64,000 nucleotides of DNA from Chitinophagaceae bacterium 26-R-25 (GTDB lineage: Bacteria > Bacteroidota > Bacteroidia > Chitinophagales > Chitinophagaceae). A program made the position numbers and the translations under genes. Location: the NCBI GenBank assembly GCA_029906195.1, contig JARWSJ010000001.1, positions 124,001-188,000 on the forward strand, in the 5' to 3' direction. The first letter of the stretch is position 1. Each line of letters begins with the position of its first letter. Under the pieces are notes generated by a model. The model did no database searches, had not been told where the DNA came from, and saw only the letters and a program-made list of their open reading frames with translations. Shown one piece after another: positions 1 to 64,000 of the stretch.

Positions 1-102
1 TCTTACCACTTCTGCGGATGTTACCATTCCAAAAGCAGAAAATAATTTTCGCAGATCACGATCCGCGGTATTGATGCTAAGATTAAACACCTGAATGTTC
101 AT
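1..102 (-). CDS. RRM RNA-binding protein, N-terminal part (cut by window edge)
   Basis: The reverse strand from an ATG at 102 reads 34 codons to the window edge without a stop. The start MNIQVFNLSI matches the RNP2 strand of an RRM domain, and the following RDLRKLFSAFG and VTSAEVV closely parallel the complete RRM protein at 465-743 (EDLRKLFADYG, VSSAKII). It is therefore a paralogue, probably another single-RRM protein of about 90-100 residues that binds single-stranded RNA. The RNP1 motif would lie outside the window. It is co-directional with and downstream of the two genes at 152-743, so the three may be one transcript. Confidence 0.75.
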   Translation of the reverse strand, partial: MNIQVFNLSINTADRDLRKLFSAFGMVTSAEVVR

Positions 103-151
103 ATACTTTTTTTAATGGTGATATTCTTAAAATCCGATTGTTTCATTCAGA

Positions 152-442
152 TCAATTACCATAAAATGAATAAACGCCGCGTAACCAGTGAAAAACAGAC
201 AATTCACTTTTAACATCCGGAGGCAATTGGGCCGAAATAAGTTCTTCGACTTTTAGCCCCACATCAATATTCTGTTTGCCCAGTGATTTACCAAAATAAT
301 TGATAATGAACAGAACCTGAAAACCGTTGAAACGATCAAAGGTCCTCCGGTCAGGTTCATTGTTCAACATAGAATGATTCCTGCCATCGGACCAATCGTA
401 GTGCCCTTTGCGTAAATGTTCTTTTGAGAATATTGTCATCAT
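152..442 (-). CDS. small conserved-looking protein next to RRM genes
   Basis: This 96-residue reading frame begins MMTIFSKEHLRKGHYDW and ends near FHWLRGVYSFYGN. It has no signal peptide or membrane segment, and a mixed charged and aromatic composition typical of a small soluble protein. It lies 22 bases after the RRM gene at 465-743 and 49 bases before the second RRM gene, all on the minus strand, so co-transcription is likely. I do not recognise a named domain. From memory, similar small proteins occur beside RRM genes in Bacteroidota, which suggests an RNA-linked role, but this is inference. The second Met is an equally good start. Confidence 0.65.
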   Translation of the reverse strand: MMTIFSKEHLRKGHYDWSDGRNHSMLNNEPDRRTFDRFNGFQVLFIINYFGKSLGKQNIDVGLKVEELISAQLPPDVKSELSVFHWLRGVYSFYGN

Positions 443-464
443 TTTTTTTAAAGGGTTGGCTCTA

Positions 465-743
465 TTACCAGCGCTTGCTGGAGCCGTTATTGCTATTTTC
501 TTCTCTTGGCCTTGCTTCAGACACTTTTATAGGACGACCGTCGATCATTTTTCCATTGACTTCCTTGATGGCAGTTTGTGCCGCGTGGTTGTCTGTCATT
601 TCAACAAATCCAAAGCCTCTGCTTTTGTTAGTGAATTTGTCTACAATAATTTTTGCTGAAGAAACATCTCCGTAATCTGCAAAAAGTTTTCTAAGATCTT
701 CATCCTGCAAGCTAAAGCCCAGGTTAGATACATACATATTCAT
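465..743 (-). CDS. single-RRM RNA-binding protein
   Basis: A 92-residue protein made almost entirely of one RRM fold. RNP2 is MYVSNL at residues 3-8 and RNP1 is RGFGFVEM at about 42-49, with the aromatic residues that stack on RNA bases in place. A basic, Asn- and Ser-rich tail (about 78-92) follows. Small RRM proteins of this kind are common in Bacteroidota and cyanobacteria and are thought to act as RNA chaperones or post-transcriptional regulators, often cold-responsive. The start is the only ATG before RNP2. It is first in a minus-strand group with 152-442 and the partial RRM gene at 1-102. Confidence 0.93.
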   Translation of the reverse strand: MNMYVSNLGFSLQDEDLRKLFADYGDVSSAKIIVDKFTNKSRGFGFVEMTDNHAAQTAIKEVNGKMIDGRPIKVSEARPREENSNNGSSKRW

Positions 744-1212
744 GATGATAATGAATTAAATAAATAAAAAAAATTTGAGAAAAATGGCGGATGTAAAAAG
801 AGAGGGGAGAGAGTTTACAAGTGCGATATGACTCAAAGTATCTTGGTGAAGATAGGCAATTAAATCGATAATGGAGGATTATTTTCAATTTTAACAAACG
901 AGGCCGACCATATTGTTAACTATCATGCGAAGTAGCAGAACCGCTTTTGTAAGATCAAACCGGCTGGATATATATTCGCTTATACATAATGGATGTTGCA
1001 AGGTCGATGGAAACATCAGGGGAATGAATGTAAGATGTAAGATGTAAGATTTCAGAACATGAGGTAATTGTAATTCAGGTAACATTGTTTTTGAATATAA
1101 CATTGATGCATAACCGAAATATTTCTTTTTTCTTCACTTTTGCTGAAGGTATAATAGCTGCTTCCTGTTGCTATCTTTCCGTACTCAAATATTTTTTGAG
1201 AGTTAAAAATAT
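744..1212. other. gene-free interval before the ars operon
   Basis: About 470 bases without a convincing gene. It separates divergent transcription units, the RRM group leftwards and the ars operon rightwards, so promoters of both should lie here. A seven-base unit GTAAGAT/TGTAAGA is repeated three times in tandem at 1029-1050. Open frames across 891-1435 overlap each other and lack recognisable protein features. I see no clear TTTG/TAnnTTTG promoter. Confidence 0.5.
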
Positions 1213-1230
1213 TATCGTAATATTGCGATA
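1213..1230. promoter_or_regulatory. ArsR operator O1
   Basis: TATCGTAATATTGCGATA is an 18-base dyad with a single mismatched pair, and its last base is the A of the arsR start codon. The same core recurs at 1581-1596 before arsM. ArsR/SmtB repressors bind such inverted repeats over promoters, so this is the likely autoregulatory site. Because it touches the start codon there is no room for a ribosome-binding site. Confidence 0.75.
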
Positions 1231-1562
1231 TGGGAATTACAAAATCAGATTTATTCACCAGGCAGCAGAACGAGCTGGCAAACATGGCCAAGGCAATTGC
1301 CCACCCGGCACGCATTGCCATTTTGCAACACCTGATCAAGAAGAATGCTTGTATCACAGGTGATTTGGTGGAGGAATTAGGGCTTGCCCAGGCAACTACT
1401 TCGCAGCATTTGAAAGAGCTGAAAAACGCAGGCATTATTCAGGGTTCTATTGAAGGAGCTTCAGTATGCTATTGTATCGATCCCAAAGTTTGGAAACAGT
1501 ACAATTCGGTGTTTAATATGTTTTTCAAGGAAGTAAAAAATGATGGCAGCAGTTGCTGTTGA
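1230..1562 (+). CDS. arsR: ArsR-family metalloregulator
   Basis: A 110-residue winged-helix repressor. The HTH lies around residues 46-75 (ITGDLVEELGLAQATTSQHLKELKNAGI) within the ArsR fold, followed by the wing VCYCID. The classical ELCVCDL metal site of E. coli ArsR is absent: only one Cys (in ACITGD) is in the equivalent helix. Other cysteines lie in the wing and at the C-terminal SSCC, so As(III) is probably sensed by a different cysteine arrangement. The start at 1230 gives the usual ArsR N-terminus before AHPARIAIL. It is first in the operon with arsM (57 bases on), acr3 and a phosphoesterase, and is probably autorepressed through the operators at 1213-1230 and 1581-1596. Confidence 0.93.
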   Translation: MGITKSDLFTRQQNELANMAKAIAHPARIAILQHLIKKNACITGDLVEELGLAQATTSQHLKELKNAGIIQGSIEGASVCYCIDPKVWKQYNSVFNMFFKEVKNDGSSCC

Positions 1563-1580
1563 TTTTTTTTGGCTTCATTT

Positions 1581-1596
1581 ATCGCAATATTGCAAT
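1581..1596. promoter_or_regulatory. ArsR operator O2, before arsM
   Basis: ATCGCAATATTGCAAT is a 16-base dyad with one mismatch and shares its core with the site abutting arsR at 1213-1230. It lies in the 57-base gap between arsR and arsM. A second operator here would allow ArsR to control an internal promoter for arsM-acr3 or to block read-through. Function is inferred from position and similarity. Confidence 0.65.
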
Positions 1597-1619
1597 CATA
1601 CGATTAATTTCATACAACT

Positions 1620-2462
1620 ATGCAAACAGACAAAGAAATTAAAGAGTTGGTAAAGCAGAAATACAGCGAGATCGCTCTTCAGGACAAAGAGACAAACCAG
1701 TCTTCCTGTTGTGGTTCCGGTTGTTGTTCAACCGAAGTGTACAATATAATGAGTGATGACTACAGTACACTTGAAGGTTATAACCCTGACGCAGATTTAG
1801 GATTAGGATGCGGGCTTCCGACCCAGTTTGCTAAAATCCAACCCGGTTACACGGTGATTGATCTTGGTTCCGGCGCTGGCAATGATTGCTTTGTGGCTCG
1901 TAAAGAAGTAGGTGATAATGGTAAAGTAATCGGTATTGATTTTACACCAGCCATGATTGATCTTGCAAGGACCAATGCAGACAAGCTGGGATATAACAAC
2001 GTAGAGTTTCGCCAGGGTGACATAGAGCACATGCCGGTAGGTGGGATGATTGCAGATGTAGTAGTAAGCAACTGTGTATTGAACCTTGTGCCCAATAAGG
2101 ATGGAGTGATCAAAGAGATTTACCGCGTGCTAAAACCCGGAGGTCATTTCAGTATATCAGATATAGTGTTGGAGGGCAACCTGCCGGACAAGTTACGACA
2201 GGCTGCGGAAATGTACGCCGGCTGCGTATCTGGAGCCATTCAAAAACAAGTATACCTGGAGTTGATCACCAGCAACGGTTTTAAAAACATGACCATTCAA
2301 AAAGAAAAGGCGATCCATATTCCTGATGATATTTTGAGCAATTATTTGTCTGCCGAAGAAATTACTGCTTTCCGTAATGGCAGCAGTGGCATTTACAGCA
2401 TCACAGTATATGCTGAAAAATTACAGGCAGAGGCTTGTTGTGCGCCAGGATGTTGCGCCTAA
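1620..2462 (+). CDS. arsM: arsenite S-adenosylmethionine methyltransferase
   Basis: A 280-residue class I methyltransferase that converts As(III) to methylated species using SAM and a thiol reductant in the cytoplasm. The SAM-binding motif I is VIDLGSGAGNDC at about 79-90, with GIDF at 105-108. Three cysteines correspond in context to the conserved ArsM triad that binds As(III): Cys64 in GLGCGLP, Cys152 in SNCVLNL and Cys202 in GCVSGA. Extra cysteine clusters lie at the N-terminus (SSCCGSGCCS, 28-37) and the C-terminus (ACCAPGCCA, 272-280), which could hand over or sequester arsenite. It sits between arsR and acr3, 30 bases before the latter. Confidence 0.95.
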   Translation: MQTDKEIKELVKQKYSEIALQDKETNQSSCCGSGCCSTEVYNIMSDDYSTLEGYNPDADLGLGCGLPTQFAKIQPGYTVIDLGSGAGNDCFVARKEVGDNGKVIGIDFTPAMIDLARTNADKLGYNNVEFRQGDIEHMPVGGMIADVVVSNCVLNLVPNKDGVIKEIYRVLKPGGHFSISDIVLEGNLPDKLRQAAEMYAGCVSGAIQKQVYLELITSNGFKNMTIQKEKAIHIPDDILSNYLSAEEITAFRNGSSGIYSITVYAEKLQAEACCAPGCCA

Positions 2463-2492
2463 CCAATCATATAAACAAAACTATCAGCAAAC

Positions 2493-3584
2493 ATGCAAAA
2501 CTGCAATCCCACGCAGCGCAAGCGTCTTAGCTTCCTCGATCGCTACCTGACTCTATGGATATTTCTGGCAATGGCTTGTGGCGTTGCCATCGGCTACTTC
2601 ATTCCTTCATCAGCCGGTTTTATCAACTCATTTTCTACAGGTACTACCAATGTGCCGCTGGCTGTTGGTTTGATCCTGATGATGTACCCACCGCTGGCAA
2701 AGGTTCGCTACGAACAAATGGGCAAAGTATTTCGAAACATAAAAATCCTTTCGGTGTCGCTCTTGCTTAATTGGGTAATCGGGCCACTGTTAATGTTTGT
2801 CCTTGCTGTACTGTTCCTGCATGATCACCCGGCTTATATGACCGGCCTTATTTTAATCGGTCTTGCAAGATGCATTGCCATGGTAATCGTTTGGAACGAG
2901 CTTGCAGAAGGCAACCGTGAATATGCTGCCGGTCTGGTGGCACTCAACAGCATTTTCCAGGTGCTACTTTATAGCGTGTATGCCTATATCTTTCTCACCT
3001 GGCTGCCGGGCCTTCTCGGCATGAAAGGCATTGTTGTATCGGTTTCCATTGGCGAAATTGCACGTAGTGTCGGCATCTACTTAGGTATTCCATTTGCTGC
3101 AGGTTTGATCAGCCGCTACGTTCTAATTCGCATTAAAGGAGAACAATGGTTCAATGAGAAATTTGTACCGGTTATTTCCCCCATCACTTTAATTGCACTG
3201 CTTTTTACGATAGTGGTGATGTTTAGCCTGAAAGGTGAGCTTATCGTACAGATACCAATGGATGTAGTGCGCATTGCTATCCCTTTGGCCATTTACTTCA
3301 TCATCATGTTCCTTGTGAGTTTCCTGCTGGGCAGATCAATGGGGGCGGATTATAGCAAAAATGCTTCCATTGCGTTTACTGCTGCTGGCAACAATTTTGA
3401 ACTGGCGATTGCTGTGGCCATTGTTGTGTTTGGCATTAATTCCGGCCAGGCATTCGTGGGTGTGATCGGGCCATTGGTAGAAGTGCCCGCACTAATTGCA
3501 CTGGTAAACGTGGCATTCTGGTTGCGCAAGCGTTGGTATGGCAACGAAGTTGACGCTTCATCTACTGTAGAGGTTCAGTCATGA
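2493..3584 (+). CDS. acr3: ACR3-family arsenite efflux permease
   Basis: A 363-residue polytopic inner-membrane protein with about ten hydrophobic segments, as expected for the ACR3 branch of the bile/arsenite/riboflavin transporter superfamily, which extrudes As(III). The signature [14 protein letters not shown] is at about 63-76 and the conserved cysteine of the fourth helix is Cys127 in [12 protein letters not shown]. The acidic residue in NELAEGN follows, as in characterised ACR3 proteins. It is third in the ars operon, followed after 53 bases by the phosphoesterase. No separate arsenate reductase (ArsC) gene is present in the operon. Confidence 0.95.
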
Positions 3585-3637
3585 TCATAAACTAAACTAT
3601 AACGTTTTCAATCCATTTACAAAATCAACATACTTAT

Positions 3638-4414
3638 ATGAAAATTGCGCTTTTCAGTGACATACACGCCAACCTGCCTGCTCTTGAGGCTTTCTTTAAA
3701 GACATAGAAACGCGTAAGCCAGATGCGATCTATTGCCTGGGTGATCTTGTGGGTTACAACATCTGGCCCAATGAAGTAATCAACGAAATACGCAAACGCG
3801 GTATTCCAACCATTGCTGGTAATTATGATTTTGGCATTGGTCGCACAAATAATGACTGTGGTTGTGCTTATAAAACAGATGATGAAAAAGCCAATGGTGC
3901 AGTTTCAATTTCCTATACCAATTCGATCGTTAAAGATGATGAGCGCCAATACCTGAGGACATTGCCCGCCCACATCAAAGTTGAATTTCAACTGAACGAC
4001 GACAAACTGAATCTGCTGTTGGTGCATGGCAGCCCTCGCCGCATTAATGAATATTTATTCGAGGACAGGGAAGAAAAAAGTCTTCTACGCATTATGGAAG
4101 AAAGCGATGCAGACATTATGTGTTTCGGCCATACGCACAAGCCTTATCATCGCATATTGCCAAGCCAGCCTGATACAGCGCAACCGCATTATCGTCATGC
4201 CATCAACATTGGTTCTGTTGGCAAGCCCAAAGATGGAGATCCGCGCGGTGGTTATGTGTTGCTACATATCGGCGAAAATGCAAGTACGAAAAGTACTGAC
4301 GAAATACAGGTGGAGTTTGTACGTTTTGAATATAATGTTGAGAAAGCTGCCAAAGCGGTAGAGGATAGCCCGTTACCCAATGCGTATGCAGAAAGTTTAA
4401 GAATAGCGCGTTGA
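3638..4414 (+). CDS. calcineurin-like metallophosphoesterase of the ars operon
   Basis: A 258-residue cytoplasmic dinuclear-metal phosphoesterase. All motifs of the fold are visible: D-x-H in FSDIHAN (Asp8, His10), GDLVGY (Asp36), GNYD (Asn62), VHGSPR and the closing GHTH. This resembles the YfcE/MJ0936 type that hydrolyses phosphodiesters. It follows acr3 by 53 bases and precedes the terminator at 4522-4557, so it is the last gene of the arsenic operon. Metallophosphoesterases have been noted in other arsenic gene islands, but its substrate is not known. A role in cleaving an arsenic-linked or stress metabolite is only a guess. Confidence 0.88.
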   Translation: MKIALFSDIHANLPALEAFFKDIETRKPDAIYCLGDLVGYNIWPNEVINEIRKRGIPTIAGNYDFGIGRTNNDCGCAYKTDDEKANGAVSISYTNSIVKDDERQYLRTLPAHIKVEFQLNDDKLNLLLVHGSPRRINEYLFEDREEKSLLRIMEESDADIMCFGHTHKPYHRILPSQPDTAQPHYRHAINIGSVGKPKDGDPRGGYVLLHIGENASTKSTDEIQVEFVRFEYNVEKAAKAVEDSPLPNAYAESLRIAR

Positions 4415-4521
4415 CCACAAAAGCAATCAAGAATATTTATTCGAAAAAAACTGCTGTAGGATTTTTGCAGGTCTTTCGAGCAACGGAGGCTGAACACGCG
4501 CTAATCGGTAAATCCATTCTC

Positions 4522-4557
4522 AAAAAGAGCAGACCATTTGCAGGCTGCTCTTTTTTT
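4522..4557 (+). terminator. Rho-independent terminator of the ars operon
   Basis: The arms AAAAAGAGCAG (4522-4532) and CTGCTCTTTTT (4545-4555) pair perfectly around a 12-base loop and run into a T tract. It lies 107 bases after the phosphoesterase stop and ends only about 16 bases before the next start codon. Confidence 0.9.
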
Positions 4558-4572
4558 GTATTTTAACGTGCA

Positions 4573-5103
4573 ATGATGAAGCACGTAATTATTTTTCTCC
4601 TCCTAATTTCTGGAAATCTGACCTTTGCACAACAGCAACAATCAAATAAAAATATTGATTCAAATTTTGTTTTGAGAAAGACATTTGCGGACGGGTTCAA
4701 AATATATCTGAACAACTGTAACGACACCATGTTCAACAGACTTGTTAGCAACACAGTTTCATCGCAGCAAACTGTCAATTCTATTTTACGTTGCGTTCCT
4801 ATGTCGGAAGATTCATTGTTAGAAAGAATGCATGATAACCTATCAGCCAATAACAATCTTACTAATAAAATTGCCTTGTGTAGTAACATGAGCGATAGCA
4901 TAAATGTCTACTATATTTTGATGTGGGTATTTACCTCTAAGTCATTAAACAAGTTTGTTCAGAAAAAAAGAAAAGAGACAATTTCAATTGAACATCCCAC
5001 TGGTAAGGTCAAGATCCGGCATGAGGCTAAGCTTTCAAAGTATGCGAATATTTATTTGCTTTCAGATGATAACGGTGTTTTCAAGATGCATGATGTCCAT
5101 TGA
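4573..5103 (+). CDS. small exported protein of unknown function
   Basis: A 176-residue protein with a clear Sec signal peptide (MKHVIIFLLLISGNLTFAQ) cut before a Gln-rich start. The mature part is hydrophilic, with two separated single cysteines and no domain that I recognise. The double ATG at 4573 and 4576 leaves the exact start open. The start lies just 16 bases after the terminator hairpin of the ars operon, so its promoter must overlap that hairpin or it depends on read-through. A weak TTTG at 4537-4540 and TATTTTAA at 4559-4566 could serve as a Bacteroidota-type promoter with an almost leaderless message. It converges on the gene at 5203-5400. Confidence 0.75.
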   Translation: MMKHVIIFLLLISGNLTFAQQQQSNKNIDSNFVLRKTFADGFKIYLNNCNDTMFNRLVSNTVSSQQTVNSILRCVPMSEDSLLERMHDNLSANNNLTNKIALCSNMSDSINVYYILMWVFTSKSLNKFVQKKRKETISIEHPTGKVKIRHEAKLSKYANIYLLSDDNGVFKMHDVH

Positions 5104-5115
5104 GGAAGTTTATAG

Positions 5116-5162
5116 ATATACAAAGGCCCGTAAAAATTCAGAATTTACGGGCCTTTGTATAT
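5116..5162. terminator. bidirectional terminator
   Basis: The arms ATATACAAAGGCCCGTAAA (5116-5134) and TTTACGGGCCTTTGTATAT (5144-5162) are a perfect 19-base inverted repeat around a 9-base loop. It lies between the convergent genes at 4573-5103 and 5203-5400, where a terminator for both strands is expected. Confidence 0.9.
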
Positions 5163-5202
5163 CTTTTATCACAAAAAAGTTCAAAACGTTTGGTATATGA
5201 GC

Positions 5203-5400
5203 CTATCTGTTTTTCATAGCTTTTATTAACTGGTGATTTCGACGATCAGCTCTTGCGTTTTGTAGTGAAATCACAGCCCAGATGGCCGCCGGAATCCAGC
5301 CTATCAAAGTAATCTGCAAAATCAAACAAAGTATTCCTGTCAATATTCTGCCACGAAGAAGAAAAGAAAGAAAAGGAAAGAAAATAGCTATTAAGGTCAT
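5203..5400 (-). CDS. YqaE/Pmp3-like small membrane protein
   Basis: A 65-residue protein with two membrane segments: IAIFFPFLSFLL, and ILTGILCLILQITLIGWIPAAIWAVISL, joined by the short basic turn RGR. This matches the plan of YqaE/Pmp3 proteolipids, whose signature is a first helix ending in a K/RGR turn and a second helix with GWIPA and a small-residue end. The C-terminal tail is basic. Members are linked to membrane potential and salt stress in other organisms; the role here is inferred. It is monocistronic and ends near the hairpin at 5116-5162. Confidence 0.75.
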   Translation of the reverse strand: MTLIAIFFPFLSFLLRGRILTGILCLILQITLIGWIPAAIWAVISLQNARADRRNHQLIKAMKNR

Positions 5401-5502
5401 GTCAAATGTGTTTTTAGGGAATAGAAAATGGTTACTTCAATAAGTTTTTTCAGGGATATGCAATGTACGAAAAAAAAGTTTTTATTGACTCAAAACGCTG
5501 TA

Positions 5503-5588
5503 GGCTTCGACAAGCTCAGCCTGACAATGTGTTCGCCCTGACAGGCTTGACGAGGGCAGCGCGCTGTCAGGCTGAGCTTGTCGAAGCC
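5503..5588. repeat. dyad repeat family R1, copy a
   Basis: Perfect 24-base inverted arms, starting GGCTTCGACAAGCTCAGCCT (5503-5526) and mirrored at 5565-5588, flank a 38-base centre with its own GCCCT/AGGGC stem (5535-5539, 5553-5557). A close copy is at 32379-32440. It occupies the gap of about 320 bases between 5400 and the GH38-like gene, which otherwise holds nothing recognisable apart from the R12 copy at 5688-5713. Confidence 0.9.
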
Positions 5589-5687
5589 CAAAACTTGTTA
5601 AAATAATGGAGATACTCGATAATTGCGCTGTAGGAAAATCGAACACAATCCAAATAGCTTTGTTCCTTCGGAAGAAGCAACTCAAAA

Positions 5688-5713
5688 CTCATTACTCAAA
5701 ACTCATAACTCAC
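5688..5713 (+). repeat. repeat family R12, half copy
   Basis: CTCAAAACTCATTACTC followed by another CTCAAAACTCATAACTC unit, ending eight bases before the start codon at 5721. The same unit occurs in inverted arrangement at 20060-20109. Confidence 0.65.
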
Positions 5714-5720
5714 TTCCATA

Positions 5721-8450
5721 ATGAAAAGACTTACGATTGCCTGCCTGCTGCTGTTTCCCGCTTTGTTGCAGGCCCAGATCAGCGCCACAGATGCCGGCAA
5801 AGGATCAGAAAATAAAAACGTTACGGACATTGTTGTGGCTTTTAAAATGCACGTGGACATAGGCTACACAGATTGGGCGGAAGCAGTGTTGCAGAAATAT
5901 TCTGGGCCGATGCTCGAAAGAACGCTTTCGTTTATTGACCAAACGGCATCACTGCCCAAGGCAGAACAATTTGTCTGGACCATCCCCGCATGGCCACTGC
6001 AATACATGCTCGATCATTGTTCCCCTCAAAATAAAGTAAGGCTCGAGAAGGCGATCAGGGATAAACGCATTATTCCACACGCATTGCCATTCACAATGGA
6101 AACCGAAGCAAGCGATATGGAAAATCTAACCCGTAGTTTGTCGTTTGCAGACAGCATCAATCGCCGCTATGGATTAAAGCCGGCACGTGACGCAAAGATG
6201 AGCGACGTACCGGAACATTCATGGTTCATCCCAACCCTGCTGAAAAACGCCGGAGTTGATATTTTGCATATTGGTTGTAACCCAGGTTCCATTTCACCGG
6301 ATGTACCAACTCTTTTCTGGTGGCAGGGGCCAGACAGTTCAAAACTGCTAACGTTTTATTGGTCACAATACTATGGCTCCGGCATTTTGCCACCCAAAGA
6401 TTGGCCGTACAAAACATGGCTGGCAATGATCATGACGCACGAAAACACCGGTGCACCTGATCCTAAAGAAGTGGCCGCGTTATTAAAAGAAGCAAAAGAA
6501 AAAATGCCCAATGCACGCGTACACATTGGCCGGATGTCTGATTTCTACGACCTGTTAATGAAAGAAAATCCCAAGCTGCCCGTTGTTAGAGGAGATATGC
6601 CGGACACGTGGATACATGGTTTCATGTCGGCGCCGGAAGATGTAAAAACTGATAAGACTTTTCAAAGAGAAACCTATGTTGCCCAACAACTCAATGCCCA
6701 CATGAATATATGGAAGGGAAAGAATGTGTCTGTTGATCAGCATGTAAATGAAGCAGCAGAAAATATGCTGCTGTTTGACGAGCATACTTTTGGCGGAGCA
6801 CTATCGCATGGCTTTCAGCAGTTTTGGAAATATGGTGACGAATTTAAGATCAATAAATCCGAAGACAATTATTATTTCCTGGAGAAATCATGGGAAGAAA
6901 AATATGGCTATGCAAGAAAGGCGGAGAAGCTGATGTGGCCGGTAAAGGAAAACCTGCTTTTTGAATTGGTGAAATCAGTTAAGGATAGCACATCGCATGT
7001 AACTGTTTACAACTCACTGCCATGGTCACGCAGTGGTCGCGTAAAACTGTTTCAAAGCAATTATGAAAATCCCGCTCATCCTGTCGTTTCCATTAAAGCG
7101 CTGAAAGATTTAGAAACAGGAAAGATCATTCCGGTATACCAGGATCATAACCTGCTTTCTTTCGATGCCACGGAAATTCCTGCGGGTGGATACAAAACTT
7201 TCGTGGTGGTGGACAATCCTGCCGCAGTCCCTTCAACACTTGTGGCGAATGAGCAACAAAACGTTGTGGAGAATAAATATTTTAGATTAACCATCAACCC
7301 AGGGACAGGCACTCTGCAATCTGTTTTTGATATACAAAACAATCGCGAACTTGTAGATGCAAACAGTAAGTACGCCTTTGGCGAATACGTGTATCAACAG
7401 CTGGGGCAGGAGGAGATCAAAAAGTACAACCAGGATTATATCAAACCGAGTGCACGGGACTGGGGCGAGCAGGAGTTTATCAGGCTGCCCAGCGAGATGC
7501 CTAATCAACAAACACTTACTTTCAAAGGCAAGTGTGAGAAGGTGGTGTGGTTAAAAAACGAAAGCATGATTCGTGCCACGGCCATGTGCCAGCTAAATGA
7601 CAGCAGTGCGCAGCGCTACATCGTTAGCTATACGCTTTACGAAAATCAGCCTTACATCGAAGTTACCATGGCACTTGACGGAAAGAAGCCGGTGGCATTA
7701 CCAGAAGTGGGCTGGATCGCTTTCCCGTTTGCCTTGAACAAACCCGAGTACAGGTTGTTGCGAACAGGCGGCATTGTGGACCCGCAAAGGGATCTCGTGA
7801 AGAACACGAACCACGATTTTTATTTTCTCAACACTTCCATGGCTATGTATGACAACTCCGGCGGCATCGGATTGAATTGTCCGCACACACCCGGTGTAAG
7901 CATCGATGAACCCGGTATTGGAAAATTTTCGCCCACAAAAACATTGTCAAGCGGTACTGTGTTTTCAAACTTATATAACAACGTTTGGGGAACCAACTTT
8001 ACAGAATGGATAGAAGGTTCGCATACAGCCAAATTCTACATCTGGAGTTACAAAAATTATAACGCAGAGTCTACTTTCATTACACCTGCCGAGGAAACGC
8101 GCACACCGTTAAGCGCGGCCTTCTTTGCGCCTTCGTGGCTTTCGTATGCATACAATTATGAAACAAAAGGTAAGTTGCCTAATACACAAAGCGGACTGGC
8201 ACTGGATCGTAAGGGTATTATTGTTACCTCTTTCAACAAAAAAGGAAATGAAGCAACTGTTCGTTTCTGGGAAGAAGCGGGCCATTCGGGCAAGTGTGTA
8301 GCGACTTTGCCAGCAAACACTCCGTTCAAAAAAGCGCACCTGTGTAATTTACGTGGCGAGATGTTGGATAAAAAAGGAATAACCATTACCAACAATTCTT
8401 TTCAATTTGAAATTGGTGCAAACCAGCCGCGAACCTTCATTTTGAAGTAG
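5721..8450 (+). CDS. GH38-like (DUF5054-type) glycoside hydrolase, exported
   Basis: A 909-residue protein with a Sec signal peptide ending LLQAQ near residue 19. The N-terminal third has the layout of a GH38-type alpha/beta barrel: FKMHVDIGYTD (His44, Asp46) resembles the zinc-binding H-x-D strand of alpha-mannosidases, and KMSDVPEHSW (about 160-168) lies where GH38 has its catalytic Asp. The rest is beta-rich, like the C-terminal sandwich of that family. I associate the DIGYTD variant with DUF5054 proteins. Metal-dependent cleavage of alpha-linked sugars is the likely activity, but substrate is unknown. It is the first of three co-directional enzyme genes before the ROK gene and SusC/SusD pair. 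Confidence 0.75.
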   Translation: MKRLTIACLLLFPALLQAQISATDAGKGSENKNVTDIVVAFKMHVDIGYTDWAEAVLQKYSGPMLERTLSFIDQTASLPKAEQFVWTIPAWPLQYMLDHCSPQNKVRLEKAIRDKRIIPHALPFTMETEASDMENLTRSLSFADSINRRYGLKPARDAKMSDVPEHSWFIPTLLKNAGVDILHIGCNPGSISPDVPTLFWWQGPDSSKLLTFYWSQYYGSGILPPKDWPYKTWLAMIMTHENTGAPDPKEVAALLKEAKEKMPNARVHIGRMSDFYDLLMKENPKLPVVRGDMPDTWIHGFMSAPEDVKTDKTFQRETYVAQQLNAHMNIWKGKNVSVDQHVNEAAENMLLFDEHTFGGALSHGFQQFWKYGDEFKINKSEDNYYFLEKSWEEKYGYARKAEKLMWPVKENLLFELVKSVKDSTSHVTVYNSLPWSRSGRVKLFQSNYENPAHPVVSIKALKDLETGKIIPVYQDHNLLSFDATEIPAGGYKTFVVVDNPAAVPSTLVANEQQNVVENKYFRLTINPGTGTLQSVFDIQNNRELVDANSKYAFGEYVYQQLGQEEIKKYNQDYIKPSARDWGEQEFIRLPSEMPNQQTLTFKGKCEKVVWLKNESMIRATAMCQLNDSSAQRYIVSYTLYENQPYIEVTMALDGKKPVALPEVGWIAFPFALNKPEYRLLRTGGIVDPQRDLVKNTNHDFYFLNTSMAMYDNSGGIGLNCPHTPGVSIDEPGIGKFSPTKTLSSGTVFSNLYNNVWGTNFTEWIEGSHTAKFYIWSYKNYNAESTFITPAEETRTPLSAAFFAPSWLSYAYNYETKGKLPNTQSGLALDRKGIIVTSFNKKGNEATVRFWEEAGHSGKCVATLPANTPFKKAHLCNLRGEMLDKKGITITNNSFQFEIGANQPRTFILK

Positions 8451-8471
8451 GTTATCCGCAGGGTGGGTACC

Positions 8472-8505
8472 AGACCTGACAGGTTTTTAGAAACCTGTCA
8501 GGTCT
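8472..8505. repeat. hairpin repeat family R8, copy a
   Basis: AGACCTGACAGGTTT and AAACCTGTCAGGTCT form a perfect 15-base stem with a TTAG loop, 21 bases after the GH38-like gene. A variant is at 35029-35060. It lacks a T tract, so termination is possible but not evident. Confidence 0.85.
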
Positions 8506-8518
8506 TAGTCTCCGCGTT

Positions 8519-8550
8519 CATTTTCAACTTTCAATTTTCAACTTTCAATT
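8519..8550. repeat. repeat family R5, half copy
   Basis: CATTTTCAACTTTCAATT followed by a second TTTCAACTTTCAATT unit, the same unit found as complete inverted pairs at 28675-28795. It lies in the 193-base gap between the two enzyme genes. Confidence 0.7.
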
Positions 8551-8643
8551 GTTTTGTTAATAAACAGGTGTAAAAAAGTAAAATTTAGATAATCAGTTGG
8601 GGGTTAGAATGAATAACTTGCCAAATTATTAATTCGAAGTATC

Positions 8644-10971
8644 ATGTTAAAGAATGCATTGCTTGTTTTGGGAACCATATTGGTTCATAATATGCTGTGT
8701 GCGCAGCAGTACAAGACTTCAACATTTTCCCTGCAACTGAATGACAAAGGTTCTGTTGTCTCGATCCGCAACAACCAATCTACAGAGTACGCAGTTGCCA
8801 GCGATCCCGGCACATTGCTGCAATTGATGAAAAATGGCAAAACCATCGCACCCGTTAAAGCCGAGTATAAAAAAGGAATAATAACGTTGCTATATCCTGA
8901 AGGCGATAAGGCGGTTGTGAAAACAACTGTCAACAAGGATTATATGCGTTTTGAGCTGGCAGAAATAGGTGACAATGTGGATGCTGTTATCTGGGGCCCA
9001 CTCAACAATAGCATAAAAGACACCATCGGCAACACGGTGGGTGTTGTACGCAATAAAGATTTTGCTTTTGGTCTGCAATGCCTCAACGAAAAAACAACCG
9101 GGGGAAAAATGGTAAATGAAGAAGGCGCCGTCTATGACCGCGGCACCACTGCTACCGAGAGTTCCTTTGGTTCTTCACTGCAGGCTTTTACCATCAACAG
9201 ACTGCATGATCGCGTGATCACTGTGTGGGAAAACTGGAAAGGCGCTGCAATAAAAGGCATTCCCGACGGCGGTCTGAAGGGCTCTGCCATTGCGGTGTTT
9301 GGTTGTAGTCCTTCGCAGGCGCTCAACACCATCAAACTGATTACAATGCAGGAGAAATTGCCTTTCGCAACCTGGAAAGGAGAGTGGATAAAAACTTCTT
9401 CTGCAAGTGGAGCGCCATACATGATCACCAGTTTCAATGAAAATAATATTGATAGTTTTCTCACTGTTGCAAAGCAGATGGGCATGGCCGGCGTTTATCA
9501 CGAAGGACCATTTGAAACATGGGGCCATTTTGATTTAGATAAAAAAAGTTTTCCCAACGGAAGAGCGGGTTTCAAAAAATGTGCAGACAAAGCGCATGCA
9601 ATGGGCCTTCGTATTGGCTTTCATACGCTTACCACTTTCATGACAACGAACGATGCATATGTGTCGCCTAAACCAAACCCGCATCTTGCAACGGCAGGTA
9701 CAGATACACTCCTACAAGATATTACAGCCGATGCCACAGAAATAACAGTAAGCAGTCCTTTGCACTTCACTATGCGAAGCGATTTGAACAGCGTCATCAT
9801 TGGCGATGAGATCGTTCGCTATATGACCGTTAGCAAAGAAGCTCCCTATAAACTAACCGGATGTACACGCGGTGCATTTGGTACCACAAAAAGCGCCCAC
9901 AAAGGGAAAGCGCTTGTAAGCCGCTTGGTAGATTATCCTTACCATGTTTTCTTCCCCGACTTTCAATTGCAAAAAGAAGTCGCAAAGAACATAGCGGATT
10001 TTATCAATGAAACAGGTGCTGACCAAATGGATTTCGACGGACATGAAGGAACGTATTCCTGTGGCATGGGTGATCTTGGTTTTTGTTCCTTCGCAGATGA
10101 TGTGTTCAGGCAGGTAAATCACCCGGTGGTGTTTGGCTCAAGCCGTTCCAATCATTATTTCTGGCACATCAACAACTATCTGAACTGGGGAGAGCCATGG
10201 TACGGTGGTTTCAGGGAAAGCCAAACAGATTACAGGATAACCAACCAGAAATTTTTGCAGGATAACTATATGCCCAATATGCTTGGATGGTTCCTTATAA
10301 CTGCAAATTCAACTCCTGAAGATATTGACTGGATGCTGGCAAGAGCCGCAGGCTTCAATGCAGGATATGCTTTGGTGGTGCGCCGTGATGCATTGGCAAA
10401 CAAGAATCTGCCGCGTATTGTGGAGCAAATTAATCTATGGAACGAGGCACAAAAGAAAAAAATCTTTAGCCAGGAACAATTAGAGCGGTTAAAAAATCCG
10501 GCCAACGAAGTGCGCCTTACCAAAAACGAAAGCAATTATTATCTCGAGTCTTTCCACAAGTTCGCATTTGAATATAAAGCTAAAGTTGTACAGCCAGGTG
10601 AGCCGACTACGTCTAGCTTTAGCTTTACCAACAACAAGGAAAAACAAAGACCTCAGATAACGATAACTGCACACGGTGAAGACGGTTCTATTGCAAATCC
10701 TGTAATGGAAATTGACAACGCTTATCGCCTGGAAATACCTATAACGCTTGCTGCCGGTGAAAGCCTTGTGTTGAATGAAGGAAACATCGCCAGTATTTAC
10801 AACAGCAAAGGAAAATTTATAAAAAAAATAGATCTGACGAGTCAGTTACCGGTTCTTGAAACAGGATCACATGCTTTGTCATTTGACGCTGGCATGGATG
10901 CGAATGCGTCTGTGAAAGCGGTAATTACAGTGAGGTTGTCGGAGAAGACAGAGCAACTGGCTAGGAATTAG
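8644..10971 (+). CDS. exported TIM-barrel-type putative glycosidase, family not assigned
   Basis: A 775-residue protein with a signal peptide ending MLCAQ (about residue 21). Residues about 25-230 are beta-rich, as in the N-terminal sandwich of many glycosidases. The centre has barrel-strand-like stretches: GVYHEGPFETWGHFDLD, GLRIGFHTLTTFM and ADQMDFDGHEGTYSCGMGD. The acidic residues in MDFDGHEG are good candidates for catalysis. A beta-rich insert with IIGDEIVRYMTVS and GCTRGAFGTTKSAHKG interrupts the barrel. The C-terminus is again beta-rich. I cannot place it in a numbered family; GH27/31/36-like superfamily membership is an inference. Its last codons, RN and stop, come from the R7 repeat. 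Confidence 0.7.
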   Translation: MLKNALLVLGTILVHNMLCAQQYKTSTFSLQLNDKGSVVSIRNNQSTEYAVASDPGTLLQLMKNGKTIAPVKAEYKKGIITLLYPEGDKAVVKTTVNKDYMRFELAEIGDNVDAVIWGPLNNSIKDTIGNTVGVVRNKDFAFGLQCLNEKTTGGKMVNEEGAVYDRGTTATESSFGSSLQAFTINRLHDRVITVWENWKGAAIKGIPDGGLKGSAIAVFGCSPSQALNTIKLITMQEKLPFATWKGEWIKTSSASGAPYMITSFNENNIDSFLTVAKQMGMAGVYHEGPFETWGHFDLDKKSFPNGRAGFKKCADKAHAMGLRIGFHTLTTFMTTNDAYVSPKPNPHLATAGTDTLLQDITADATEITVSSPLHFTMRSDLNSVIIGDEIVRYMTVSKEAPYKLTGCTRGAFGTTKSAHKGKALVSRLVDYPYHVFFPDFQLQKEVAKNIADFINETGADQMDFDGHEGTYSCGMGDLGFCSFADDVFRQVNHPVVFGSSRSNHYFWHINNYLNWGEPWYGGFRESQTDYRITNQKFLQDNYMPNMLGWFLITANSTPEDIDWMLARAAGFNAGYALVVRRDALANKNLPRIVEQINLWNEAQKKKIFSQEQLERLKNPANEVRLTKNESNYYLESFHKFAFEYKAKVVQPGEPTTSSFSFTNNKEKQRPQITITAHGEDGSIANPVMEIDNAYRLEIPITLAAGESLVLNEGNIASIYNSKGKFIKKIDLTSQLPVLETGSHALSFDAGMDANASVKAVITVRLSEKTEQLARN

Positions 10972-11004
10972 GAATTAGAAATTAGGAATTAGGAATTAGG
11001 AATT
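10962..11004. repeat. repeat family R7, copy a
   Basis: Tandem GGAATTAG/GAATTAGGAATTAGG units run through the stop codon of the preceding gene (TAG at 10969-10971) to 25 bases before the next start. Related units occur at 46987-47020. Confidence 0.8.
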
Positions 11005-11028
11005 CTTTCTGCGCGAAATTTTAAAAAT

Positions 11029-12918
11029 ATGGAAAAAACACTCATCAATAAATATTCAATCATCTTCCTGCTAACGTTGTTGACATCAATAACGGGTCTG
11101 TGTGAAGGTTCGGTGCAGCAGCAAAAAACAGCCAATGCCGTAATCGCGGCTCTAAAAAAATCAGCTCCAAAAGTTGTTTTGTCCGATGGCTCTATTGCAG
11201 CTCCTGCAACGGTGATGGTTGGTCGAAAATGGAAAGGCAATTTATGTGCTTTGTCTGTCAAAAATATTTCCGACAAACCACTTGGCATCAGTGAAGTGAT
11301 TGTATTCGACATACAGCATGGCTTGAATGCCAATACACCTGTTTATGGCGAAAGCTTTCAAAAGCTGGGACAAATAGGAGGAACGCTGGGTAAACCGGAA
11401 GATTGGGGCACTTATGCGGACAGAAGCCATTATAAAATTCCTGAACCGGATAACATGCGTACCGCCTATGGAATGCTCACAGTGCAAGTGCAGCAAAACG
11501 ATCGTCTATTGCTGGCGACTACTTCCTGCAATAAGTTCATTTCGCGTTTCTCTTTTGATGGCTCTCGTTTGCGCATTTCGATGGATTGCGAACACTTAAC
11601 CTTGCAGCCCGGAGAAGAATGGAATCTTGAAGAGTTCATGGCTATTGCCGGTAGCGACAGGGAAAAACTTTATGATCAATTGACGGACGCAATCGCTTTA
11701 CACCATCCGAAGCTGAACCACACTGAACCAATGGGATGGTGTTCCTGGTTATGCTATGGACCGGCGGTTACAGCCAAAAACGTTTCCGACAATGCGCAAT
11801 GGATCGCTCAAAATGTTCCGCAATTAAAATATATACAGATCGACGATGGTTACCAGCCGTGGATGGGCGATTGGCTCGATGCCGGAAAAGCCTTTGGCGG
11901 TGATATATCGCAAGTGTTGAATGACATTAAAAAGCAGGGCCTCGAGCCTGCACTGTGGGTGGCGCCGTTTATTGCCAGCCCGCAATCGAAGATGTTTAAG
12001 GAACATCCGGATTGGATGGTAAAAGATTCATTGGGAAACCCTTTACGCTCCGACAAAATTGGCTTTGGTGGCTGGCGGCAGGCTCCATGGTATGTGTTGG
12101 ATGGCACAAACCCTGAAGTTCAAAATTATTTCACACAACTGTTTCGAACCCTTAAAGAGAAATGGGGTTGTACTTATTTTAAACTCGATGCTAATTACTG
12201 GGGAGCGATACATGGCGGTGTACATTATGATAAAAAGGCTACGAGAATAGAAGCTTACCGTCGCGGAATGGAAGCCATTCGTAAAGGTGCCGGCGACGCG
12301 TTTTTGTTGGGCTGCAATCATCCTATATGGGGCTCTTTGGGATTGATCAACGGTTCACGTAGCTCAATGGATGTAGATCATAACTGGGCTTCTTTTAAAA
12401 GCACAGGAAGGGAAAACTTGCTGAGAGGCTGGCAAAATGGACGTTTGTGGTGGAATGATCCCGACTGTATTGTATTATCACAAAAAGGCGCGGCTGACGT
12501 TGTGTACGACGCAGGAGGCAAGCCAACGGTTAGCCAATCCGGTATTTCTGAAAATGAATTTCTGTTTCACGCAACACTTCTTTATGCCACTGGCGGCATG
12601 CTGCTAAGCGGTGATGATTTGACACATATAACTCCAGAACATCTAGCAATATTGAAAAAAATGATTCCTCCAACAGGAGTCGCGGCCCGTTTCGAAAACG
12701 AAAATTTTGAAACAGGGGTTTCCAAATCGAAAAGCGGCCCTGTGTACAGCGCATTTAACTGGAGCGATACGCCCATTGAACGTGTGGTAAAACTCCCTGC
12801 AGGAAACTGGAAACTTCAGGACAAATGGACAGGCGCAGACCTGGGCACTTTTAAAAACGAATACAGGAAGTCACTGCAGGCGCATTCTGCCATGCTAATT
12901 CAGGCTACCAAAATGTGA
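11029..12918 (+). CDS. alpha-galactosidase-like enzyme (GH36/melibiase type)
   Basis: A 629-residue exported protein with an N-terminal hydrophobic leader (residues 10-24). A beta domain (about 45-205) precedes the barrel, which opens with PMGWCSWLCYG (234-244) and YIQIDDGYQPW (268-278), as in GH36/GH27 enzymes. The nucleophile is most likely Asp387 in YFKLDANYWG; the acid/base is Asp448 or Asp450 in SRSSMDVDHNW. A small C-terminal beta domain ends the protein. It would release terminal alpha-galactose or a related alpha-linked sugar from oligosaccharides. It follows the enzyme at 8644-10971 by 57 bases, so the two are probably co-transcribed. Confidence 0.85.
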   Translation: MEKTLINKYSIIFLLTLLTSITGLCEGSVQQQKTANAVIAALKKSAPKVVLSDGSIAAPATVMVGRKWKGNLCALSVKNISDKPLGISEVIVFDIQHGLNANTPVYGESFQKLGQIGGTLGKPEDWGTYADRSHYKIPEPDNMRTAYGMLTVQVQQNDRLLLATTSCNKFISRFSFDGSRLRISMDCEHLTLQPGEEWNLEEFMAIAGSDREKLYDQLTDAIALHHPKLNHTEPMGWCSWLCYGPAVTAKNVSDNAQWIAQNVPQLKYIQIDDGYQPWMGDWLDAGKAFGGDISQVLNDIKKQGLEPALWVAPFIASPQSKMFKEHPDWMVKDSLGNPLRSDKIGFGGWRQAPWYVLDGTNPEVQNYFTQLFRTLKEKWGCTYFKLDANYWGAIHGGVHYDKKATRIEAYRRGMEAIRKGAGDAFLLGCNHPIWGSLGLINGSRSSMDVDHNWASFKSTGRENLLRGWQNGRLWWNDPDCIVLSQKGAADVVYDAGGKPTVSQSGISENEFLFHATLLYATGGMLLSGDDLTHITPEHLAILKKMIPPTGVAARFENENFETGVSKSKSGPVYSAFNWSDTPIERVVKLPAGNWKLQDKWTGADLGTFKNEYRKSLQAHSAMLIQATKM

Positions 12919-12919
12919 T

Positions 12920-13140
12920 AATTTGAAAATTTGAAGATGTGAAAATGGAACGCAGATTTTCATGATTGGTTAGATATTTGATTTGAGATTAGTTGGCATT
13001 TCTCATCTGTCTAATCATGACAACCATGAAAATCTGCGTTCTCCCGTATTTTCAAATTTTCAAATTCCCATATTTTCAAATTAGTCGCGTTTTCAAATTA
13101 TTTACGTTTTCGAATTTTTTCCTCCCCTCATTTTCAAACT
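12920..13140. repeat. composite dyad repeat R2 plus TTTTCAAATT array
   Basis: The gap of 396 bases before the ROK gene. An arm ACGCAGATTTTCATG (12950-12964) pairs perfectly with CATGAAAATCTGCGT (13025-13039). Outside it, AATTTGAAAATTTGAAG (from 12920) faces a series of about seven TTTTCAAATT-like units (13045-13140). It begins two bases after the alpha-galactosidase stop codon. The R2 core AATCATGACAA-C-TGAAAATCTG recurs at 48117-48390. The remainder to 13314 is AT-rich and should hold the ROK promoter, which I cannot pin down. Confidence 0.8.
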
Positions 13141-13314
13141 TTCAAATTTTTCACGAAATGCTGTAGTAAACACCGGGTTTTGGGTCGAAACAAATGTTAT
13201 AACAATAAAATGTTAATATTTATTTTAAAAACTTTTTGCTACTTCTTGCATTTTTTTAAAAAGATAGTCTATATTAGTTAAAATTTTCCCAAAGGGCTAA
13301 CTAACCTTGCTTGT

Positions 13315-14493
13315 ATGACTGCAAAAATCTTTCAATACCGTAGAAAAATTCTGCGTCAGCTATATTTCGAGAATATACTGTCCTGCTCAGATATAAGTGA
13401 GCGGATTGAAAAAAGTATTCCATTAACAACCAAGGTATTAAGTGAGCTTGTAAGTGAAGGTGCCGTGCTGGAAACAGGACATGCCCCATCAACCGGCGGT
13501 CGCAGGCCGTTAATGTATTCCATCAAGCCGGATATTATTTATATCGTATCCGTAGCAATGGACCAGTTTGTTAGTCGCATAGCCATCCTGGATATGCACA
13601 ACAACTTTGTAACTCCCATCGTAAAGTTTGAATTGCCATTAGCGAATACTCATAATGCGCTCGAGCAGCTGGCACACAGAATCAACATGCTGATAGCAGA
13701 GTCGGGGCTCGACAAAAAGAACATCAGCGGTGTTGGCATTGGCATGCCCGGCCTTATTGACATTGAAAGAGACATCAACTATTCATTTTTTGAGACAAAA
13801 CAAAAAGGCGTAACAGAGTTCCTGGGTGAAATCGTGGGAATGCCTGTTTTTATTGATAACGACAGCAGTTTGATAGCCCTTGCCGAATTGCGTTTTGGTA
13901 TTGCGAGAAACAAGAAAAATGCAATGGTCATTAATATTGGCTGGGGTATAGGCCTGGGGCTTATTTTGAATGGCCGTCTTTTCAGGGGAAATAATGGCTT
14001 TGCCGGTGAATTCAGCCATATACCATTGTTTTCGAACGGAAAGATCTGCAGTTGTGGCAAAATGGGTTGCCTGGAAACAGAAGCCTCATTGGCCATGGTA
14101 GCGGAAAAAGCGCAGGCAGGTCTAAACAATGGAAAAGTTTCCATATTAAAATCCATTCCGGAAGACTACGAACAAGCAACCGAAACAATTTTAAATGCTG
14201 CGACAAGAGGAGATCAATTTTCGATAGAACTGCTTTCCGAATCCGGATATAGCATAGGACGCGCGGCAGCAATTCTGATACATGTTTTAAATCCTGAAGT
14301 AATCATTTTAAGTGGCAGAGGAGCATCTGCAGGAAGGGTATGGCAGGCGCCTATACAACAGGCGATCAACGAACACTGCATTCCAAGACTGGCAGAAAAA
14401 ACCTCTATCGAAATATCTTCCCTTAGCCATCATGCAGAACTGATAGGTGCTGCAGCATTGGTAATGGAACATTTTGAAAAAGTACCATTTTGA
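13315..14493 (+). CDS. ROK-family transcriptional repressor (NagC/XylR type)
   Basis: A 392-residue protein. Residues 1-70 form a winged helix-turn-helix (ISERIEKSIPLTTKVLSELVSEGAV) that would bind DNA. Residues about 75-385 are a ROK sugar-kinase-like domain with GVGIGMPGLID, a phosphate-binding region around VINIGWGIGLGL and the zinc motif His235 with ICSCGKMGC (Cys245, 247, 252). The wHTH marks it as a regulator, not a sugar kinase. It sits between three glycosidase genes and the SusC/SusD pair, all on the same strand, so it probably derepresses this locus when a released monosaccharide binds. Confidence 0.9.
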   Translation: MTAKIFQYRRKILRQLYFENILSCSDISERIEKSIPLTTKVLSELVSEGAVLETGHAPSTGGRRPLMYSIKPDIIYIVSVAMDQFVSRIAILDMHNNFVTPIVKFELPLANTHNALEQLAHRINMLIAESGLDKKNISGVGIGMPGLIDIERDINYSFFETKQKGVTEFLGEIVGMPVFIDNDSSLIALAELRFGIARNKKNAMVINIGWGIGLGLILNGRLFRGNNGFAGEFSHIPLFSNGKICSCGKMGCLETEASLAMVAEKAQAGLNNGKVSILKSIPEDYEQATETILNAATRGDQFSIELLSESGYSIGRAAAILIHVLNPEVIILSGRGASAGRVWQAPIQQAINEHCIPRLAEKTSIEISSLSHHAELIGAAALVMEHFEKVPF

Positions 14494-14494
14494 G

Positions 14495-14597
14495 AAATTA
14501 ATAATTAACAATTAGTAATTAATAGTGTTACAACCATCGAAAGAAGAAAGTAAAAACCAGAGATGACATATTAATTTTTAATTATTAATTATTAATT
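14495..14597. repeat. AT-rich dyad repeat family R10, copy a
   Basis: AAATTAATAATTAACAATT with further AATTAATA units (14495-14524) faces TTAATTATTAATTATTAATT (about 14578-14597). It begins one base after the ROK stop codon and ends 85 bases before SusC. Further copies are at 57294-57427 and 58558-58590. Confidence 0.75.
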
Positions 14598-14682
14598 AGA
14601 AAAAAAGGATTCACACAATTGTAATAATTCATTCGTATTACTTATACCAAATCAGTTCTTTCAATTTAAAAACTAAAAAACG

Positions 14683-17600
14683 ATGAAGTCAACCAAAACA
14701 TGTCTTTTGCTCTTTATGCTCTTTTGCATAGGAAGCATGTTTGCCTACGGGCAGGGAAAAGTGACGGTTTCAGGTACCGTTAAGGACTCAAAAGGAAATG
14801 TCCTTGATGGCGCAACCGTGAGCGAAAAAGGCACCACCAACAGAGTGCCGACCAATTCAACTGGTACCTTTACCATCAGTGTAAAACAAGGTGCACACCT
14901 GGTAATTACTTATGTTGGATTTACAAGCCAGGAAGTACCAGCTACTCCTAATGTGCAAGTGTCACTTGTTGCAAGCACACAGGAGGAAGTGGTTGTTACG
15001 GCTCTTGGTGTCAAAAGACAAACCAAAGCGTTAGGTTATGCAGTGTCAAAAGTTGACGCTGACAGGATCATGGCCAGCGGCGCACCTGCGAATGCTTTGC
15101 AGGCGCTATATGGCGCTGCTCCGGGCGTACAGGTTGCAGCTACTGCAGCTGGTCCTTCCGGTGGTATGAAGATCAACATCCGTAACGCCGTGTCTTTTGA
15201 CCAAAATTCATCAACACGCCCGCTTATCGTTGTTGATGGAGTGCCTATTCATGACCAGAATACACAAATGGGTTTCGCTGCTACAGATCGCGACAATGGT
15301 ACAGGTATCAACGATATCAACCCTGATGACATCGCCTCTTTCGAGATTTTGAAAGGCGCCAAAGCATCAGTATTGTATGGTTACCTTGGTGCGAACGGTG
15401 TAGTGTTGATCACTACTAAAAGCGGCGCAAAAGGTAAAGGATTGGGCGTTGCTGCTTCATTTACTACTACATGGGACCGCGTTGCGTTCCTTCCTAAATT
15501 GCAGGATGAGTATGGAACAGGTTCCAGCCCAAGCAATTCAAGAAATGATGCACAGGGTTACTACATTGATCCGGCTACCGGAAAAAGAACCCTTGCTACT
15601 ACTTTGAATGGTTTTGGCGCTGCTGCATTTGGTCCAAAATTCGACCCAAGCGTAAGTCTTGTATGGTGGGATGGTGTATCAAGACCATGGCAGGCTCAAA
15701 CAAAAAACATCTACAACGATCTTTATCAAACTGGTCACCAAAACACAACAAATGTGGCTGTATCCGGTGCTAACGAGCAGGGAATGGTTCGTTTTTCATA
15801 CACTAATACAACCATGCCGGGCACAAGACCAGGTTCTAACTATGACAAGAACACTTTTAGTCTTAACACTTCATACAAGGTAAACAATTTCGTTACCTTA
15901 AAGTATACAGGTAACTTTTATGCTTCCAAAAACGTAAATGCTGCGAACCTAAGCACAATGAATGGTGAAGGTCAGCAGGCTGAGATTGGTGCATACAGCG
16001 CTGATATCAACGTAGGCTTACTTCAGTCTCACATGTTGACGCCTGATGGATATAACTACTTTGCAAGCCCAGCGAACAAAACGTTGATCTCTAACGGTAG
16101 AAAAGCTGTGGTTGGTTTCCTTTGGGATCAAACACAAAACAATTCTACTTTCACAAGAACGCACAATATTCAGTCTTTAACAGCTGATATCAGACTGTCA
16201 AAGGTATTTAGTGCAACAGTGACCGGAGGTCTGGATTACAGCACGGAAAGAAATGTGTACAAAGGCAAATTGTTAGATCCTTCATTAACAGGACCTAATA
16301 GTGGTTTAATGTACAGTGATGTAACGAACATTTATAAAAATACCTATGGCCAGGGCATGCTTAATTTCAACGTGCCATTAAATACAGATTGGAATCTGTC
16401 TGGTTTTGTGGGTGGTATAGTTCAGAAAAATACACTGGAAGGAAAGGGTGCATCTGTGAATGGTTACGGAGGCGGTGCAATGGTTATTCCAAACTTCTTC
16501 TCATTTACCAACTTGCCTTTAGGTGTACAACCTACTTATCAGTTTACAAATCGTGAAGACCTTTTGTATGCTTTAGTGGGATCTGCACAGGCTTCCTGGA
16601 GAAACCAACTGTTCCTGGAAGTGCAAGGACGTAATGACTTTACATCCATTTTGAAATCGCCAAACAATAGTTATTTCTACCCTGGTGTGAGTGCTTCATG
16701 GGTATTGAGCGAAACTTTCAAAATGCCTGAAATATTTGACTATGCAAAAGTTAGAACTTCATGGGCTGATGTGGGTCGTCCTGGTCCTCCCTATTTCGGT
16801 AACATAAACTATACCGTATCTCAAGTTGGCGGAGGTTATGTATTTACACCTCCAGCTGATTTGCCTCCAATGGACTCTCTTGGCAACCCAAATCTGAAAC
16901 CAGAACGTAAACGTGAGTATGAAGTGGGTTTTGAAACTTACCTGTTGAAAAATAGAAGAATTGGTGTAGATTTCTCTTACTACACATCACATATCTACGA
17001 CCAGATCATGGCAGTGGCAGCGCCTCCGGGCATGGGTGTTAAAAATATCCGTATGAATGCTGGAGATGTTAAGAACACTGGATGGGAACTGGCTATCAAA
17101 ACAAAACCAATTTTGACAAAAGATTTTGAGTGGGATGTGAACCTGATGTTTGCGCACGGTAAAACTATTGTTGAAAAACTGGATGGTCAATTGCAATCGC
17201 TCACATTGTGGAATGCATTCGGCGCAGTGAATGCTGTGGCTAATGTTGGTAAAGAGTATGGTCAGCTTTACCTGACTAAATCAACCTACACTTACGACAA
17301 AGCAGGTGATCCAAACAATGGGAAAAAAGTGGTGAATTCTGCTGGTTCAGCTTATGACTACCAGAGCACTGCAAAGTTGATTGGTAAAACAATTCCTGAT
17401 GTAACAGGTGGTTTCTTCACTTCTTTTGCCTATAAAAATTTACGCCTTATTGCGAACCTTGATTATCAGTTTGGCGCTACTTTCTTGTCTGGCTCAGAAA
17501 CTTACATGATGGCTGCAGGTACATTGAACGAATCTTTGAAATACAGAGATGCAGCACACGGTGGAGTTGCTTATTATGTTGATGCAAATTCTAATAAAGT

Positions 17601-18009
17601 TGCTGGTAACAACCCTAATGGCGGGGCAACTTTCCATGATGGTGTGATTTTGGATGGTGTTGGCACAGATGGCAAAACGAACACAAAAGTGGTTACTGCT
17701 GAGAATTATTATTATGACTCTTATTTCTCCAATGGCTTCTTCCCTGAAGACAGGATATTTAAGAGCGATTACGTAGCATTGCGTAACTTAGCATTTGATT
17801 ACACAGTTAGTCCAAAAATTGCTCAAAAAATAAAAATGAACAGTCTGATCATTTCTGTTTTTGCAAACAATGTGGCGTACATCTACAAAGCGGCACCAAA
17901 CTCAACACCAGAATCAACTAACGGAACAGGATGGGGCGTAGGTTCTTATGGAACAACTGCATTGCCTTCACAACGTTCAATAGGATTTTCTATCAAAACT
18001 AAATTCTAA
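14683..18009 (+). CDS. SusC/RagA-family TonB-linked outer membrane receptor
   Basis: A 1108-residue TonB-dependent transporter. A signal peptide ends FAYGQ (about residue 24). A carboxypeptidase-D-like regulatory domain (about 27-95) has GTVKDSKGNVLDGATV and LVITYVGFTSQEV. The plug (about 100-240) has VVVTALGVKRQTKALGYAV, PLIVVDGVPI and YGYLGANGVVLITTK, and a 22-strand barrel ends in the aromatic terminus SIGFSIKTKF required for outer-membrane assembly. It imports oligosaccharides with TonB energy, with the SusD-like lipoprotein encoded 10 bases downstream as lid. Which glycan it takes up is unknown; the neighbouring enzymes suggest alpha-linked sugars. Confidence 0.95.
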   Translation: MKSTKTCLLLFMLFCIGSMFAYGQGKVTVSGTVKDSKGNVLDGATVSEKGTTNRVPTNSTGTFTISVKQGAHLVITYVGFTSQEVPATPNVQVSLVASTQEEVVVTALGVKRQTKALGYAVSKVDADRIMASGAPANALQALYGAAPGVQVAATAAGPSGGMKINIRNAVSFDQNSSTRPLIVVDGVPIHDQNTQMGFAATDRDNGTGINDINPDDIASFEILKGAKASVLYGYLGANGVVLITTKSGAKGKGLGVAASFTTTWDRVAFLPKLQDEYGTGSSPSNSRNDAQGYYIDPATGKRTLATTLNGFGAAAFGPKFDPSVSLVWWDGVSRPWQAQTKNIYNDLYQTGHQNTTNVAVSGANEQGMVRFSYTNTTMPGTRPGSNYDKNTFSLNTSYKVNNFVTLKYTGNFYASKNVNAANLSTMNGEGQQAEIGAYSADINVGLLQSHMLTPDGYNYFASPANKTLISNGRKAVVGFLWDQTQNNSTFTRTHNIQSLTADIRLSKVFSATVTGGLDYSTERNVYKGKLLDPSLTGPNSGLMYSDVTNIYKNTYGQGMLNFNVPLNTDWNLSGFVGGIVQKNTLEGKGASVNGYGGGAMVIPNFFSFTNLPLGVQPTYQFTNREDLLYALVGSAQASWRNQLFLEVQGRNDFTSILKSPNNSYFYPGVSASWVLSETFKMPEIFDYAKVRTSWADVGRPGPPYFGNINYTVSQVGGGYVFTPPADLPPMDSLGNPNLKPERKREYEVGFETYLLKNRRIGVDFSYYTSHIYDQIMAVAAPPGMGVKNIRMNAGDVKNTGWELAIKTKPILTKDFEWDVNLMFAHGKTIVEKLDGQLQSLTLWNAFGAVNAVANVGKEYGQLYLTKSTYTYDKAGDPNNGKKVVNSAGSAYDYQSTAKLIGKTIPDVTGGFFTSFAYKNLRLIANLDYQFGATFLSGSETYMMAAGTLNESLKYRDAAHGGVAYYVDANSNKVAGNNPNGGATFHDGVILDGVGTDGKTNTKVVTAENYYYDSYFSNGFFPEDRIFKSDYVALRNLAFDYTVSPKIAQKIKMNSLIISVFANNVAYIYKAAPNSTPESTNGTGWGVGSYGTTALPSQRSIGFSIKTKF

Positions 18010-18019
18010 AAAGACTAAG

Positions 18020-19999
18020 ATGAAATACGTAAAAATAAAATCAGCGGTCGTACTTACGTTGTTATTGTCTTCAGTAGCATGTAAGAAGAACCTGGATGAA
18101 TTATATCAAAACCCGGATGGCTACTCGAATGCAATGGCCCAGCAATCTGGCGTAAGCATTATTGCAGGCTTCTTCACTTCTCAGTTAAGCCAGGGATTCT
18201 TTCTCACAGGAGATTATGGTGCAGTTTACCACCAACTAAGAAGCGGAAACAGAACCATTGCAAGCTCTATCCAAGCTTATAATGTAATGGCAGAGGGAAG
18301 CGACAAAGCGCTTGCTGATGTTGAGCACGACTGGGGTACAGGTGGCTTTAACGAAACCGTTTTTAACATGGTTAGTACGCAATGGATGACGCCAATACTT
18401 TGGGCGCAGCGTGAGTACAACAATTCCACCAAAAGAAGCAAACTGGATAGCTTGTATATTAACCTGTTGCATGTGCTGAAAGGATATGCGTACCAAAGAG
18501 CAACCGATATGTATGACAAAGTTCCATACATCGAAACAGGCTCTGCAGGTGGTCTTGATCATGTTAAGGCCAAATACCTTGGCCAGTCAGATATCTATCC
18601 AAAAATTATCAGTGATTATAAAGATGCAGAAGCGGCATTGGCAAACCTCACTCTTTCTTCTACTGAGCAGGCATCATTCACTCAGCAGGATATCCTGTTT
18701 GGTGGAAGCATTTTGCAATGGCGCAAGTATATCAATTCGTTAAGATTGCGTGCTGCCATGAATGTAAGTGAAGTAATGCCTCAACTTACAAGCCAGGTGC
18801 TTACAGAGTTGCAGGGCAAACCATTGCTGTCTGACGTTAACGATGTGGCTGGTATATCCGACGTTACGCTTATTGCACTCAATCGTATTTGCAACGAATT
18901 AGGTATTACCCGCTCTTACAGAGAGAGAGTAGACGAGTGTCGTGCCGGAAAAAAATTCCTGCAGGATGTAATGTACTGTACACCTGTTGAACAGAGCAAA
19001 GTAGTAAACGGACAAACGTTGTTCTATTTCAGCGGGGATAACGCTGCAACAGGTTTAGCGGCAGGTACTGTTGACCCACGCGTTTCTTACATATTTGCTC
19101 CTGACTGGAGTGGCAGGTATATCGGCATGGACACTAAATGGGACGGCAACACGGATCCAAATAGCTATTTGAACAAAATGTTGCGTGGCAACTATATCAA
19201 CGATCCTATTTTGACTGACATAAATGTAACAACGTTCTACTACGGTGTAAACAAAAGCCAGTCAATTGTGTTGGATGCAGCGTCAAAGGCGGATCTTACA
19301 AAACGTGACGCATTTCTGTTGGCCAACCTGCGCAGCAAACTGGCTAACTACGAAGACAACCAGGGTAACGTAGGTACTGAAAATCCGGTGGTAGCAGAGT
19401 TAAACATTCGCCCGGAATTCAACTTCGCTGCGAAATATCCAACCATTCACGCAGTTGAAACAGAACTTTCTCTGGCAGAAGCAGCGGTGAGAAACCTTGG
19501 TCCAGTAAGTGGTTCTGCGCATGATCACTACAAGAATGCAATTGTATTGTCTTGCAAATATTGGTACAACCTGAACATCAATAATAATTATTCTAAATCA
19601 ACCTTACCGGCGTTGCCAACAACAATGGATGATTCAAGAATCAATGCAAGACCTGCAATGGAGTATAACGCAGATGCTTATGCGGAATTTGCAGCTCAGA
19701 AATTTGATGTTATGTCGAGTCAGCAAAAAGTACAGGCGATTTTTAATCAGCTTCAGTTGCACTATGGTTTGTTTAATTTTGAAGTGCCATTTACAGCAGC
19801 ACGCAGATTGATTAAATATGTGGGCACCAACCCGGCAGCGATGTACGAAAGATACAAATGGAAAGAAAGAATGACTTACCCATCAAGTGTTCAGGCTTCT
19901 GATCCGGATGGTTGGGCAATCATCAGTCCAAATAACAACCCGGATATTCCGGTATGGTTTACAGGCCGTACAACAAAATGGAAGAACGCATTGGAATAA
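18020..19999 (+). CDS. SusD-like nutrient-binding outer membrane lipoprotein
   Basis: A 659-residue lipoprotein. The lipobox is LLSSVAC with Cys21 followed by KKNLDEL. The start of the mature protein (NLDELYQNPDGYSNA) and long helical TPR-like segments fit the SusD-like_2 branch of the SusD/RagB group, which is larger than classical SusD. The C-terminal region ARPAMEYNADAYAEFAAQKFDVM and the terminus RTTKWKNALE also fit. It would bind glycan at the cell surface and cap the SusC barrel encoded 10 bases upstream. A strong terminator follows 30 bases after the stop. Confidence 0.9.
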   Translation: MKYVKIKSAVVLTLLLSSVACKKNLDELYQNPDGYSNAMAQQSGVSIIAGFFTSQLSQGFFLTGDYGAVYHQLRSGNRTIASSIQAYNVMAEGSDKALADVEHDWGTGGFNETVFNMVSTQWMTPILWAQREYNNSTKRSKLDSLYINLLHVLKGYAYQRATDMYDKVPYIETGSAGGLDHVKAKYLGQSDIYPKIISDYKDAEAALANLTLSSTEQASFTQQDILFGGSILQWRKYINSLRLRAAMNVSEVMPQLTSQVLTELQGKPLLSDVNDVAGISDVTLIALNRICNELGITRSYRERVDECRAGKKFLQDVMYCTPVEQSKVVNGQTLFYFSGDNAATGLAAGTVDPRVSYIFAPDWSGRYIGMDTKWDGNTDPNSYLNKMLRGNYINDPILTDINVTTFYYGVNKSQSIVLDAASKADLTKRDAFLLANLRSKLANYEDNQGNVGTENPVVAELNIRPEFNFAAKYPTIHAVETELSLAEAAVRNLGPVSGSAHDHYKNAIVLSCKYWYNLNINNNYSKSTLPALPTTMDDSRINARPAMEYNADAYAEFAAQKFDVMSSQQKVQAIFNQLQLHYGLFNFEVPFTAARRLIKYVGTNPAAMYERYKWKERMTYPSSVQASDPDGWAIISPNNNPDIPVWFTGRTTKWKNALE

Positions 20000-20028
20000 T
20001 TATCGTGTTCTTTTAAACATAAAAAAAG

Positions 20029-20055
20029 ATCCGGTCGAAAGACCGGATTTTTTTT
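20029..20055 (+). terminator. Rho-independent terminator of carbohydrate locus 1
   Basis: ATCCGGTC (20029-20036) and GACCGGAT (20041-20048) pair perfectly across a GAAA tetraloop, a GNRA loop of high stability, and an eight-T tract follows. It closes the SusC/SusD unit; the adenines before the stem would also give a T tract for the opposite strand. Confidence 0.95.
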
Positions 20056-20059
20056 GTTA

Positions 20060-20109
20060 TGAGTTGAGAGTTTGAGTGATGAGTTATGAACAACTCAAAA
20101 CTCAAAAAC
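20060..20109. repeat. repeat family R12, inverted copy
   Basis: ATGAGTTGAGAGTTTGAG on the left faces CAACTCAAAACTCAAAAAC on the right. The right arm ends on the base next to the stop codon of the thioredoxin-fold gene (20110-20112). The same unit precedes the GH38-like gene at 5688-5713. Confidence 0.7.
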
Positions 20110-20682
20110 TTATATCTTGCTCAATTCCTTCTCCTTCAAAATAGTTGAAAGTTCCAAACAAAGAGATTCACCTTTGTCCTGGTTATACCAACGTTGCAAT
20201 GCGTCTAAAATATCGGCTTTGGCAACATTGGAGGATTTTAAATCATTTGCCAGTTTCTGCGCTGCAACGGCCCTCGGCCCCCAGACGAAAATATCATCGT
20301 CGGCGTTATCTCTTACTATTAATTTGGGAATGGCCTTAGCGCCATTGGTGAGGTATTTGTCTATTAAAAAGGGTTCTGTGTCGCGAAGCTGGATTTCGTA
20401 TGTCAGCAACTCATTCTGTTCCGCCATTTTCACAATGAAGGGAACGATGTGAGCGGCATCACCGCACCATGGCTCTGAAATAATTATCCAATGTTGGGGC
20501 TGAGATATCTGCGTCAACTGCTTTACCAGTTTTTTATTCAAAACCATCTGTGCATCCCAGCGCTTCATTCGCGATCTGTTTAACCTGACATAGTTCAGGT
20601 ACGTTTCGTCATCATAAGGAGCGGTGGGGTTTGGATTGTCTAGAATGTCGTCAAGTAGTTGTTTATAGGTACTGTAATTCAT
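20110..20682 (-). CDS. thioredoxin-fold protein with WCGD active site
   Basis: A 190-residue cytoplasmic protein without signal peptide. An alpha-helical N-terminus (1-60) precedes a thioredoxin fold with HWIIISEPWCGDAAHIVPF; the motif WCGD (72-75) keeps only the first cysteine of CxxC. AIPKLIV supplies the cis-proline. This matches the Thioredoxin_9-type family common in Bacteroidota. With one cysteine it is unlikely to be a general disulfide reductase; a monothiol role or peroxide-related function is possible. It stands alone, convergent with the SusC/SusD operon. Confidence 0.88.
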   Translation of the reverse strand: MNYSTYKQLLDDILDNPNPTAPYDDETYLNYVRLNRSRMKRWDAQMVLNKKLVKQLTQISQPQHWIIISEPWCGDAAHIVPFIVKMAEQNELLTYEIQLRDTEPFLIDKYLTNGAKAIPKLIVRDNADDDIFVWGPRAVAAQKLANDLKSSNVAKADILDALQRWYNQDKGESLCLELSTILKEKELSKI

Positions 20683-20852
20683 GTTGTTGCTTTTTCTAAT
20701 GTTTTGAAAGTTAGAATCTGCAATGTACTAATGGGGAAATATAAGGATTATGATTGTGATCATCCTGGAAGTGCTGAACGCTCAATGCTTAATGCAGGGC
20801 GCGCTTTTGGCTTTTGGCGTTGGACATTGAGCCTCACCAGTTATTTTTCTCT

Positions 20853-23800
20853 TCACCATAACTGCCAGTTAAACTCCGCCAATTCCTGCCTGTTATCGGT
20901 GTTTTGATTCCCGCCTGATTTTGCGCTCACACACTGATTAACTTTTGTGCTTAGTTCGTTAATGCTCATGCTGACATTCTGCCGCAGCAACGCAATGATG
21001 CAGGAAGTGAACCAGCCATTTGTAATGCCGCCGCCTTCTCCGGCAGACTCATTGCTTTGCGCCGCGGAAAGAACATAGGCGCCGTTATTTCGACGGATGT
21101 CTACAAATGCTTCCTTCATCAGTTTAAAAATGTCGGTAGGGGAATTTTGTGAAGGATCATTGTTTTCCACCACATCAAGAATTTCAATACTGCCGGCTTT
21201 GTTTTTTTCATTGTTATCATTTCCTTTTTTTGTACCGGGTATATTGTTGATGCTGTTATTCGTACTGCCGTCGGACTCGCCGCTGTGACATGCATCGAGC
21301 AACATCAACTTTTTCCTGGCAGGAATGCTATCGAGCAGTTCTTCCAGTTGTGCATAGGAGATGCCATTTGTTGAAGGGTCATTCACATCTGTATTGCCGG
21401 TAACAAAATAAAAGTCATCCGGATGCTGCGGATCAACCATGCCATGTCCACTGAAACTCACGATCACTTTATCATCTGCAGAAGTGTTCATTAGTTTTTG
21501 TTTAAGCGAAAGGATGTTTTCTTTGGTGGCAGTTTCATTCATCAATGTGTCGATCACCATATTGCTGTTGAACTTCTGTTTGAATGCAGCGCTTAGATCA
21601 CGTATATCCTTTACACAATAACTCAGATCTACAAAGGAAGAGTGTGCGCTATAATTGTTGATGCCGATGCCGATGAAATAAGTTTTTGCTGCCACAGGTT
21701 TTTCTGGGTTGCATGTTACATACAATGCTTCCTTTCTGCTTACTGCTGCATTTTCATTTGTGCAGTTGATTTCAATTTTGTTCATGCCTTCACTTAGCAA
21801 AACTGCCTGAGTAATATTCGCGCTGTGAGATGCATTGACAAGTTGCTTTCCGTTAATGCCATTTAGCGGCACATCATTTATGAAGATGTTGTAGCTCTTT
21901 ATATTGTAAAGGCTGTCTGAAATAGTGAATGTTAACGGCAGCTGTTGTGTTGCAGTAAAAGGCTGAATGTTTTCCGAATTGACCATCACCGACGGCACAT
22001 GTAGTGTGCTGTTGCTAATATCTTTTTCTGTAAAGCCATTCTTCTGTACTCTGCCTTGCCATGCTTTGTAATACTCATCAATTAAACGCTTGTCATTGCT
22101 GCCTACGGCTTGCAGCACTTTATCCGGACGATTAAACTGAAGATCAAACTGACTGAAATTATACAGCTTGCCATTCAGTTTAAAGTTTAGGTATTTCGCA
22201 TCTGTGCGGGAAGAAATAAAATAATAACCTTCCGGTAAAATGATGGCATAGTCGTGATCTTTGAAAAACACCATGGTGAAAACTTCACGTCCATTTGTAA
22301 GGTTCCATTTGGTAAGTGTGCCTCCTTCGCACCATGTGTATAAATACTTGCTATCAGATGTGTACACAGCTCCGTTGATTACTCCTGCAGTGTTCATCTT
22401 CAGGTTGTAGATCGGAGCGCCATTTTGTGCATTTATGATCCTGGCAAAATGTGCACCTACAGACATTAGTGGATCGGATAAAAGACAAGCAAGTTTTTTG
22501 TTTGGACTTGTGATGTATTTGTTTACGGCGAAGCCAATTTTTTCACCGTTAAAGGCGAGTGGTGTTTTCAAAATGATATTGCTTCGAAGGTCCTGGCAAT
22601 AAATGAAAGCAGGATCAGAGCGATCATCATCAAATCTGCCTATCAGGTATTTCCCATCCTCACTAACAATGGGCATTGGAAAAAAAAGATATTCTGGCTT
22701 CGATGAAATGGGCGTCACGACACTTTTGGGAGCGGCTTTACGAATAGCGTAGGGGACATCATATGTTGTGATGTAGCTTCGTAATTCGTTATTGTATTGC
22801 ACGTTGCTTTCATCAGCAAATAACAATGACGTGTCTGCGCCTTTACTGCCTTTCAACATGCCGAACATTAATGTCACAGTCGGTGGCCCCATGTTCCTGC
22901 GCGGATTCATCATATCCGATGACGTTGTTTTTACAGCAAATGATTGCAGGCCGGGGTAATTGAGTTTGATGAACCTTTTGTTTTCGCCCGGTTTTTCTGG
23001 GGTGTTGCAGTCTTTGCCTATCAATAATTTTGTATCGGAATAGGTATTGTAAGGAATTTCTTTTATGATGGAGGGCGTGTCATTATTAACAATCATCAAG
23101 GTGCCATTAGACTGAAAGGTTTCTCCCAGATCGAGAATGCTGTATTTGTCTTTAAACAAATACTGAGCGCCGAGAATTGTTGCATTGGGCGATGGAATAA
23201 AAGATAATTTGTCTATTGTGTTTACATTCTGCATGCCATACATGGTCCTTGTAATGTACCAGACTTTCGGAGAAAGGTTGCTGACATGCATGAGTGTAAT
23301 GGGGTCTATTACATTGGCACTGTTGGCAATTTCCTTTGCTATGGAGTCTGTAAAATCCCAGAGGCTTAGATTGCCGTCTACATGGCCGGTAACAAGAAAT
23401 TTATCGTTCGGACTGAACGTCATTGCAGACACGGGATTTTTGGTGTCGCAGTGACTGATCACTTTATGCGAGTTGCTCAGAATACTGATGCGACAAAGTG
23501 TATCATGGTTAAGCAACATCATTTGAGCAGCAGCATAGTAAAGCTGTCCATTGCTACTTGTGGTGATTACTGCGTTATCGTACTTTTCTTCCGGTAGGGA
23601 TGTCTGCATGGTATCCTTCAACAAGAAGCGCACAATTTTTGCGGCGGGTGGCTCAATATCTGTTACGTTAGGTTGGGGAACCAAATATGTCATCAACATG
23701 GCAGAATCGTTTCTATTAAAACTTCCACGTTCCAACGCCACCGGTAAATGGCAGACCATTTTTAGATGTTGTACATCCCACAACTCTGTAAAAGCAGGAC

Positions 23801-24620
23801 GATGCACTGGTGGGGTTTTATATTCGATATTAACTTCAGGATTGTAATGAAAAACATATTTGCGCCCCGGGCTCATCAACCACTGACCTCCCTTATAGGC
23901 TTTGCTGGTGTCATTGTAAGCGGCAACTTCCTTGTCAGTCAGAAAATTGAGGATCGTATATTTTGTTACATACAACGGCGCTACTTTATTCAATACTGTA
24001 AATACAGTAATCAACAAAGTGCTGTCCGATACAAATGCAATGAATGTTTCGGCTTCTGTTGTCGTATCCTGGTAGCGGGTTAGTTGTTTAAATAACCTGG
24101 AAGTTGTGACGTCGTAAAGGTTGATCGGTGCATCTTCCACTGACCTCAGGTCACCGTTAGCATCGTACTTTGTTATTTTAACCGGATGAGAAGCAACCCA
24201 TTTGGCATTGGGGCTGAGAGTGGCGTTTTCTTTGCCTTTCAGGCCCATATTTAACGACTTGCCTGATTCAATGTTCCAAAGATAAAAGGCCTCGTTGTTA
24301 TACTCCGTCCATGTATCGCCAAGTTCCAGCACCGGGCCGGGAACAGCAATGACCTGTTTGCTATCATTGGTAAAAGATGCATTGGTGTAAACGACGCCAT
24401 TGCCTCCAAGTTCTGTATTCAGTTTCTGACTAAATGCATCCCATATTTTTATGATGCCATCGTCGCTCGTGGTGACCATTTGTTTGCCATCCGGGCTGAA
24501 CCTTGCTGAGTTTACTTTTCGCAAATGTCCCTTTTGCAAAACAAGTGAAGGAGGCTGTGCACCTGCAGTGAAGAGGCATAACATCAAACACAGTAGTGAA
24601 ATGGTTTTGGTGCACATCAT
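20853..24620 (-). CDS. exported caspase-family protein with N-terminal WD40-type repeats
   Basis: A 1255-residue protein with a signal peptide ending FTAGAQ (about residue 22). WD40-like blades fill much of residues 25-850, for example VNSARFSPDGKQMVTTSDDGIIKIWD and VSAMTFSPNDKFLVTGHVDGNLSLWD. A short Ig-like beta stretch follows (about 900-970). From about 979 a caspase p20 fold begins (YFIGIGINNY) with the catalytic dyad His1059 in SFSGHG and Cys1111 in LLDACHSGE. It would be a cysteine endopeptidase of clan CD acting in the periplasm or at the surface, with the propeller as interaction platform. It starts nine bases after the stop of a second caspase gene, so the two form an operon. Confidence 0.9.
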   Translation of the reverse strand: MMCTKTISLLCLMLCLFTAGAQPPSLVLQKGHLRKVNSARFSPDGKQMVTTSDDGIIKIWDAFSQKLNTELGGNGVVYTNASFTNDSKQVIAVPGPVLELGDTWTEYNNEAFYLWNIESGKSLNMGLKGKENATLSPNAKWVASHPVKITKYDANGDLRSVEDAPINLYDVTTSRLFKQLTRYQDTTTEAETFIAFVSDSTLLITVFTVLNKVAPLYVTKYTILNFLTDKEVAAYNDTSKAYKGGQWLMSPGRKYVFHYNPEVNIEYKTPPVHRPAFTELWDVQHLKMVCHLPVALERGSFNRNDSAMLMTYLVPQPNVTDIEPPAAKIVRFLLKDTMQTSLPEEKYDNAVITTSSNGQLYYAAAQMMLLNHDTLCRISILSNSHKVISHCDTKNPVSAMTFSPNDKFLVTGHVDGNLSLWDFTDSIAKEIANSANVIDPITLMHVSNLSPKVWYITRTMYGMQNVNTIDKLSFIPSPNATILGAQYLFKDKYSILDLGETFQSNGTLMIVNNDTPSIIKEIPYNTYSDTKLLIGKDCNTPEKPGENKRFIKLNYPGLQSFAVKTTSSDMMNPRRNMGPPTVTLMFGMLKGSKGADTSLLFADESNVQYNNELRSYITTYDVPYAIRKAAPKSVVTPISSKPEYLFFPMPIVSEDGKYLIGRFDDDRSDPAFIYCQDLRSNIILKTPLAFNGEKIGFAVNKYITSPNKKLACLLSDPLMSVGAHFARIINAQNGAPIYNLKMNTAGVINGAVYTSDSKYLYTWCEGGTLTKWNLTNGREVFTMVFFKDHDYAIILPEGYYFISSRTDAKYLNFKLNGKLYNFSQFDLQFNRPDKVLQAVGSNDKRLIDEYYKAWQGRVQKNGFTEKDISNSTLHVPSVMVNSENIQPFTATQQLPLTFTISDSLYNIKSYNIFINDVPLNGINGKQLVNASHSANITQAVLLSEGMNKIEINCTNENAAVSRKEALYVTCNPEKPVAAKTYFIGIGINNYSAHSSFVDLSYCVKDIRDLSAAFKQKFNSNMVIDTLMNETATKENILSLKQKLMNTSADDKVIVSFSGHGMVDPQHPDDFYFVTGNTDVNDPSTNGISYAQLEELLDSIPARKKLMLLDACHSGESDGSTNNSINNIPGTKKGNDNNEKNKAGSIEILDVVENNDPSQNSPTDIFKLMKEAFVDIRRNNGAYVLSAAQSNESAGEGGGITNGWFTSCIIALLRQNVSMSINELSTKVNQCVSAKSGGNQNTDNRQELAEFNWQLW

Positions 24621-24629
24621 ATGCTTCTG

Positions 24630-26945
24630 TCATTTTTTAATGTCTGTAATTATATCAACACGTTTCAGCATCCAGTGATCAAATGATTTGATATCACCAC
24701 GTTGCCCGGCACCTTCTTCGTTTAGCAGGGCTTCTAATGGATTATCGCTGAACTCCGGTTCATCACCTTTTACAACACCCCGCCTTGTGAAGACGTCGCG
24801 ATTCGATACCGGCTCCCGCAATGCGATGAAAATGTAGTGATAAGTTCCAGCGGTTGTATGCCTTACTGTTGCAAGGTGATAAAAACTCGTGTCGTTCAAA
24901 ATGCTGTTGGGGTAGGTGAGAATGCTTGTTCGCGGTTGCGGATAAAGCAGATAGGTATTGCCTTTGGGATCGATGGACATTACATAAATAAACAGCGGAG
25001 TGATTTTGTCAGTGGCCAATGCGGACCCTGCATCTTTCTCAATGCCAATGTCGAGCTTGTCTTCAGTGGTTGATTTGCCTGCAGTTTGATCGTCTGCCTT
25101 TTGCTTGCTGCTAATGTTTTTTATGGAAAGGTGATAAGGAAATGTCATCGCTTTGTCCGGAGGAGGAGACGTCATTGATAACCAGTTTGCCAATACAGAT
25201 AATCGTCTGAGCCTATCCGTTATACTGTCAAGTTGATAGCTATTACCACTGACAAAAAAATCTGTTACCGCGCTAAGTCCATTTCCTTTGTTGGCGTCCT
25301 TGCCTAGAATTGTTTTTTCCCAGCCATAGGCAATGCTGTTAGTCTTGTTTGTAAAATGTCCTGCAAGCATATAGTCTGCAGCCGCAGGTGTACTCACCAC
25401 TCGAATGTTCCTGTTTTTCTCCAATGCCAGCTTTACCTGCAGTTGATCAATTAAAGCTTGTGGAGGCGGCAATTGCAGATAGGCGTTGCGTGATTTTGCA
25501 GCAGTGATAAGATTGTTGAGCGTTGTTGCATCAGGATCGCTAAAAGCGAAAGTTTCCATAACGCCATTCCTGTTTAGCTTCCAGCCGTTGTTATAAAAGA
25601 GTATGGCATCCGGAAAGTTTTGATTGGAAGGAGTCATCCATTCATATCCCTTGTTGCTTTGATACAAGGACTTTGCTTTTTCAACAACGTCGTTATAATG
25701 CTCCTGGTCCAAACCATTGCCGAGAAATATTTTTAGCGGAGGATCAGGGTTGGACAATTTTTTCAGAATAGTAAAATTCAGCGCTGTCAGATCATTTGTT
25801 TTCCATTTGTTGCTTTGATTGATCAACATTACCTCTGTTTCCGTAAAGCCAATGTTGGTTACTTTAATGCTGTCTTTTGTTTTGGTATCGATGAGAAGGT
25901 CGTCGTTTAATATATCATCTGTAAAACCTGCGGTTATTACAGGTAATTGCTTCGCAGAACAGTTGGCGCACTTTAGCGAATAGGAAGGCTTCTTTACTTG
26001 CGCAGTTGCCGTGCCCACAAGGTTTTGTTTGCGTCGTTTGTCTGCCTCTATATTCGGCGTTTGCTGCTTGTTTAGCAGACGCAGTTTGGAAACAGTTCTG
26101 TCAAGAAGTACATCGATCGGCGCCTGGCTCCACTCTGTGACTGACCGGCAAAAACTAATGGTAAATGCGCCGTAGTATGTTTTGGGAGATATCTGCGCTT
26201 CACTCGCAATTTCATTATCCTGGCATGAACCAATAGTGAGTGCTCCCGATTGGTCAAGCAAGCGTGTGGAGGCTGTTGTAGTGCTTACAAATTTGCCCGG
26301 CTCAAGGGAAGGCTTTACTTCCCTTGCAGAATCTGCCTCAAAGGTAGTGCTGCCTCGTGTATTGGTGGCGCTGTGACAGCAATCTGTAATCACTGTAAGT
26401 ACAACACCTTTGTCTGTGAAGCCGGAGAATATCTTATTTAACTCCGCACTGTTAAGATCGGGAACGCCCGGTTTTACTATATCTGCAGACAGTATGGTGT
26501 TGCGGTATCCTTTGCCTGTTCTCAGTTGGTTGTTGCTTGCTGTTTCATATTCATAACTGCCATGTCCGGAATAAAAGAACACGAAGTAATCGCCCTTCCT
26601 GCATTTGGAAAGTATCTCGTTAAACTTTTGCAGAATCGCTGCCCGTGATGCTTCCTGGTCGCGCAAGATGGTGATGTTCTGTGGCAGGAAGCCATAATAT
26701 TTTATAAACAATTTTGAAATAGTGTCTACATCATTCAGGCACCCGTTGAGGTTTTTAATCTCACGATCCTTGCAGATCTGGCATGTAGCAAGGGTTACAT
26801 TGGCCAGGTAGTTATTAATGCCTACACAAAGCATGTACTGCGTGCCCTTGGCAGCTCTCTGCGATTGTGTTTGGGAAAACGCACAGCCACATATAAACAG
26901 ATAACAGAGTGATAAGAACCAATATGACAGAAGCCTTTTTCTCAT
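24630..26945 (-). CDS. exported caspase-family protein with DUF4384-like C-terminus
   Basis: A 771-residue protein. The leader MRKRLLSYWFLSLCYLFICGCAFSQ is a Sec signal or a relaxed lipobox (Cys20 or Cys21). The caspase domain occupies about 35-300: MLCVGINNY, the catalytic His128 in YSGHGS and Cys190 in TDCCHSA. Residues about 320-610 are of unknown fold with a Cys-x-x-Cys (KCANCSAK), and the end (about 655-740) has a DUF4384-like beta domain with PLFIYVMSIDPKGNTYLLYP. It is first in a two-gene operon with the WD40-caspase. A TPR membrane protein is divergently encoded 270 bases upstream. Substrate and trigger are unknown. Confidence 0.88.
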   Translation of the reverse strand: MRKRLLSYWFLSLCYLFICGCAFSQTQSQRAAKGTQYMLCVGINNYLANVTLATCQICKDREIKNLNGCLNDVDTISKLFIKYYGFLPQNITILRDQEASRAAILQKFNEILSKCRKGDYFVFFYSGHGSYEYETASNNQLRTGKGYRNTILSADIVKPGVPDLNSAELNKIFSGFTDKGVVLTVITDCCHSATNTRGSTTFEADSAREVKPSLEPGKFVSTTTASTRLLDQSGALTIGSCQDNEIASEAQISPKTYYGAFTISFCRSVTEWSQAPIDVLLDRTVSKLRLLNKQQTPNIEADKRRKQNLVGTATAQVKKPSYSLKCANCSAKQLPVITAGFTDDILNDDLLIDTKTKDSIKVTNIGFTETEVMLINQSNKWKTNDLTALNFTILKKLSNPDPPLKIFLGNGLDQEHYNDVVEKAKSLYQSNKGYEWMTPSNQNFPDAILFYNNGWKLNRNGVMETFAFSDPDATTLNNLITAAKSRNAYLQLPPPQALIDQLQVKLALEKNRNIRVVSTPAAADYMLAGHFTNKTNSIAYGWEKTILGKDANKGNGLSAVTDFFVSGNSYQLDSITDRLRRLSVLANWLSMTSPPPDKAMTFPYHLSIKNISSKQKADDQTAGKSTTEDKLDIGIEKDAGSALATDKITPLFIYVMSIDPKGNTYLLYPQPRTSILTYPNSILNDTSFYHLATVRHTTAGTYHYIFIALREPVSNRDVFTRRGVVKGDEPEFSDNPLEALLNEEGAGQRGDIKSFDHWMLKRVDIITDIKK

Positions 26946-27031
26946 AGTGGATGGGGTATTGTATTAGGTCTTGCCAATAAGAAGATCTCTGAGGTGGTTT
27001 GTTGCAATAGGAGATAGGAGATGTGGGGAAT

Positions 27032-27121
27032 GTGCGGTGTACGTTGTACGATGTACGAAATTCATTAGAGTGTGTTACAGTAAAAGCTGTCGTACACCGT
27101 ACTTCGTACATCGTACACTGT
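27032..27121. repeat. dyad repeat family R3, copy a
   Basis: TGTACGATGTACGAA (27045-27059) pairs perfectly with TTCGTACATCGTACA (27103-27117), within longer GTAC-rich arms. A diverged copy with the shared segment GTACGA-ATTC-TTAGA-TG is at 45316-45400. It lies in the 270-base gap between the divergent caspase operon and TPR gene. Confidence 0.85.
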
Positions 27122-27215
27122 CCTATACTAATATACAAAAGTTCCTGCCGCTTTCACAAAAACAAATTTCACGGGATAAATGTTAACTTACGTAACATCA
27201 CCATATTCGGCGGCA

Positions 27216-28679
27216 ATGAAAAAATTGAACCTCACCTTTATTCTGTTGGTTAGTATATTTTTTGCATCTGCGCAAAAACGCCAGACCGATAGTTTGTCCG
27301 TTTTGTTAAGCGAGGAAAAAACAGATCATGGGAAAGTTGAATTGTTAAATGCACTTAGCTATGCCTACCAGGATTCCAGGCCGGATTCAGCTTTATTGCT
27401 GGCACAAAAAGCATGGTTCTTATCAAGGAAGAACAATGATGTAAAAGGAGAATCCGATGCATTAAGCCAAATGGCGATTGCTTATAAAAGTCTTGGAAAT
27501 TTTACCAAATCACTTGAGTACTCGATTGCCAAATTAAAGATGGATGAAGAACATGAGTCGCCTGCAAACCTCACTGTTAGCTATCTTTACATTGCATCAC
27601 TATACGCTGAATCAAAGGATTTCGACAAAGGGTTGTTGTACGCAAAAAAAGCAGATTCAATTATTAGTGACCAGCATCCACAAATAAAAAGGCCGGACTC
27701 GATTACCCGGCAACTGCAGGATTATTCACCATACTGTTTTTTAAGCATGGGCGATATTTATGAGAAGAAAAACATGCTTGATTCGGCAATTGTCTACACG
27801 CAAAAATGCCTGGATATCAGCACAGAGGTAAACAACACTGTGTTGATTGGAACCTCGCTTAATAATCTCGGCAACATTTATAGAAAATCAGGAAATGATT
27901 CTGCGGCCCTTAATAATTATCGGGCGGCCATCCCTTTTATCTTATCTAACAACGATTACTCTACTTATGCAGAAAGCACATTGGGGATGGCCCAGGTGTT
28001 TGAGCGCATGGGGAAGCAGGACTCTGCATTACACTATGGTAAACGATCTTTTTCTATTGCGGGGGCAAACCAGTTCATTGTAAAGAGCTTGAATGCTATT
28101 AACTTTTTATCGACTCTTTATAAGAAGAACAGCAGTATAGACAGCGCCTATGCTTATCTCGAAATGGCGGGTTCTTTAAAAGACTCTATTGAAAGCATCG
28201 AGAAAATACGCGAATTGCAAAACATGAGTACTGCCGAGCAGGTAAGGCAGGCGGAGTTGGAACAACAAAGGCAGGAACAGATCATAGACAGGAAGGAAAA
28301 ACTGCAACTGCTTTTTATCGGCATTATGATACCCATCTTCTTTTTGATCAGTATTGTTATTAGCAGAAGAAAAGTGCACAGAAGATTTGTTGAGTTTATG
28401 GGGATTGTTTCGGTGCTGTTATTCTTTGAGTATATAACGCTGTTGCTGCATCCATTCATTGCTGAAAAATCACATCATTCGCCCATCATCGAGATTGTTG
28501 TTTTTGTTGCCATTGCCGCCATCATTACACCGGCTCACCACAGAATACAACACTGGTTGTTAAAGAAATTGTCAGAATATAATTACTTAAAACACCACAA
28601 GCACGAAGCGGAATATGAACAAGATGAAGATGATATTACGGAAGAAGACGCGAATGAGGCAATGCCGGGAATTAGTTGA
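27216..28679 (+). CDS. TPR membrane protein of unknown function
   Basis: A 487-residue protein from the ATG at 27216, chosen because MKKLNLTFILLVSIFFASAQ is a good signal peptide; the frame is open 12 codons further upstream without support. Tetratricopeptide repeats fill about 40-310. A coiled coil (STAEQVRQAELEQQRQEQ) leads to about three membrane segments (about 355-460), then a highly acidic tail. This is the layout of Bacteroidota TPR sensor proteins but without the usual histidine kinase or DNA-binding domain. It is divergent from the caspase operon, and its stop codon lies inside the R5 repeat. Confidence 0.8.
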   Translation: MKKLNLTFILLVSIFFASAQKRQTDSLSVLLSEEKTDHGKVELLNALSYAYQDSRPDSALLLAQKAWFLSRKNNDVKGESDALSQMAIAYKSLGNFTKSLEYSIAKLKMDEEHESPANLTVSYLYIASLYAESKDFDKGLLYAKKADSIISDQHPQIKRPDSITRQLQDYSPYCFLSMGDIYEKKNMLDSAIVYTQKCLDISTEVNNTVLIGTSLNNLGNIYRKSGNDSAALNNYRAAIPFILSNNDYSTYAESTLGMAQVFERMGKQDSALHYGKRSFSIAGANQFIVKSLNAINFLSTLYKKNSSIDSAYAYLEMAGSLKDSIESIEKIRELQNMSTAEQVRQAELEQQRQEQIIDRKEKLQLLFIGIMIPIFFLISIVISRRKVHRRFVEFMGIVSVLLFFEYITLLLHPFIAEKSHHSPIIEIVVFVAIAAIITPAHHRIQHWLLKKLSEYNYLKHHKHEAEYEQDEDDITEEDANEAMPGIS

Positions 28680-28795
28680 AAATTGAAAGTTGAAAGTTGA
28701 AAATGCTTTTTGTGTAACATTTGAACTAGAATGCTTCTTCTTGCTAAGGCTCGAAGCGACTCATTTTCAACTTTCAACTTTCAATTTTCAATTTC
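28675..28795. repeat. dyad repeat family R5, complete copy
   Basis: GTTGAAAATTGAAAGTTG and further GTTGAAAATG (28675-28703) faces CATTTTCAACTTTCAACT and TTCAATTTTCAATTT (28763-28795). The first GTTGA contains the stop codon of the TPR gene. It separates convergent genes and could terminate both. Half copies are at 8519-8550, 58462-58490 and 62744-62774. Confidence 0.85.
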
Positions 28796-28809
28796 TAAAT
28801 AACTCTCGC

Positions 28810-29052
28810 TTACTTAGAAGGTTTTGGTACTTTAATTTCTCGTCCCGTATCAGAAGGGTTTGTAGTGTCAGCTGGCATCGGCATTTTCATGGTGTCTGCC
28901 GGTTTCATAGTTGTGTCAGCGTGCATTGCGGCAGCTGAGTCTGCCTTTTTTTCTTCGGTACTTCCGTTGTTGTTGCAGCTATAAATGCCTGCAATCAACA
29001 CTGCCGCCAACAACAATATTGGCCTGAAAGCCTGATGGGTTTTGGTTGTCAT
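28810..29052 (-). CDS. small lipoprotein with Thr/Pro/Met-rich tail
   Basis: An 80-residue protein from the ATG at 29052; the frame extends 33 codons further but only the internal start places the leader RPILLLAAVLIAGIYSC at the N-terminus. Cys26 in the lipobox is followed by an unstructured, low-complexity tail with repeated ADTTMKPADT-like units. It is probably an outer-membrane-anchored small lipoprotein of unknown function. It lies 111 bases downstream of the LRR lipoprotein gene on the same strand. Confidence 0.7.
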   Translation of the reverse strand: MTTKTHQAFRPILLLAAVLIAGIYSCNNNGSTEEKKADSAAAMHADTTMKPADTMKMPMPADTTNPSDTGREIKVPKPSK

Positions 29053-29163
29053 TTCGGTTTTAATTTTCTCTAATGTAGTGTTATTATTTTTTGGATGCAA
29101 GCCTTTGTGAACCTTATACGGATGGTTGTGCATCGGAATGACAGACAACATCTGGTTGATATT

Positions 29164-30909
29164 TTAGTAAGCAGGGTACCATCCTTTTTTAGTTGCAATG
29201 GTTTGATCGCAACCGCCGCCGCCCGGATTGTATAAAGCGTAAATGGACCCGGTTGCAGGAGGTACCATTGGATGAAGACTTGAAAACAAATTGTTCAATG
29301 CTGCTGCCGACAAGTTATTTGTGTTGCATCGAACCACTTGCAGTTGAACGCAATTGGTAAGATCCAACGCGGTCAGTTTGTTGTAGCTGCAATCGAATGT
29401 CAGGAGACTGTTCGCATGCAAAAGGCTTAACGTGTCGAGCTGGTTCGAAAAGCAGGCCAGTGTTTGTAATGATTTATTTTCCGACACAATCAAAGAGGTG
29501 AGTACGTTGTTGGCGCAATTCAGATTAACTAACGAAGGGCTGCCTGTGGCATCAATCTTTTGAATGTTGTTATCGTGAGCGTCAATAAACGTTAGTGCCG
29601 GATTGTTTGAAATGTTTATAGTAGTCAGATTGCTATAGTAACAGTTAAGGTACTTCAATGCCGTGTTGTGGCTTACATCCAGTGAAGACAGGCCTGTGTT
29701 GTTGCAATACAGTGTATCCAACTGTACGTTATTTGAAATGTTAAGCGTTGTAAAATCATAGTTGGATTGGCAATCCAAATAGGTAAGCGCTGTGTTTTTG
29801 GAAACGTTTAAATTGATAACACGCGATCCCCCACAATCCAGATGCTTTAAAACCGGGTTGTTTGAAAAATCGATCGAGTAAAAACGATTAATCATGTATC
29901 CGTTGCTACTGCTGCAATCCACGTAAGTTAGTTCCTTATTGTTGGAAAGATCAAGGCTAGACAGTTCATCATCTCCACAATTTAAGAAGGTTAGTTTAGC
30001 GTTTTTCGAAACATCGAGCGATCTTAAATGATTTTCAGAACAGTCAAGATAAGTCAGGTTCGGAAGCTTGGTTACATCAAGATTTGAACCATCAACGTTC
30101 ATACAATACAGATAAGTGATATTGTCACCGCCCAGTTTTACGGGGTACACACCTACTCTGGGAAAATCATGCTTTACCATAGTACCCTCTGTCAGTTTGT
30201 TGAAGGTTTCATATTTCCCATCGCCCCAGTCTACTGAAATATTATCGCCCCTTAGTGCCAATTGTACCTGTGTTCTATTATTGGTGATAAAAGTGGCCAG
30301 CTCATTTTTGCCATCGAGAAAAGATGAGTTGTTGGCGTTCCATCCGCGTTTTATAGCTATTGTAGGATCGCAGGTCCATGTTCCGGGATTCATGTGAAAT
30401 ACGATAGAATCAGCGTCTTTAGTTGTATTGACGTGCAAGGTTTTAAACAAGCTGTCAAGTCCTGAGTTGGAAAAATTGTTTGCCTGACAGTTTACAAATT
30501 TTAATGCTGAATTTTTAGAAAGATCGAGTTGAGTGAGCACGTTGTCATAACAATTCAGGCTGGTTAAAGAAGGATTGCCTGAAACATTGAGATCACGTAT
30601 TTTGTTGCTGCTACAATTTAAACTTGTAATCGATTCGCCCCTGATAACAATTGTATCGATTTTGTATTCTAAGATGGTGTGGGAAAGCAGGAGGCCTGTA
30701 TATGTTTTGGAAAAAGTTTCTTCCGGCGTGCCGTCGCCCCAGTTTACCGTAATATTTTTTCCGTTGACGTATAAATAGAAATTGCCGTAAGTACCTACGA
30801 GCTTAATTTCTTCTGTGGTGGGTTTTTCATTGGAAGTATTGGTATCTGATTTCTTTTGGCAACCAAAAAACAATAGAGTGGTCAAAACGATCAATACTTG
30901 TTTTGTCAT
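29164..30909 (-). CDS. leucine-rich-repeat lipoprotein
   Basis: A 581-residue protein from the ATG at 30909 (14 codons inside the longest frame), which puts the lipobox LLFFGC at the N-terminus (Cys17, followed by QKKSD). Two WGDG-containing beta modules (ITVNWGDGTPEE and ISVDWGDGKYE) each precede a run of leucine-rich repeats of about 21 residues with the consensus L-x-x-L-x-C-x-x-N-x-L-x-x-L-D-V-S-x-N. Such proteins are surface-anchored binding scaffolds. The ligand is unknown. It is divergent from the DUF1254/DUF1214 gene. Confidence 0.88.
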   Translation of the reverse strand: MTKQVLIVLTTLLFFGCQKKSDTNTSNEKPTTEEIKLVGTYGNFYLYVNGKNITVNWGDGTPEETFSKTYTGLLLSHTILEYKIDTIVIRGESITSLNCSSNKIRDLNVSGNPSLTSLNCYDNVLTQLDLSKNSALKFVNCQANNFSNSGLDSLFKTLHVNTTKDADSIVFHMNPGTWTCDPTIAIKRGWNANNSSFLDGKNELATFITNNRTQVQLALRGDNISVDWGDGKYETFNKLTEGTMVKHDFPRVGVYPVKLGGDNITYLYCMNVDGSNLDVTKLPNLTYLDCSENHLRSLDVSKNAKLTFLNCGDDELSSLDLSNNKELTYVDCSSSNGYMINRFYSIDFSNNPVLKHLDCGGSRVINLNVSKNTALTYLDCQSNYDFTTLNISNNVQLDTLYCNNTGLSSLDVSHNTALKYLNCYYSNLTTINISNNPALTFIDAHDNNIQKIDATGSPSLVNLNCANNVLTSLIVSENKSLQTLACFSNQLDTLSLLHANSLLTFDCSYNKLTALDLTNCVQLQVVRCNTNNLSAAALNNLFSSLHPMVPPATGSIYALYNPGGGGCDQTIATKKGWYPAY

Positions 30910-31097
30910 AGGGGTCGAGTTAATAGACTGTGGTGGACAAAAATATTGCAAGTTCCCCAGTAAACCAAGCCGCAGTAAAACCGGCCTGTCACAGGTTCTT
31001 CGTTCATGTTAAACACATTGACCACCAGGCTCTTACCCAATCCAAAACAAATGGTTGTTTTCGGATGTTAATTGCTGAACGTTTAAAACAAGAACAA

Positions 31098-32177
31098 ATG
31101 AAAAACACTGTTATCCTGTTACTCTCGGTCGGTTTTCTTGCTGCTTGCAATAACCAATCCTCCACAAGCAATGCTGCCTCCGATGATTCTGCGAAGCCCA
31201 AAATTGATAACGCACTGCCTGAACGCCAAGGCGCTCCTGTTTCAGCCGACAACTTCGTTCGCGCCGAAACTGACATGTATTTTGCTCAATCTGTAAAGGA
31301 TGCAGGAGGAATAGCAAAGTTTCACCATTTTCGTGAGTTGATGCCGATCGATAATCAAACGGTTATACGTGCCAACCGTGATGTATTGTACTCATCAATC
31401 GTTTTTGATCTGGATGCTTCACCGGTTACCATCACATTACCTGATCCCGGCAAACGCTTCATGTCTGCTATGCTGATCGATGAAGACCAATATGCCCAAA
31501 CATATTATGCACCCGGCACTTTTACTTTTACAAAAGAGAAAGTAGGCACCCGTTATATAATGTTGGGCATTCGCACTCTTATTGATCCCAACGATCCTAA
31601 GGATATTGACAAAGTGATAGCACTGCAGGATGCGATTAAAGTGGATCAAAAAGAAAAGGGAAAATTTGAAGTTCCCGACTGGGATCAGACTAATCGCAAA
31701 CGAATACATGACTCGTTGGTGGATGTTTCCAAAGCGCTCCCTGATACTAAGGGTATGTTTGGCTTAAAGGACCAGGTTGATCCTATGCGGCACCTGGTTG
31801 GCACTGCTACCGGCTGGGGCGGCAATCCTGAAAAAGACGCAACTTATTTGCCTGTTTTTCCTGCAAAAAATGATGGCAACACAGTTTATAAACTCAAAGT
31901 AAAAAATGTTCCGGTTGATGGTTTTTGGTCTGTCAGCGTTTACAACAAAGAGGGGTATTTTCAAAAGAATGATTTCAATAGTTATTCGCTCAATAGCATA
32001 ACGGCGAAAAAAGATGCTGATGGCTCTGTTACCATACAATTTGGCGGTTGCGATGGAAAGGTGTCGAACTGCATTCCCATTACACCGGGATGGAGCTATT
32101 GGGTGCGTCTTTATCGTCCACGCAAAGAAATTTTAGATGGCAAATGGAAGTTCCCGGAGGCGCAAGTGGTGAAGTAG
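31098..32177 (+). CDS. DUF1254/DUF1214 domain lipoprotein
   Basis: A 359-residue protein from the ATG at 31098, chosen because the leader MKNTVILLLSVGFLAAC has a lipobox (Cys17); the frame is open 56 codons upstream without support. The N-terminal half fits DUF1254 (NFVRAETDMYFA, TVIRANRDVLYSS) and the C-terminal half DUF1214 (VDGFWSVSVYNKEGYFQKND). Proteins of this pair are widespread and exported, but have no established biochemical role. It is monocistronic, followed by a terminator at about 32325-32354. Confidence 0.88.
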   Translation: MKNTVILLLSVGFLAACNNQSSTSNAASDDSAKPKIDNALPERQGAPVSADNFVRAETDMYFAQSVKDAGGIAKFHHFRELMPIDNQTVIRANRDVLYSSIVFDLDASPVTITLPDPGKRFMSAMLIDEDQYAQTYYAPGTFTFTKEKVGTRYIMLGIRTLIDPNDPKDIDKVIALQDAIKVDQKEKGKFEVPDWDQTNRKRIHDSLVDVSKALPDTKGMFGLKDQVDPMRHLVGTATGWGGNPEKDATYLPVFPAKNDGNTVYKLKVKNVPVDGFWSVSVYNKEGYFQKNDFNSYSLNSITAKKDADGSVTIQFGGCDGKVSNCIPITPGWSYWVRLYRPRKEILDGKWKFPEAQVVK

Positions 32178-32295
32178 CGAACACATAAAATCAGAATTTC
32201 TTCAGAATTGACAAATACATTAGTGTAGTTCAGCAATTTACGAAAGGTTTCAAAATGACGTTTCCGACAAAAATCTGGGTTAGATTTTTTTAGGG

Positions 32296-32354
32296 TGAAA
32301 GCTGAGCTTTCATTTCGTCAAAATAACCGGGCTTGTCAAGGTCCCGGTTTTTTA
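32296..32354 (+). terminator. hairpin and Rho-independent terminator
   Basis: AACCGGG (32325-32331) and CCCGGTT (32343-32349) form a stem followed by a T tract, typical of a terminator. A separate perfect hairpin TGAAAGC/GCTTTCA lies at 32296-32312. Both are in the 360-base gap between 32177 and 32538, which otherwise holds only the R1 repeat. Confidence 0.75.
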
Positions 32355-32378
32355 TTTGGGAATTGCTTCTGTGTGGAG

Positions 32379-32440
32379 AGGCTTCGACAGGCTCAGCCTG
32401 ACAGTCCGTTCGCGCTGTCAGGCTGAGCTTGTCGAAGCCT
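32379..32440. repeat. dyad repeat family R1, copy b
   Basis: AGGCTTCGACAGGCTCAGCC to 32404 pairs with the arm at 32415-32440, 26 bases with one mismatch and a ten-base loop. The arms match the copy at 5503-5588, but the centre is much shorter. Confidence 0.9.
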
Positions 32441-32537
32441 CGTTGAAGAGAACCAACGTTGCCCAATGTCAGATTTCCTCCAGACTATTGCCAGAATAAT
32501 TTCGACTACAGGATTTAAATCCCAGAGGGGCGAAAGG

Positions 32538-33299
32538 TTAGTAGCCTAATTCCGTTTCATAAACCTTGCGATTATTCGAAACACAATCTGTCCACCATTC
32601 CAACCATTTTGCAGGATTGTTTTCAATGATGAACTGCACAGCTTGTTCGCGTCGTTCCGCGAGGAGTTCTTTTTTAGCGTGTGTTATGTTGTTTTTTAGT
32701 TCGGTCAAATTTAAGTCCGTACAATAAACAGGGCTGCCCGGTTGTTGTCTCCATGAATCCTGCAAACTGCCGATGTCCAGTGCATCGAAGCCGCTATCAT
32801 TTATAAGTGTCGCGACAATATCTTTTGCATGTTGGTCATCTCCCGACACGGGCAATGCAATGCGAGTCGCAGCATTCTCTGTGCTGCCGCTATGTATTAA
32901 CGAACCTGCAAGAATAGTGTTATAAGCTTTTACAACAGGCACACCAAGTTTTGTTGATACCCAAACGCTTTCTGTCATTCCATTTTCAAGTTCTTCGATT
33001 TTGCCATCTCTGATGGGGTAGTAGTTGGTGGTGTCAATAACGATCGTGTTGCCGGAAATACATTGCCTCAGTGGCTTTGCCAACTTTGGTATTTCTATCG
33101 TAGGAATAGAAATGACTAGCACATCAACATCTTTTACAACCTCAGTTGGTGAAACCGCTTTTGCTCCGGTCTCATCTTCCAGCGTTTTCATTTTAGCTAA
33201 ATCCGTTGCGTTCGTCATTTTTACTTCATGACCAACTTTTGAAAATTGCCTTATGAGCGTTGAGCCAATTTGACCCGCACCGATGATTCCTATTTTCAT
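32538..33299 (-). CDS. NADPH-dependent F420 reductase-like oxidoreductase
   Basis: A 253-residue Rossmann-fold protein. MKIGIIGAGQIGS at the N-terminus is the dinucleotide-binding GxGxxG loop, and VLVISIPTIEI and VIDTTNYYPIRDG follow the pattern of the NADP-oxidoreductase, F420-dependent family (PF03807 type). Members in bacteria without F420 use NAD(P)H on unknown substrates. The start at 33299 is fixed by a four-base ATGA overlap with the stop of the SRPBCC gene upstream, so the two are translationally coupled. The 20 extra codons upstream in the same frame are not credible. Confidence 0.85.
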   Translation of the reverse strand: MKIGIIGAGQIGSTLIRQFSKVGHEVKMTNATDLAKMKTLEDETGAKAVSPTEVVKDVDVLVISIPTIEIPKLAKPLRQCISGNTIVIDTTNYYPIRDGKIEELENGMTESVWVSTKLGVPVVKAYNTILAGSLIHSGSTENAATRIALPVSGDDQHAKDIVATLINDSGFDALDIGSLQDSWRQQPGSPVYCTDLNLTELKNNITHAKKELLAERREQAVQFIIENNPAKWLEWWTDCVSNNRKVYETELGY

Positions 33300-33739
33300 T
33301 TGCCTGCAATTTTTTGTTGGTTCATGTGAGCAATCATTTTTTGAATGTTTTTGTCCCATCCATCGGTCATAGCTGTGGCAATTGCAAAGTTAGATTCGTT
33401 GAAACCGGTTTGTTTTATATGCAGTTTTGTGCCGTTGCCAAAAGGCTCTAATGTCCATTCGCAAATGGTATCAAGTGTAATCCTTCCATCACCGGGACCA
33501 CCTTTCCAACTGTATGTTAGTTTTTTAAACGGCACCAACTCGAGAACTTTACAATTGAAAATGCCATCGAGGTCGAGGCTTGGAATGGGTTTTATGCGGA
33601 AGCTAAATTCATGACCGACAATAGGTTTGAAATCATTTGGCATGAGCCATAGTTCGATCAGCTCTGCCTGTGTGAGGTATTTCCAAACTTCACTTGGTGG
33701 TTGCTCATATATCCATTGGTTGACGATCTCCGTTTGCAT
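33296..33739 (-). CDS. SRPBCC (AHSA1-type) domain protein
   Basis: A 147-residue protein with the START-like helix-grip fold of AHSA1-type SRPBCC proteins: PPSEVWKYLTQAELIELWL at the N-terminus, TYSWKGGPGDGRITLDT in the beta sheet and the long C-terminal helix AIATAMTDGWDKNIQKMI. The fold makes a hydrophobic pocket for small ligands. Such genes are usually paired with an ArsR-type repressor; none is adjacent here, though a perfect palindrome lies 30 bases upstream (33769-33784). It overlaps the reductase gene by four bases. Confidence 0.88.
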   Translation of the reverse strand: MQTEIVNQWIYEQPPSEVWKYLTQAELIELWLMPNDFKPIVGHEFSFRIKPIPSLDLDGIFNCKVLELVPFKKLTYSWKGGPGDGRITLDTICEWTLEPFGNGTKLHIKQTGFNESNFAIATAMTDGWDKNIQKMIAHMNQQKIAGK

Positions 33740-33768
33740 GTTTATTGTTTTGAATCGCTAAAGTATAT

Positions 33769-33784
33769 GTAACTTTAAAGTTAC
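33769..33784. promoter_or_regulatory. perfect palindromic operator upstream of the SRPBCC gene
   Basis: GTAACTTTAAAGTTAC is a perfect 16-base palindrome, 30 bases before the SRPBCC start. On the minus strand it is followed by TACTTTAG, close to the Bacteroidota -7 element TAnnTTTG, so a bound repressor would cover the promoter. Palindromes of this form fit ArsR- or MarR-type repressors. Confidence 0.65.
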
Positions 33785-33910
33785 GCAAGTTTTTTATCGA
33801 TTATTTTATTTAAGAATAGGAAGTCATTTTAAAAACAATGTTGGGTCAAATTCTATTAACCATATTCCACTACTGTTTTCAGTCGTAAACGATTTAACTT
33901 AAATTCGGTA

Positions 33911-34993
33911 ATGAAATTGAAACTACCATTACCTCTCTGGTCAATTGCCATACCGCTTGTCGCATGGTTGTTATATGCGCTGAAGCCTGAACCTGTTGGT
34001 GTTATTTATGAAATACTTCTTGCGTGCTCGCTGATTGGCTCTGTAATGGCGGCCGTGCATCATGCCGAAGTAGTGGCGCATAGAGTGGGAGAGCCGTACG
34101 GAACTTTGGTACTTGCCATTGCCATCACCATTATTGAAGTGTCGCTCATTGTATCGCTGATGTTTTCCGGGGGTTCTGATGCGCCCACACTTGCAAGAGA
34201 CACTGTTTTCGCTGCAGTGATTATTCTTTTAACCGGCATCATCGGGTTGTGTCTTTTAATTGGTGGTGCCCGGTACGGAGAACAACGGTTTGGTGCACAT
34301 GGTGTAAGCGCAGCGCTGGTAACACTTACAGCGATCACCGTGCTAACGCTTATACTGCCAAACTATACAACAAGTGCTCCCGGGCCAGTTTACAACAAAA
34401 GCCAATTGATATTTGTAGCCATCATATCGTTAATCCTTTACGGCACTTTTGTAATGGTGCAAACAGTCAGGCACCGCGATTATTTTCTGCCTCCGGATGC
34501 CGGTGAAAATAAAGCCGCACACGCCGAACCACCAACAGTAAAAGTTACATTGCTAAGCACTTTGCTGTTGGTGATTTGCCTGGGCGCCGTTGTGTTGCTT
34601 GCGAAAACACTTTCTCCTGAAATAGAAAACCTTGTCGATAAAATGGGCGCTCCAAGATCACTGGTGGGTATCATTGTTGCGATGGTAATATTGTTGCCCG
34701 AAGGCTCCGCTGCGATGCGTGCTGCAAAAAAGAACAGGCTGCAAACAAGTCTCAACCTTGCTTTAGGTTCAGCATTGGCAAGCATTGGTCTTACCATCCC
34801 GGCGGTTGCAATTGTTTCGGTTGTAACAGGTTTTCCTGTTACGCTGGGAATCGATTCGAAGTCTTCGTTTTTGTTATTGCTGTCTTTGTTTACAGTAACA
34901 TTATCTTTTGGAACGGGCCGCACAACGATATTGCAAGGGGTTGTTTTGCTTGTGGTATTTGCTGTGTATTTGTTTATAACGATAGTGCCGTAA
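33911..34993 (+). CDS. chaA: ChaA-type cation/proton antiporter
   Basis: A 360-residue inner-membrane protein of about eleven hydrophobic segments, in two homologous halves. The duplicated CaCA motifs are GEPYGTLVLAIAITIIEVSLI (about 59-79) and PEGSAAMRAAKKNRLQTSLNLALGSALASIGLTIP (about 257-291), both containing the membrane-embedded acidic residue. Length and motifs match E. coli ChaA, which exchanges Ca2+ or Na+/K+ for protons. It is monocistronic. The central cytoplasmic loop HRDYFLPPDAGENKAAH also fits this family. Ion preference cannot be read from the sequence. Confidence 0.85.
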   Translation: MKLKLPLPLWSIAIPLVAWLLYALKPEPVGVIYEILLACSLIGSVMAAVHHAEVVAHRVGEPYGTLVLAIAITIIEVSLIVSLMFSGGSDAPTLARDTVFAAVIILLTGIIGLCLLIGGARYGEQRFGAHGVSAALVTLTAITVLTLILPNYTTSAPGPVYNKSQLIFVAIISLILYGTFVMVQTVRHRDYFLPPDAGENKAAHAEPPTVKVTLLSTLLLVICLGAVVLLAKTLSPEIENLVDKMGAPRSLVGIIVAMVILLPEGSAAMRAAKKNRLQTSLNLALGSALASIGLTIPAVAIVSVVTGFPVTLGIDSKSSFLLLLSLFTVTLSFGTGRTTILQGVVLLVVFAVYLFITIVP

Positions 34994-35028
34994 GGTTTTC
35001 TTTGTCTTTGTTATCGGAGTGGTTTGCA

Positions 35029-35060
35029 GAGCTGACAGGTTTTGAAAAACCTGTCAGCTC
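35029..35060. repeat. hairpin repeat family R8, copy b
   Basis: GAGCTGACAGGTTT (35029-35042) and AAACCTGTCAGCTC (35047-35060) form a perfect 14-base stem with a TGAA loop. Compared with the copy at 8472-8505, the outer stem differs by a compensated base pair. It lies between the convergent antiporter and DUF4440 genes. Confidence 0.85.
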
Positions 35061-35107
35061 TCGTGCAACATGCATCAACTTCTAATTTGTTAACAGGACG
35101 CATCGTC

Positions 35108-35476
35108 TTACTTTTTCAACCAGCTCGCATGCCTCGCAACCACTTGCCAGCCTTCATCATTCTCCACCCAAACATCGGTTAATAAAAAATCTCCGCTCCA
35201 GTCTTTGCCATTTGCCTCCGCATCCTGATAAAACCAAATATTGAGCACAGCGGTATTGCCGTATACACGAGCTTTAAGAAGATCAATTTTGAAACTTTTG
35301 CAGTGGAAATGATTCATTGCTTTGCTGATCCATTGTTCTTTATTCACCAAATCTCCGGTTGATAAAGAGCTTGTGAGCGTAAACTCCTCGGCTATTAATT
35401 TTCTTGCTGTTGCTTCATCTTTGTCTTTCCATGCATTCATCCAGCTTGTTTCGAGGTTGGCAAATTTTCTTTCCAT
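35108..35476 (-). CDS. DUF4440/SnoaL-like (NTF2 fold) protein
   Basis: A 122-residue cytoplasmic protein with the NTF2-like pattern: N-terminal helix LETSWMNAWKDKDEATARKLIAEEFTL, then strands with ARVYGNTAVLNIWFYQDAEANGKDW, FLLTDVWVENDEGWQVVARHAS. This is the DUF4440/SnoaL group, whose members are small enzymes or ligand binders. No neighbour suggests a specific role. Confidence 0.85.
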   Translation of the reverse strand: MERKFANLETSWMNAWKDKDEATARKLIAEEFTLTSSLSTGDLVNKEQWISKAMNHFHCKSFKIDLLKARVYGNTAVLNIWFYQDAEANGKDWSGDFLLTDVWVENDEGWQVVARHASWLKK

Positions 35477-35621
35477 CTTGGGTTTATTTGGAAGTTAAAA
35501 GATTAGACTAGTGATAGATTGAGTTGATAAGTTACTAAAACTCTTCAAAATATTTCCAGAAAGAATGCAGAATTGACTGTTAGTTTAGTCTTATTAACTC
35601 ATCAATTAACACCTTAAAGAA

Positions 35622-36056
35622 ATGAAACAGTATTTGGTAATGGCCGTTGCTGCAATAGCCACCTTTACGGTTTTTTCACAAGAAAAAACAGGTTCGAAAA
35701 ATGTGCAGGCGCCCTCTGCTGCCGAAGCCGCTTTCAAAAAATCATTTCCAACTGCCACTAAAGCTAAGTGGGAAAAAGAGGGGCAGCACTTTGAAGTCAA
35801 TTTTTTGGATGGCAAAAAGAAAATGGCCGCCGAGTATGACGCATCAGGTAATTGGATAGAAACGGAAGAAGAGATTGCGATCAGTGAGCTTCCGGCAGGT
35901 GTGGATACATATGTTAAGCAACATCAAAAAGGTAGCATAAAAGAAGCATCTAAAATTACGAAGGCAAATGGCGCGATTAACTATGAAGCGGAAGTAAACA
36001 AACAGGATCTGATTTTTGATAAAGACGGAAAATTCATCAAAGTAGAAAAGGATTGA
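35622..36056 (+). CDS. exported PepSY-like protein
   Basis: A 144-residue protein with a signal peptide ending FTVFSQ (about 20). The mature part has two PepSY-like beta-alpha units, AAFKKSFPTATKAKWEKEGQHFEVNF and VDTYVKQHQKGSIKEASKITKANGAINYEAEV, as in the BLIP-like PepSY family (DUF2874). Periplasmic members are thought to inhibit proteases or bind peptides; here that is inference. It is alone, followed by a hairpin at 36067-36096. Confidence 0.85.
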   Translation: MKQYLVMAVAAIATFTVFSQEKTGSKNVQAPSAAEAAFKKSFPTATKAKWEKEGQHFEVNFLDGKKKMAAEYDASGNWIETEEEIAISELPAGVDTYVKQHQKGSIKEASKITKANGAINYEAEVNKQDLIFDKDGKFIKVEKD

Positions 36057-36066
36057 TCCGTTGTGA

Positions 36067-36096
36067 CAAAGCCTGAGGATACGTTTTCAGGCTTTG
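36067..36096 (+). terminator. hairpin after the PepSY-like gene
   Basis: CAAAGCCTGA (36067-36076) pairs with TCAGGCTTTG (36087-36096) around a ten-base loop, 10 bases after the stop codon. The T tract is poor, so termination may be weak. It lies between convergent genes. Confidence 0.65.
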
Positions 36097-36135
36097 CTAT
36101 TTAATCATGTTGACTAAAATTTCACACGGTCTGAT

Positions 36136-36756
36136 TCAGCTATTTGGTTCTTCATTTTTCAATAGTGATTGTAGCCAATGGATGTTGTTCGCTTTTCCAT
36201 TGTCTAAGAGTGACTGGCAGTATTCTGTATAGAATTGGTGACCTTGCAATAGATCGATGCTTTTTCTGATCCAGTCAGATGCTTTTTGATGGGTACGCAT
36301 TTCAACTTCTTTTTTTACCAGCGCATCGGTTTCTCTGAAATATACAGTGCCGAAGTGAAATGTGTCTGCGTCACAAATTATCTTTTCCAATAAAGACGTG
36401 GGTGAGGGTGGAAATTTTGTTGCAAGAATGCACCGGCTCACAAGCTTTGTAACAGCTGGCGATATGGTGGTCTTGTCCGCAAACTCGTTCCATATTTTTA
36501 CACTGGTCTCTTCATGAAGCGACATGTTTCCAAAGATCTGTCCGATGTCGTGGAACCACGCAGCGGCTGTAAGAACAAAATTTTCCGGTTTTTCGAGGTT
36601 GTGAAATGTCGCAATCATTTGCGAATATCGAACAACCATTTTCGTATGGGTGAGATTGTGATATGGATAATGGGGACTTAGAGGTGCGTTGTACAATGCA
36701 GTAATATGCTGCTCAATTTTTGCTTCCTCACGTTGGTAATTTGTTTTGGTGATCAT
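36136..36756 (-). CDS. HD-domain predicted phosphohydrolase
   Basis: A 206-residue cytoplasmic protein with the metal-binding HD pattern: His33 in YPYHNLTHT, His69-Asp70 in AAAWFHDIGQ, then a conserved Asp in IICDADTFHFG (about 129). This resembles the stand-alone HD superfamily whose members cleave phosphate from nucleotides or related compounds. The specific substrate cannot be predicted. It is monocistronic, with an R4 repeat upstream separating it from the SDR gene. Confidence 0.88.
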   Translation of the reverse strand: MITKTNYQREEAKIEQHITALYNAPLSPHYPYHNLTHTKMVVRYSQMIATFHNLEKPENFVLTAAAWFHDIGQIFGNMSLHEETSVKIWNEFADKTTISPAVTKLVSRCILATKFPPSPTSLLEKIICDADTFHFGTVYFRETDALVKKEVEMRTHQKASDWIRKSIDLLQGHQFYTEYCQSLLDNGKANNIHWLQSLLKNEEPNS

Positions 36757-36810
36757 ACAACATCACTAAAATGCAGGATGATTCTGAATAAATTCTGAAG
36801 GAGGAGCAAT

Positions 36811-36919
36811 GACTGAATGATTGAATAACTGAATGACTGAATAACTGAGTGTTTCAATGTCGAAGGGAATGATTGGACTCAAGCCCTCAGTTATTCAGTC
36901 ATTCAGTTATTCAGTTATT
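36811..36919. repeat. dyad repeat family R4, copy a
   Basis: Arrays of GACTGAATGATTGAATAACT-like units (36811-36849) face CAGTTATTCAGTCATTCAGT-like units (36887-36919), with a 37-base spacer. The nine-base unit CAGTTATT/AATAACTGA is shared with 39358-39453, 41063-41201 and 60903-60989. Confidence 0.85.
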
Positions 36920-36943
36920 TAATTAACGGAGAGCTGGCCTACT

Positions 36944-37708
36944 TTACAAATTCACCCCACCCGACACCTCAATCCGCTGACCATTGATCCATCTTGCATC
37001 TTCGGTGCAAAGGAAGGCTACCACGCCGCCGATATCGTCTGGCAAACCAACACGTCCCAAGGCAGTTACGCTTGCGACATGCGCGTTGATCTCTTTGTTG
37101 TCTCTTACGCGACCACCGCCAAAGTCGGTTTCAATAGCGCCGGGAGCTACAACGTTTGCTGCGATGCCTCTTGCACCCAACTCTTTAGCAAGATATCTTG
37201 TCAACACTTCAATCGCACCTTTCATGGAACCATAAGCTGAAGAGCCCGGATTGGCAAAACGTGCGAGTCCCGATGAGATATTGATGATACGTCCACCATC
37301 ATTTATAAACGGCAATGCTTTTTGTGTGAGGAAGAAAACGCCTTTGTAGTGAATGTTTATGGCGTTATCGAATTGTTCTTCAGTTGTTTCTGCAAAGGAG
37401 GAATATAAGGCTGTTCCGGCGTTGTTGATAAGAAAGTCGAAGTTGGTGCTGCCAGTTGTATCTTTCAAATGTGCGGTCACTTGTTTAAGGAAGTTGTTAA
37501 ACGATTTTATGTCACCGGCATTCAATTGAAAAGCAGCGGCCTTTTGTCCAAGCGATTGTATTTCAGCCACTACTTTGTCTGCCTCTTCTTTGTTGCTGTT
37601 GTAGGTTAACACAACGTCAATTCCTTTCCTGGCAATGCTTATTGCCATATTTTTTCCTAAACCGCGGCTACCACCTGTTACCAATGCTACTTTACTTTTT
37701 GTACTCAT
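36944..37708 (-). CDS. short-chain dehydrogenase/reductase
   Basis: A 254-residue SDR from the ATG at 37708; the frame extends 28 codons upstream but only this start puts the Rossmann strand at the N-terminus. Motifs: VALVTGGSRGLG (8-18), NNAG (95-98), the catalytic Ser in NISSG (about 145) and Tyr159-x-x-x-Lys163 in SSAYGSMKG. The C-terminal GQRIEVSGGVNL is typical of the classical family with NAD(P)H. The substrate is unknown. It is probably monocistronic. Confidence 0.9.
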   Translation of the reverse strand: MSTKSKVALVTGGSRGLGKNMAISIARKGIDVVLTYNSNKEEADKVVAEIQSLGQKAAAFQLNAGDIKSFNNFLKQVTAHLKDTTGSTNFDFLINNAGTALYSSFAETTEEQFDNAINIHYKGVFFLTQKALPFINDGGRIINISSGLARFANPGSSAYGSMKGAIEVLTRYLAKELGARGIAANVVAPGAIETDFGGGRVRDNKEINAHVASVTALGRVGLPDDIGGVVAFLCTEDARWINGQRIEVSGGVNL

Positions 37709-37798
37709 TGTTTTGAATTTTGATATTGCAAAGTTCATTCTATTTTCAATGATCTCATTTGCAACTATCAATCCAATGTTTGCAAAAATCAAATTAGG

Positions 37799-37877
37799 TT
37801 GTTAGTTTATAGTTGTTAGTTGTTAGACATGACATTCAATCATTCCCTTCTAACAACCAACAACTATCAACTAACAA
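37799..37877. repeat. dyad repeat family R6
   Basis: TTGTTAGTTTATAGTTGTTA to 37827 pairs with the arm 37849-37877 (29 bases, two mismatches) across a 21-base loop. The repeat ends 15 bases before the stop codon of the DUF983 gene (37893-37895) and lies upstream of the SDR gene. Confidence 0.85.
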
Positions 37878-37892
37878 CTCATAACTCCCTGC

Positions 37893-38378
37893 CTACCAAT
37901 TTCCCTCTTGCGCGTTATTCAGGCGCTCTGGTTTCTCTGCTGGATGGAGTCTCCAATCTTTGTCATAGCGGGCAAAAAAGCTTAGCCAACCTCTTCTTGC
38001 AAGCCGCATGAGGTATGGCTGCAATGCGATTAATAAAACTGCGTTGATGCCGATCCAGTAAAATAATCTGTGGTCGCCATCGGCGAGGCTAAATCCAATC
38101 AACACCCACCATGCGACAAATGTGGCCACGCTTAGTGCAACGGTAAAAGCATAACTGATATAACTTGACCCGTAATAAAAACCGACTTCAAGATTAAAGG
38201 CCTGACCACAAATGGGGCATGTGTCATTCATCTTCATCGTTTCCTTTAGCTGATACGGATTTTTGTTGACAAACATATCTCCCTGCCTGCATCTTGGGCA
38301 TTTGCATTTTACAAATGCCGGAAGGCCACCCATGGATTTTTCTTCTATCATGTCGGTTGAAGCGGTTATTGTTTTCAT
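37893..38378 (-). CDS. DUF983 membrane protein
   Basis: A 161-residue protein. Two cysteine pairs, CPRC (about 27-30) and CPIC (about 54-57), form a likely zinc ribbon at the N-terminus, followed by two membrane segments (about 72-95 and 105-123) and a basic tail. This matches DUF983, a Bacteroidota and Alphaproteobacteria family of unknown function. A shorter start at Met16 (MGGLPAFVKCKCPRC) is possible. It begins three bases after the stop of the AraC-type regulator gene, so the two form an operon. Confidence 0.88.
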   Translation of the reverse strand: MKTITASTDMIEEKSMGGLPAFVKCKCPRCRQGDMFVNKNPYQLKETMKMNDTCPICGQAFNLEVGFYYGSSYISYAFTVALSVATFVAWWVLIGFSLADGDHRLFYWIGINAVLLIALQPYLMRLARRGWLSFFARYDKDWRLHPAEKPERLNNAQEGNW

Positions 38379-38381
38379 AAT

Positions 38382-39263
38382 CTATTTGTATTTGCTTCTA
38401 AAAACCTCCGGCGTAACGCCTTCGTATTTTTTGAAAAATTTTGTGAAATAGGAATTGTCTTCAAAATTCAATTCATTGGCAATAGCCGAGATGTTTATCT
38501 CTGCATTGATCAGCAAACGCTTTGCTTCCAGCAATACACGATTTCTGATAAGTTCACCGGCAGAACTGCCTGTAAGGTCCTTGCACAATGCATTCAGGTG
38601 GTTGGGCGTAACGTACAGCATTGCCGCATAATCTTTTGTTAGCCGGAATTCCTTGTAATGCTCTTCGATCAGTTGCTGAAAATTTCGAAGTAGAGTTGAA
38701 TTATATCGTGTCGTTTGCGTTGCTGTTTTTGTGGTGTAACGTTCTGTCTCAATGAACAACTGCACAAGGCAGGCTCTTATCAAATCGTCTTTCATTTCGC
38801 CAGATGCATTGCTTTCATCAACAATTGTCTGCATCAGCGTTTCTATTCGTTGCCTCGCGGATTTAGGAATCATTATCACCTGCTGATTTGCAATGCCAGC
38901 GAAGAAGCTGAACTTCTGTAAGTATTTTGCATCTGCAAGCAATGCATTGATGTAGTGATCCGAAAAGTTGATGATAAAACCTTCGGGTGCTGTTTTAAAA
39001 TCCCATGTATGCACCTGTCCCGGATTCATGAAATAGATCTGTCCGGCTTCAACAGGAAATTTTATAAAGTCGATGGAATGATTTCCCGTTCCGCTTGTAA
39101 AATAGACAAGATGATAAAATGAATGTCTGTGTGGAAAATGCAGATCCTTGTGCAGTTCCAGATAGTGGCTGAACTGATCTGCAATGATATCATTTGATAA
39201 CGTCACGTTATCGTTCAGGCTGCAAATACTGTATGTGGGAAGATTTGGTCGCGCCATTGCCAT
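38382..39263 (-). CDS. AraC-family transcriptional regulator
   Basis: A 293-residue regulator. The N-terminal half is a cupin-like sensor domain (FPHRHSFYHLVYFTSGTGNHSID, GQIYFMNPGQVHTWDF). The C-terminal 100 residues hold the double helix-turn-helix, including LTKDYAAMLYVTPNHLNALCKDLTG and ISAIANELNFEDNSYFTKFFKKYEGVTPEVFR. It lies three bases upstream of the DUF983 gene, which may be its target. The start could equally be Met3. An R4 repeat array lies upstream. Confidence 0.92.
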   Translation of the reverse strand: MAMARPNLPTYSICSLNDNVTLSNDIIADQFSHYLELHKDLHFPHRHSFYHLVYFTSGTGNHSIDFIKFPVEAGQIYFMNPGQVHTWDFKTAPEGFIINFSDHYINALLADAKYLQKFSFFAGIANQQVIMIPKSARQRIETLMQTIVDESNASGEMKDDLIRACLVQLFIETERYTTKTATQTTRYNSTLLRNFQQLIEEHYKEFRLTKDYAAMLYVTPNHLNALCKDLTGSSAGELIRNRVLLEAKRLLINAEINISAIANELNFEDNSYFTKFFKKYEGVTPEVFRSKYK

Positions 39264-39357
39264 GCTGTTGATCTGATTGCAAAAATACCTAACAGCTTTT
39301 GCATTTTAAGGCACTATTGAAGGGGGTAATGGTACTTTTTACTGATAGGGGGAAATT

Positions 39358-39453
39358 AAATAACTGAATAAACTGAATAACTGAATAACTGAAGGTTCAA
39401 GTGCAAGGTGCATTCTCAAGTTCAGTTATTCAGTTATTCGGTTATTCAGTCAT
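39358..39453. repeat. dyad repeat family R4, copy b
   Basis: TAACTGAATAAACTGAATAA units (39358-39393) face TTCAGTTATTCAGTTATTCG units (39421-39453). The right arm ends five bases before the sulfatase stop codon (39459-39461). Confidence 0.85.
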
Positions 39454-39458
39454 TGTCC

Positions 39459-41006
39459 TCAATTCTTAATCTGCGGCTTTGGCAATCCCTCTATCACCTG
39501 GTCGATTGAGAAAGTGGCCGGTGCCTGACGAGGAGGAAACTGCTTGTATGTGCCGAGATATTTTGCAACTTTTTCGACTGCTGGCAATATCATAAATGCG
39601 TGTTTCATGGCCCAGTCTTCGTATTTGGCGGCGTTGTCCGGGGAATACTCATAAGGATCTGACAACAGGTCTATCATTACCGGAGCTCTCATGTTTGTCA
39701 TTGGTACGCGCCATATTTCCATGCCTTTCGCATCTTGCCTTGCAAACTTGTACTTAAATCTATCATCGCGATAAGCTACGAGGTGGCCATCATCATCAAA
39801 ATATACAAACTCGTGACGTGCAGTGGTTGTTTTGCCACTTAAATACGGAACCTGGTTATAACCATCTAGATGCACTTTGAAAGTCTTGCTTCCTTCTTTT
39901 GCTCCATTCGTTACACTGGCAGGCAAATTAGCATCTCCGCCGGCAGCTGCAACCAATGTGGGCAACCAATCTTCTGCAGAAAACAATCCTGTGAAATTGG
40001 TACCAGGCTTTACAACGCCGGGCCAGCGGATAAGACAAGGCACTCTGAATGCTCCTTCTGTTTCCATATCTTTTTCACCACGAAAAGGTGAGGAGCCTCC
40101 GTCGGGCCACTGGTTCTTCATTGCGCCGTTATCAGTAGAATAGATAACGATGGTGTTGTCTGCAATTTTGTTGTCTTCCAAAAACTTCAACAAGTCACCA
40201 ACCATGGCATCGTGTTCAGTCATACCATCTGCTTGTGTTCCCAATCCTGTTTTGCCTTCCGATGCAGGCTTAAGATGGGTGAAGATGTGCATACGTGTAC
40301 TGTTGAACCACACAAAGAACGGTTTGTTGGATTTAATGGAGCGGCTCATGAAATCTTCTGAAGCTTTCAAAAATTCTTCATCAACAGTCTCCATTCTTTT
40401 CTTTGTAAGAGGGCCTGTGTCTTCAAGTTTGCCATCAGCGGTAGAATGTATGACACCACGAGGGCCAAATTGTTTTTTGAATTCGGGATCTTTTGGATAG
40501 TCCGGATTTTCCGGTTCTTCTTCCGCATTGAGGTGATAAAGATTGCCGAAGAATTCATCAAATCCATGAGCAGTAGGCAAATATTTATCCTGATCGCCTA
40601 AGTGATTTTTACCAAACTGACCACACATGTATCCAAGTGGTTTTAAAAATTCTGCAATAGTGGGGTCTTCTTTTTGCAAGCCCACAGGTGAGCCAGGCAG
40701 GCCCACTTTTGTAAGACCGGTGCGGAAAGGACATTGTCCTGTAATAAATGCAGCACGTCCTGCTGTACAACTTTGCTGGCCATAGTACTGCACAAAAACG
40801 CCACCTTCACTGCCGATGCGATCAATATTCGGCGTAGTGAAGCCCATGAGGCCGCGACTGTAAGCACTTATGTTTGATTGCCCGATGTCATCTCCGAAGA
40901 TAACCAGGATGTTAGGCTTCTTCTGAGAAAAAGATAAATTCCATGAAAGTGCACAACACAGCATCAATGCTGCTCCTGCAAATGTTTGTTGATTGCTAGT
41001 TCTCAT
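39459..41006 (-). CDS. exported sulfatase (arylsulfatase type)
   Basis: A 515-residue protein from the ATG at 41006. The longest frame starts 52 codons earlier but those residues (SVIQLFGYSVIQLFSYSV) are only the translated R4 repeat. The real start gives a signal peptide ending WNLSFSQ. The sulfatase signature is CTAGR with Cys80 as the formylglycine precursor, preceded by the metal ligands in IFGDDIGQ (Asp39, Asp40) and followed by GKNHLGD and STDNGAMK. It would hydrolyse a sulfate ester after maturation by an anaerobic-type sulfatase-maturating enzyme, not encoded here. Substrate unknown. Confidence 0.9.
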   Translation of the reverse strand: MRTSNQQTFAGAALMLCCALSWNLSFSQKKPNILVIFGDDIGQSNISAYSRGLMGFTTPNIDRIGSEGGVFVQYYGQQSCTAGRAAFITGQCPFRTGLTKVGLPGSPVGLQKEDPTIAEFLKPLGYMCGQFGKNHLGDQDKYLPTAHGFDEFFGNLYHLNAEEEPENPDYPKDPEFKKQFGPRGVIHSTADGKLEDTGPLTKKRMETVDEEFLKASEDFMSRSIKSNKPFFVWFNSTRMHIFTHLKPASEGKTGLGTQADGMTEHDAMVGDLLKFLEDNKIADNTIVIYSTDNGAMKNQWPDGGSSPFRGEKDMETEGAFRVPCLIRWPGVVKPGTNFTGLFSAEDWLPTLVAAAGGDANLPASVTNGAKEGSKTFKVHLDGYNQVPYLSGKTTTARHEFVYFDDDGHLVAYRDDRFKYKFARQDAKGMEIWRVPMTNMRAPVMIDLLSDPYEYSPDNAAKYEDWAMKHAFMILPAVEKVAKYLGTYKQFPPRQAPATFSIDQVIEGLPKPQIKN

Positions 41007-41062
41007 TACTGAAAGGTTTTGAATGTTTAACAGTAAAAGTTTTCGTTTGTTCGGGAGAGGAG

Positions 41063-41201
41063 CGACTGAATAACTGATTAACTGAATAACTGAATAACTG
41101 AATAACTGAATAACTGAATAACCGAATAACTGAATAACTGAACTTGAGGATGCATCTTGCATTTAAACTTTCAGTTATTCGGTTATTCAGTTAATCGGTT
41201 A
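41063..41201. repeat. dyad repeat family R4, copy c (longest)
   Basis: About eight AATAACTGA units (41063-41141) face a shorter array of CAGTTATTCGGTTATTCAG units (41170-41201). The right arm runs to the base next to the batD stop codon (41202-41204). It fills the gap between the sulfatase and batD. Confidence 0.9.
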
Positions 41202-42551
41202 TTACCAGAGCTTCTGGTTATCAGAAATCTTGTCTGCCAATTGATCATTAGACGATCTCTTTTTTCTTCTGTATTTTTTTACAGCTGATTTAAGTTGCTT
41301 TTGCTCCGTGGTTGTTGGAGGTGTATTTTCATCTTTATATATTTCGCGATAAATATTGGCAATGTTTTTTGTCATTGCGGTCTCCTTTTCTTTTGTAAGT
41401 GTTTCCGCTGCAGAGGCAGATTTGTTGGCAATGCCTGATCTGTCCCACCATTGGTACAATCCATTGATGACTTTGCCAGAACTGTTTTGGCTGTGCATAA
41501 ATCTGTTGAACCAGTGCTTTTCACTGTTCAGATAATTGCGGCGCTTTTGTATGAGCCATTGCACAAGACTTATTATCAGCCGCACAAGAACGTATGCTAC
41601 AGCGAGGGCCACCAATGCATACAGGCTGAACCAATACCATGGGATGCCATAGATTAGATACGGGCCTTTCTTCTTTTCCGGTGGCTTTGTTATTTTCTGT
41701 GCAGTTTTTAAACTGTCTTTTAAAGTGGTAAGAATACCAAGGTTTGGATTCTCTTTGATGTGTATACTCAGCGATGCCGTAGACTTCTCGTATTTGCGGC
41801 TATTATTGGGATTCCACCATGTAACCCTGACAGGTGGAATGTTAAAGTCGCCTGCTTTCTCCAACAAGTAGGTGATGCTTTCTATTCGCCTTCCGTTGGC
41901 GTCGTTCTCATCACGGGTATCCTCCAGTTCTGCATCATCAGGATAAATGCTTGCCCAGTCTGGTTTTTCCTTTGCTACTTCAGGGATGAATTGTGGCAAT
42001 GTGCCGCTTGCATCAATTGTAATTGTTCTTTCAATAACATCACCCACTTTTAAGCTGCGAAGAGATTTGTTCCATCGTTCGGAAATTCTCACGCCTTTTG
42101 CCACAAACCAATTGTCTGTTTTAAGACTTGCCGGAACATCTTTTACAACGATCTTTTGCGGAGCGGTTGTCAATGTTACTTTTCTGCTTTCGGAACTTCC
42201 TTCAGGTGGAGTAGTGGCCACAATATGGATAGGAGGAATTGTAAACGTGCCAGCTTTGTAAGGAAAGACGATAAAATAAAATTCAAGTCCCGCATATTGT
42301 TTGTCTCCTACAGGAAACATGCCTGATTGCGTTCTGTCAAACGGAAGAATAAATGCACTTGGTATTTGAATGTTGTCGAAATCGAGCGGTGCAGTGTACC
42401 ATGTTTTAGTAAGCACACGTATGGTTACGCGAATAGGTTCCTGTACATACACGCTGTGCTTGTTCAGTTCCACACGTGCAAAGCAATCTTGTGCGTAAGA
42501 ACTCATGGAGGTGAAGCAAAGCAAAATGAATATGGTGATGGTTTTTACCAA
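41202..42551 (-). CDS. batD: BatD-like protein
   Basis: A 449-residue protein with a signal peptide ending MSSYAQ (21). Beta-rich Ig-like segments (about 25-280) follow the BatD pattern: RVELNKHSVYVQEPIRVTI, YKAGTFTIPPIHI and SLKVGDVIERTITI. One membrane helix (about 305-330, WYWFSLYALVALAVAYVLVRLI) leads to a basic cytoplasmic tail of about 115 residues. BatD is the last member of the Bat operon, which is thought to form a membrane-associated complex tied to aerotolerance and envelope stress. It overlaps the upstream VWA-TPR gene by seven bases. Confidence 0.9.
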   Translation of the reverse strand: MVKTITIFILLCFTSMSSYAQDCFARVELNKHSVYVQEPIRVTIRVLTKTWYTAPLDFDNIQIPSAFILPFDRTQSGMFPVGDKQYAGLEFYFIVFPYKAGTFTIPPIHIVATTPPEGSSESRKVTLTTAPQKIVVKDVPASLKTDNWFVAKGVRISERWNKSLRSLKVGDVIERTITIDASGTLPQFIPEVAKEKPDWASIYPDDAELEDTRDENDANGRRIESITYLLEKAGDFNIPPVRVTWWNPNNSRKYEKSTASLSIHIKENPNLGILTTLKDSLKTAQKITKPPEKKKGPYLIYGIPWYWFSLYALVALAVAYVLVRLIISLVQWLIQKRRNYLNSEKHWFNRFMHSQNSSGKVINGLYQWWDRSGIANKSASAAETLTKEKETAMTKNIANIYREIYKDENTPPTTTEQKQLKSAVKKYRRKKRSSNDQLADKISDNQKLW

Positions 42552-44305
42552 GATTCTTTTTCCGGTTTTACATTTTTATAATAGCGCATTTTTTGTATCT
42601 CAAATCTTCTATGCAAGAATTCGCCGGGATCGGCATTTGTTTTTTGCATCAGGATTTTTTCAGAAGTTGATTCAGGTTTTTGCAGCTTGAAATCCTTGGG
42701 TGGGAAAGTCGCTTCTTTGTATTTATGGACGTTGCTCTGCACTTCGTCCGTTACCCTGTTGCCAAATTTGGGAAGATTCTTCACCTGTGTATCAGCGGAA
42801 AGTTGCTCGTCATCTGATTGGGCTTTACGTTCTTTCAAGGGATCTTTCTTCGCTTTCTTTTTGTTCTCAGCAACTTGCTTTGTTTTTTTATTTGGATCAA
42901 ATTTTACCAGTGAATCCACTTTCATTTTTTCATGCTTTGCTTTGGTAATGCTGCTATTGGCCCTGTCCCTAAGCGATGGGTCAAGAGTTGCCGCTTTTTC
43001 AAAAATCGTTTCCGCCTCTTCATAACGTCCCATTTTTGCAAGTGCCAGGCCACGATTGTATTGACCGCTGGCAGAACTGTCCATTTCAAAAAGTTCAGCA
43101 GCGGTTTGATAATCACCTGCCTTAAAATAGGCGACCGCTTTCTGCGTGTTGTCATCAAATCTCTCGGCAGCGTCTGTATAATCTTTTGCATTGGCATACA
43201 ACTGGCCCTGGTAATCTTTTGTGTACCACCAATCAGGATGCTTACTTTTTAAGCCACAGGAAGTAAGCAACAAACATGCTAAAGGGAACCAGCTCCATTG
43301 AATTACCCAACCCTTCCTGAACCAGAAAGCAGCAATGACAAGCATTGGTAAAATGAGCAACCAGCCCATATCGTCCCAGTCTTTTTCATCTTCCTTCTTG
43401 TCCTTTTCAAAAATGAGTTTGTCACTTATCCTTTTTGCTATGCCTTCTACATCAGATTTGTCAAGTGTTATTGGCGTTATATTGATTTTTTCATTTTGCT
43501 GAAGATTGGCAAGCACTGTTGGGTCCTGTTTTGAAATAACACTGGCATGACCCGGAACTGAAATCCCGTTTGGTGTTGACAATAATAATATTTCGAGATG
43601 ATGCACACTGCCATTTATATAATTGCTCAGCAGAATGGCGTCGTCAGAACTGATTGCATCTGTCATCAGCAAAATGGTACTTGGCGCAAAAATCCTTTGC
43701 ATCATCGTATCTACAATGTCGAGCAGTATGTGCATGTTTGTTCCCTGCACCGGCATCTCTCTGTTGGCAAGGCTTTGCGCGTGATGTTTAATGATTTTGT
43801 AGTCACTTGTAAATGGAAGAACAGGGTGTGCTGTTCCTGCAAATGCCACCAAACCTGCCCTGGCCCTTGGATTGGCGTCGACGAAGTCTGATATCTTGAA
43901 CTTCGCTCTTTCCAATCTGCTCGGTTCTATATCTTTTGCCAGCATCGATTGTGAAAGGTCGAGTGCGATCAAAACCACGGCCTGTATCTTCTCTCCGGGA
44001 ATTTGTTTCTTTTTCCATGTAGGGCCCGCCAGGCCAATAATGCCCAATGAAGTCCCAAGTAGAAACAGCAGCAGAGGCAGTATAATTGCCCATGGACTGC
44101 TTTTAGTGAACATATATTTTCTCAACGGTGCGGCGATGATTGTCTTCCATTTTTTTCGTTCTTTATTACCGATGACCAGTAACAAAACAATGGCTGCGAG
44201 CACGAAAAACAAATACAAAACCTTTGGGCGCAGAAAGTGAAATTGCGTCCAGTCAATGCCTTTGATAATATTTTTTAGCGCTTCTATTTTTTCTTCAATG
44301 TTCAT
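42545..44305 (-). CDS. batB: BatB/BatC fusion: VWA domain plus TPR
   Basis: A 586-residue protein. Two membrane helices (about 29-46, 72-93) precede a von Willebrand A domain whose MIDAS site is DLSQS (Asp116, Ser118, Ser120). A third helix (about 313-329) is followed by a second hydrophobic stretch ending FPLACLLLTSC (Cys350), a lipobox-like sequence, then TPR repeats (about 370-450) and a basic Lys-rich tail. In many Bacteroidota the VWA part (BatB) and the TPR part (BatC) are separate genes, so this looks like a fusion retaining the BatC leader. It overlaps batA by four bases and batD by seven, so all three are translationally coupled. Confidence 0.9.
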   Translation of the reverse strand: MNIEEKIEALKNIIKGIDWTQFHFLRPKVLYLFFVLAAIVLLLVIGNKERKKWKTIIAAPLRKYMFTKSSPWAIILPLLLFLLGTSLGIIGLAGPTWKKKQIPGEKIQAVVLIALDLSQSMLAKDIEPSRLERAKFKISDFVDANPRARAGLVAFAGTAHPVLPFTSDYKIIKHHAQSLANREMPVQGTNMHILLDIVDTMMQRIFAPSTILLMTDAISSDDAILLSNYINGSVHHLEILLLSTPNGISVPGHASVISKQDPTVLANLQQNEKINITPITLDKSDVEGIAKRISDKLIFEKDKKEDEKDWDDMGWLLILPMLVIAAFWFRKGWVIQWSWFPLACLLLTSCGLKSKHPDWWYTKDYQGQLYANAKDYTDAAERFDDNTQKAVAYFKAGDYQTAAELFEMDSSASGQYNRGLALAKMGRYEEAETIFEKAATLDPSLRDRANSSITKAKHEKMKVDSLVKFDPNKKTKQVAENKKKAKKDPLKERKAQSDDEQLSADTQVKNLPKFGNRVTDEVQSNVHKYKEATFPPKDFKLQKPESTSEKILMQKTNADPGEFLHRRFEIQKMRYYKNVKPEKESW

Positions 44306-45285
44306 GCGCGTCTTCTGAAAAGATTTACGATGCCATTTAAAAAATGAAACAGCAAACCGATTCCAATTGCCGCTGCCAGCGGATACATGTACAAAAGCGT
44401 AACAGGTTTATAACTTTCCTCTTCGTATTCCACTGGTTGCATTTTATTGAGCTCAGCATATACCTGCTTCATTTGTCCTTCATTCATTGCGTTGAAATAT
44501 TTTCCGCCGGTTACGTAGGCAATATCTCTCAATGTTTTTTCATCAAGATCATAACCGCCGCTGCCTTTCGCCTGCCCAATGCCGAGTGTATAAATGGTGA
44601 TGGAGTCTTTTCTCGCTGCCTGCGCAGCATCCAGCGGAAGAATTTCTTTTCCTGCATCAATGCCATCGGTGAGCAAAAGCATTACCTTTTGTTTGATCGT
44701 ATCTTCTTTAAAAACTTTTATGCTAAATGCGATTGCTTCGCCAATGCTTGTCATTTGCCCCGCCATCCCTACTTCAGTTTGATCCAAGAGCCAGTTGATC
44801 GTTTCAAGATCTGTGGTCAGCGGCGCCTGCAGATAGGCGTGTGTGCCAAACATCACCAATCCAATCTGGTCGCTTTTTCTTTCTTTGATAAAATCCTTCA
44901 TCACGTACTTCACGGCTTGCCATCGCGTCATTCTTTTGCCCTCCATCACCCAATCTGTTTGTGCCATGCTGAACGAAATATCGGCTGCTATCAAAAAGCT
45001 CCTTACTGTTTTTGTTTTCTTTGCAGGCTGCCCAACATAGCGTGGTGATGAGGCAGCGCCGAGTAAACATATCCAGCATAAAAACAGGCATATCCAACCG
45101 AGAACATTTCGTCTGGAGATCCATGCGTTTCTTTTTGGCCGCTGTCCGGCAACCCTTGCTGCACGCTCAAAGAAAGGTGCAATCAATGATGCTCGTCGCC
45201 TGCGCATGGCGGGTAGCAGCCAGTACAATAGTAGTGGCAACGGCAGTAAGAAAATGACCCATTTATATGCTATTTCAAAATGCAT
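44302..45285 (-). CDS. batA: BatA VWA-domain membrane protein
   Basis: A 327-residue protein: membrane helix (about 8-25), second helix (about 62-79), then a VWA domain with the MIDAS motif DISFS (Asp102, Ser104, Ser106), a conserved Thr in AGQMTSIGEAI and LTDGIDAG, and a last helix (about 297-318). This is the classical BatA layout. VWA domains bind partners through a metal ion. The ATGA overlap at 44302-44305 couples it to the BatB/C fusion; it lies 118 bases after the DUF4381 gene, a gap that contains the R3 repeat. Confidence 0.92.
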   Translation of the reverse strand: MHFEIAYKWVIFLLPLPLLLYWLLPAMRRRRASLIAPFFERAARVAGQRPKRNAWISRRNVLGWICLFLCWICLLGAASSPRYVGQPAKKTKTVRSFLIAADISFSMAQTDWVMEGKRMTRWQAVKYVMKDFIKERKSDQIGLVMFGTHAYLQAPLTTDLETINWLLDQTEVGMAGQMTSIGEAIAFSIKVFKEDTIKQKVMLLLTDGIDAGKEILPLDAAQAARKDSITIYTLGIGQAKGSGGYDLDEKTLRDIAYVTGGKYFNAMNEGQMKQVYAELNKMQPVEYEEESYKPVTLLYMYPLAAAIGIGLLFHFLNGIVNLFRRRA

Positions 45286-45315
45286 GTTTGACTTTTACTT
45301 TAGTTGAATCATCTG

Positions 45316-45400
45316 GTGTGTACGATGTACGGAGTATGGTGTACGATATTCGTTAGAATGATCTACCCAAAAGAATTTCGTACATCGAACACCGTACATT
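45316..45400. repeat. dyad repeat family R3, copy b
   Basis: TGTGTACGATGTACGGAGTA faces AATTTCGTACATCGAACACC in imperfect symmetry. It shares GTACGA-ATTC-TTAGA-TG with the copy at 27032-27121. It lies inside the Bat operon, ending three bases before the DUF4381 stop codon (45404-45406). Confidence 0.8.
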
Positions 45401-45403
45401 TCT

Positions 45404-45874
45404 TCACTTCCTGTGTTGTCTTATCCAATCTTTTGTTTTGCTCACAAACAACGATGCTTGCTCTGCAGGTAGCGGCGAAAATGTATAAAGGTTATTTGCA
45501 AGCAACAATGCATCATTTGCATTGAATGATTTTTTGCGCCATTTCGAATTCATGTAGTTGATCCATTCTTCTCCGCGTAAACCTGCAACCGAGTGTCTTC
45601 CATATCTTGACATGGCAACACGTTTTGCAAGCATGTTTGTTTCGTAAACGAGGTCAGTGTAATTATTGTTTGCCGCATACATACCTTCAATTTGTTGTAA
45701 ATTTTTTATTGCTTCACGGCGGTAACGGTTCCTGATATAATGTCTTACCAACAACCAGGCAACAACAATAAGAAGCAGCAACAGCAATGCTCCCAGCACG
45801 TACCAGCCTGGTGTGCTGTAAGTAAACTTCACTGGTGAAGGTTCTATCAGTTGTCCAAATTGTGTTTCATCCAT
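45404..45874 (-). CDS. DUF4381 membrane protein of the Bat operon
   Basis: A 156-residue protein with one membrane helix (about 23-43, GWYVLGALLLLLLIVVAWLLV) and a cytoplasmic, helical basic remainder ending TKDWIRQHRK. The segment LAKRVAMSRYGRHSVAGLRGEEWINYM is typical of DUF4381, which is found between DUF58 and batA genes in Bat operons. Its precise role is unknown. It is preceded by the R9 repeat and followed by the R3 repeat. Confidence 0.9.
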   Translation of the reverse strand: MDETQFGQLIEPSPVKFTYSTPGWYVLGALLLLLLIVVAWLLVRHYIRNRYRREAIKNLQQIEGMYAANNNYTDLVYETNMLAKRVAMSRYGRHSVAGLRGEEWINYMNSKWRKKSFNANDALLLANNLYTFSPLPAEQASLFVSKTKDWIRQHRK

Positions 45875-45913
45875 TGTGGCCTGGTTGGTTTATTGATTGC
45901 GTTTCAGGGACCT

Positions 45914-46032
45914 GTAGAGACGCATTGAATGCGTCTCCCTACCATTGTCACGGTGCATCAAAAATGGCAACGAGTTGCATTTTTGCATAACTTCGTTTCA
46001 GCGCAAGGGAGACGCGTTCAACGCGTCTCTAC
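45914..46032. repeat. dyad repeat family R9 with self-palindromic arms
   Basis: The arms 45914-45940 and 46006-46032 match in inverted orientation except at two positions. Each arm is itself a perfect palindrome (GAGACGCATT-G-AATGCGTCTC and GAGACGCGTT-G-AACGCGTCTC), and the two differences are paired within each arm. The right arm contains the stop codon of the DUF58 gene (TAG at 46029-46031). Confidence 0.92.
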
Positions 46033-46982
46033 TGTTTTAATTTCTTTCCAAGAACGTCCATTATCTGATCTTCCACTGTTTGTTTCGTGTTAAAGAAAAC
46101 CACCGGGATCTTGTAGTGCCTCATTTCATTGATCAAATGGCTTTGCATGTTTTGAAAATCTTCGCTGTATTTCTGGCCCCAATTTCTTCTATTGTTTTGC
46201 CAGTTTATTTGTCGTTTTCCATCGCCCAATATCAATTTGCCGTCAGGTAATGCTTCATCCAGTGCGTCATAAATATGTATGACAATAACATCGTTGTGAT
46301 AGCTCAGGCTTTTTAACAAGTGTCGTGTTTCATCATTGATGTAGGTGAAATCGCTGATCACTTCTACTACGTAATCATGGGTAACAATTGAATGGGTTCT
46401 TCTCAGCATTTCATTGAGCCTTGTAACATCCTGCTCTACTGTTTTCCGTTCGGGCAATAATTTGTTCTTGCTTACGATCAGTTGAAGAAAATGTTGCACG
46501 AGCGCCTTGCTTCTTTTTGGTGCGATGTGATCATAAGAATCTTCGTTGAAGATCAATCCTCCGACACGATCTCCGCGCTTAATGGTATAGAATGCGCCCA
46601 ATGCCGCGGCATGTGCAGCTGTAACGGATTTTACAAAGCGCTGCGATCCAAAAAACATATAACTGCACTGATCGAGAATGGTGAATGTTGGTCTTTCTTT
46701 TTCTTCGTTGAATATTTTAGTGTGCGTTAAACCTGTTCTTGCCGTTACGCGCCAGTCAATATTTCTCACATCATCTCCTGCAACATATTGTCGCACTTCT
46801 TCAAAGTCTAGTCCACGGCCGCGCAGCTTGGAGGCATGTCTTCCTGCCAGTATCGAATAAATAGGATGGGATGGAAGCAGGTTCTTTGCCTGCACAAGGT
46901 ATTCGTACCGCATGAGGTCCTGCAGGTTGGTGACGACTTCCGGAGGATAAGTGGTTTGTTTATTTTTTTTGAGACCGAACAT
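46029..46982 (-). CDS. DUF58 protein of the Bat operon
   Basis: A 317-residue cytoplasmic protein with the DUF58 signature GRGLDFEEVRQYVAGDDVRNIDWRVTARTG (about 54-84), and a VWA-like fold with TFTILDQCSYMFFGS in place of a full MIDAS motif. DUF58 proteins nearly always lie next to MoxR ATPases and are their presumed partners. It lies 55 bases downstream of moxR. The stop codon is supplied by the R9 repeat arm, so the natural C-terminus could have been longer before the repeat arose. Confidence 0.93.
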   Translation of the reverse strand: MFGLKKNKQTTYPPEVVTNLQDLMRYEYLVQAKNLLPSHPIYSILAGRHASKLRGRGLDFEEVRQYVAGDDVRNIDWRVTARTGLTHTKIFNEEKERPTFTILDQCSYMFFGSQRFVKSVTAAHAAALGAFYTIKRGDRVGGLIFNEDSYDHIAPKRSKALVQHFLQLIVSKNKLLPERKTVEQDVTRLNEMLRRTHSIVTHDYVVEVISDFTYINDETRHLLKSLSYHNDVIVIHIYDALDEALPDGKLILGDGKRQINWQNNRRNWGQKYSEDFQNMQSHLINEMRHYKIPVVFFNTKQTVEDQIMDVLGKKLKQ

Positions 46983-46986
46983 TTTT

Positions 46987-47020
46987 GAATTAAGAATTAG
47001 GAATTAAGAATTAAGAATTG
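46987..47020. repeat. repeat family R7, copy b
   Basis: Tandem GAATTAAGAATTAGGAATTAAG units occupy most of the 55-base gap between moxR and the DUF58 gene. They resemble the array at 10962-11004. Confidence 0.75.
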
Positions 47021-47037
47021 TTGAGTGTGCAGTTGCT

Positions 47038-48003
47038 CTAAGTAACAGATACTACTTTGAGCAGTTCGTCGATTACTTTGTTGGCATTTACGCCGTCGGC
47101 GTTGGCTTCATAGCTGAGGATGAGGCGATGACGGAGAACGTCGTGTACAATGAAACGTATGTCATCGGGTGTTACATAATCTCTGCCGTCGAGCCAGGCA
47201 ACGGTTCTTGCGCATTTATCCATGCTTATGGTGCCACGCGGGCTTGCGCCATAGCTAACCCATCTTTCTATATCCTTATTAAACTGGCCGGGATAACGTG
47301 ATGCCGTGATGATGTCGACAATATATTTTTCTGCAGCTTCTTTGACCTGCACATTGTTGATCTCTTTTCTTGCATCGAAGATTACATTTTGCGGTATGGT
47401 TTCTTCCTGCGCTGCGTTGCCTTTTGATTCTTCACGCACCAGCCGCATGATTTTTGTTTCGTTATTGCTGTCAGGATAAGTGATTTCAATTTTCATGATG
47501 AAGCGGTCGAGTTGAGCTTCCGGCAAGGGATATGTGCCTTCCTGTTCTACCGGATTTTGTGTAGCAAGTACCATGAATAGAGGCTCCATCTTGTGCGTTT
47601 TTCCTGCTACAGAAACTTGCCTTTCTTCCATTGCTTCGAGTAGTGCGGCCTGCACCTTTGCAGGTGCACGATTTATTTCATCGGCGAGAATAAGATTGCT
47701 GAAGATCGGCCCGGCTTGAAATACAAACTTTTCTTCTGCCTGTGGCTGGTAGATTTCTGTTCCGGTAATGTCTGATGGCAGAAGGTCGGGAGTGAACTGA
47801 ATGCGGCTCAGTTTGCAATCGAGGTTCCTGGCGAGACTTTTTACGGCTCTTGTCTTTGCCAGTCCTGGCAGGCCTTCCAGCAACACGTTGCCATCTGTAA
47901 GCAGTCCTATAATTATCTTGTTTACTACATCATCTTGTCCAATAATAGATGCGTGTATACGTGAGCGTAATGCTGATACCTGTTCTAATGCTGACATAGG
48001 CAA
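47038..48003 (-). CDS. moxR: MoxR-family AAA+ ATPase
   Basis: A 321-residue AAA+ ATPase. Walker A is GLPGLAKT (44-51), Walker B LILADEIN (about 107-114), then ALLEAMEERQVSV, sensor 1 in LATQNPVEQEGTYPLPEAQLDRF and the C-terminal lid with SYGASPRGT (sensor 2 Arg). MoxR proteins act as chaperones that insert metals or cofactors or remodel VWA-domain partners. It is the first gene of the Bat operon (moxR-DUF58-DUF4381-batA-batB/C-batD). A start at Met3 (47997) is equally plausible. Confidence 0.95.
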   Translation of the reverse strand: MPMSALEQVSALRSRIHASIIGQDDVVNKIIIGLLTDGNVLLEGLPGLAKTRAVKSLARNLDCKLSRIQFTPDLLPSDITGTEIYQPQAEEKFVFQAGPIFSNLILADEINRAPAKVQAALLEAMEERQVSVAGKTHKMEPLFMVLATQNPVEQEGTYPLPEAQLDRFIMKIEITYPDSNNETKIMRLVREESKGNAAQEETIPQNVIFDARKEINNVQVKEAAEKYIVDIITASRYPGQFNKDIERWVSYGASPRGTISMDKCARTVAWLDGRDYVTPDDIRFIVHDVLRHRLILSYEANADGVNANKVIDELLKVVSVT

Positions 48004-48116
48004 TGTTTTTTACAAATCGTAACTGCCCATTCAATTGAGAATTATATGATTATGGTTCTGTGAGGCAGCTACATGGTTTTATAACAACATTGCATGGAAA
48101 TGGTTGTGAGAGATCG

Positions 48117-48420
48117 AACGCTGATTTTCAAGATTGTCATGATTAAAAAAGATTTGAGACTTGCAATTTTTGTGAGCGTTCAGACTACGCTGATCGAATT
48201 GGTTTATGCCGATTTATTTTTTACTGCAAAGATCGCAATGCAGCACCACTCTAATAAAGGAATAAGAAAAAGCGCAAAGGAAGCAAAGAGTGTAGTTTCT
48301 TCTTTGCTTCCTTTGCGCCACCTTGGCGCTCTTTGCGGTAAAAAAAACTGCAAAACAATCTTCTCAAATCATGACAATCTTGAAAATCTGCCTGCCCGAA
48401 AGAATTTCATTCAGGCGGGC
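48117..48420. repeat. nested composite dyad repeat (R2 copy b and others)
   Basis: This fills most of the 429-base gap upstream of moxR. The outer arm GATTTTCAAGATTGTCATGATT (48123-48144) is perfectly mirrored at 48367-48388. Nested within is an 18-base perfect pair GCGCAAAGGAAGCAAAGA (48272-48289) and 48301-48318 with an 11-base loop. A CCTGCCCGAA...TTCAGGCGGG module at 48391-48420 recurs at 62859-62885. The R2 core matches the repeat at 12950-13039. Confidence 0.88.
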
Positions 48421-48432
48421 GTTCTTTCTCCC

Positions 48433-49407
48433 TCACTCGTACGTTACCACACCACTATATAAAGTACCGAGCCATTTTTTGCCTTTCGTGTCGGCTGTCA
48501 TAGAGAGAATGCCGGAGTTGCTTCCCGGAATGGCGAGTGGAGAGTGGTGTTCACTTTCCAATTTATATAAATAATTACCACCTACCCAGGTTACATCATT
48601 TTCGCAGATCAATGTTTTGAAACCGCCGGCGCTTTCCGGTGTGGCCATTTCTTCCCACTGACTGTTTTTTTGACGGATAACATTTTTAACAGAAGTGCCC
48701 GAGAGTGCAGCAAGTACATTATTGTTATTATCTACCGTTAGCGCGTAAGGAAACGCTGAAGGGTAGCCCATCTCCGGTAAACGGAAAGATGTCCATTTGT
48801 TGTTTTGCCATTTTTTGATAGTGCCTGTAAATGCAAAGCTGTTAAACGTGCCTACCCACAGATCGCCGTTTTGGTCGGCGCTCATAGACAGCACAAGGTC
48901 GCTACCCGCATCGATCACCTTCCAGCTTGTCTGTGCTGAAATACTTGCCAGTTCGCCGCCTTCAAAACCTACCCATACGGTTTTGTTTACCTTGTTATAA
49001 GTCATGCACATCACCGCATTATTGGAGAAAGGACTGTTGCCAGATGTAAAAATCTGCCAGTTGCCATTGTCATACCTGGCAACGCCTTTATCGGTACCTA
49101 TCCAGATAATATTAACTTCTTCCACGGCAACGGCTCTGATAAAGGAGGAGGGAAGCGGAGAGTTGGAAGTGTCGAAAAATTTCCAGGAGCCATTTTCAAG
49201 ATAGGCAAGTCCTTTGGGCGTACCTGCCCAGGCAATGTTGTTTTTGTCTACAGCAATGGCGTTGATTTGGTTGTCGGGTAAACCGGAGTTGCTGGTATTA
49301 TAAATTACCCATTCATCTTTTTGCCCATCGGGCTCATCCTGCATGTCTGTTTTTTTGCATCCTGCACAGAGCGAAATCAGCAAAAACAGATAAACAATTT
49401 TTTTCAT
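48433..49407 (-). CDS. lipoprotein with two-component-regulator-type propeller repeats
   Basis: A 324-residue protein with a lipobox LISLCAGC (Cys17, followed by KKTDM). The rest is a beta-propeller of Reg_prop-like repeats: YNTSNSGLPDNQINAIAVDKNNIAWAGTPKGLAYL, FFDTSNSPLPSSFIRAVAVEEVNIIWIGTDKGVARY and so on. These blades form the periplasmic sensor of hybrid two-component systems, but here they stand alone on a lipid anchor with no kinase. A surface binding role is likely. It is monocistronic. Confidence 0.88.
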   Translation of the reverse strand: MKKIVYLFLLISLCAGCKKTDMQDEPDGQKDEWVIYNTSNSGLPDNQINAIAVDKNNIAWAGTPKGLAYLENGSWKFFDTSNSPLPSSFIRAVAVEEVNIIWIGTDKGVARYDNGNWQIFTSGNSPFSNNAVMCMTYNKVNKTVWVGFEGGELASISAQTSWKVIDAGSDLVLSMSADQNGDLWVGTFNSFAFTGTIKKWQNNKWTSFRLPEMGYPSAFPYALTVDNNNNVLAALSGTSVKNVIRQKNSQWEEMATPESAGGFKTLICENDVTWVGGNYLYKLESEHHSPLAIPGSNSGILSMTADTKGKKWLGTLYSGVVTYE

Positions 49408-50136
49408 TCAAGGTGTTATTTTAAGGTCTTGGTGTCTGACAAGTTTTTGTTTAAAATCGTTTTCTCGGATGATGAAAATTTTTTATAAGATATGGGACGA
49501 TTGGGAATAATCCCGGTGAAACGAAAATCAGTCGGATTCTGTTAAAATTTGGAAACAAAAAAGGAGATAAATATGGAGTATGACTTCGCAAAAAACGGGT
49601 CTTTTTCTTTAGAAAATGTAAGATGTACCCGAATATAATTGTCCTTATTAACAATAATTGTGGCTTAAAACGATAATATTTGCCCAGAAATTTGAAAATA
49701 ACTGATTAATTAACACAATTAATTTGGAAAGATTGTTTGCGGAAAGAAGATGATTTACAAGGTAATAGCTCAGTTAAAAGTCCATAATTGGGAAATTATC
49801 GATTAATTAAACCCTTAATTAATCCTTTTTTGGATAAAAATTGAGGATTAATTTCCAAATTAATCTCTTGGATATACCTGAAGTTAACCTTCTGAATGTT
49901 TCTTGCATTGTCTTTTGTTAAATAAAAGCTTGTCAATGAAATATTCACTTCCAGGCAAAATGCCTAGCCTTAAACCCCCTGTATTGTATTTTATATGGGG
50001 CAATTATCTGCATCAACTTTTCAATCAATTAAATTTTTTCAGAATATCTAGCAATCACCACCAACAATGGCAGATATGCTATTGCAACCTTAATTATTTA
50101 AACTCTTAATTTTTATTAAACCAAAAAGCTTGAAGT
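49408..50136. promoter_or_regulatory. long leader of carbohydrate locus 2 with three TTAAT dyads
   Basis: About 730 bases without a convincing gene between divergent units. Three short AT-rich dyads lie within 165 bases: ATTAATT/AATTAAT (49705-49723), GATTAATTAA/TTAATTAATC (49801-49824, perfect ten-base arms) and GATTAATTT/AAATTAATC (49846-49865, perfect nine-base arms). They could be operator sites for the regulator of the SusC operon. I see no clear promoter hexamers. The rest, 49866-50136, is an ordinary AT-rich leader. Confidence 0.45.
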
Positions 50137-53100
50137 ATGAAAAAACTGCTTTTTACGAATTTTAACCGTTCGTATCATGAGTGGCGAGCCAGTCGGTACA
50201 TAAAGCCCGCTGCGGTCGTGTTGACTCTTTTCTGCTCAGTGCTTGCCCAGGCACAAACACCTGTAAAAGGAAAGATTACAGGCGACAAAGGCGAAGCCAT
50301 TCAGGGAGCAAGCGTTAAATTAAAACATTCAAATAAAGGCGTGGCTACAGACGCCAATGGTAATTTCTCTTTACCAATTAAACAGGGTGACACGCTGATC
50401 ATTTCTTCCGTAGGCTACAGTCCTTACGAATACGTGGTTAGAAATACCAACGCGGTAACTGTGTCGCTGGCATCGCAGATATCTGCATCTACCATGAATG
50501 ATGTGGTGGTTGTGGGTTACGGTACCCAAAAGAAAGTGACGGTAACCGGAGCGGTGTCTACCCTAAAGGCGGCAGAACTTGTTACTACCAAAAACGAGAA
50601 CGTTGTGAACATGCTGACCGGTAAAATTCCTGGTTTGCGTATGACACAAAAAACCGCTGAACCGGGTGCTTACGAAAACTCGTTTGATATCCGCGGTTAC
50701 GGTGGGGCACCATTGGTTGTTATCGACGGTGTGCCACGTGGCGGATTCGAAAGAATGGACCCAAGCGAAATCGAAAGCATTTCAGTATTGAAAGATGCTG
50801 CTGCGGCTGTGTACGGTGTAAACGGTGGTAATGGTGTTATCCTTATCACTACAAAAAAGGGTGCAAGTAAAGATGGTAAGTTCGACATCAACTATTCATT
50901 CAACCAGGGCTGGCAACAATTTTTGGGCATGCCTGAAGGAGTAGGTCCGGTTGATTACATGATGCTTACCAACGAAAAAACAAAACGCGATTTTGGAAAT
51001 AACTTCATTTCCAATGCACCGCCTTCTTACACTTACGAGAATATTAAGCCTTGGATCGATGGTAAATTTGTAGGTGCAAACTGGCCGGATGCTGCATTCA
51101 CAAAAGTTTCTCCGCAGGTTCAACACAACATCAACGTATCTGGTGGTAATGATAAGGTAAATACCTTCATCAGCCTTGGTTACATGAAACAAAGTGGTTT
51201 GCTGCAAACTAACAGCCTTAACTACGACAGATGGAACCTTCGCTCTAACGTAAACGTGAAAATTACGAATAATTTAAGGGCAACCATGTTACTGTCTGGT
51301 GTATCTGATACAAAGAATGCTCCTTACCAGGATCTGTGGACCATTTTCAAATACGCATGGAACCAGGTACCTATCAACCAGATTTATGCCAACAACAATC
51401 CTGCTTACCTGAACGTAATGCCGGACAACGTAAACCCGGTTGCTGTGGTGGATCAGTCAAAAGTTGGTTATAAAAAATATACTACTAAAAACCTTCAGGC
51501 ACAAGGCGCCCTTGAGTGGGAAATTCCATGGGTAAAAGGTTTGAGAGCAAAAGGAATGTATAACTATGGTTATAACGTTAATGATAATACAGCTTATGCA
51601 AAGATGTATAACCTGTATGCATACAACGCAGATGATAGCACTTACAAGGCGTCACAGGTGAGCGCTACCGGCCGCTCTGTGGCAACATTGAACCGTGCAT
51701 ATGCCAGCGGAATAAACACTTTAGGACAATTCTCGTTGACGTATGGCAATTCATTCGGCGGTCACAACATAGGCGCTTTGTTCGTGTACGAAGAGAGTCA
51801 TTCTAAAGCAGATAACATTTATGCACAACGTGACATGCCAATCCCGGTTCCATACCTGTTTGGCGGCGTATCTGGTACAAATGAACAAGGTGGTACGCAA
51901 GCAAACGGCGTGGGTGAATTTGCTACAAGAAGTTTTGTGGGCAGACTTAACTACGACTACAAAGGGAAATATCTTGCTGAATTCAGTTTCAGGGAAGATG
52001 CTTCAAACAAATTCATGCCGGGTGGTAAACAGTGGGGTTTTTTCCCGGGTGTATCTCTTGGCTATAGAATCAGTGAAGAACAATTTTTCAAAAATCTTAT
52101 TTCTCCGGACATCATTAGCAGTTTAAAGATCAGAGGATCTTATTCTCAAATAGGTAGTTCAGACGATCCTAGTCTTTACTTCAACTACATTTCCGGTTAC
52201 GCCTATCCTACAGTTGACCCTGCAGATAAAAAAGTACTGGGCTACATGATGGGAGGTCAGTTTGTTACAGGTGCTCAAGGTCGCGGTTTAACTAACCCAG
52301 ATCTTACATGGTTCACAAACGATATCACTAACATCGGTGTAGACTTTACTTTGCTGAAAGGTAAATTAGACGGTACTGTTGAAGTTTTCAGAAGAGTTCA
52401 GAATGGTTTGCCGGCTACAAGACAAGCACAGTTGCCGGGAACATCAGGAGCTACATTGCCTCGGGAAAATCTTGATTCAAGAAGAACGCAGGGTATAGAA
52501 GGTATCCTTACTTATAAAGAAAGATTTGGAGCATTCGGTCTTACAGTATCTGGTAATGCTGCGTTTGAGCGTACTCAAAACCTGCACGTTACAGAAGGTC
52601 CGCAAGGCAATCAATATCTGCAATGGCAGAAAGGAAAATCAAATCGTTACACAGGTATGGTTTGGGGAACCGATTATGCAGGACAGTACACTTCATACGA
52701 TCAGATATACAATTCAAAAGTTAACAATGGTGGAGGAAACAACACCATGTTGCCTGGTGATTACTACATGCAGGATTGGAACGGTGATGGCGTAATCAAT
52801 GGTGATGACTATCATCCTATCGCAGTGCAGGATCTGCCTTTGGTAAACTATGGTCTTACTATTGGCGCAAGCTATAAAGGTTTTGATCTGACTGCATTGT
52901 TTGCTGGTGCTGCAGGTGTTTGGACTTCATACGGTGAGCAATTGGGCGAACCATTAATGTACGGAAGAAGTGCATTGACAAAATTCCTCGACAGCTGGCA
53001 CACTGTAAACCCTGATGATAACGTATACGATCCAAATACACAGTGGGTTGCAGGCAAATATCCTTCTATGGGTTATCCTTACGGCAACATCCAACGTTCA

Positions 53101-53370
53101 ACAAAAGGTATTATCAACGCGTCTTATGTGCGTTTGAAAACAATCGAGCTGGGCTACACATTGCCACATCGCTGGACGGAGAAAGTGCGTGTTAAAAATT
53201 GCCGCATTTATGCGAACGCTTACAACCTGTTTACTATTACAGGTCTTGAAGATGGTGTTGATCCTGAGCATCCGGGTTCTTTCCCAGACGCATCTTTCGA
53301 TCAGGCATTGGGTGGTTACAAATACCCGCTGAACAGAACATTTAACGTAGGTGGTACAATTACTTTCTAA
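50137..53370 (+). CDS. SusC/RagA-family TonB-linked outer membrane receptor
   Basis: A 1077-residue TonB-dependent transporter. The leader is unusually long (about 40 residues, with a 22-residue n-region) before VVLTLFCSVLAQAQ. The CarboxypepD-type domain (about 42-115) has GKITGDKGEAIQGASV and LIISSVGYSPYEYVV. The plug (about 120-245) has the SusC hallmark DVVVVGYGTQKKVTVTGAV, APLVVIDGVPRGG and NGGNGVILITTKKG. The barrel ends in NRTFNVGGTITF. It heads carbohydrate locus 2 and pairs with the SusD lipoprotein encoded 18 bases downstream. Confidence 0.96.
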   Translation: MKKLLFTNFNRSYHEWRASRYIKPAAVVLTLFCSVLAQAQTPVKGKITGDKGEAIQGASVKLKHSNKGVATDANGNFSLPIKQGDTLIISSVGYSPYEYVVRNTNAVTVSLASQISASTMNDVVVVGYGTQKKVTVTGAVSTLKAAELVTTKNENVVNMLTGKIPGLRMTQKTAEPGAYENSFDIRGYGGAPLVVIDGVPRGGFERMDPSEIESISVLKDAAAAVYGVNGGNGVILITTKKGASKDGKFDINYSFNQGWQQFLGMPEGVGPVDYMMLTNEKTKRDFGNNFISNAPPSYTYENIKPWIDGKFVGANWPDAAFTKVSPQVQHNINVSGGNDKVNTFISLGYMKQSGLLQTNSLNYDRWNLRSNVNVKITNNLRATMLLSGVSDTKNAPYQDLWTIFKYAWNQVPINQIYANNNPAYLNVMPDNVNPVAVVDQSKVGYKKYTTKNLQAQGALEWEIPWVKGLRAKGMYNYGYNVNDNTAYAKMYNLYAYNADDSTYKASQVSATGRSVATLNRAYASGINTLGQFSLTYGNSFGGHNIGALFVYEESHSKADNIYAQRDMPIPVPYLFGGVSGTNEQGGTQANGVGEFATRSFVGRLNYDYKGKYLAEFSFREDASNKFMPGGKQWGFFPGVSLGYRISEEQFFKNLISPDIISSLKIRGSYSQIGSSDDPSLYFNYISGYAYPTVDPADKKVLGYMMGGQFVTGAQGRGLTNPDLTWFTNDITNIGVDFTLLKGKLDGTVEVFRRVQNGLPATRQAQLPGTSGATLPRENLDSRRTQGIEGILTYKERFGAFGLTVSGNAAFERTQNLHVTEGPQGNQYLQWQKGKSNRYTGMVWGTDYAGQYTSYDQIYNSKVNNGGGNNTMLPGDYYMQDWNGDGVINGDDYHPIAVQDLPLVNYGLTIGASYKGFDLTALFAGAAGVWTSYGEQLGEPLMYGRSALTKFLDSWHTVNPDDNVYDPNTQWVAGKYPSMGYPYGNIQRSTKGIINASYVRLKTIELGYTLPHRWTEKVRVKNCRIYANAYNLFTITGLEDGVDPEHPGSFPDASFDQALGGYKYPLNRTFNVGGTITF

Positions 53371-53388
53371 ACTATTGAACATTACATT

Positions 53389-55251
53389 ATGAAGAAACGA
53401 TTTCTAAATATAGTAGCAGGGTGTTTAATGTTGGCTTCTTGTCAGAAGCTTGACATACCACCTGTTGATATCTTAACGGATGATCAGATATTCGGCAGCG
53501 AAGCCGGTATCAATGCATACCTGGCACAGGTTTACAGAAAATTGCCAATTGAAGACTTTACTTATCGTCCCGATGGCCGTAACGATGGTGCGGGCAACGT
53601 AGGCTTTAACCTTCACCACGAGTGGGAACACTTCTATTGCGAAGCAGCTGCAGATGGTGAAATGGTGGGACCTTACGGTGGCGTTGATATTGCCGGAGGT
53701 TTTGGTTACTGGCCATATCGTGACATCCGCGATGTGAACTATTTTATCGAAACACTTCCAACTTATGCGAAGAATTTCCCGCCGGATAAAGTAACAAGCC
53801 TGCTGGGTGAAGCACACTTCCTCCGCGCATATTACTATTTTGCTCTGGCAAAAAGATACGGTGGAATTCCTATCGTGAAAAACGTACAGCACTATCCTCA
53901 GCAAACTATTGAAGAGCTGCAAGTGCCACGTAACACAGAAGAAGAAGTGTGGAACTTCATTGGTGATGACCTGGACACAGCTTATCAGATGTGCGCCGAA
54001 ACCAATGTAGCGGAAAGAGCCAATAAATATGCGGCAATGGCGCTTAAATCAAGAGCCATGGTGTATGCAGGAAGTATTGCCCGCTACGGTTCACAAACAT
54101 TCGTAGACGGCGATGCACGTTCACAAGGTCTTGTTGGTATTTCTGCAGATAAAGCAGCAGGTTTTTATCAAAAATCTGTTGATGCTGCAAAGACTTTGGA
54201 AGGTAAATATTCATTGTACAGAGCAAAGCCTGATAAAACAGACAACTATGTGGGCATCTTCCTTGACGCTAAAAGTCCTGAAAACATTCTTATCAGATCT
54301 TTCTATGCAGGCGATCCTGAAAGGAACCATAGCTTCGACGCGACTTACTCACCAAACAGTGATATGAACTATATGACAGCTGGTGGTTTGTCAAGAACCT
54401 ATCCTACACTCGAGTTTGTACAAAATTTCAATTCATTTGATTTTGTAACAAATGCTGATGGCACGCCAAAACGTTTCAACTCACAAGCCGAAATGGCGCA
54501 AGGTCTTGAGCCACGCTTAAGAGCCACTGTATATTTCCCTGGCGATGTGTTGAGAGGTGTTCCATTCGATGTACAGGCAGGTATCTATCCTTCATTCTCT
54601 GGTACTGCCGCTGATGAAGTAGCAAAACCAACTGGTACACGCAGCTTCATTCTGTCTGGTGATCACACAACATTGCGTAATGGCAGATTGATCATTGGTA
54701 AAGCGGGTATGTATCCTCCTGCATTTGGTAACGATAACAATACACGTACTGGTTTTTATGTGCGCAAATACATTGATCCAACAAAGAGTATTTCGGCAGT
54801 TAACCTTTTCACCAGCACCACTCCATGGATCGAACTTCGCTATGCAGAAGTTCTGTTGAACCGTGCAGAAGCTGACATTGAATTGAATCAAACAACCGAT
54901 GCGCTGAAATGCATCAATGATATCAGAGACAGGGCAGGTGCTCCGCTGGCAACAGCAGCAGACATGACTGTGGCAACTTATCGCAACGAAAGAGCAAAAG
55001 AGCTTGCTTTTGAAAACCACTACTGGTGGGATATCAAGAGATGGAGACTCGCAGATAAATTGCTAAACAATACTCACTTCCATGGTTTGATGCCATACTA
55101 CGTAGAGTCTGAAGGCAAATATATATTCCTGAAAGAGCTTGAGCTGTTCAACAGGAACTATTATTTCGATAAGAAATTCTACTATGAGCAAATGCCAGGC
55201 GGCGAGCTTGCAACAAATCCAAACTTGTATCCAAATAACCCAGGCTACTAA
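53389..55251 (+). CDS. SusD/RagB-family glycan-binding lipoprotein
   Basis: A 620-residue lipoprotein with lipobox CLMLASC (Cys18, followed by QKLDI). The N-terminal region GSEAGINAYLAQVYRKLPIEDF, the TPR-helix segment FLRAYYYFALAKRYGGIPIV and the C-terminal VTYRNERAKELAFENHYWWDIKRWR-like segment are characteristic of the RagB/SusD fold. It would bind the target glycan at the surface and form the lid of the SusC channel encoded 18 bases upstream. Confidence 0.95.
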   Translation: MKKRFLNIVAGCLMLASCQKLDIPPVDILTDDQIFGSEAGINAYLAQVYRKLPIEDFTYRPDGRNDGAGNVGFNLHHEWEHFYCEAAADGEMVGPYGGVDIAGGFGYWPYRDIRDVNYFIETLPTYAKNFPPDKVTSLLGEAHFLRAYYYFALAKRYGGIPIVKNVQHYPQQTIEELQVPRNTEEEVWNFIGDDLDTAYQMCAETNVAERANKYAAMALKSRAMVYAGSIARYGSQTFVDGDARSQGLVGISADKAAGFYQKSVDAAKTLEGKYSLYRAKPDKTDNYVGIFLDAKSPENILIRSFYAGDPERNHSFDATYSPNSDMNYMTAGGLSRTYPTLEFVQNFNSFDFVTNADGTPKRFNSQAEMAQGLEPRLRATVYFPGDVLRGVPFDVQAGIYPSFSGTAADEVAKPTGTRSFILSGDHTTLRNGRLIIGKAGMYPPAFGNDNNTRTGFYVRKYIDPTKSISAVNLFTSTTPWIELRYAEVLLNRAEADIELNQTTDALKCINDIRDRAGAPLATAADMTVATYRNERAKELAFENHYWWDIKRWRLADKLLNNTHFHGLMPYYVESEGKYIFLKELELFNRNYYFDKKFYYEQMPGGELATNPNLYPNNPGY

Positions 55252-55374
55252 TGGTAAGTAAAAATTCAAAATTAAAAATTCAAAAAGAGTCTCCGGAATC
55301 ATAGAACTCTTACAATAGCAACCGTTTTGACTTTTGAATTTTTACTTTTTACTTAATTTTTTAAACAGTGAATT

Positions 55375-56097
55375 ATGAAATTGAAATCATTTAAAATATT
55401 GAGCCTTGGAGTTTCCTTGTTGTTCTTTGCTTCTTCTTGCGTAAAGATGGACACCTACGCTGGACCAGACGCATCTTTGAACGGAAACGTTATTGAGGAC
55501 GGTTCAAAAAATAATGTACAAACCTGTTCCGGAAACTTCTCCATCAGGCTTGAACAACTAAGCTGGGACAGTGTTCCTGTTCCACAAGATATTCCGGTTA
55601 AATCTGACGGTACTTTTCAAAACACAAAATTGTTCTCTGGTCACTACCGTGTATCTATTCATGGTGGCGCGTTCTGGCCGGTGGCACCTGAAGAAATGGA
55701 CATCAGTTCTGGTTCAACTCACGACTTTAAACTGACTCCGTATTTGTTTGTCAACAATTTTAAGGCAGAGTTAACGGACAGCACCACATTAAGATTGACA
55801 TACACCTTGGAGGCGCCTGTACAAGGTATTCCAAAGATTTTAGAGATCACACCGTATCTCAACACTACACAAATTGTGGGGCCTAATAACTCGATCTATG
55901 ATTACTCCGATCTTTTAAAAGTACCTATCAATAAAGATTGGTCAGAGTTTAACGACGCCGATAAAAACGGAGAGCTCATTATTAGCAACCTCGTTCCTGG
56001 TCGTATATTCTATGTAAGAGTAGGGGTGAAATTTGATAACAATGATAAAAGTTCAAACCTATCCAACGTTATTAAGATAACGGTTCCGGGTAAGTAA
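55375..56097 (+). CDS. DUF3823-type lipoprotein
   Basis: A 240-residue lipoprotein (lipobox LLFFASSC, Cys22). Two beta domains follow: one with ASLNGNVIEDGSKNN and LFSGHYRVSIHGGAFWPV, the other, Fn3-like, ending FYVRVGVKFDNNDKSSNLSNVIKITV. This matches DUF3823, found right after SusD genes in many polysaccharide utilisation loci and presumed to be a surface glycan-binding protein. It lies 123 bases after SusD and 31 before the next lipoprotein gene. Confidence 0.88.
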   Translation: MKLKSFKILSLGVSLLFFASSCVKMDTYAGPDASLNGNVIEDGSKNNVQTCSGNFSIRLEQLSWDSVPVPQDIPVKSDGTFQNTKLFSGHYRVSIHGGAFWPVAPEEMDISSGSTHDFKLTPYLFVNNFKAELTDSTTLRLTYTLEAPVQGIPKILEITPYLNTTQIVGPNNSIYDYSDLLKVPINKDWSEFNDADKNGELIISNLVPGRIFYVRVGVKFDNNDKSSNLSNVIKITVPGK

Positions 56098-56128
56098 TGT
56101 AACGAAGCAAACCATAAAATCATTTAAA

Positions 56129-57283
56129 ATGAAATTCTCAAAACTAATACTTATAGCATCCGCTCTTTCTGCAGGGGTTATTATCGAGGGATGTAAGAAA
56201 GATTCTTTTACCTCAAGAGATACAAGCAAGTTGAAGCCGACACCGGTTGATACCGTGCCCGTTGATCCAACGCTTGTAATGTTCGATCCTGCCGATGAAA
56301 CAACCGACTGGGAAATTTCCGGCGGTAAAGGACAGATAGATAACGCGGCGAAAAAAGAAGGTGCGGCTTGTTTGTCTTCTGTAATTGGTGCTGGTGACAA
56401 TGATGGCTACCAACACTTCATCAAAAGACGTCCAACTGCAGTTAACCCACATCTGAGCAAAGAAGACTGCCAGTTTGTTTTCTGGTTGTATGTTTCCGAT
56501 GCAAGTCAACTGAGAGGTGATGGACAAATTGAACTTTCAAGTTCTGGCAAATCAGATCAGAACGAAGCAGACTGGGACTTTGGACCAGTAGCTAAAACAC
56601 TTAAAAACGGATGGAACGAAGTGATGTTGAATTTGAATACGTCACAATCAGCAGGCGGCGACATTGACCTTACTGCGATTAATTTCTTCCGTATATACTT
56701 CTGGTCAAAACAGCCTCGTAGTGCAGATTACACGATTAAAATTGACTACCTGAGATTCAGAAAACGTCCGCCAATTAATGTGCAGTTTGCAAACTGCGAT
56801 CAAACAGATAATTGGGAAATGGCTGGAGGTAACGGACAAATTGATAAATCAAATAAAAAAGAAGGTGCTGCTTCTCTTAAAGCAACGATTGTAAAAACAG
56901 AAGATTATATGCACTTCATTTACAGAAGACCAGATGCGTTAAATCCGGGCCTTACAAGAGACAACGGTATATTCAGATTCTGGTTCTACGTAAGTGATAT
57001 AAATGAACTTAAAAATAACGACGGACAGATCGAGCTTACAAGTTCCGGACAGTCAGACAAAAATGAAATGAACTGGAACCTTGATCAGATCATTCCTAAT
57101 TTAAAAAGTGGTTGGAACGAAATCAAGCTGGAGCTTTCCAAGGGAAACGAGTCAAGCAGCGCATCTGATAAACTCGATCTCAGCGCTCCTAACTTCTTCC
57201 GCATATATCTGTGGGCAAAGAGCAAACCACATAGTACAGATATTGACCTGAGAGTGGATGATTTCCGTTTTATAGAAAAATAG
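56129..57283 (+). CDS. lipoprotein with two tandem jelly-roll-like domains
   Basis: A 384-residue lipoprotein (lipobox VIIEGC, Cys22). The mature part is an internal duplication: residues about 50-212 and 216-384 align throughout, for example GKGQIDNAAKKEGAACL with GNGQIDKSNKKEGAASL, GQIELSSSGKSDQNEADWDF with GQIELTSSGQSDKNEMNWNL, and LTAINFFRIYFWSK with LSAPNFFRIYLWAK. The pattern of beta strands suggests carbohydrate-binding jelly rolls. Placed among SusCD, DUF3823 and GH43 genes, it is most likely a bivalent surface glycan-binding protein. No catalytic motif is seen. Confidence 0.8.
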   Translation: MKFSKLILIASALSAGVIIEGCKKDSFTSRDTSKLKPTPVDTVPVDPTLVMFDPADETTDWEISGGKGQIDNAAKKEGAACLSSVIGAGDNDGYQHFIKRRPTAVNPHLSKEDCQFVFWLYVSDASQLRGDGQIELSSSGKSDQNEADWDFGPVAKTLKNGWNEVMLNLNTSQSAGGDIDLTAINFFRIYFWSKQPRSADYTIKIDYLRFRKRPPINVQFANCDQTDNWEMAGGNGQIDKSNKKEGAASLKATIVKTEDYMHFIYRRPDALNPGLTRDNGIFRFWFYVSDINELKNNDGQIELTSSGQSDKNEMNWNLDQIIPNLKSGWNEIKLELSKGNESSSASDKLDLSAPNFFRIYLWAKSKPHSTDIDLRVDDFRFIEK

Positions 57284-57293
57284 TGCTGGATAC

Positions 57294-57427
57294 AATTAAT
57301 AATTAATAATTAAGAATTAATAGGTGTCGAATCAAGTTTGGAAGGTTAACATCTCCTCATGCTCAGCAGACAATTACATTCCTTAAAAAATGTAGCCCTG
57401 TTAATTATTAATTATTAATTATTAATT
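57294..57427. repeat. AT-rich dyad repeat family R10, copy b
   Basis: ATTAATAATTAATAATTAAG (57296-57315, within a longer array) faces a GTTAATTATTAATTATTAAT array at 57400-57427. The left arm starts 11 bases after the stop of the duplicated-domain lipoprotein; the right arm ends 17 bases before the GH43 start codon. Confidence 0.75.
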
Positions 57428-57444
57428 CAAAAACGAAATGATAA

Positions 57445-58461
57445 ATGAAGCTTAGAAATATACTTGAAACAGTAAAGAAGAATAGTAAAATAATCGGCGT
57501 ACCTGCTCTTTTGGTTGTTAGTGCATTGACTTCCTGCAGCGCACAAAAAAAGAACACGACTACACCCAACGGCAATCCTATTGTTCGCGACATCTACACT
57601 GCTGATCCTTCTGCACACGTATGGAAAGACGGCAGGTTGTATGTGTATCCGTCTCACGATGTAGCGCCGCCACGCGGTTGCGACCTGATGGATAAATACC
57701 ACGTGTACTCAACTAACGATATGGTGCACTGGCGTGATGAAGGACAGATTCTTGAATCCAGCCAGGTATCCTGGGGCAGAAAAGAAGGTGGCTTCATGTG
57801 GGCGCCTGATTGCGCTTACAAAAATAGCACTTACTATTTCTACTTCCCGCATCCAAGTGGCACTGAATGGAACAACACCTGGAAGATAGGCGTAGCTACC
57901 AGTAAGTATCCTGCAAAAGATTTTAAAGTGCAGGGTTATATTCAAGGCATTGAATCCCTGATTGATCCTTGCGTATTTGTAGATGATGACGGACAGGCTT
58001 ACTTCTACCATGGTGGCGGTGGAAAATGCATGGGCGGAAAATTGAAAGACAACATGATGGAAATCGATGGCCAATTGCAAAAGATGGAAGGCCTTGAAGA
58101 TTTTCACGAAGCTTCATGGGTGCACAAACGCAATGGCGTGTACTATCTGTCTTACTCAGACAACCATGATAAAGATGGCAAGCACAATCAAATGCGGTAT
58201 GCAACAAGTTCAAGTCCTTTAGGTCCATGGAAATCCCAGGGCATCTATATGGACCCAACAGATAGCTACACCAACCATGGTTCCATCGTGGAATTCAAAG
58301 GACAATGGTATGCATTCTATCATAACAGCGCATTGTCACATCACGATTGGTTGAGGTCAATTTGTGTTGATAAATTATTTTACAACGAAGACGGCACGAT
58401 TAAGAAAGTACAACAAACAATGGGCGTGATCGAAGAGAAGAAAGAAGTAAGCAGTAAATAA
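57445..58461 (+). CDS. GH43-family glycosidase, first of a tandem pair
   Basis: A 338-residue five-bladed propeller enzyme, lipid-anchored (lipobox VSALTSC, Cys31, after a long n-region). The three catalytic acids of GH43 are visible: general base Asp54 in YTADPSAHVW, pKa modulator Asp174 in LIDPCVFVDDDG and acid Glu222 in FHEASWVHKRNGVYYLSYS. GH43 enzymes remove arabinofuranose, xylose or galactose residues; the specificity here is not readable. It is strongly similar to the next gene, so the pair arose by tandem duplication. Confidence 0.92.
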   Translation: MKLRNILETVKKNSKIIGVPALLVVSALTSCSAQKKNTTTPNGNPIVRDIYTADPSAHVWKDGRLYVYPSHDVAPPRGCDLMDKYHVYSTNDMVHWRDEGQILESSQVSWGRKEGGFMWAPDCAYKNSTYYFYFPHPSGTEWNNTWKIGVATSKYPAKDFKVQGYIQGIESLIDPCVFVDDDGQAYFYHGGGGKCMGGKLKDNMMEIDGQLQKMEGLEDFHEASWVHKRNGVYYLSYSDNHDKDGKHNQMRYATSSSPLGPWKSQGIYMDPTDSYTNHGSIVEFKGQWYAFYHNSALSHHDWLRSICVDKLFYNEDGTIKKVQQTMGVIEEKKEVSSK

Positions 58462-58590
58462 TTGAAAGTTGAAAGTGGAAAATTGAAAATGGTAGGGGCG
58501 AATCGCATTCGCCCAGCCGAACCATCAAAAATGCCGCATACAATAATTAGTGACGCACCCTATTAATTCTTAATTATTAATTATTAATTC
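58462..58590. repeat. composite repeat between the GH43 genes (R5, GGGCGAAT hairpin, R10)
   Basis: TTGAAAGTTGAAAGTGGAAA units begin on the base after the GH43 stop. A GGGCGAAT/ATTCGCCC hairpin with a CGC loop lies at 58496-58514 and recurs inside the composite at 62744-62798. A half copy of R10 (58558-58590) ends three bases before the next start codon. Confidence 0.85.
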
Positions 58591-58593
58591 GAA

Positions 58594-59583
58594 ATGAGAA
58601 TCTCTAAACATTATATCGGCATCTTCGCAGTGGTGAGTCTCCTCGCTTGTTCATCACACAAAGATGATCCCGCGCCGACACCACCAAAGCAACCCAGCGT
58701 CTTTGACCTTCAACATAAAAACCCTTTTATTACCAACATGTATACAGCCGATCCGTCTGCTCACGTGTGGGCAGATGGAAGGTTATACGTATATCCCTCT
58801 CACGACATTGCTCCACCGCGTGGTTGCGATCTCATGGATCAGTACCACGTTTTTTCTACAGATGACATGGTAAACTGGCGCGATGAGGGACAGATATTAC
58901 AAGCGAGCCAGGTGCCTTGGGGAACACCCGATGGCAACTTTATGTGGGCACCGGATTGCGCGTACAAAAATGGCACTTACTACTTTTATTTTCCTCACCC
59001 AAGCGCCTCTCCATGGAACAGCAGTTGGAAAATAGGAGTGGCAACAAGCACAAAGCCTGCGAGTGATTTCGTGGTGCAGAAATACATTGATGGTCTCGAA
59101 TCATTGATCGATCCTTGCGTATTTGTTGATGATGACGGACAAGCTTATTTATATTATGGCGGTGGCGGAAAATGCATGGGAGGGAAATTAAAAGACAACA
59201 TGATGGAAGTAAACGGCACCATGCAAAACATGCCGGGCCTGCAGGATTTCCACGAAGCAACATGGGTGCATAAACGCGACGGCATTTACTATTTATCATA
59301 TGCAGACAACTATAGCGCGAACAACAGGGGCAACCGTATGCGATATGCCACCAGCAGCAATCCTTTGGGGCCATGGACCTACAAAGGTGTTTACATAGAT
59401 CAAACAGGAAGCTCCACCAACCATGGCTCTATTGTAGAGTACAAAGGACAGTGGTACGCTTTTTATCATAACTCGAACCTCACCGGCAACGACTGGTTAC
59501 GCTCGATTTGTGTAGATACTTTAGGCTACACACCAAACGGTAACATTAAAATGGTATACCAAACAAGAAAAGGATCTAACTAA
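58594..59583 (+). CDS. GH43-family glycosidase, second of a tandem pair
   Basis: A 329-residue lipid-anchored enzyme (lipobox VSLLAC, Cys19, followed by a Pro-rich linker). It has the same catalytic set as the gene before it: Asp53 in YTADPSAHVW, Asp173 in LIDPCVFVDDDG and Glu221 in FHEATWVHKRDGIYYLSYA. Large blocks are identical between the pair, for example MWAPDCAYKN and GGGGKCMGGKLKDNMMEV/I. The leaders and C-termini differ, suggesting different anchoring and a start of functional divergence. Confidence 0.92.
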   Translation: MRISKHYIGIFAVVSLLACSSHKDDPAPTPPKQPSVFDLQHKNPFITNMYTADPSAHVWADGRLYVYPSHDIAPPRGCDLMDQYHVFSTDDMVNWRDEGQILQASQVPWGTPDGNFMWAPDCAYKNGTYYFYFPHPSASPWNSSWKIGVATSTKPASDFVVQKYIDGLESLIDPCVFVDDDGQAYLYYGGGGKCMGGKLKDNMMEVNGTMQNMPGLQDFHEATWVHKRDGIYYLSYADNYSANNRGNRMRYATSSNPLGPWTYKGVYIDQTGSSTNHGSIVEYKGQWYAFYHNSNLTGNDWLRSICVDTLGYTPNGNIKMVYQTRKGSN

Positions 59584-59595
59584 AAAACAAACAGC

Positions 59596-60897
59596 ATGAA
59601 AAATATTGCGAGGTTATCTCTCAGCATATCTACGGCAGTTCTTCTTTTTGCCGCTTGTTCAAAAAACACTCCTGTTACCAATCCAAACGGAGGAAACAAT
59701 GGTGGCAATAACGGAGGAAACAACGGAGGATCAAATCCGCCTGTGACCTGGCCGTCACCGGCAGGTGATGTGGTAGGTAAAATAATAGTGGGCTACCAGG
59801 GCTGGTTTTCCTGCAAAGGCGACAACTCTCCAATAAATGGATGGTGGCACTGGACACAGGATTGGTCACAAATTCCTTCTCCTACAAACAAAGGCATGGT
59901 GTCATGGCCCGACATGAAGGAGTACACAAACAAATATCCAACAGCATTTGCCAATTTGAATAGCGGTGAACAGGCGACATTGTTTTCTTCTTTCGATGAC
60001 CAAACTGTCGACGTACAGTTCTCCTGGATGAAACAATACGGCATTGATTGTGCAGCTTTGCAACGCTTCAATCCAACAGGTGGCGAAGGTCCGATCCGCG
60101 ACGCTGTTACAGTGAAAGTAAAAGCATCCGCTGAAAAATACGGCGTGAAATTTTACATCATGTACGATGTGAGCGGCTGGACAAATATGCAAACGGAAAT
60201 GAAGAATGACTGGAAGAACAAGATGAAAGCCTACACAGCATCTTCTATGTATGCAAAACAAAACGGCAAGCCGGTGGTTTGTATCTGGGGCTTTGGCTTC
60301 AACGATAACAACCATAACTTCTCCGTAGCGCAATGTCTTGATGTAATTCAGTTTTTTAAAGATCAGGGCTGCTATGTAATTGGCGGCGTTCCTACGCACT
60401 GGCGCGACCAGAACAGCGATTCCAGAGCTGCGTTCATTAGCGTTTATAAAGCATTCAACATGCTTTCTCCATGGATGGTAGGTCGTATGGGCACCATCGT
60501 GGATGAAGATAATTTCTACGCAAATGTCAATACACCGGACCTGGCATATTGCAGGCAATATGGCATCGATTACCAGCCTTGTGTATTGCCCGGTGATCTG
60601 CAATCAGGACACCGTAAGCACGGCGATTTCATGTGGAGACAATTTTACAACATGGTTAGATTGGGTGTGCAGGGTATTTACATTTCCATGTTTGACGAAT
60701 ACAACGAAAGCAACCAGATTGCGAAAACAGCAGCCACACAAGCTGATGTGCCTGCAGGCTCTGGCTTCTTAGCATTGGATGAAGATGGAACTGCATGCTC
60801 TTCAGACTACTATTTACGCCTGACAAACGATGGCGGAAAAATGCTGAAGAAAACTATTCCGCTGACATCTACGAGACCAACCAAACCGGTGGAGTAG
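59596..60897 (+). CDS. GH71/99-like glycoside hydrolase lipoprotein
   Basis: A 433-residue lipoprotein (lipobox LLFAAC, Cys21). A GGNN repeat linker (about 31-47) joins the anchor to a barrel that starts GKIIVGYQGWFSCKGDNS and has WWHWTQDW, FYIMYDVSGW and GIYISMFDEYNESNQ. This is the layout of GH71/GH99-like proteins; the Glu in SMFDEYNE lies where GH99 has a catalytic acid. GH99 enzymes cut alpha-mannosides and GH71 alpha-1,3-glucans, so the substrate is open. It follows the second GH43 by 12 bases. Confidence 0.82.
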   Translation: MKNIARLSLSISTAVLLFAACSKNTPVTNPNGGNNGGNNGGNNGGSNPPVTWPSPAGDVVGKIIVGYQGWFSCKGDNSPINGWWHWTQDWSQIPSPTNKGMVSWPDMKEYTNKYPTAFANLNSGEQATLFSSFDDQTVDVQFSWMKQYGIDCAALQRFNPTGGEGPIRDAVTVKVKASAEKYGVKFYIMYDVSGWTNMQTEMKNDWKNKMKAYTASSMYAKQNGKPVVCIWGFGFNDNNHNFSVAQCLDVIQFFKDQGCYVIGGVPTHWRDQNSDSRAAFISVYKAFNMLSPWMVGRMGTIVDEDNFYANVNTPDLAYCRQYGIDYQPCVLPGDLQSGHRKHGDFMWRQFYNMVRLGVQGIYISMFDEYNESNQIAKTAATQADVPAGSGFLALDEDGTACSSDYYLRLTNDGGKMLKKTIPLTSTRPTKPVE

Positions 60898-60902
60898 CCC
60901 CA

Positions 60903-60989
60903 ATGATTGAATAACTGAATAACTGAATAACTGAATTATGTTTGCACCTAAAACATCAATTATTCAGTTATTCAGTTACTCAGTTATTA
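60903..60989. repeat. dyad repeat family R4, copy d
   Basis: ATGATTGAATAACTGAATAA units (60903-60937) face ATTCAGTTATTCAGTTACTC units (60958-60989). It begins five bases after the GH71/99-like stop and ends two bases before the ATG at 60992, so it forms the leader of the next gene. Confidence 0.88.
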
Positions 60990-61000
60990 ATATGACCAAC

Positions 61001-62713
61001 ATGAAAAGTATTTTCTTCATTCTTGGAGCAATGGTAGTTTTCAGCAACGCACATGCACAAGGAAAAACTCCTGCTACTACAATTTGCAATCCCGTAAACC
61101 TTAGTTATCGCTTTTGCCTGGACACCCCTTCCAGGAGAGAGGCTGCAGATCCCTCGATGATTTTATTTAAGGGCGAATATTATTTGTTCGCTTCAAAATC
61201 AGGCGGATATTTTCATTCAACAGATCTCATTAAATGGGATCTCATCAAAAGCAATATTTTACCGCTGGAAGATTATGCACCAACTGCAGTAGTGGTTGAC
61301 GACGAAATTTATTTCAATGCTTCCGGGAATGCCTCTCATAAAATTTATAAAACCAAAGACCCCAAAACTGATAGCTGGGAACTTGTGACAGACAAGTTTC
61401 CTATTTCAACAACCGATCCCATGTTGTTTCTCGATGGTGATCATCGTTTGTATTATTACTATGGCTGTTCAGATAAAGAGCCGTTACATGCGGTAGAACT
61501 TGACTTGCACAACAATTTGCAACCAATGGGAAAAGCGGTGAATACCATTTATGCAAATACTGTAAAATATGGATGGGAGAGACCCGGCGATTACAACGAA
61601 GGCACTGCTGCTCCATGGATGGAAGGTTCATGGATGAATAAATACAATGGTAAATATTATTTGCAATATGCTTGTCCTGGCACACAATTTAAAAGCTATG
61701 CCGATGGATTGTATGTGTCAGACAAACCGCTCGGGCCATTTGTATTGAGCAAGAACAACCCCTTCGCCTACAAGCCGGAAGGCTTTGCAAACGGCGCAGG
61801 ACATGGCAGCACATTTAAAGATAAGTATGGTAACTATTGGCACATCGGCACAGTTACCATTTCAATAAAACACATGTTTGAAAGACGGTTGTCTTTGTTC
61901 CCTGTGTTCTTTGATAAAGATGGCGAAATGACCGCGTACACGGGATTTGGCGATTACCCAATGATGATGCCGTCGAAAAAAATAACCAACAGTGCGGAAC
62001 TGTTTCCCGGCTGGATGTTGCTTTCATACAATAAGAAAGTAGAGACATCTTCTTCATTGAATGATCGTCAGCCACAAGCGGCAACAGACGAAGACATCAG
62101 GACATGGTGGAGCGCTGCAACAAATAATAAGGGCGAATTTATAACCATTGATCTGGGTAGTGTTGCAACTGCCCGGGCAATTCAAATCAATTTCGCCGAA
62201 CAGAATACGTCGATCCTCGGTCGCACAGAAAATATGACGTACCAATACAAACTGGAATATTCTGCCGACAACAAAAACTGGAAAACAATTGTGGACAAAT
62301 CAAAAAACAATGTTGATGCGCCACATGACTATATACAACTTCAAAGCCCGTTGCAATTGCGTTATGTGAGGCTAACGAACATACAGGTTCCTTCGGGAAA
62401 GTTCGCAGTGTCGGATTTGCGGGTGTTTGGAAAAGCGAATGTAAAAGCGGTGAAAGAAGTTACATCATTCAATATTGAAAGAGACAAGGACAGGGCCATT
62501 GTAAAACTTACATGGAACAAAGATGTAAATGCAACAGGTTATAACATCCGTTTTGGAACGGACAAAAACAAATTGTACGAAAACTATATTGTTTACGGAA
62601 AAAATGAAATCACAATAAGAAGCCTGAATGCTGATTTGCCGTATTATTTTTCGATAGGTGCATTTAATGAAGGAGGCGTTGTTAATGGAGGGGTCGTGAA
62701 GGAGGTTAGATAG
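61001..62713 (+). CDS. GH43 enzyme with F5/8-type CBM32 and Fn3 domains
   Basis: A 570-residue exported protein from the ATG at 61001 (MKSIFFILGAMVVFSNAHAQ signal); 60992 (MTNMKSIFF) is equally possible, but the frame from 60938 is translated R4 repeat. GH43 propeller at about 30-345 with base Asp50 in REAADPSMILF, Asp139 in STTDPMLF and acid Glu209 in APWMEGSWM. A discoidin-like CBM32 (about 355-480) has FITIDLGSVATARAIQINFAEQ and LRYVRLTNIQVPSGKFAVSDLRVFG. A C-terminal Fn3 domain (about 487-570) ends the protein. It belongs to carbohydrate locus 2; specificity is unknown. Confidence 0.9.
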   Translation: MKSIFFILGAMVVFSNAHAQGKTPATTICNPVNLSYRFCLDTPSRREAADPSMILFKGEYYLFASKSGGYFHSTDLIKWDLIKSNILPLEDYAPTAVVVDDEIYFNASGNASHKIYKTKDPKTDSWELVTDKFPISTTDPMLFLDGDHRLYYYYGCSDKEPLHAVELDLHNNLQPMGKAVNTIYANTVKYGWERPGDYNEGTAAPWMEGSWMNKYNGKYYLQYACPGTQFKSYADGLYVSDKPLGPFVLSKNNPFAYKPEGFANGAGHGSTFKDKYGNYWHIGTVTISIKHMFERRLSLFPVFFDKDGEMTAYTGFGDYPMMMPSKKITNSAELFPGWMLLSYNKKVETSSSLNDRQPQAATDEDIRTWWSAATNNKGEFITIDLGSVATARAIQINFAEQNTSILGRTENMTYQYKLEYSADNKNWKTIVDKSKNNVDAPHDYIQLQSPLQLRYVRLTNIQVPSGKFAVSDLRVFGKANVKAVKEVTSFNIERDKDRAIVKLTWNKDVNATGYNIRFGTDKNKLYENYIVYGKNEITIRSLNADLPYYFSIGAFNEGGVVNGGVVKEVR

Positions 62714-62743
62714 TTGAGAGGTGAGAATGGAGAGTTGAGAGTT

Positions 62744-62905
62744 AATTGAAAATTGAAAGTTGAAAATTGAAAATGGTAGGGGCGAATCGCATTCGCCCTT
62801 TCACACCACCACGATCTCCCAAACAGTAAACAATGTCGCTATCATATCCGTGCAAATCCCTGCCCGACTGATTCGTTCAGGCGGGAGTCCAATCAGTGCA
62901 AAAAA
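62744..62905. repeat. composite repeat (R5, GGGCGAAT hairpin, CCTGCCCGA module)
   Basis: TTGAAAATTGAAAGTTGAAA units at 62745-62774 are followed by the GGGCGAAT/ATTCGCCC hairpin (62780-62798), in the same order as at 58462-58514. A CCTGCCCGA...TTCAGGCGGG module (62859-62885) recurs at 48391-48420. It fills the 192-base gap before the last gene. Confidence 0.85.
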
Positions 62906-62914
62906 ATGACCAAC

Positions 62915-64000
62915 ATGAAAAGGATATTAACCAGCGCATTGTTCCTGTTTAGCATTGCCATGCAAGCACAGGTGAAACGTATCACCTGCATTGGAGCCAG
63001 CATCACAGAAGGAGCGAGGATCGAGAATCCAAAAGTAAATTCATTTCCCGGCCAGCTACAGGCGCTTCTTGGGAAGACTTATGTCGTCAATAATTTTGGA
63101 GTAAGCAGTACCACCATGTTAAAGCATGGCAACTATCCGTACTGGAGCACAGACGCTTACAAAGCATCACTACAAAGTAACCCTGATATCGTTTTCATTG
63201 ATCTTGGCGGCAACGATGCAAAAGCCATCAATCGTCCTTTCTATAATGAACTAACGCAGGATACACGCGACATGATCCGCTCCTTTACTTCATTACCAAC
63301 TCATCCAAGAGTGATTGTGTTGTTGCCTTTCAAATCGTTTGAGACAGATACCATGCAGATATGGGACAAAACGATCGTAGAAGAAGTGACGCCACGCATT
63401 CAAAAAGCGGCGTACGAAGAAGGTGTTGAACTGCTCGAAATACATTCTTTACTTACTGACAAGCCTGAATTGTTTCCTGACAAAATTCATCCAAATAAAG
63501 ATGGTGCGGGAATCGTTGCGAAAAGATTATTTCAAGAGATCACGCAGAATATGGATGCGCAGTTTGATTTGTTCAAAAATTTCAAACGGGAGTACACAAC
63601 AACTGAATTCAAAGGATATGCCTGTGCAGAATTTAAAATTGACGGGCACGACTGCAAAGTAGTAAAACCTAAACGTGTTGCGAAAAATGCGCCATGGATA
63701 TGGCGCGCAAGATTCTGGGCACATGAACCGCAAACAGACATAGCATTGCTTGAACGAGGCTTTCATCTTATCTATTGCGATGTTGCAGAACTAATGGGCA
63801 ACAAGGTTGCGATAGATACATGGAACAAACTGTATGCACTGCTTCACAAAGCGGGGCTTGGTCAAAAAGGAGTGCTCGAAGGCATGAGTCGTGGTGGTGT
63901 GTATGCGCTCAACTGGGCCGCTGTAAACCCTGATAAAGTCAGCGCCGTGTATGTTGATAATCCTTTACTCGATTGCAAAGTCCTCGCGAGAGATATGGAC
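62915..64000 (+). CDS. SGNH esterase fused to alpha/beta hydrolase (cut by window edge)
   Basis: From the ATG at 62915 (or 62906, MTNMKRI) the frame is open for 362 codons to the window edge. After a signal peptide ending SIAMQAQ (19), residues 22-205 form an SGNH/GDSL esterase: Ser29 in CIGASITEG, Gly62 in NNFGVSS, Asn100 in LGGND and the dyad Asp189-x-x-His192 in FPDKIHPN. A second domain (about 230-362 and beyond) is an alpha/beta hydrolase with the nucleophile elbow Ser325 in LEGMSRGG. Two esterase folds in one exported protein suggest removal of ester groups (such as acetyl) from the glycan cut by the neighbouring GH43 enzymes. Confidence 0.88.
   Translation, partial: MKRILTSALFLFSIAMQAQVKRITCIGASITEGARIENPKVNSFPGQLQALLGKTYVVNNFGVSSTTMLKHGNYPYWSTDAYKASLQSNPDIVFIDLGGNDAKAINRPFYNELTQDTRDMIRSFTSLPTHPRVIVLLPFKSFETDTMQIWDKTIVEEVTPRIQKAAYEEGVELLEIHSLLTDKPELFPDKIHPNKDGAGIVAKRLFQEITQNMDAQFDLFKNFKREYTTTEFKGYACAEFKIDGHDCKVVKPKRVAKNAPWIWRARFWAHEPQTDIALLERGFHLIYCDVAELMGNKVAIDTWNKLYALLHKAGLGQKGVLEGMSRGGVYALNWAAVNPDKVSAVYVDNPLLDCKVLARDMD

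What the first reader, a model, noticed from the sequence alone, without database searches (positions are those of the whole stretch)
20853..30909. Exported two-caspase operon beside TPR and LRR scaffold proteins
Two caspase-family proteins, both with intact His/Cys dyads (SGHG and DxCHS) and export leaders, are encoded nine bases apart. One carries WD40-type blades, the other a DUF4384-like domain. Divergent to them is a TPR membrane protein, and an LRR lipoprotein lies further on. Known bacterial caspases in defence are mostly cytoplasmic, so an envelope caspase module with a propeller sensor would be unusual. Functional linkage to the TPR and LRR genes is inferred from proximity only.
Basis: partly seen in the sequence, partly recalled or inferred. 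Interest (0 to 1): 0.6.

Follow-up and report, generated by a model that had tools for sequence, protein, structure and literature searches.

The report
Exported caspases with TPR membrane partner
A soil bacterium carries two caspase-like proteases that appear to be sent out of the cytoplasm, next to a membrane protein that in many related bacteria also sits beside caspase genes; this suggests a caspase apparatus working in the cell envelope, though its task is unknown.

Summary
The observation mostly holds. Two caspase-family (Peptidase C14) genes with intact His/Cys dyads and leader-like N-termini lie nine bases apart; one carries WD40 repeats; a TPR membrane protein is divergent. DUF4384 was not detectable in CaspA. 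The LRR lipoprotein is real but not linked: it is missing beside the module in the three closest relatives.

The TPR protein (leader, TPR solenoid, three C-terminal membrane helices) is a caspase-linked family. In a genome-collection scan, 60 of 80 loci encoding it have a caspase-family gene within 500 bp (47 of 63 outside the genomes already seen; 54 of 62 where both flanks reach 2 kb). Weaker TPR paralogues had none in 22. The TPR tree tracks caspase type, and a glutamate in the third membrane helix marks the linked family.

WD40-caspases, possible export and multi-caspase operons in Bacteroidetes were reported in 2012. Seven searches of one open library listed no description of the TPR partner.

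Best mechanism, inferred: the TPR protein docks and controls caspases in the periplasm. Flanks show no coherent defence genes, but no comparison set was run. Nothing shows proteolysis, localisation or binding.

The parts
24630..26945 (-). CaspA: caspase-family protein with leader, 771 aa, first gene of the pair
   Evidence: PF00656 72.9 bits; Foldseek of a low-confidence model ranks metacaspases and MALT1 first
26874..26945 (-). CaspA N-terminal leader (about residues 1-24)
   Evidence: hydrophobic segment 5-23; crude leader rule met; the Cys residues near its end are not kept in P. soli or DXS
26028..26762 (-). CaspA Peptidase_C14 domain (residues 62-306)
26562..26564 (-). CaspA catalytic His128 codon
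   Evidence: invariant in 14 of 14 aligned sequences
26376..26378 (-). CaspA catalytic Cys190 codon
   Evidence: invariant in 14 of 14 aligned sequences
20853..24620 (-). CaspB: WD40-caspase protein with leader, 1255 aa, nine bases downstream of CaspA
   Evidence: PF00656 65.7 bits and PF00400 60.7 bits
24555..24620 (-). CaspB N-terminal leader (about residues 1-22, ending AGA before Q)
24438..24533 (-). CaspB best WD40 repeat (residues 30-61)
20901..21668 (-). CaspB Peptidase_C14 domain (residues 985-1240), dyad SGHG at 1057 and DACHS at 1109
27216..28679 (+). TPR-3TM protein: leader, TPR solenoid, long helix, three C-terminal membrane helices; divergent from CaspA
   Evidence: TPR_12 64.8 bits; AlphaFold2 pLDDT 86.2; membrane helices
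28308..28535 (+). three-membrane-helix region, residues 365-440, holding E405, H412 and E426

Best explanation
This is an extracytoplasmic caspase module. CaspA and CaspB are made from one transcription unit, exported by their leaders and (no type IX sorting-domain model matched) kept in the periplasm. The divergent TPR-3TM protein sits in the inner membrane with its TPR solenoid in the periplasm and its charged tail in the cytoplasm. I propose that the TPR solenoid docks the caspases and holds or releases their activity, that CaspB's propeller region chooses substrates or senses a ligand, and that the membrane helices, with their buried Glu and His residues, pass a signal across the membrane. 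Cleavage would be after Arg or Lys rather than Asp. Shown: gene anatomy, intact dyads, conserved linkage of TPR-3TM with caspases, co-inheritance of TPR clade and caspase type. Inferred: one transcript, export, periplasmic meeting, docking, control, cleavage specificity, physiological task. The confidence is for the mechanism; that TPR-3TM and caspases form a conserved module I hold at about 0.95.
For: Linkage: 60 of 80 TPR-3TM loci from a genome-collection scan have a caspase-family ORF within 500 bp, 54 of 62 with both flanks >=2 kb. Well-flanked loci thinned at 50/60/70% TPR identity: 12 of 14, 29 of 32, 41 of 46. Control: among TPR hits in 195 family genomes, 15 of 19 strong-hit loci (L046, L070-L087) but 0 of 22 weaker paralogues (L088-L109) have a caspase in the fetched stretch (Fisher 6e-8). 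Genome level: 22 of 23 genomes with a strong TPR-3TM hit have PF00656 against 61 of 172 others. Orientation: nearest caspase head-to-head in 44, just downstream on the same strand in 15, other in 1. TPR tree: the 12 rows with CaspA-type caspases need one change (shuffled mean 11.4; SH-aLRT 96); all labels 9 changes vs 26.8 shuffled. In DXS the TPR-CaspA-CaspB trio is kept but the flanks differ (L039). Compartment: leader-like start in 82 of 87 module caspases vs 422 of 967 other ORFs; loop TM1-TM2 has 5 K/R. All 87 keep a His and a Cys: 83 by motif, 4 by reading. E426 is Glu in 55 of 55 linked-family rows aligned and in 0 of 22 weak paralogues (read). Specificity: CxxD and DxC Asp positions match metacaspases (CaspA alignment; the role of these residues is recalled).
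Against: No experiment: no proteolysis, localisation or interaction shown. The leader rule is crude: 44% of other ORFs pass, and the P. aurantiacus CaspA orthologue (L110) fails it. Three module loci (L166, L167, L168) have minimal 294-317 aa caspases with, by my reading, no evident leader, although two of them pass the rule; so a cytoplasmic caspase can stand beside a TPR-3TM gene. Eight of 62 well-flanked loci have no caspase beside the TPR gene. Many caspases in the family lie away from TPR-3TM genes. Loci are related and some share flanks, so counts are not independent. Neighbourhood can reflect shared regulation, not contact. CaspA modelled poorly (pLDDT 48).
Confidence: 0.5

Rival explanations
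1. Anti-phage or abortive-infection system: the caspases are suicide proteases triggered by infection, with TPR and WD40 parts as sensors.
For: PADLOC's caspase model matches both (7.5e-13, 9e-19) and its TPR model matches the TPR protein (3.2e-11). Among 111 flanking proteins of other module loci a few single strong PADLOC matches occur: RtcR-like 1.2e-104, MkoA 3.6e-76, MzaA 1.2e-45. Bacterial caspases in defence are known (recalled).
Against: Window flanks: 0 of 10 proteins match PADLOC at 1e-5. In the 111 (drawn from 12 sampled loci; none of L181 entered) no model matches more than 3 members (25 of 37 families shown); the MkoA match is one 609-aa protein, matched only to the C-terminal part of the profile (L145). 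No comparison set was scanned. Export would put the proteases away from phage replication (inference).
Confidence: 0.15
2. Processing protease for surface or secreted proteins: the module matures or clears envelope proteins, as clan CD gingipains do in other Bacteroidota (recalled), with no death function.
For: Leaders; no cytoplasmic signalling enzyme in the unit; trio and several flanks shared within Pinibacter; neighbouring SusC/SusD-like genes.
Against: No substrate candidate is co-conserved: with the clustering used, the only families found in more than 12 of 80 loci are the TPR protein and three caspase clusters. The SusC/SusD genes are not within the 20 kb fetched in DXS.
Confidence: 0.25
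3. Mere co-localisation: TPR-3TM and caspases share a divergent promoter or an old gene order without working together.
For: Part of the loci share flanking families (9-12 loci), so counts are not independent; adjacency alone is not interaction.
Against: Link persists at 32-40% TPR identity, in two main orientations and with several caspase types; thinned counts stay at 12 of 14; weak paralogues 0 of 22.
Confidence: 0.1

Closest known systems
Prokaryotic metacaspases/orthocaspases (Peptidase C14; PMC3501461, passages read)
   Same: C14 domain, His/Cys dyad, WD40 or TPR fusions, possible signal peptides, multi-caspase operons incl. Bacteroidetes
   Different: the passages I read do not describe a membrane TPR partner
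Craspase / TPR-CHAT (PMC9729208, start of abstract in a listing)
   Same: TPR part coupled to a caspase-like protease
   Different: RNA-guided, with a CRISPR gRAMP; here TPR and caspase are separate genes with leaders, and 0 of 10 window flank proteins match any PADLOC model
TPR sensor proteins of Bacteroidota such as FimS-type histidine kinases (NF053520)
   Same: TPR repeats and membrane helix; 50.6 bits over residues 18-401
   Different: far under its 600-bit cut-off; no kinase domain match; two further membrane helices
EACC1-associated caspases (NF047832)
   Same: caspase domain resembles the model
   Different: 77.4 and 31.6 bits vs a 140-bit cut-off

Membership tests
Peptidase C14 (caspase) | profile match above curated cut-off | tested here: met
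   65.7 and 72.9 bits vs 21.4
Peptidase C14 (caspase) | His/Cys catalytic dyad | tested here: met
Peptidase C14 (caspase) | caspase fold | tested here: inconclusive
   CaspA model mean pLDDT 48; Foldseek first rows metacaspase 9 and MALT1, E 3.9e-11 to 1.5e-10; CaspB not modelled
Metacaspase/orthocaspase | acidic S1-type residues CxxD and DxC | tested here: met
   CLND at 69 and DCC at 188; CVKD at 1002 and DAC at 1109; aligned with metacaspase-4 for CaspA; role recalled
Metacaspase/orthocaspase | cleavage after Arg/Lys | not testable with these tools
   needs enzyme assay
WD40 propeller protein | WD40 repeats above cut-off | tested here: met
   60.7 bits vs 27, two stretches in CaspB
WD40 propeller protein | complete closed propeller | not tested
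   CaspB was not modelled
DUF4384 | profile match in CaspA | tested here: not met
   no hit at E<=5; homologue L040 23.9 vs 27 bits
EACC1-associated caspase (NF047832) | score above cut-off | tested here: not met
FimS-type sensor kinase | kinase domain / score above cut-off | tested here: not met
Anti-phage defence system | defence genes in the window's neighbourhood | tested here: not met
   0 of 10 flank proteins
Anti-phage defence system | defence genes around other module loci | tested here: inconclusive
   scattered single matches among 111 proteins, no comparison set
Anti-phage defence system | protection against phage | not testable with these tools
   needs plaque assay
Type IX secreted protease | C-terminal sorting domain | tested here: not met
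   no such NCBIfam model listed for either caspase at E<=0.1

The most novel reading that the evidence does not exclude
TPR-3TM is a transmembrane receptor or activation platform for periplasmic caspases: a signal on one side of the inner membrane, read through buried Glu/His residues of the three helices, switches on Arg/Lys-specific caspases outside the cytoplasm. This would be a bacterial caspase pathway run across a membrane, with interchangeable caspases around one constant partner.
Probability: 0.3. Interest if true: 0.78.

Novelty: new variant of a known kind. Interest (0 to 1): 0.57.

Why it matters
Most studied bacterial caspase systems act in the cytoplasm (recalled). A constant membrane partner for leader-bearing caspases in Chitinophagales and Pedobacter makes the question of what bacterial caspases do outside the cytoplasm testable in named isolates (Pinibacter, Pedobacter, Lacibacter) with a defined gene set and a marker residue, E426.

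Tried and rejected
LRR protein as a module member: rejected. It is absent beside the trio in P. aurantiacus, P. soli and DXS; of 5 genomes searched, the own one and the two Pinibacter relatives have only a partly similar LRR gene elsewhere, DXS and G004 none.

DUF4384 in CaspA: not found.

CaspA as lipoprotein: the Cys residues near the end of the leader are not kept in P. soli or DXS.

A specific regulatory site between CaspA and the TPR gene: the inverted repeat at 27031-27117 is a dispersed repeat (61 matches to one arm with up to 2 mismatches in the genome, 0 for the control).

Diverged caspases in loci without one: seven neighbours in such loci were scanned (L120, L130, L131, L133, L142, L150, L188); none is a caspase by Pfam. 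L143 and L154 were not scanned.

The three-helix region as LptF/LptG-like: only 22.1 bits vs 27.9.

CaspA structure: too uncertain beyond the caspase core. The TPR fold search showed TPR solenoids in the rows listed, LGN first.

Literature: seven searches in one open library. Searches returned no paper; of the others I saw 25 of 61, 12 of 109, 1 of 1 and 10 of 16 titles. No listed title describes a caspase-TPR membrane module. Passages read: PMC3501461, PMC8195603, PMC4933709. No whole paper was read.

Counts dropped or corrected: one search used 17/2 vs 0/22 for the strong/weak table by mistake; one search repeats it with 15/4 vs 0/22. L071/L116 (one locus seen twice) holds a 134-aa fragment that groups with caspases but counts as a miss. 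In the tree, 12 of 80 loci with a cut flank and no caspase got no label, and rows of 380 aa or less were left out; CaspA type was called by a DCC[HYF]S motif. The weak set is 22 of the weaker hits, taken mostly from the top down; some contigs are short. The caspase profile was trained on 20 sequences of L037-L056 and the window, so L046 is not independent; L037-L039 and the window are not in the 19.
Full report
CaspA (24630-26945, minus) and CaspB (20853-24620, minus) are separated by nine bases; the TPR gene (27216-28679, plus) is divergent. Both caspase domains pass the Pfam cut-off, and no other PF00656 match reached E 0.001 in the 6.5 Mb genome.

Anatomy. CaspA: leader, caspase domain 62-306, and a C-terminal region without a Pfam family. 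CaspB: leader, WD40 repeats, a long middle part, caspase domain 985-1240. Dyads are intact in both. The TPR protein has a leader, a TPR solenoid, one long helix running into the first of three membrane helices (365-383, 397-415, 422-440), and a charged tail. Five Lys/Arg in the TM1-TM2 loop fit a cytoplasmic loop and hence periplasmic TPRs (inference). CaspA has no membrane segment beyond its leader; CaspB has one other hydrophobic stretch, 192-210, inside the propeller region, more likely a strand (inference).

Close relatives. All four keep TPR, CaspA and CaspB in the same order. In DXS the flanking genes differ, so the trio behaves as a unit. Of these four, only the window's genome has the LRR gene at this place.

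The TPR family is caspase-linked. Searching 195 family genomes with the TPR protein's last 180 residues gave strong hits (E<=6.2e-39) in 23 genomes; 22 of these also have PF00656, against 61 of the other 172. I fetched stretches around hits and searched them with a caspase profile built from 20 sequences. Of 19 strong-hit loci (L046, L070-L087) 15 have a caspase; of 22 weaker paralogues (L088-L109) none has (Fisher 6e-8). A scan of the GTDB genome collection with the TPR alignment returned 80 loci, the best of 87. Sixty have a caspase-family ORF within 500 bp; no further one appears in the up to 10 kb held on each side. With both flanks at least 2 kb it is 54 of 62; the eight misses are L120, L130, L131, L133, L143, L150, L154 and L188. 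Seventeen of the 80 repeat loci of the first set; without them it is 47 of 63, and 41 of 48 with both flanks. Thinning related TPRs among the 62 leaves 12 of 14 (50% identity), 29 of 32 (60%) and 41 of 46 (70%). The nearest caspase is head-to-head in 44, just downstream on the same strand in 15, other in 1.

The caspases vary. Besides CaspA-like proteins there is a caspase of about 445 aa, mostly with a DCCN motif (48 of 80 loci; motif counts; two representatives pass the Pfam cut-off), long caspases with TPR repeats (L085) and WD40-caspases (L080/L170; caspase part by my profile, WD40 by Pfam). All 87 caspases within 6 kb keep a His and a Cys in caspase context: 83 by motif, 4 by reading, two of these with AHG for GHG and two with ESC for DxC. 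The TPR tree follows caspase type: the 12 CaspA-type rows need one change (shuffled mean 11.4), and all labels together 9 (26.8 shuffled) (a quick tree with several long branches, and near copies favour clustering). E426 in the third membrane helix is Glu in 55 of 55 linked-family rows aligned, some of which lack an adjacent caspase, and in none of 22 weak paralogues (read from the alignment).

Spread. In 395 phylum-wide genomes only 5 reach E 1e-15, one of them outside the family (G326), and that one has a caspase, cut by the end of the locus, beside the TPR gene. The 80 named loci are mostly metagenome bins titled Chitinophagaceae, Chitinophagales, Ferruginibacter, Sphingobacteriales or just Bacteroidetes/Bacteroidota, plus isolates of Pinibacter, Pedobacter, Lacibacter and Hufsiella and a Candidatus Parvibacillus.

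Function. Leader-like starts occur in 82 of 87 module caspases by a crude rule that 422 of 967 other ORFs also pass; the P. aurantiacus CaspA fails it. No type IX sorting-domain model matched the window's caspases. The simplest reading is that TPR domain and caspases meet in the periplasm and that the TPR protein docks and controls them. Against a strict form: three loci (L166-L168) have minimal caspases without an evident leader by my reading, though two pass the rule. Defence is not excluded. The window's flanks give 0 of 10 PADLOC matches. Among 111 flanking proteins of other module loci, matches are scattered, with a few strong single ones: RtcR-like 1.2e-104, MzaA 1.2e-45 (loci not traced), and MkoA 3.6e-76, which is one 609-aa protein in L145 matched only to the C-terminal part of that profile. 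No comparison set was run.

Known and new. PMC3501461 (passages) already reports WD40 and TPR fusions, possible signal peptides, multi-metacaspase operons in four groups including Bacteroidetes, and suggests extracellular action. What I did not find described, in seven searches of one open-access library of which I saw the top titles, is the constant TPR-3TM partner. I rate it a new variant of a known kind.

Noticed in passing
27031-27117: Inverted repeat of GTACG units between CaspA and the TPR gene; 61 matches (up to 2 mismatches) to its arm in the genome, 0 for the control: a dispersed REP-like element.
   Followed up: partly
G149 contig C40 and G070 contig C1: Tandem runs of caspase genes of about 1100 aa: six listed within 36 kb in G149 C40, five listed within 28 kb in G070 C1 (the match list was cut).
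   Followed up: no
L046:7338-13505: Three tandem caspases of 663-681 aa divergent from a TPR-3TM gene, apparently a local expansion.
   Followed up: no
L166:8934-9818, L167:417-1301, L168:8959-9912: Minimal 294-317 aa caspases beside TPR-3TM genes, without an evident leader by reading; only the L167 one fails the crude rule.
   Followed up: partly
L040-L042, L043: CaspA-like proteins next to a 337-362 aa protein (no Pfam family for the L040 copy) and a divergent 825-832 aa caspase, or in L043 a divergent caspase with about 26 TPR repeats: a second recurring caspase neighbourhood.
   Followed up: partly
42545-44305: VWA plus TPR protein that looks like a Bat operon component (name recalled); no link to the caspases seen.
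   Followed up: no
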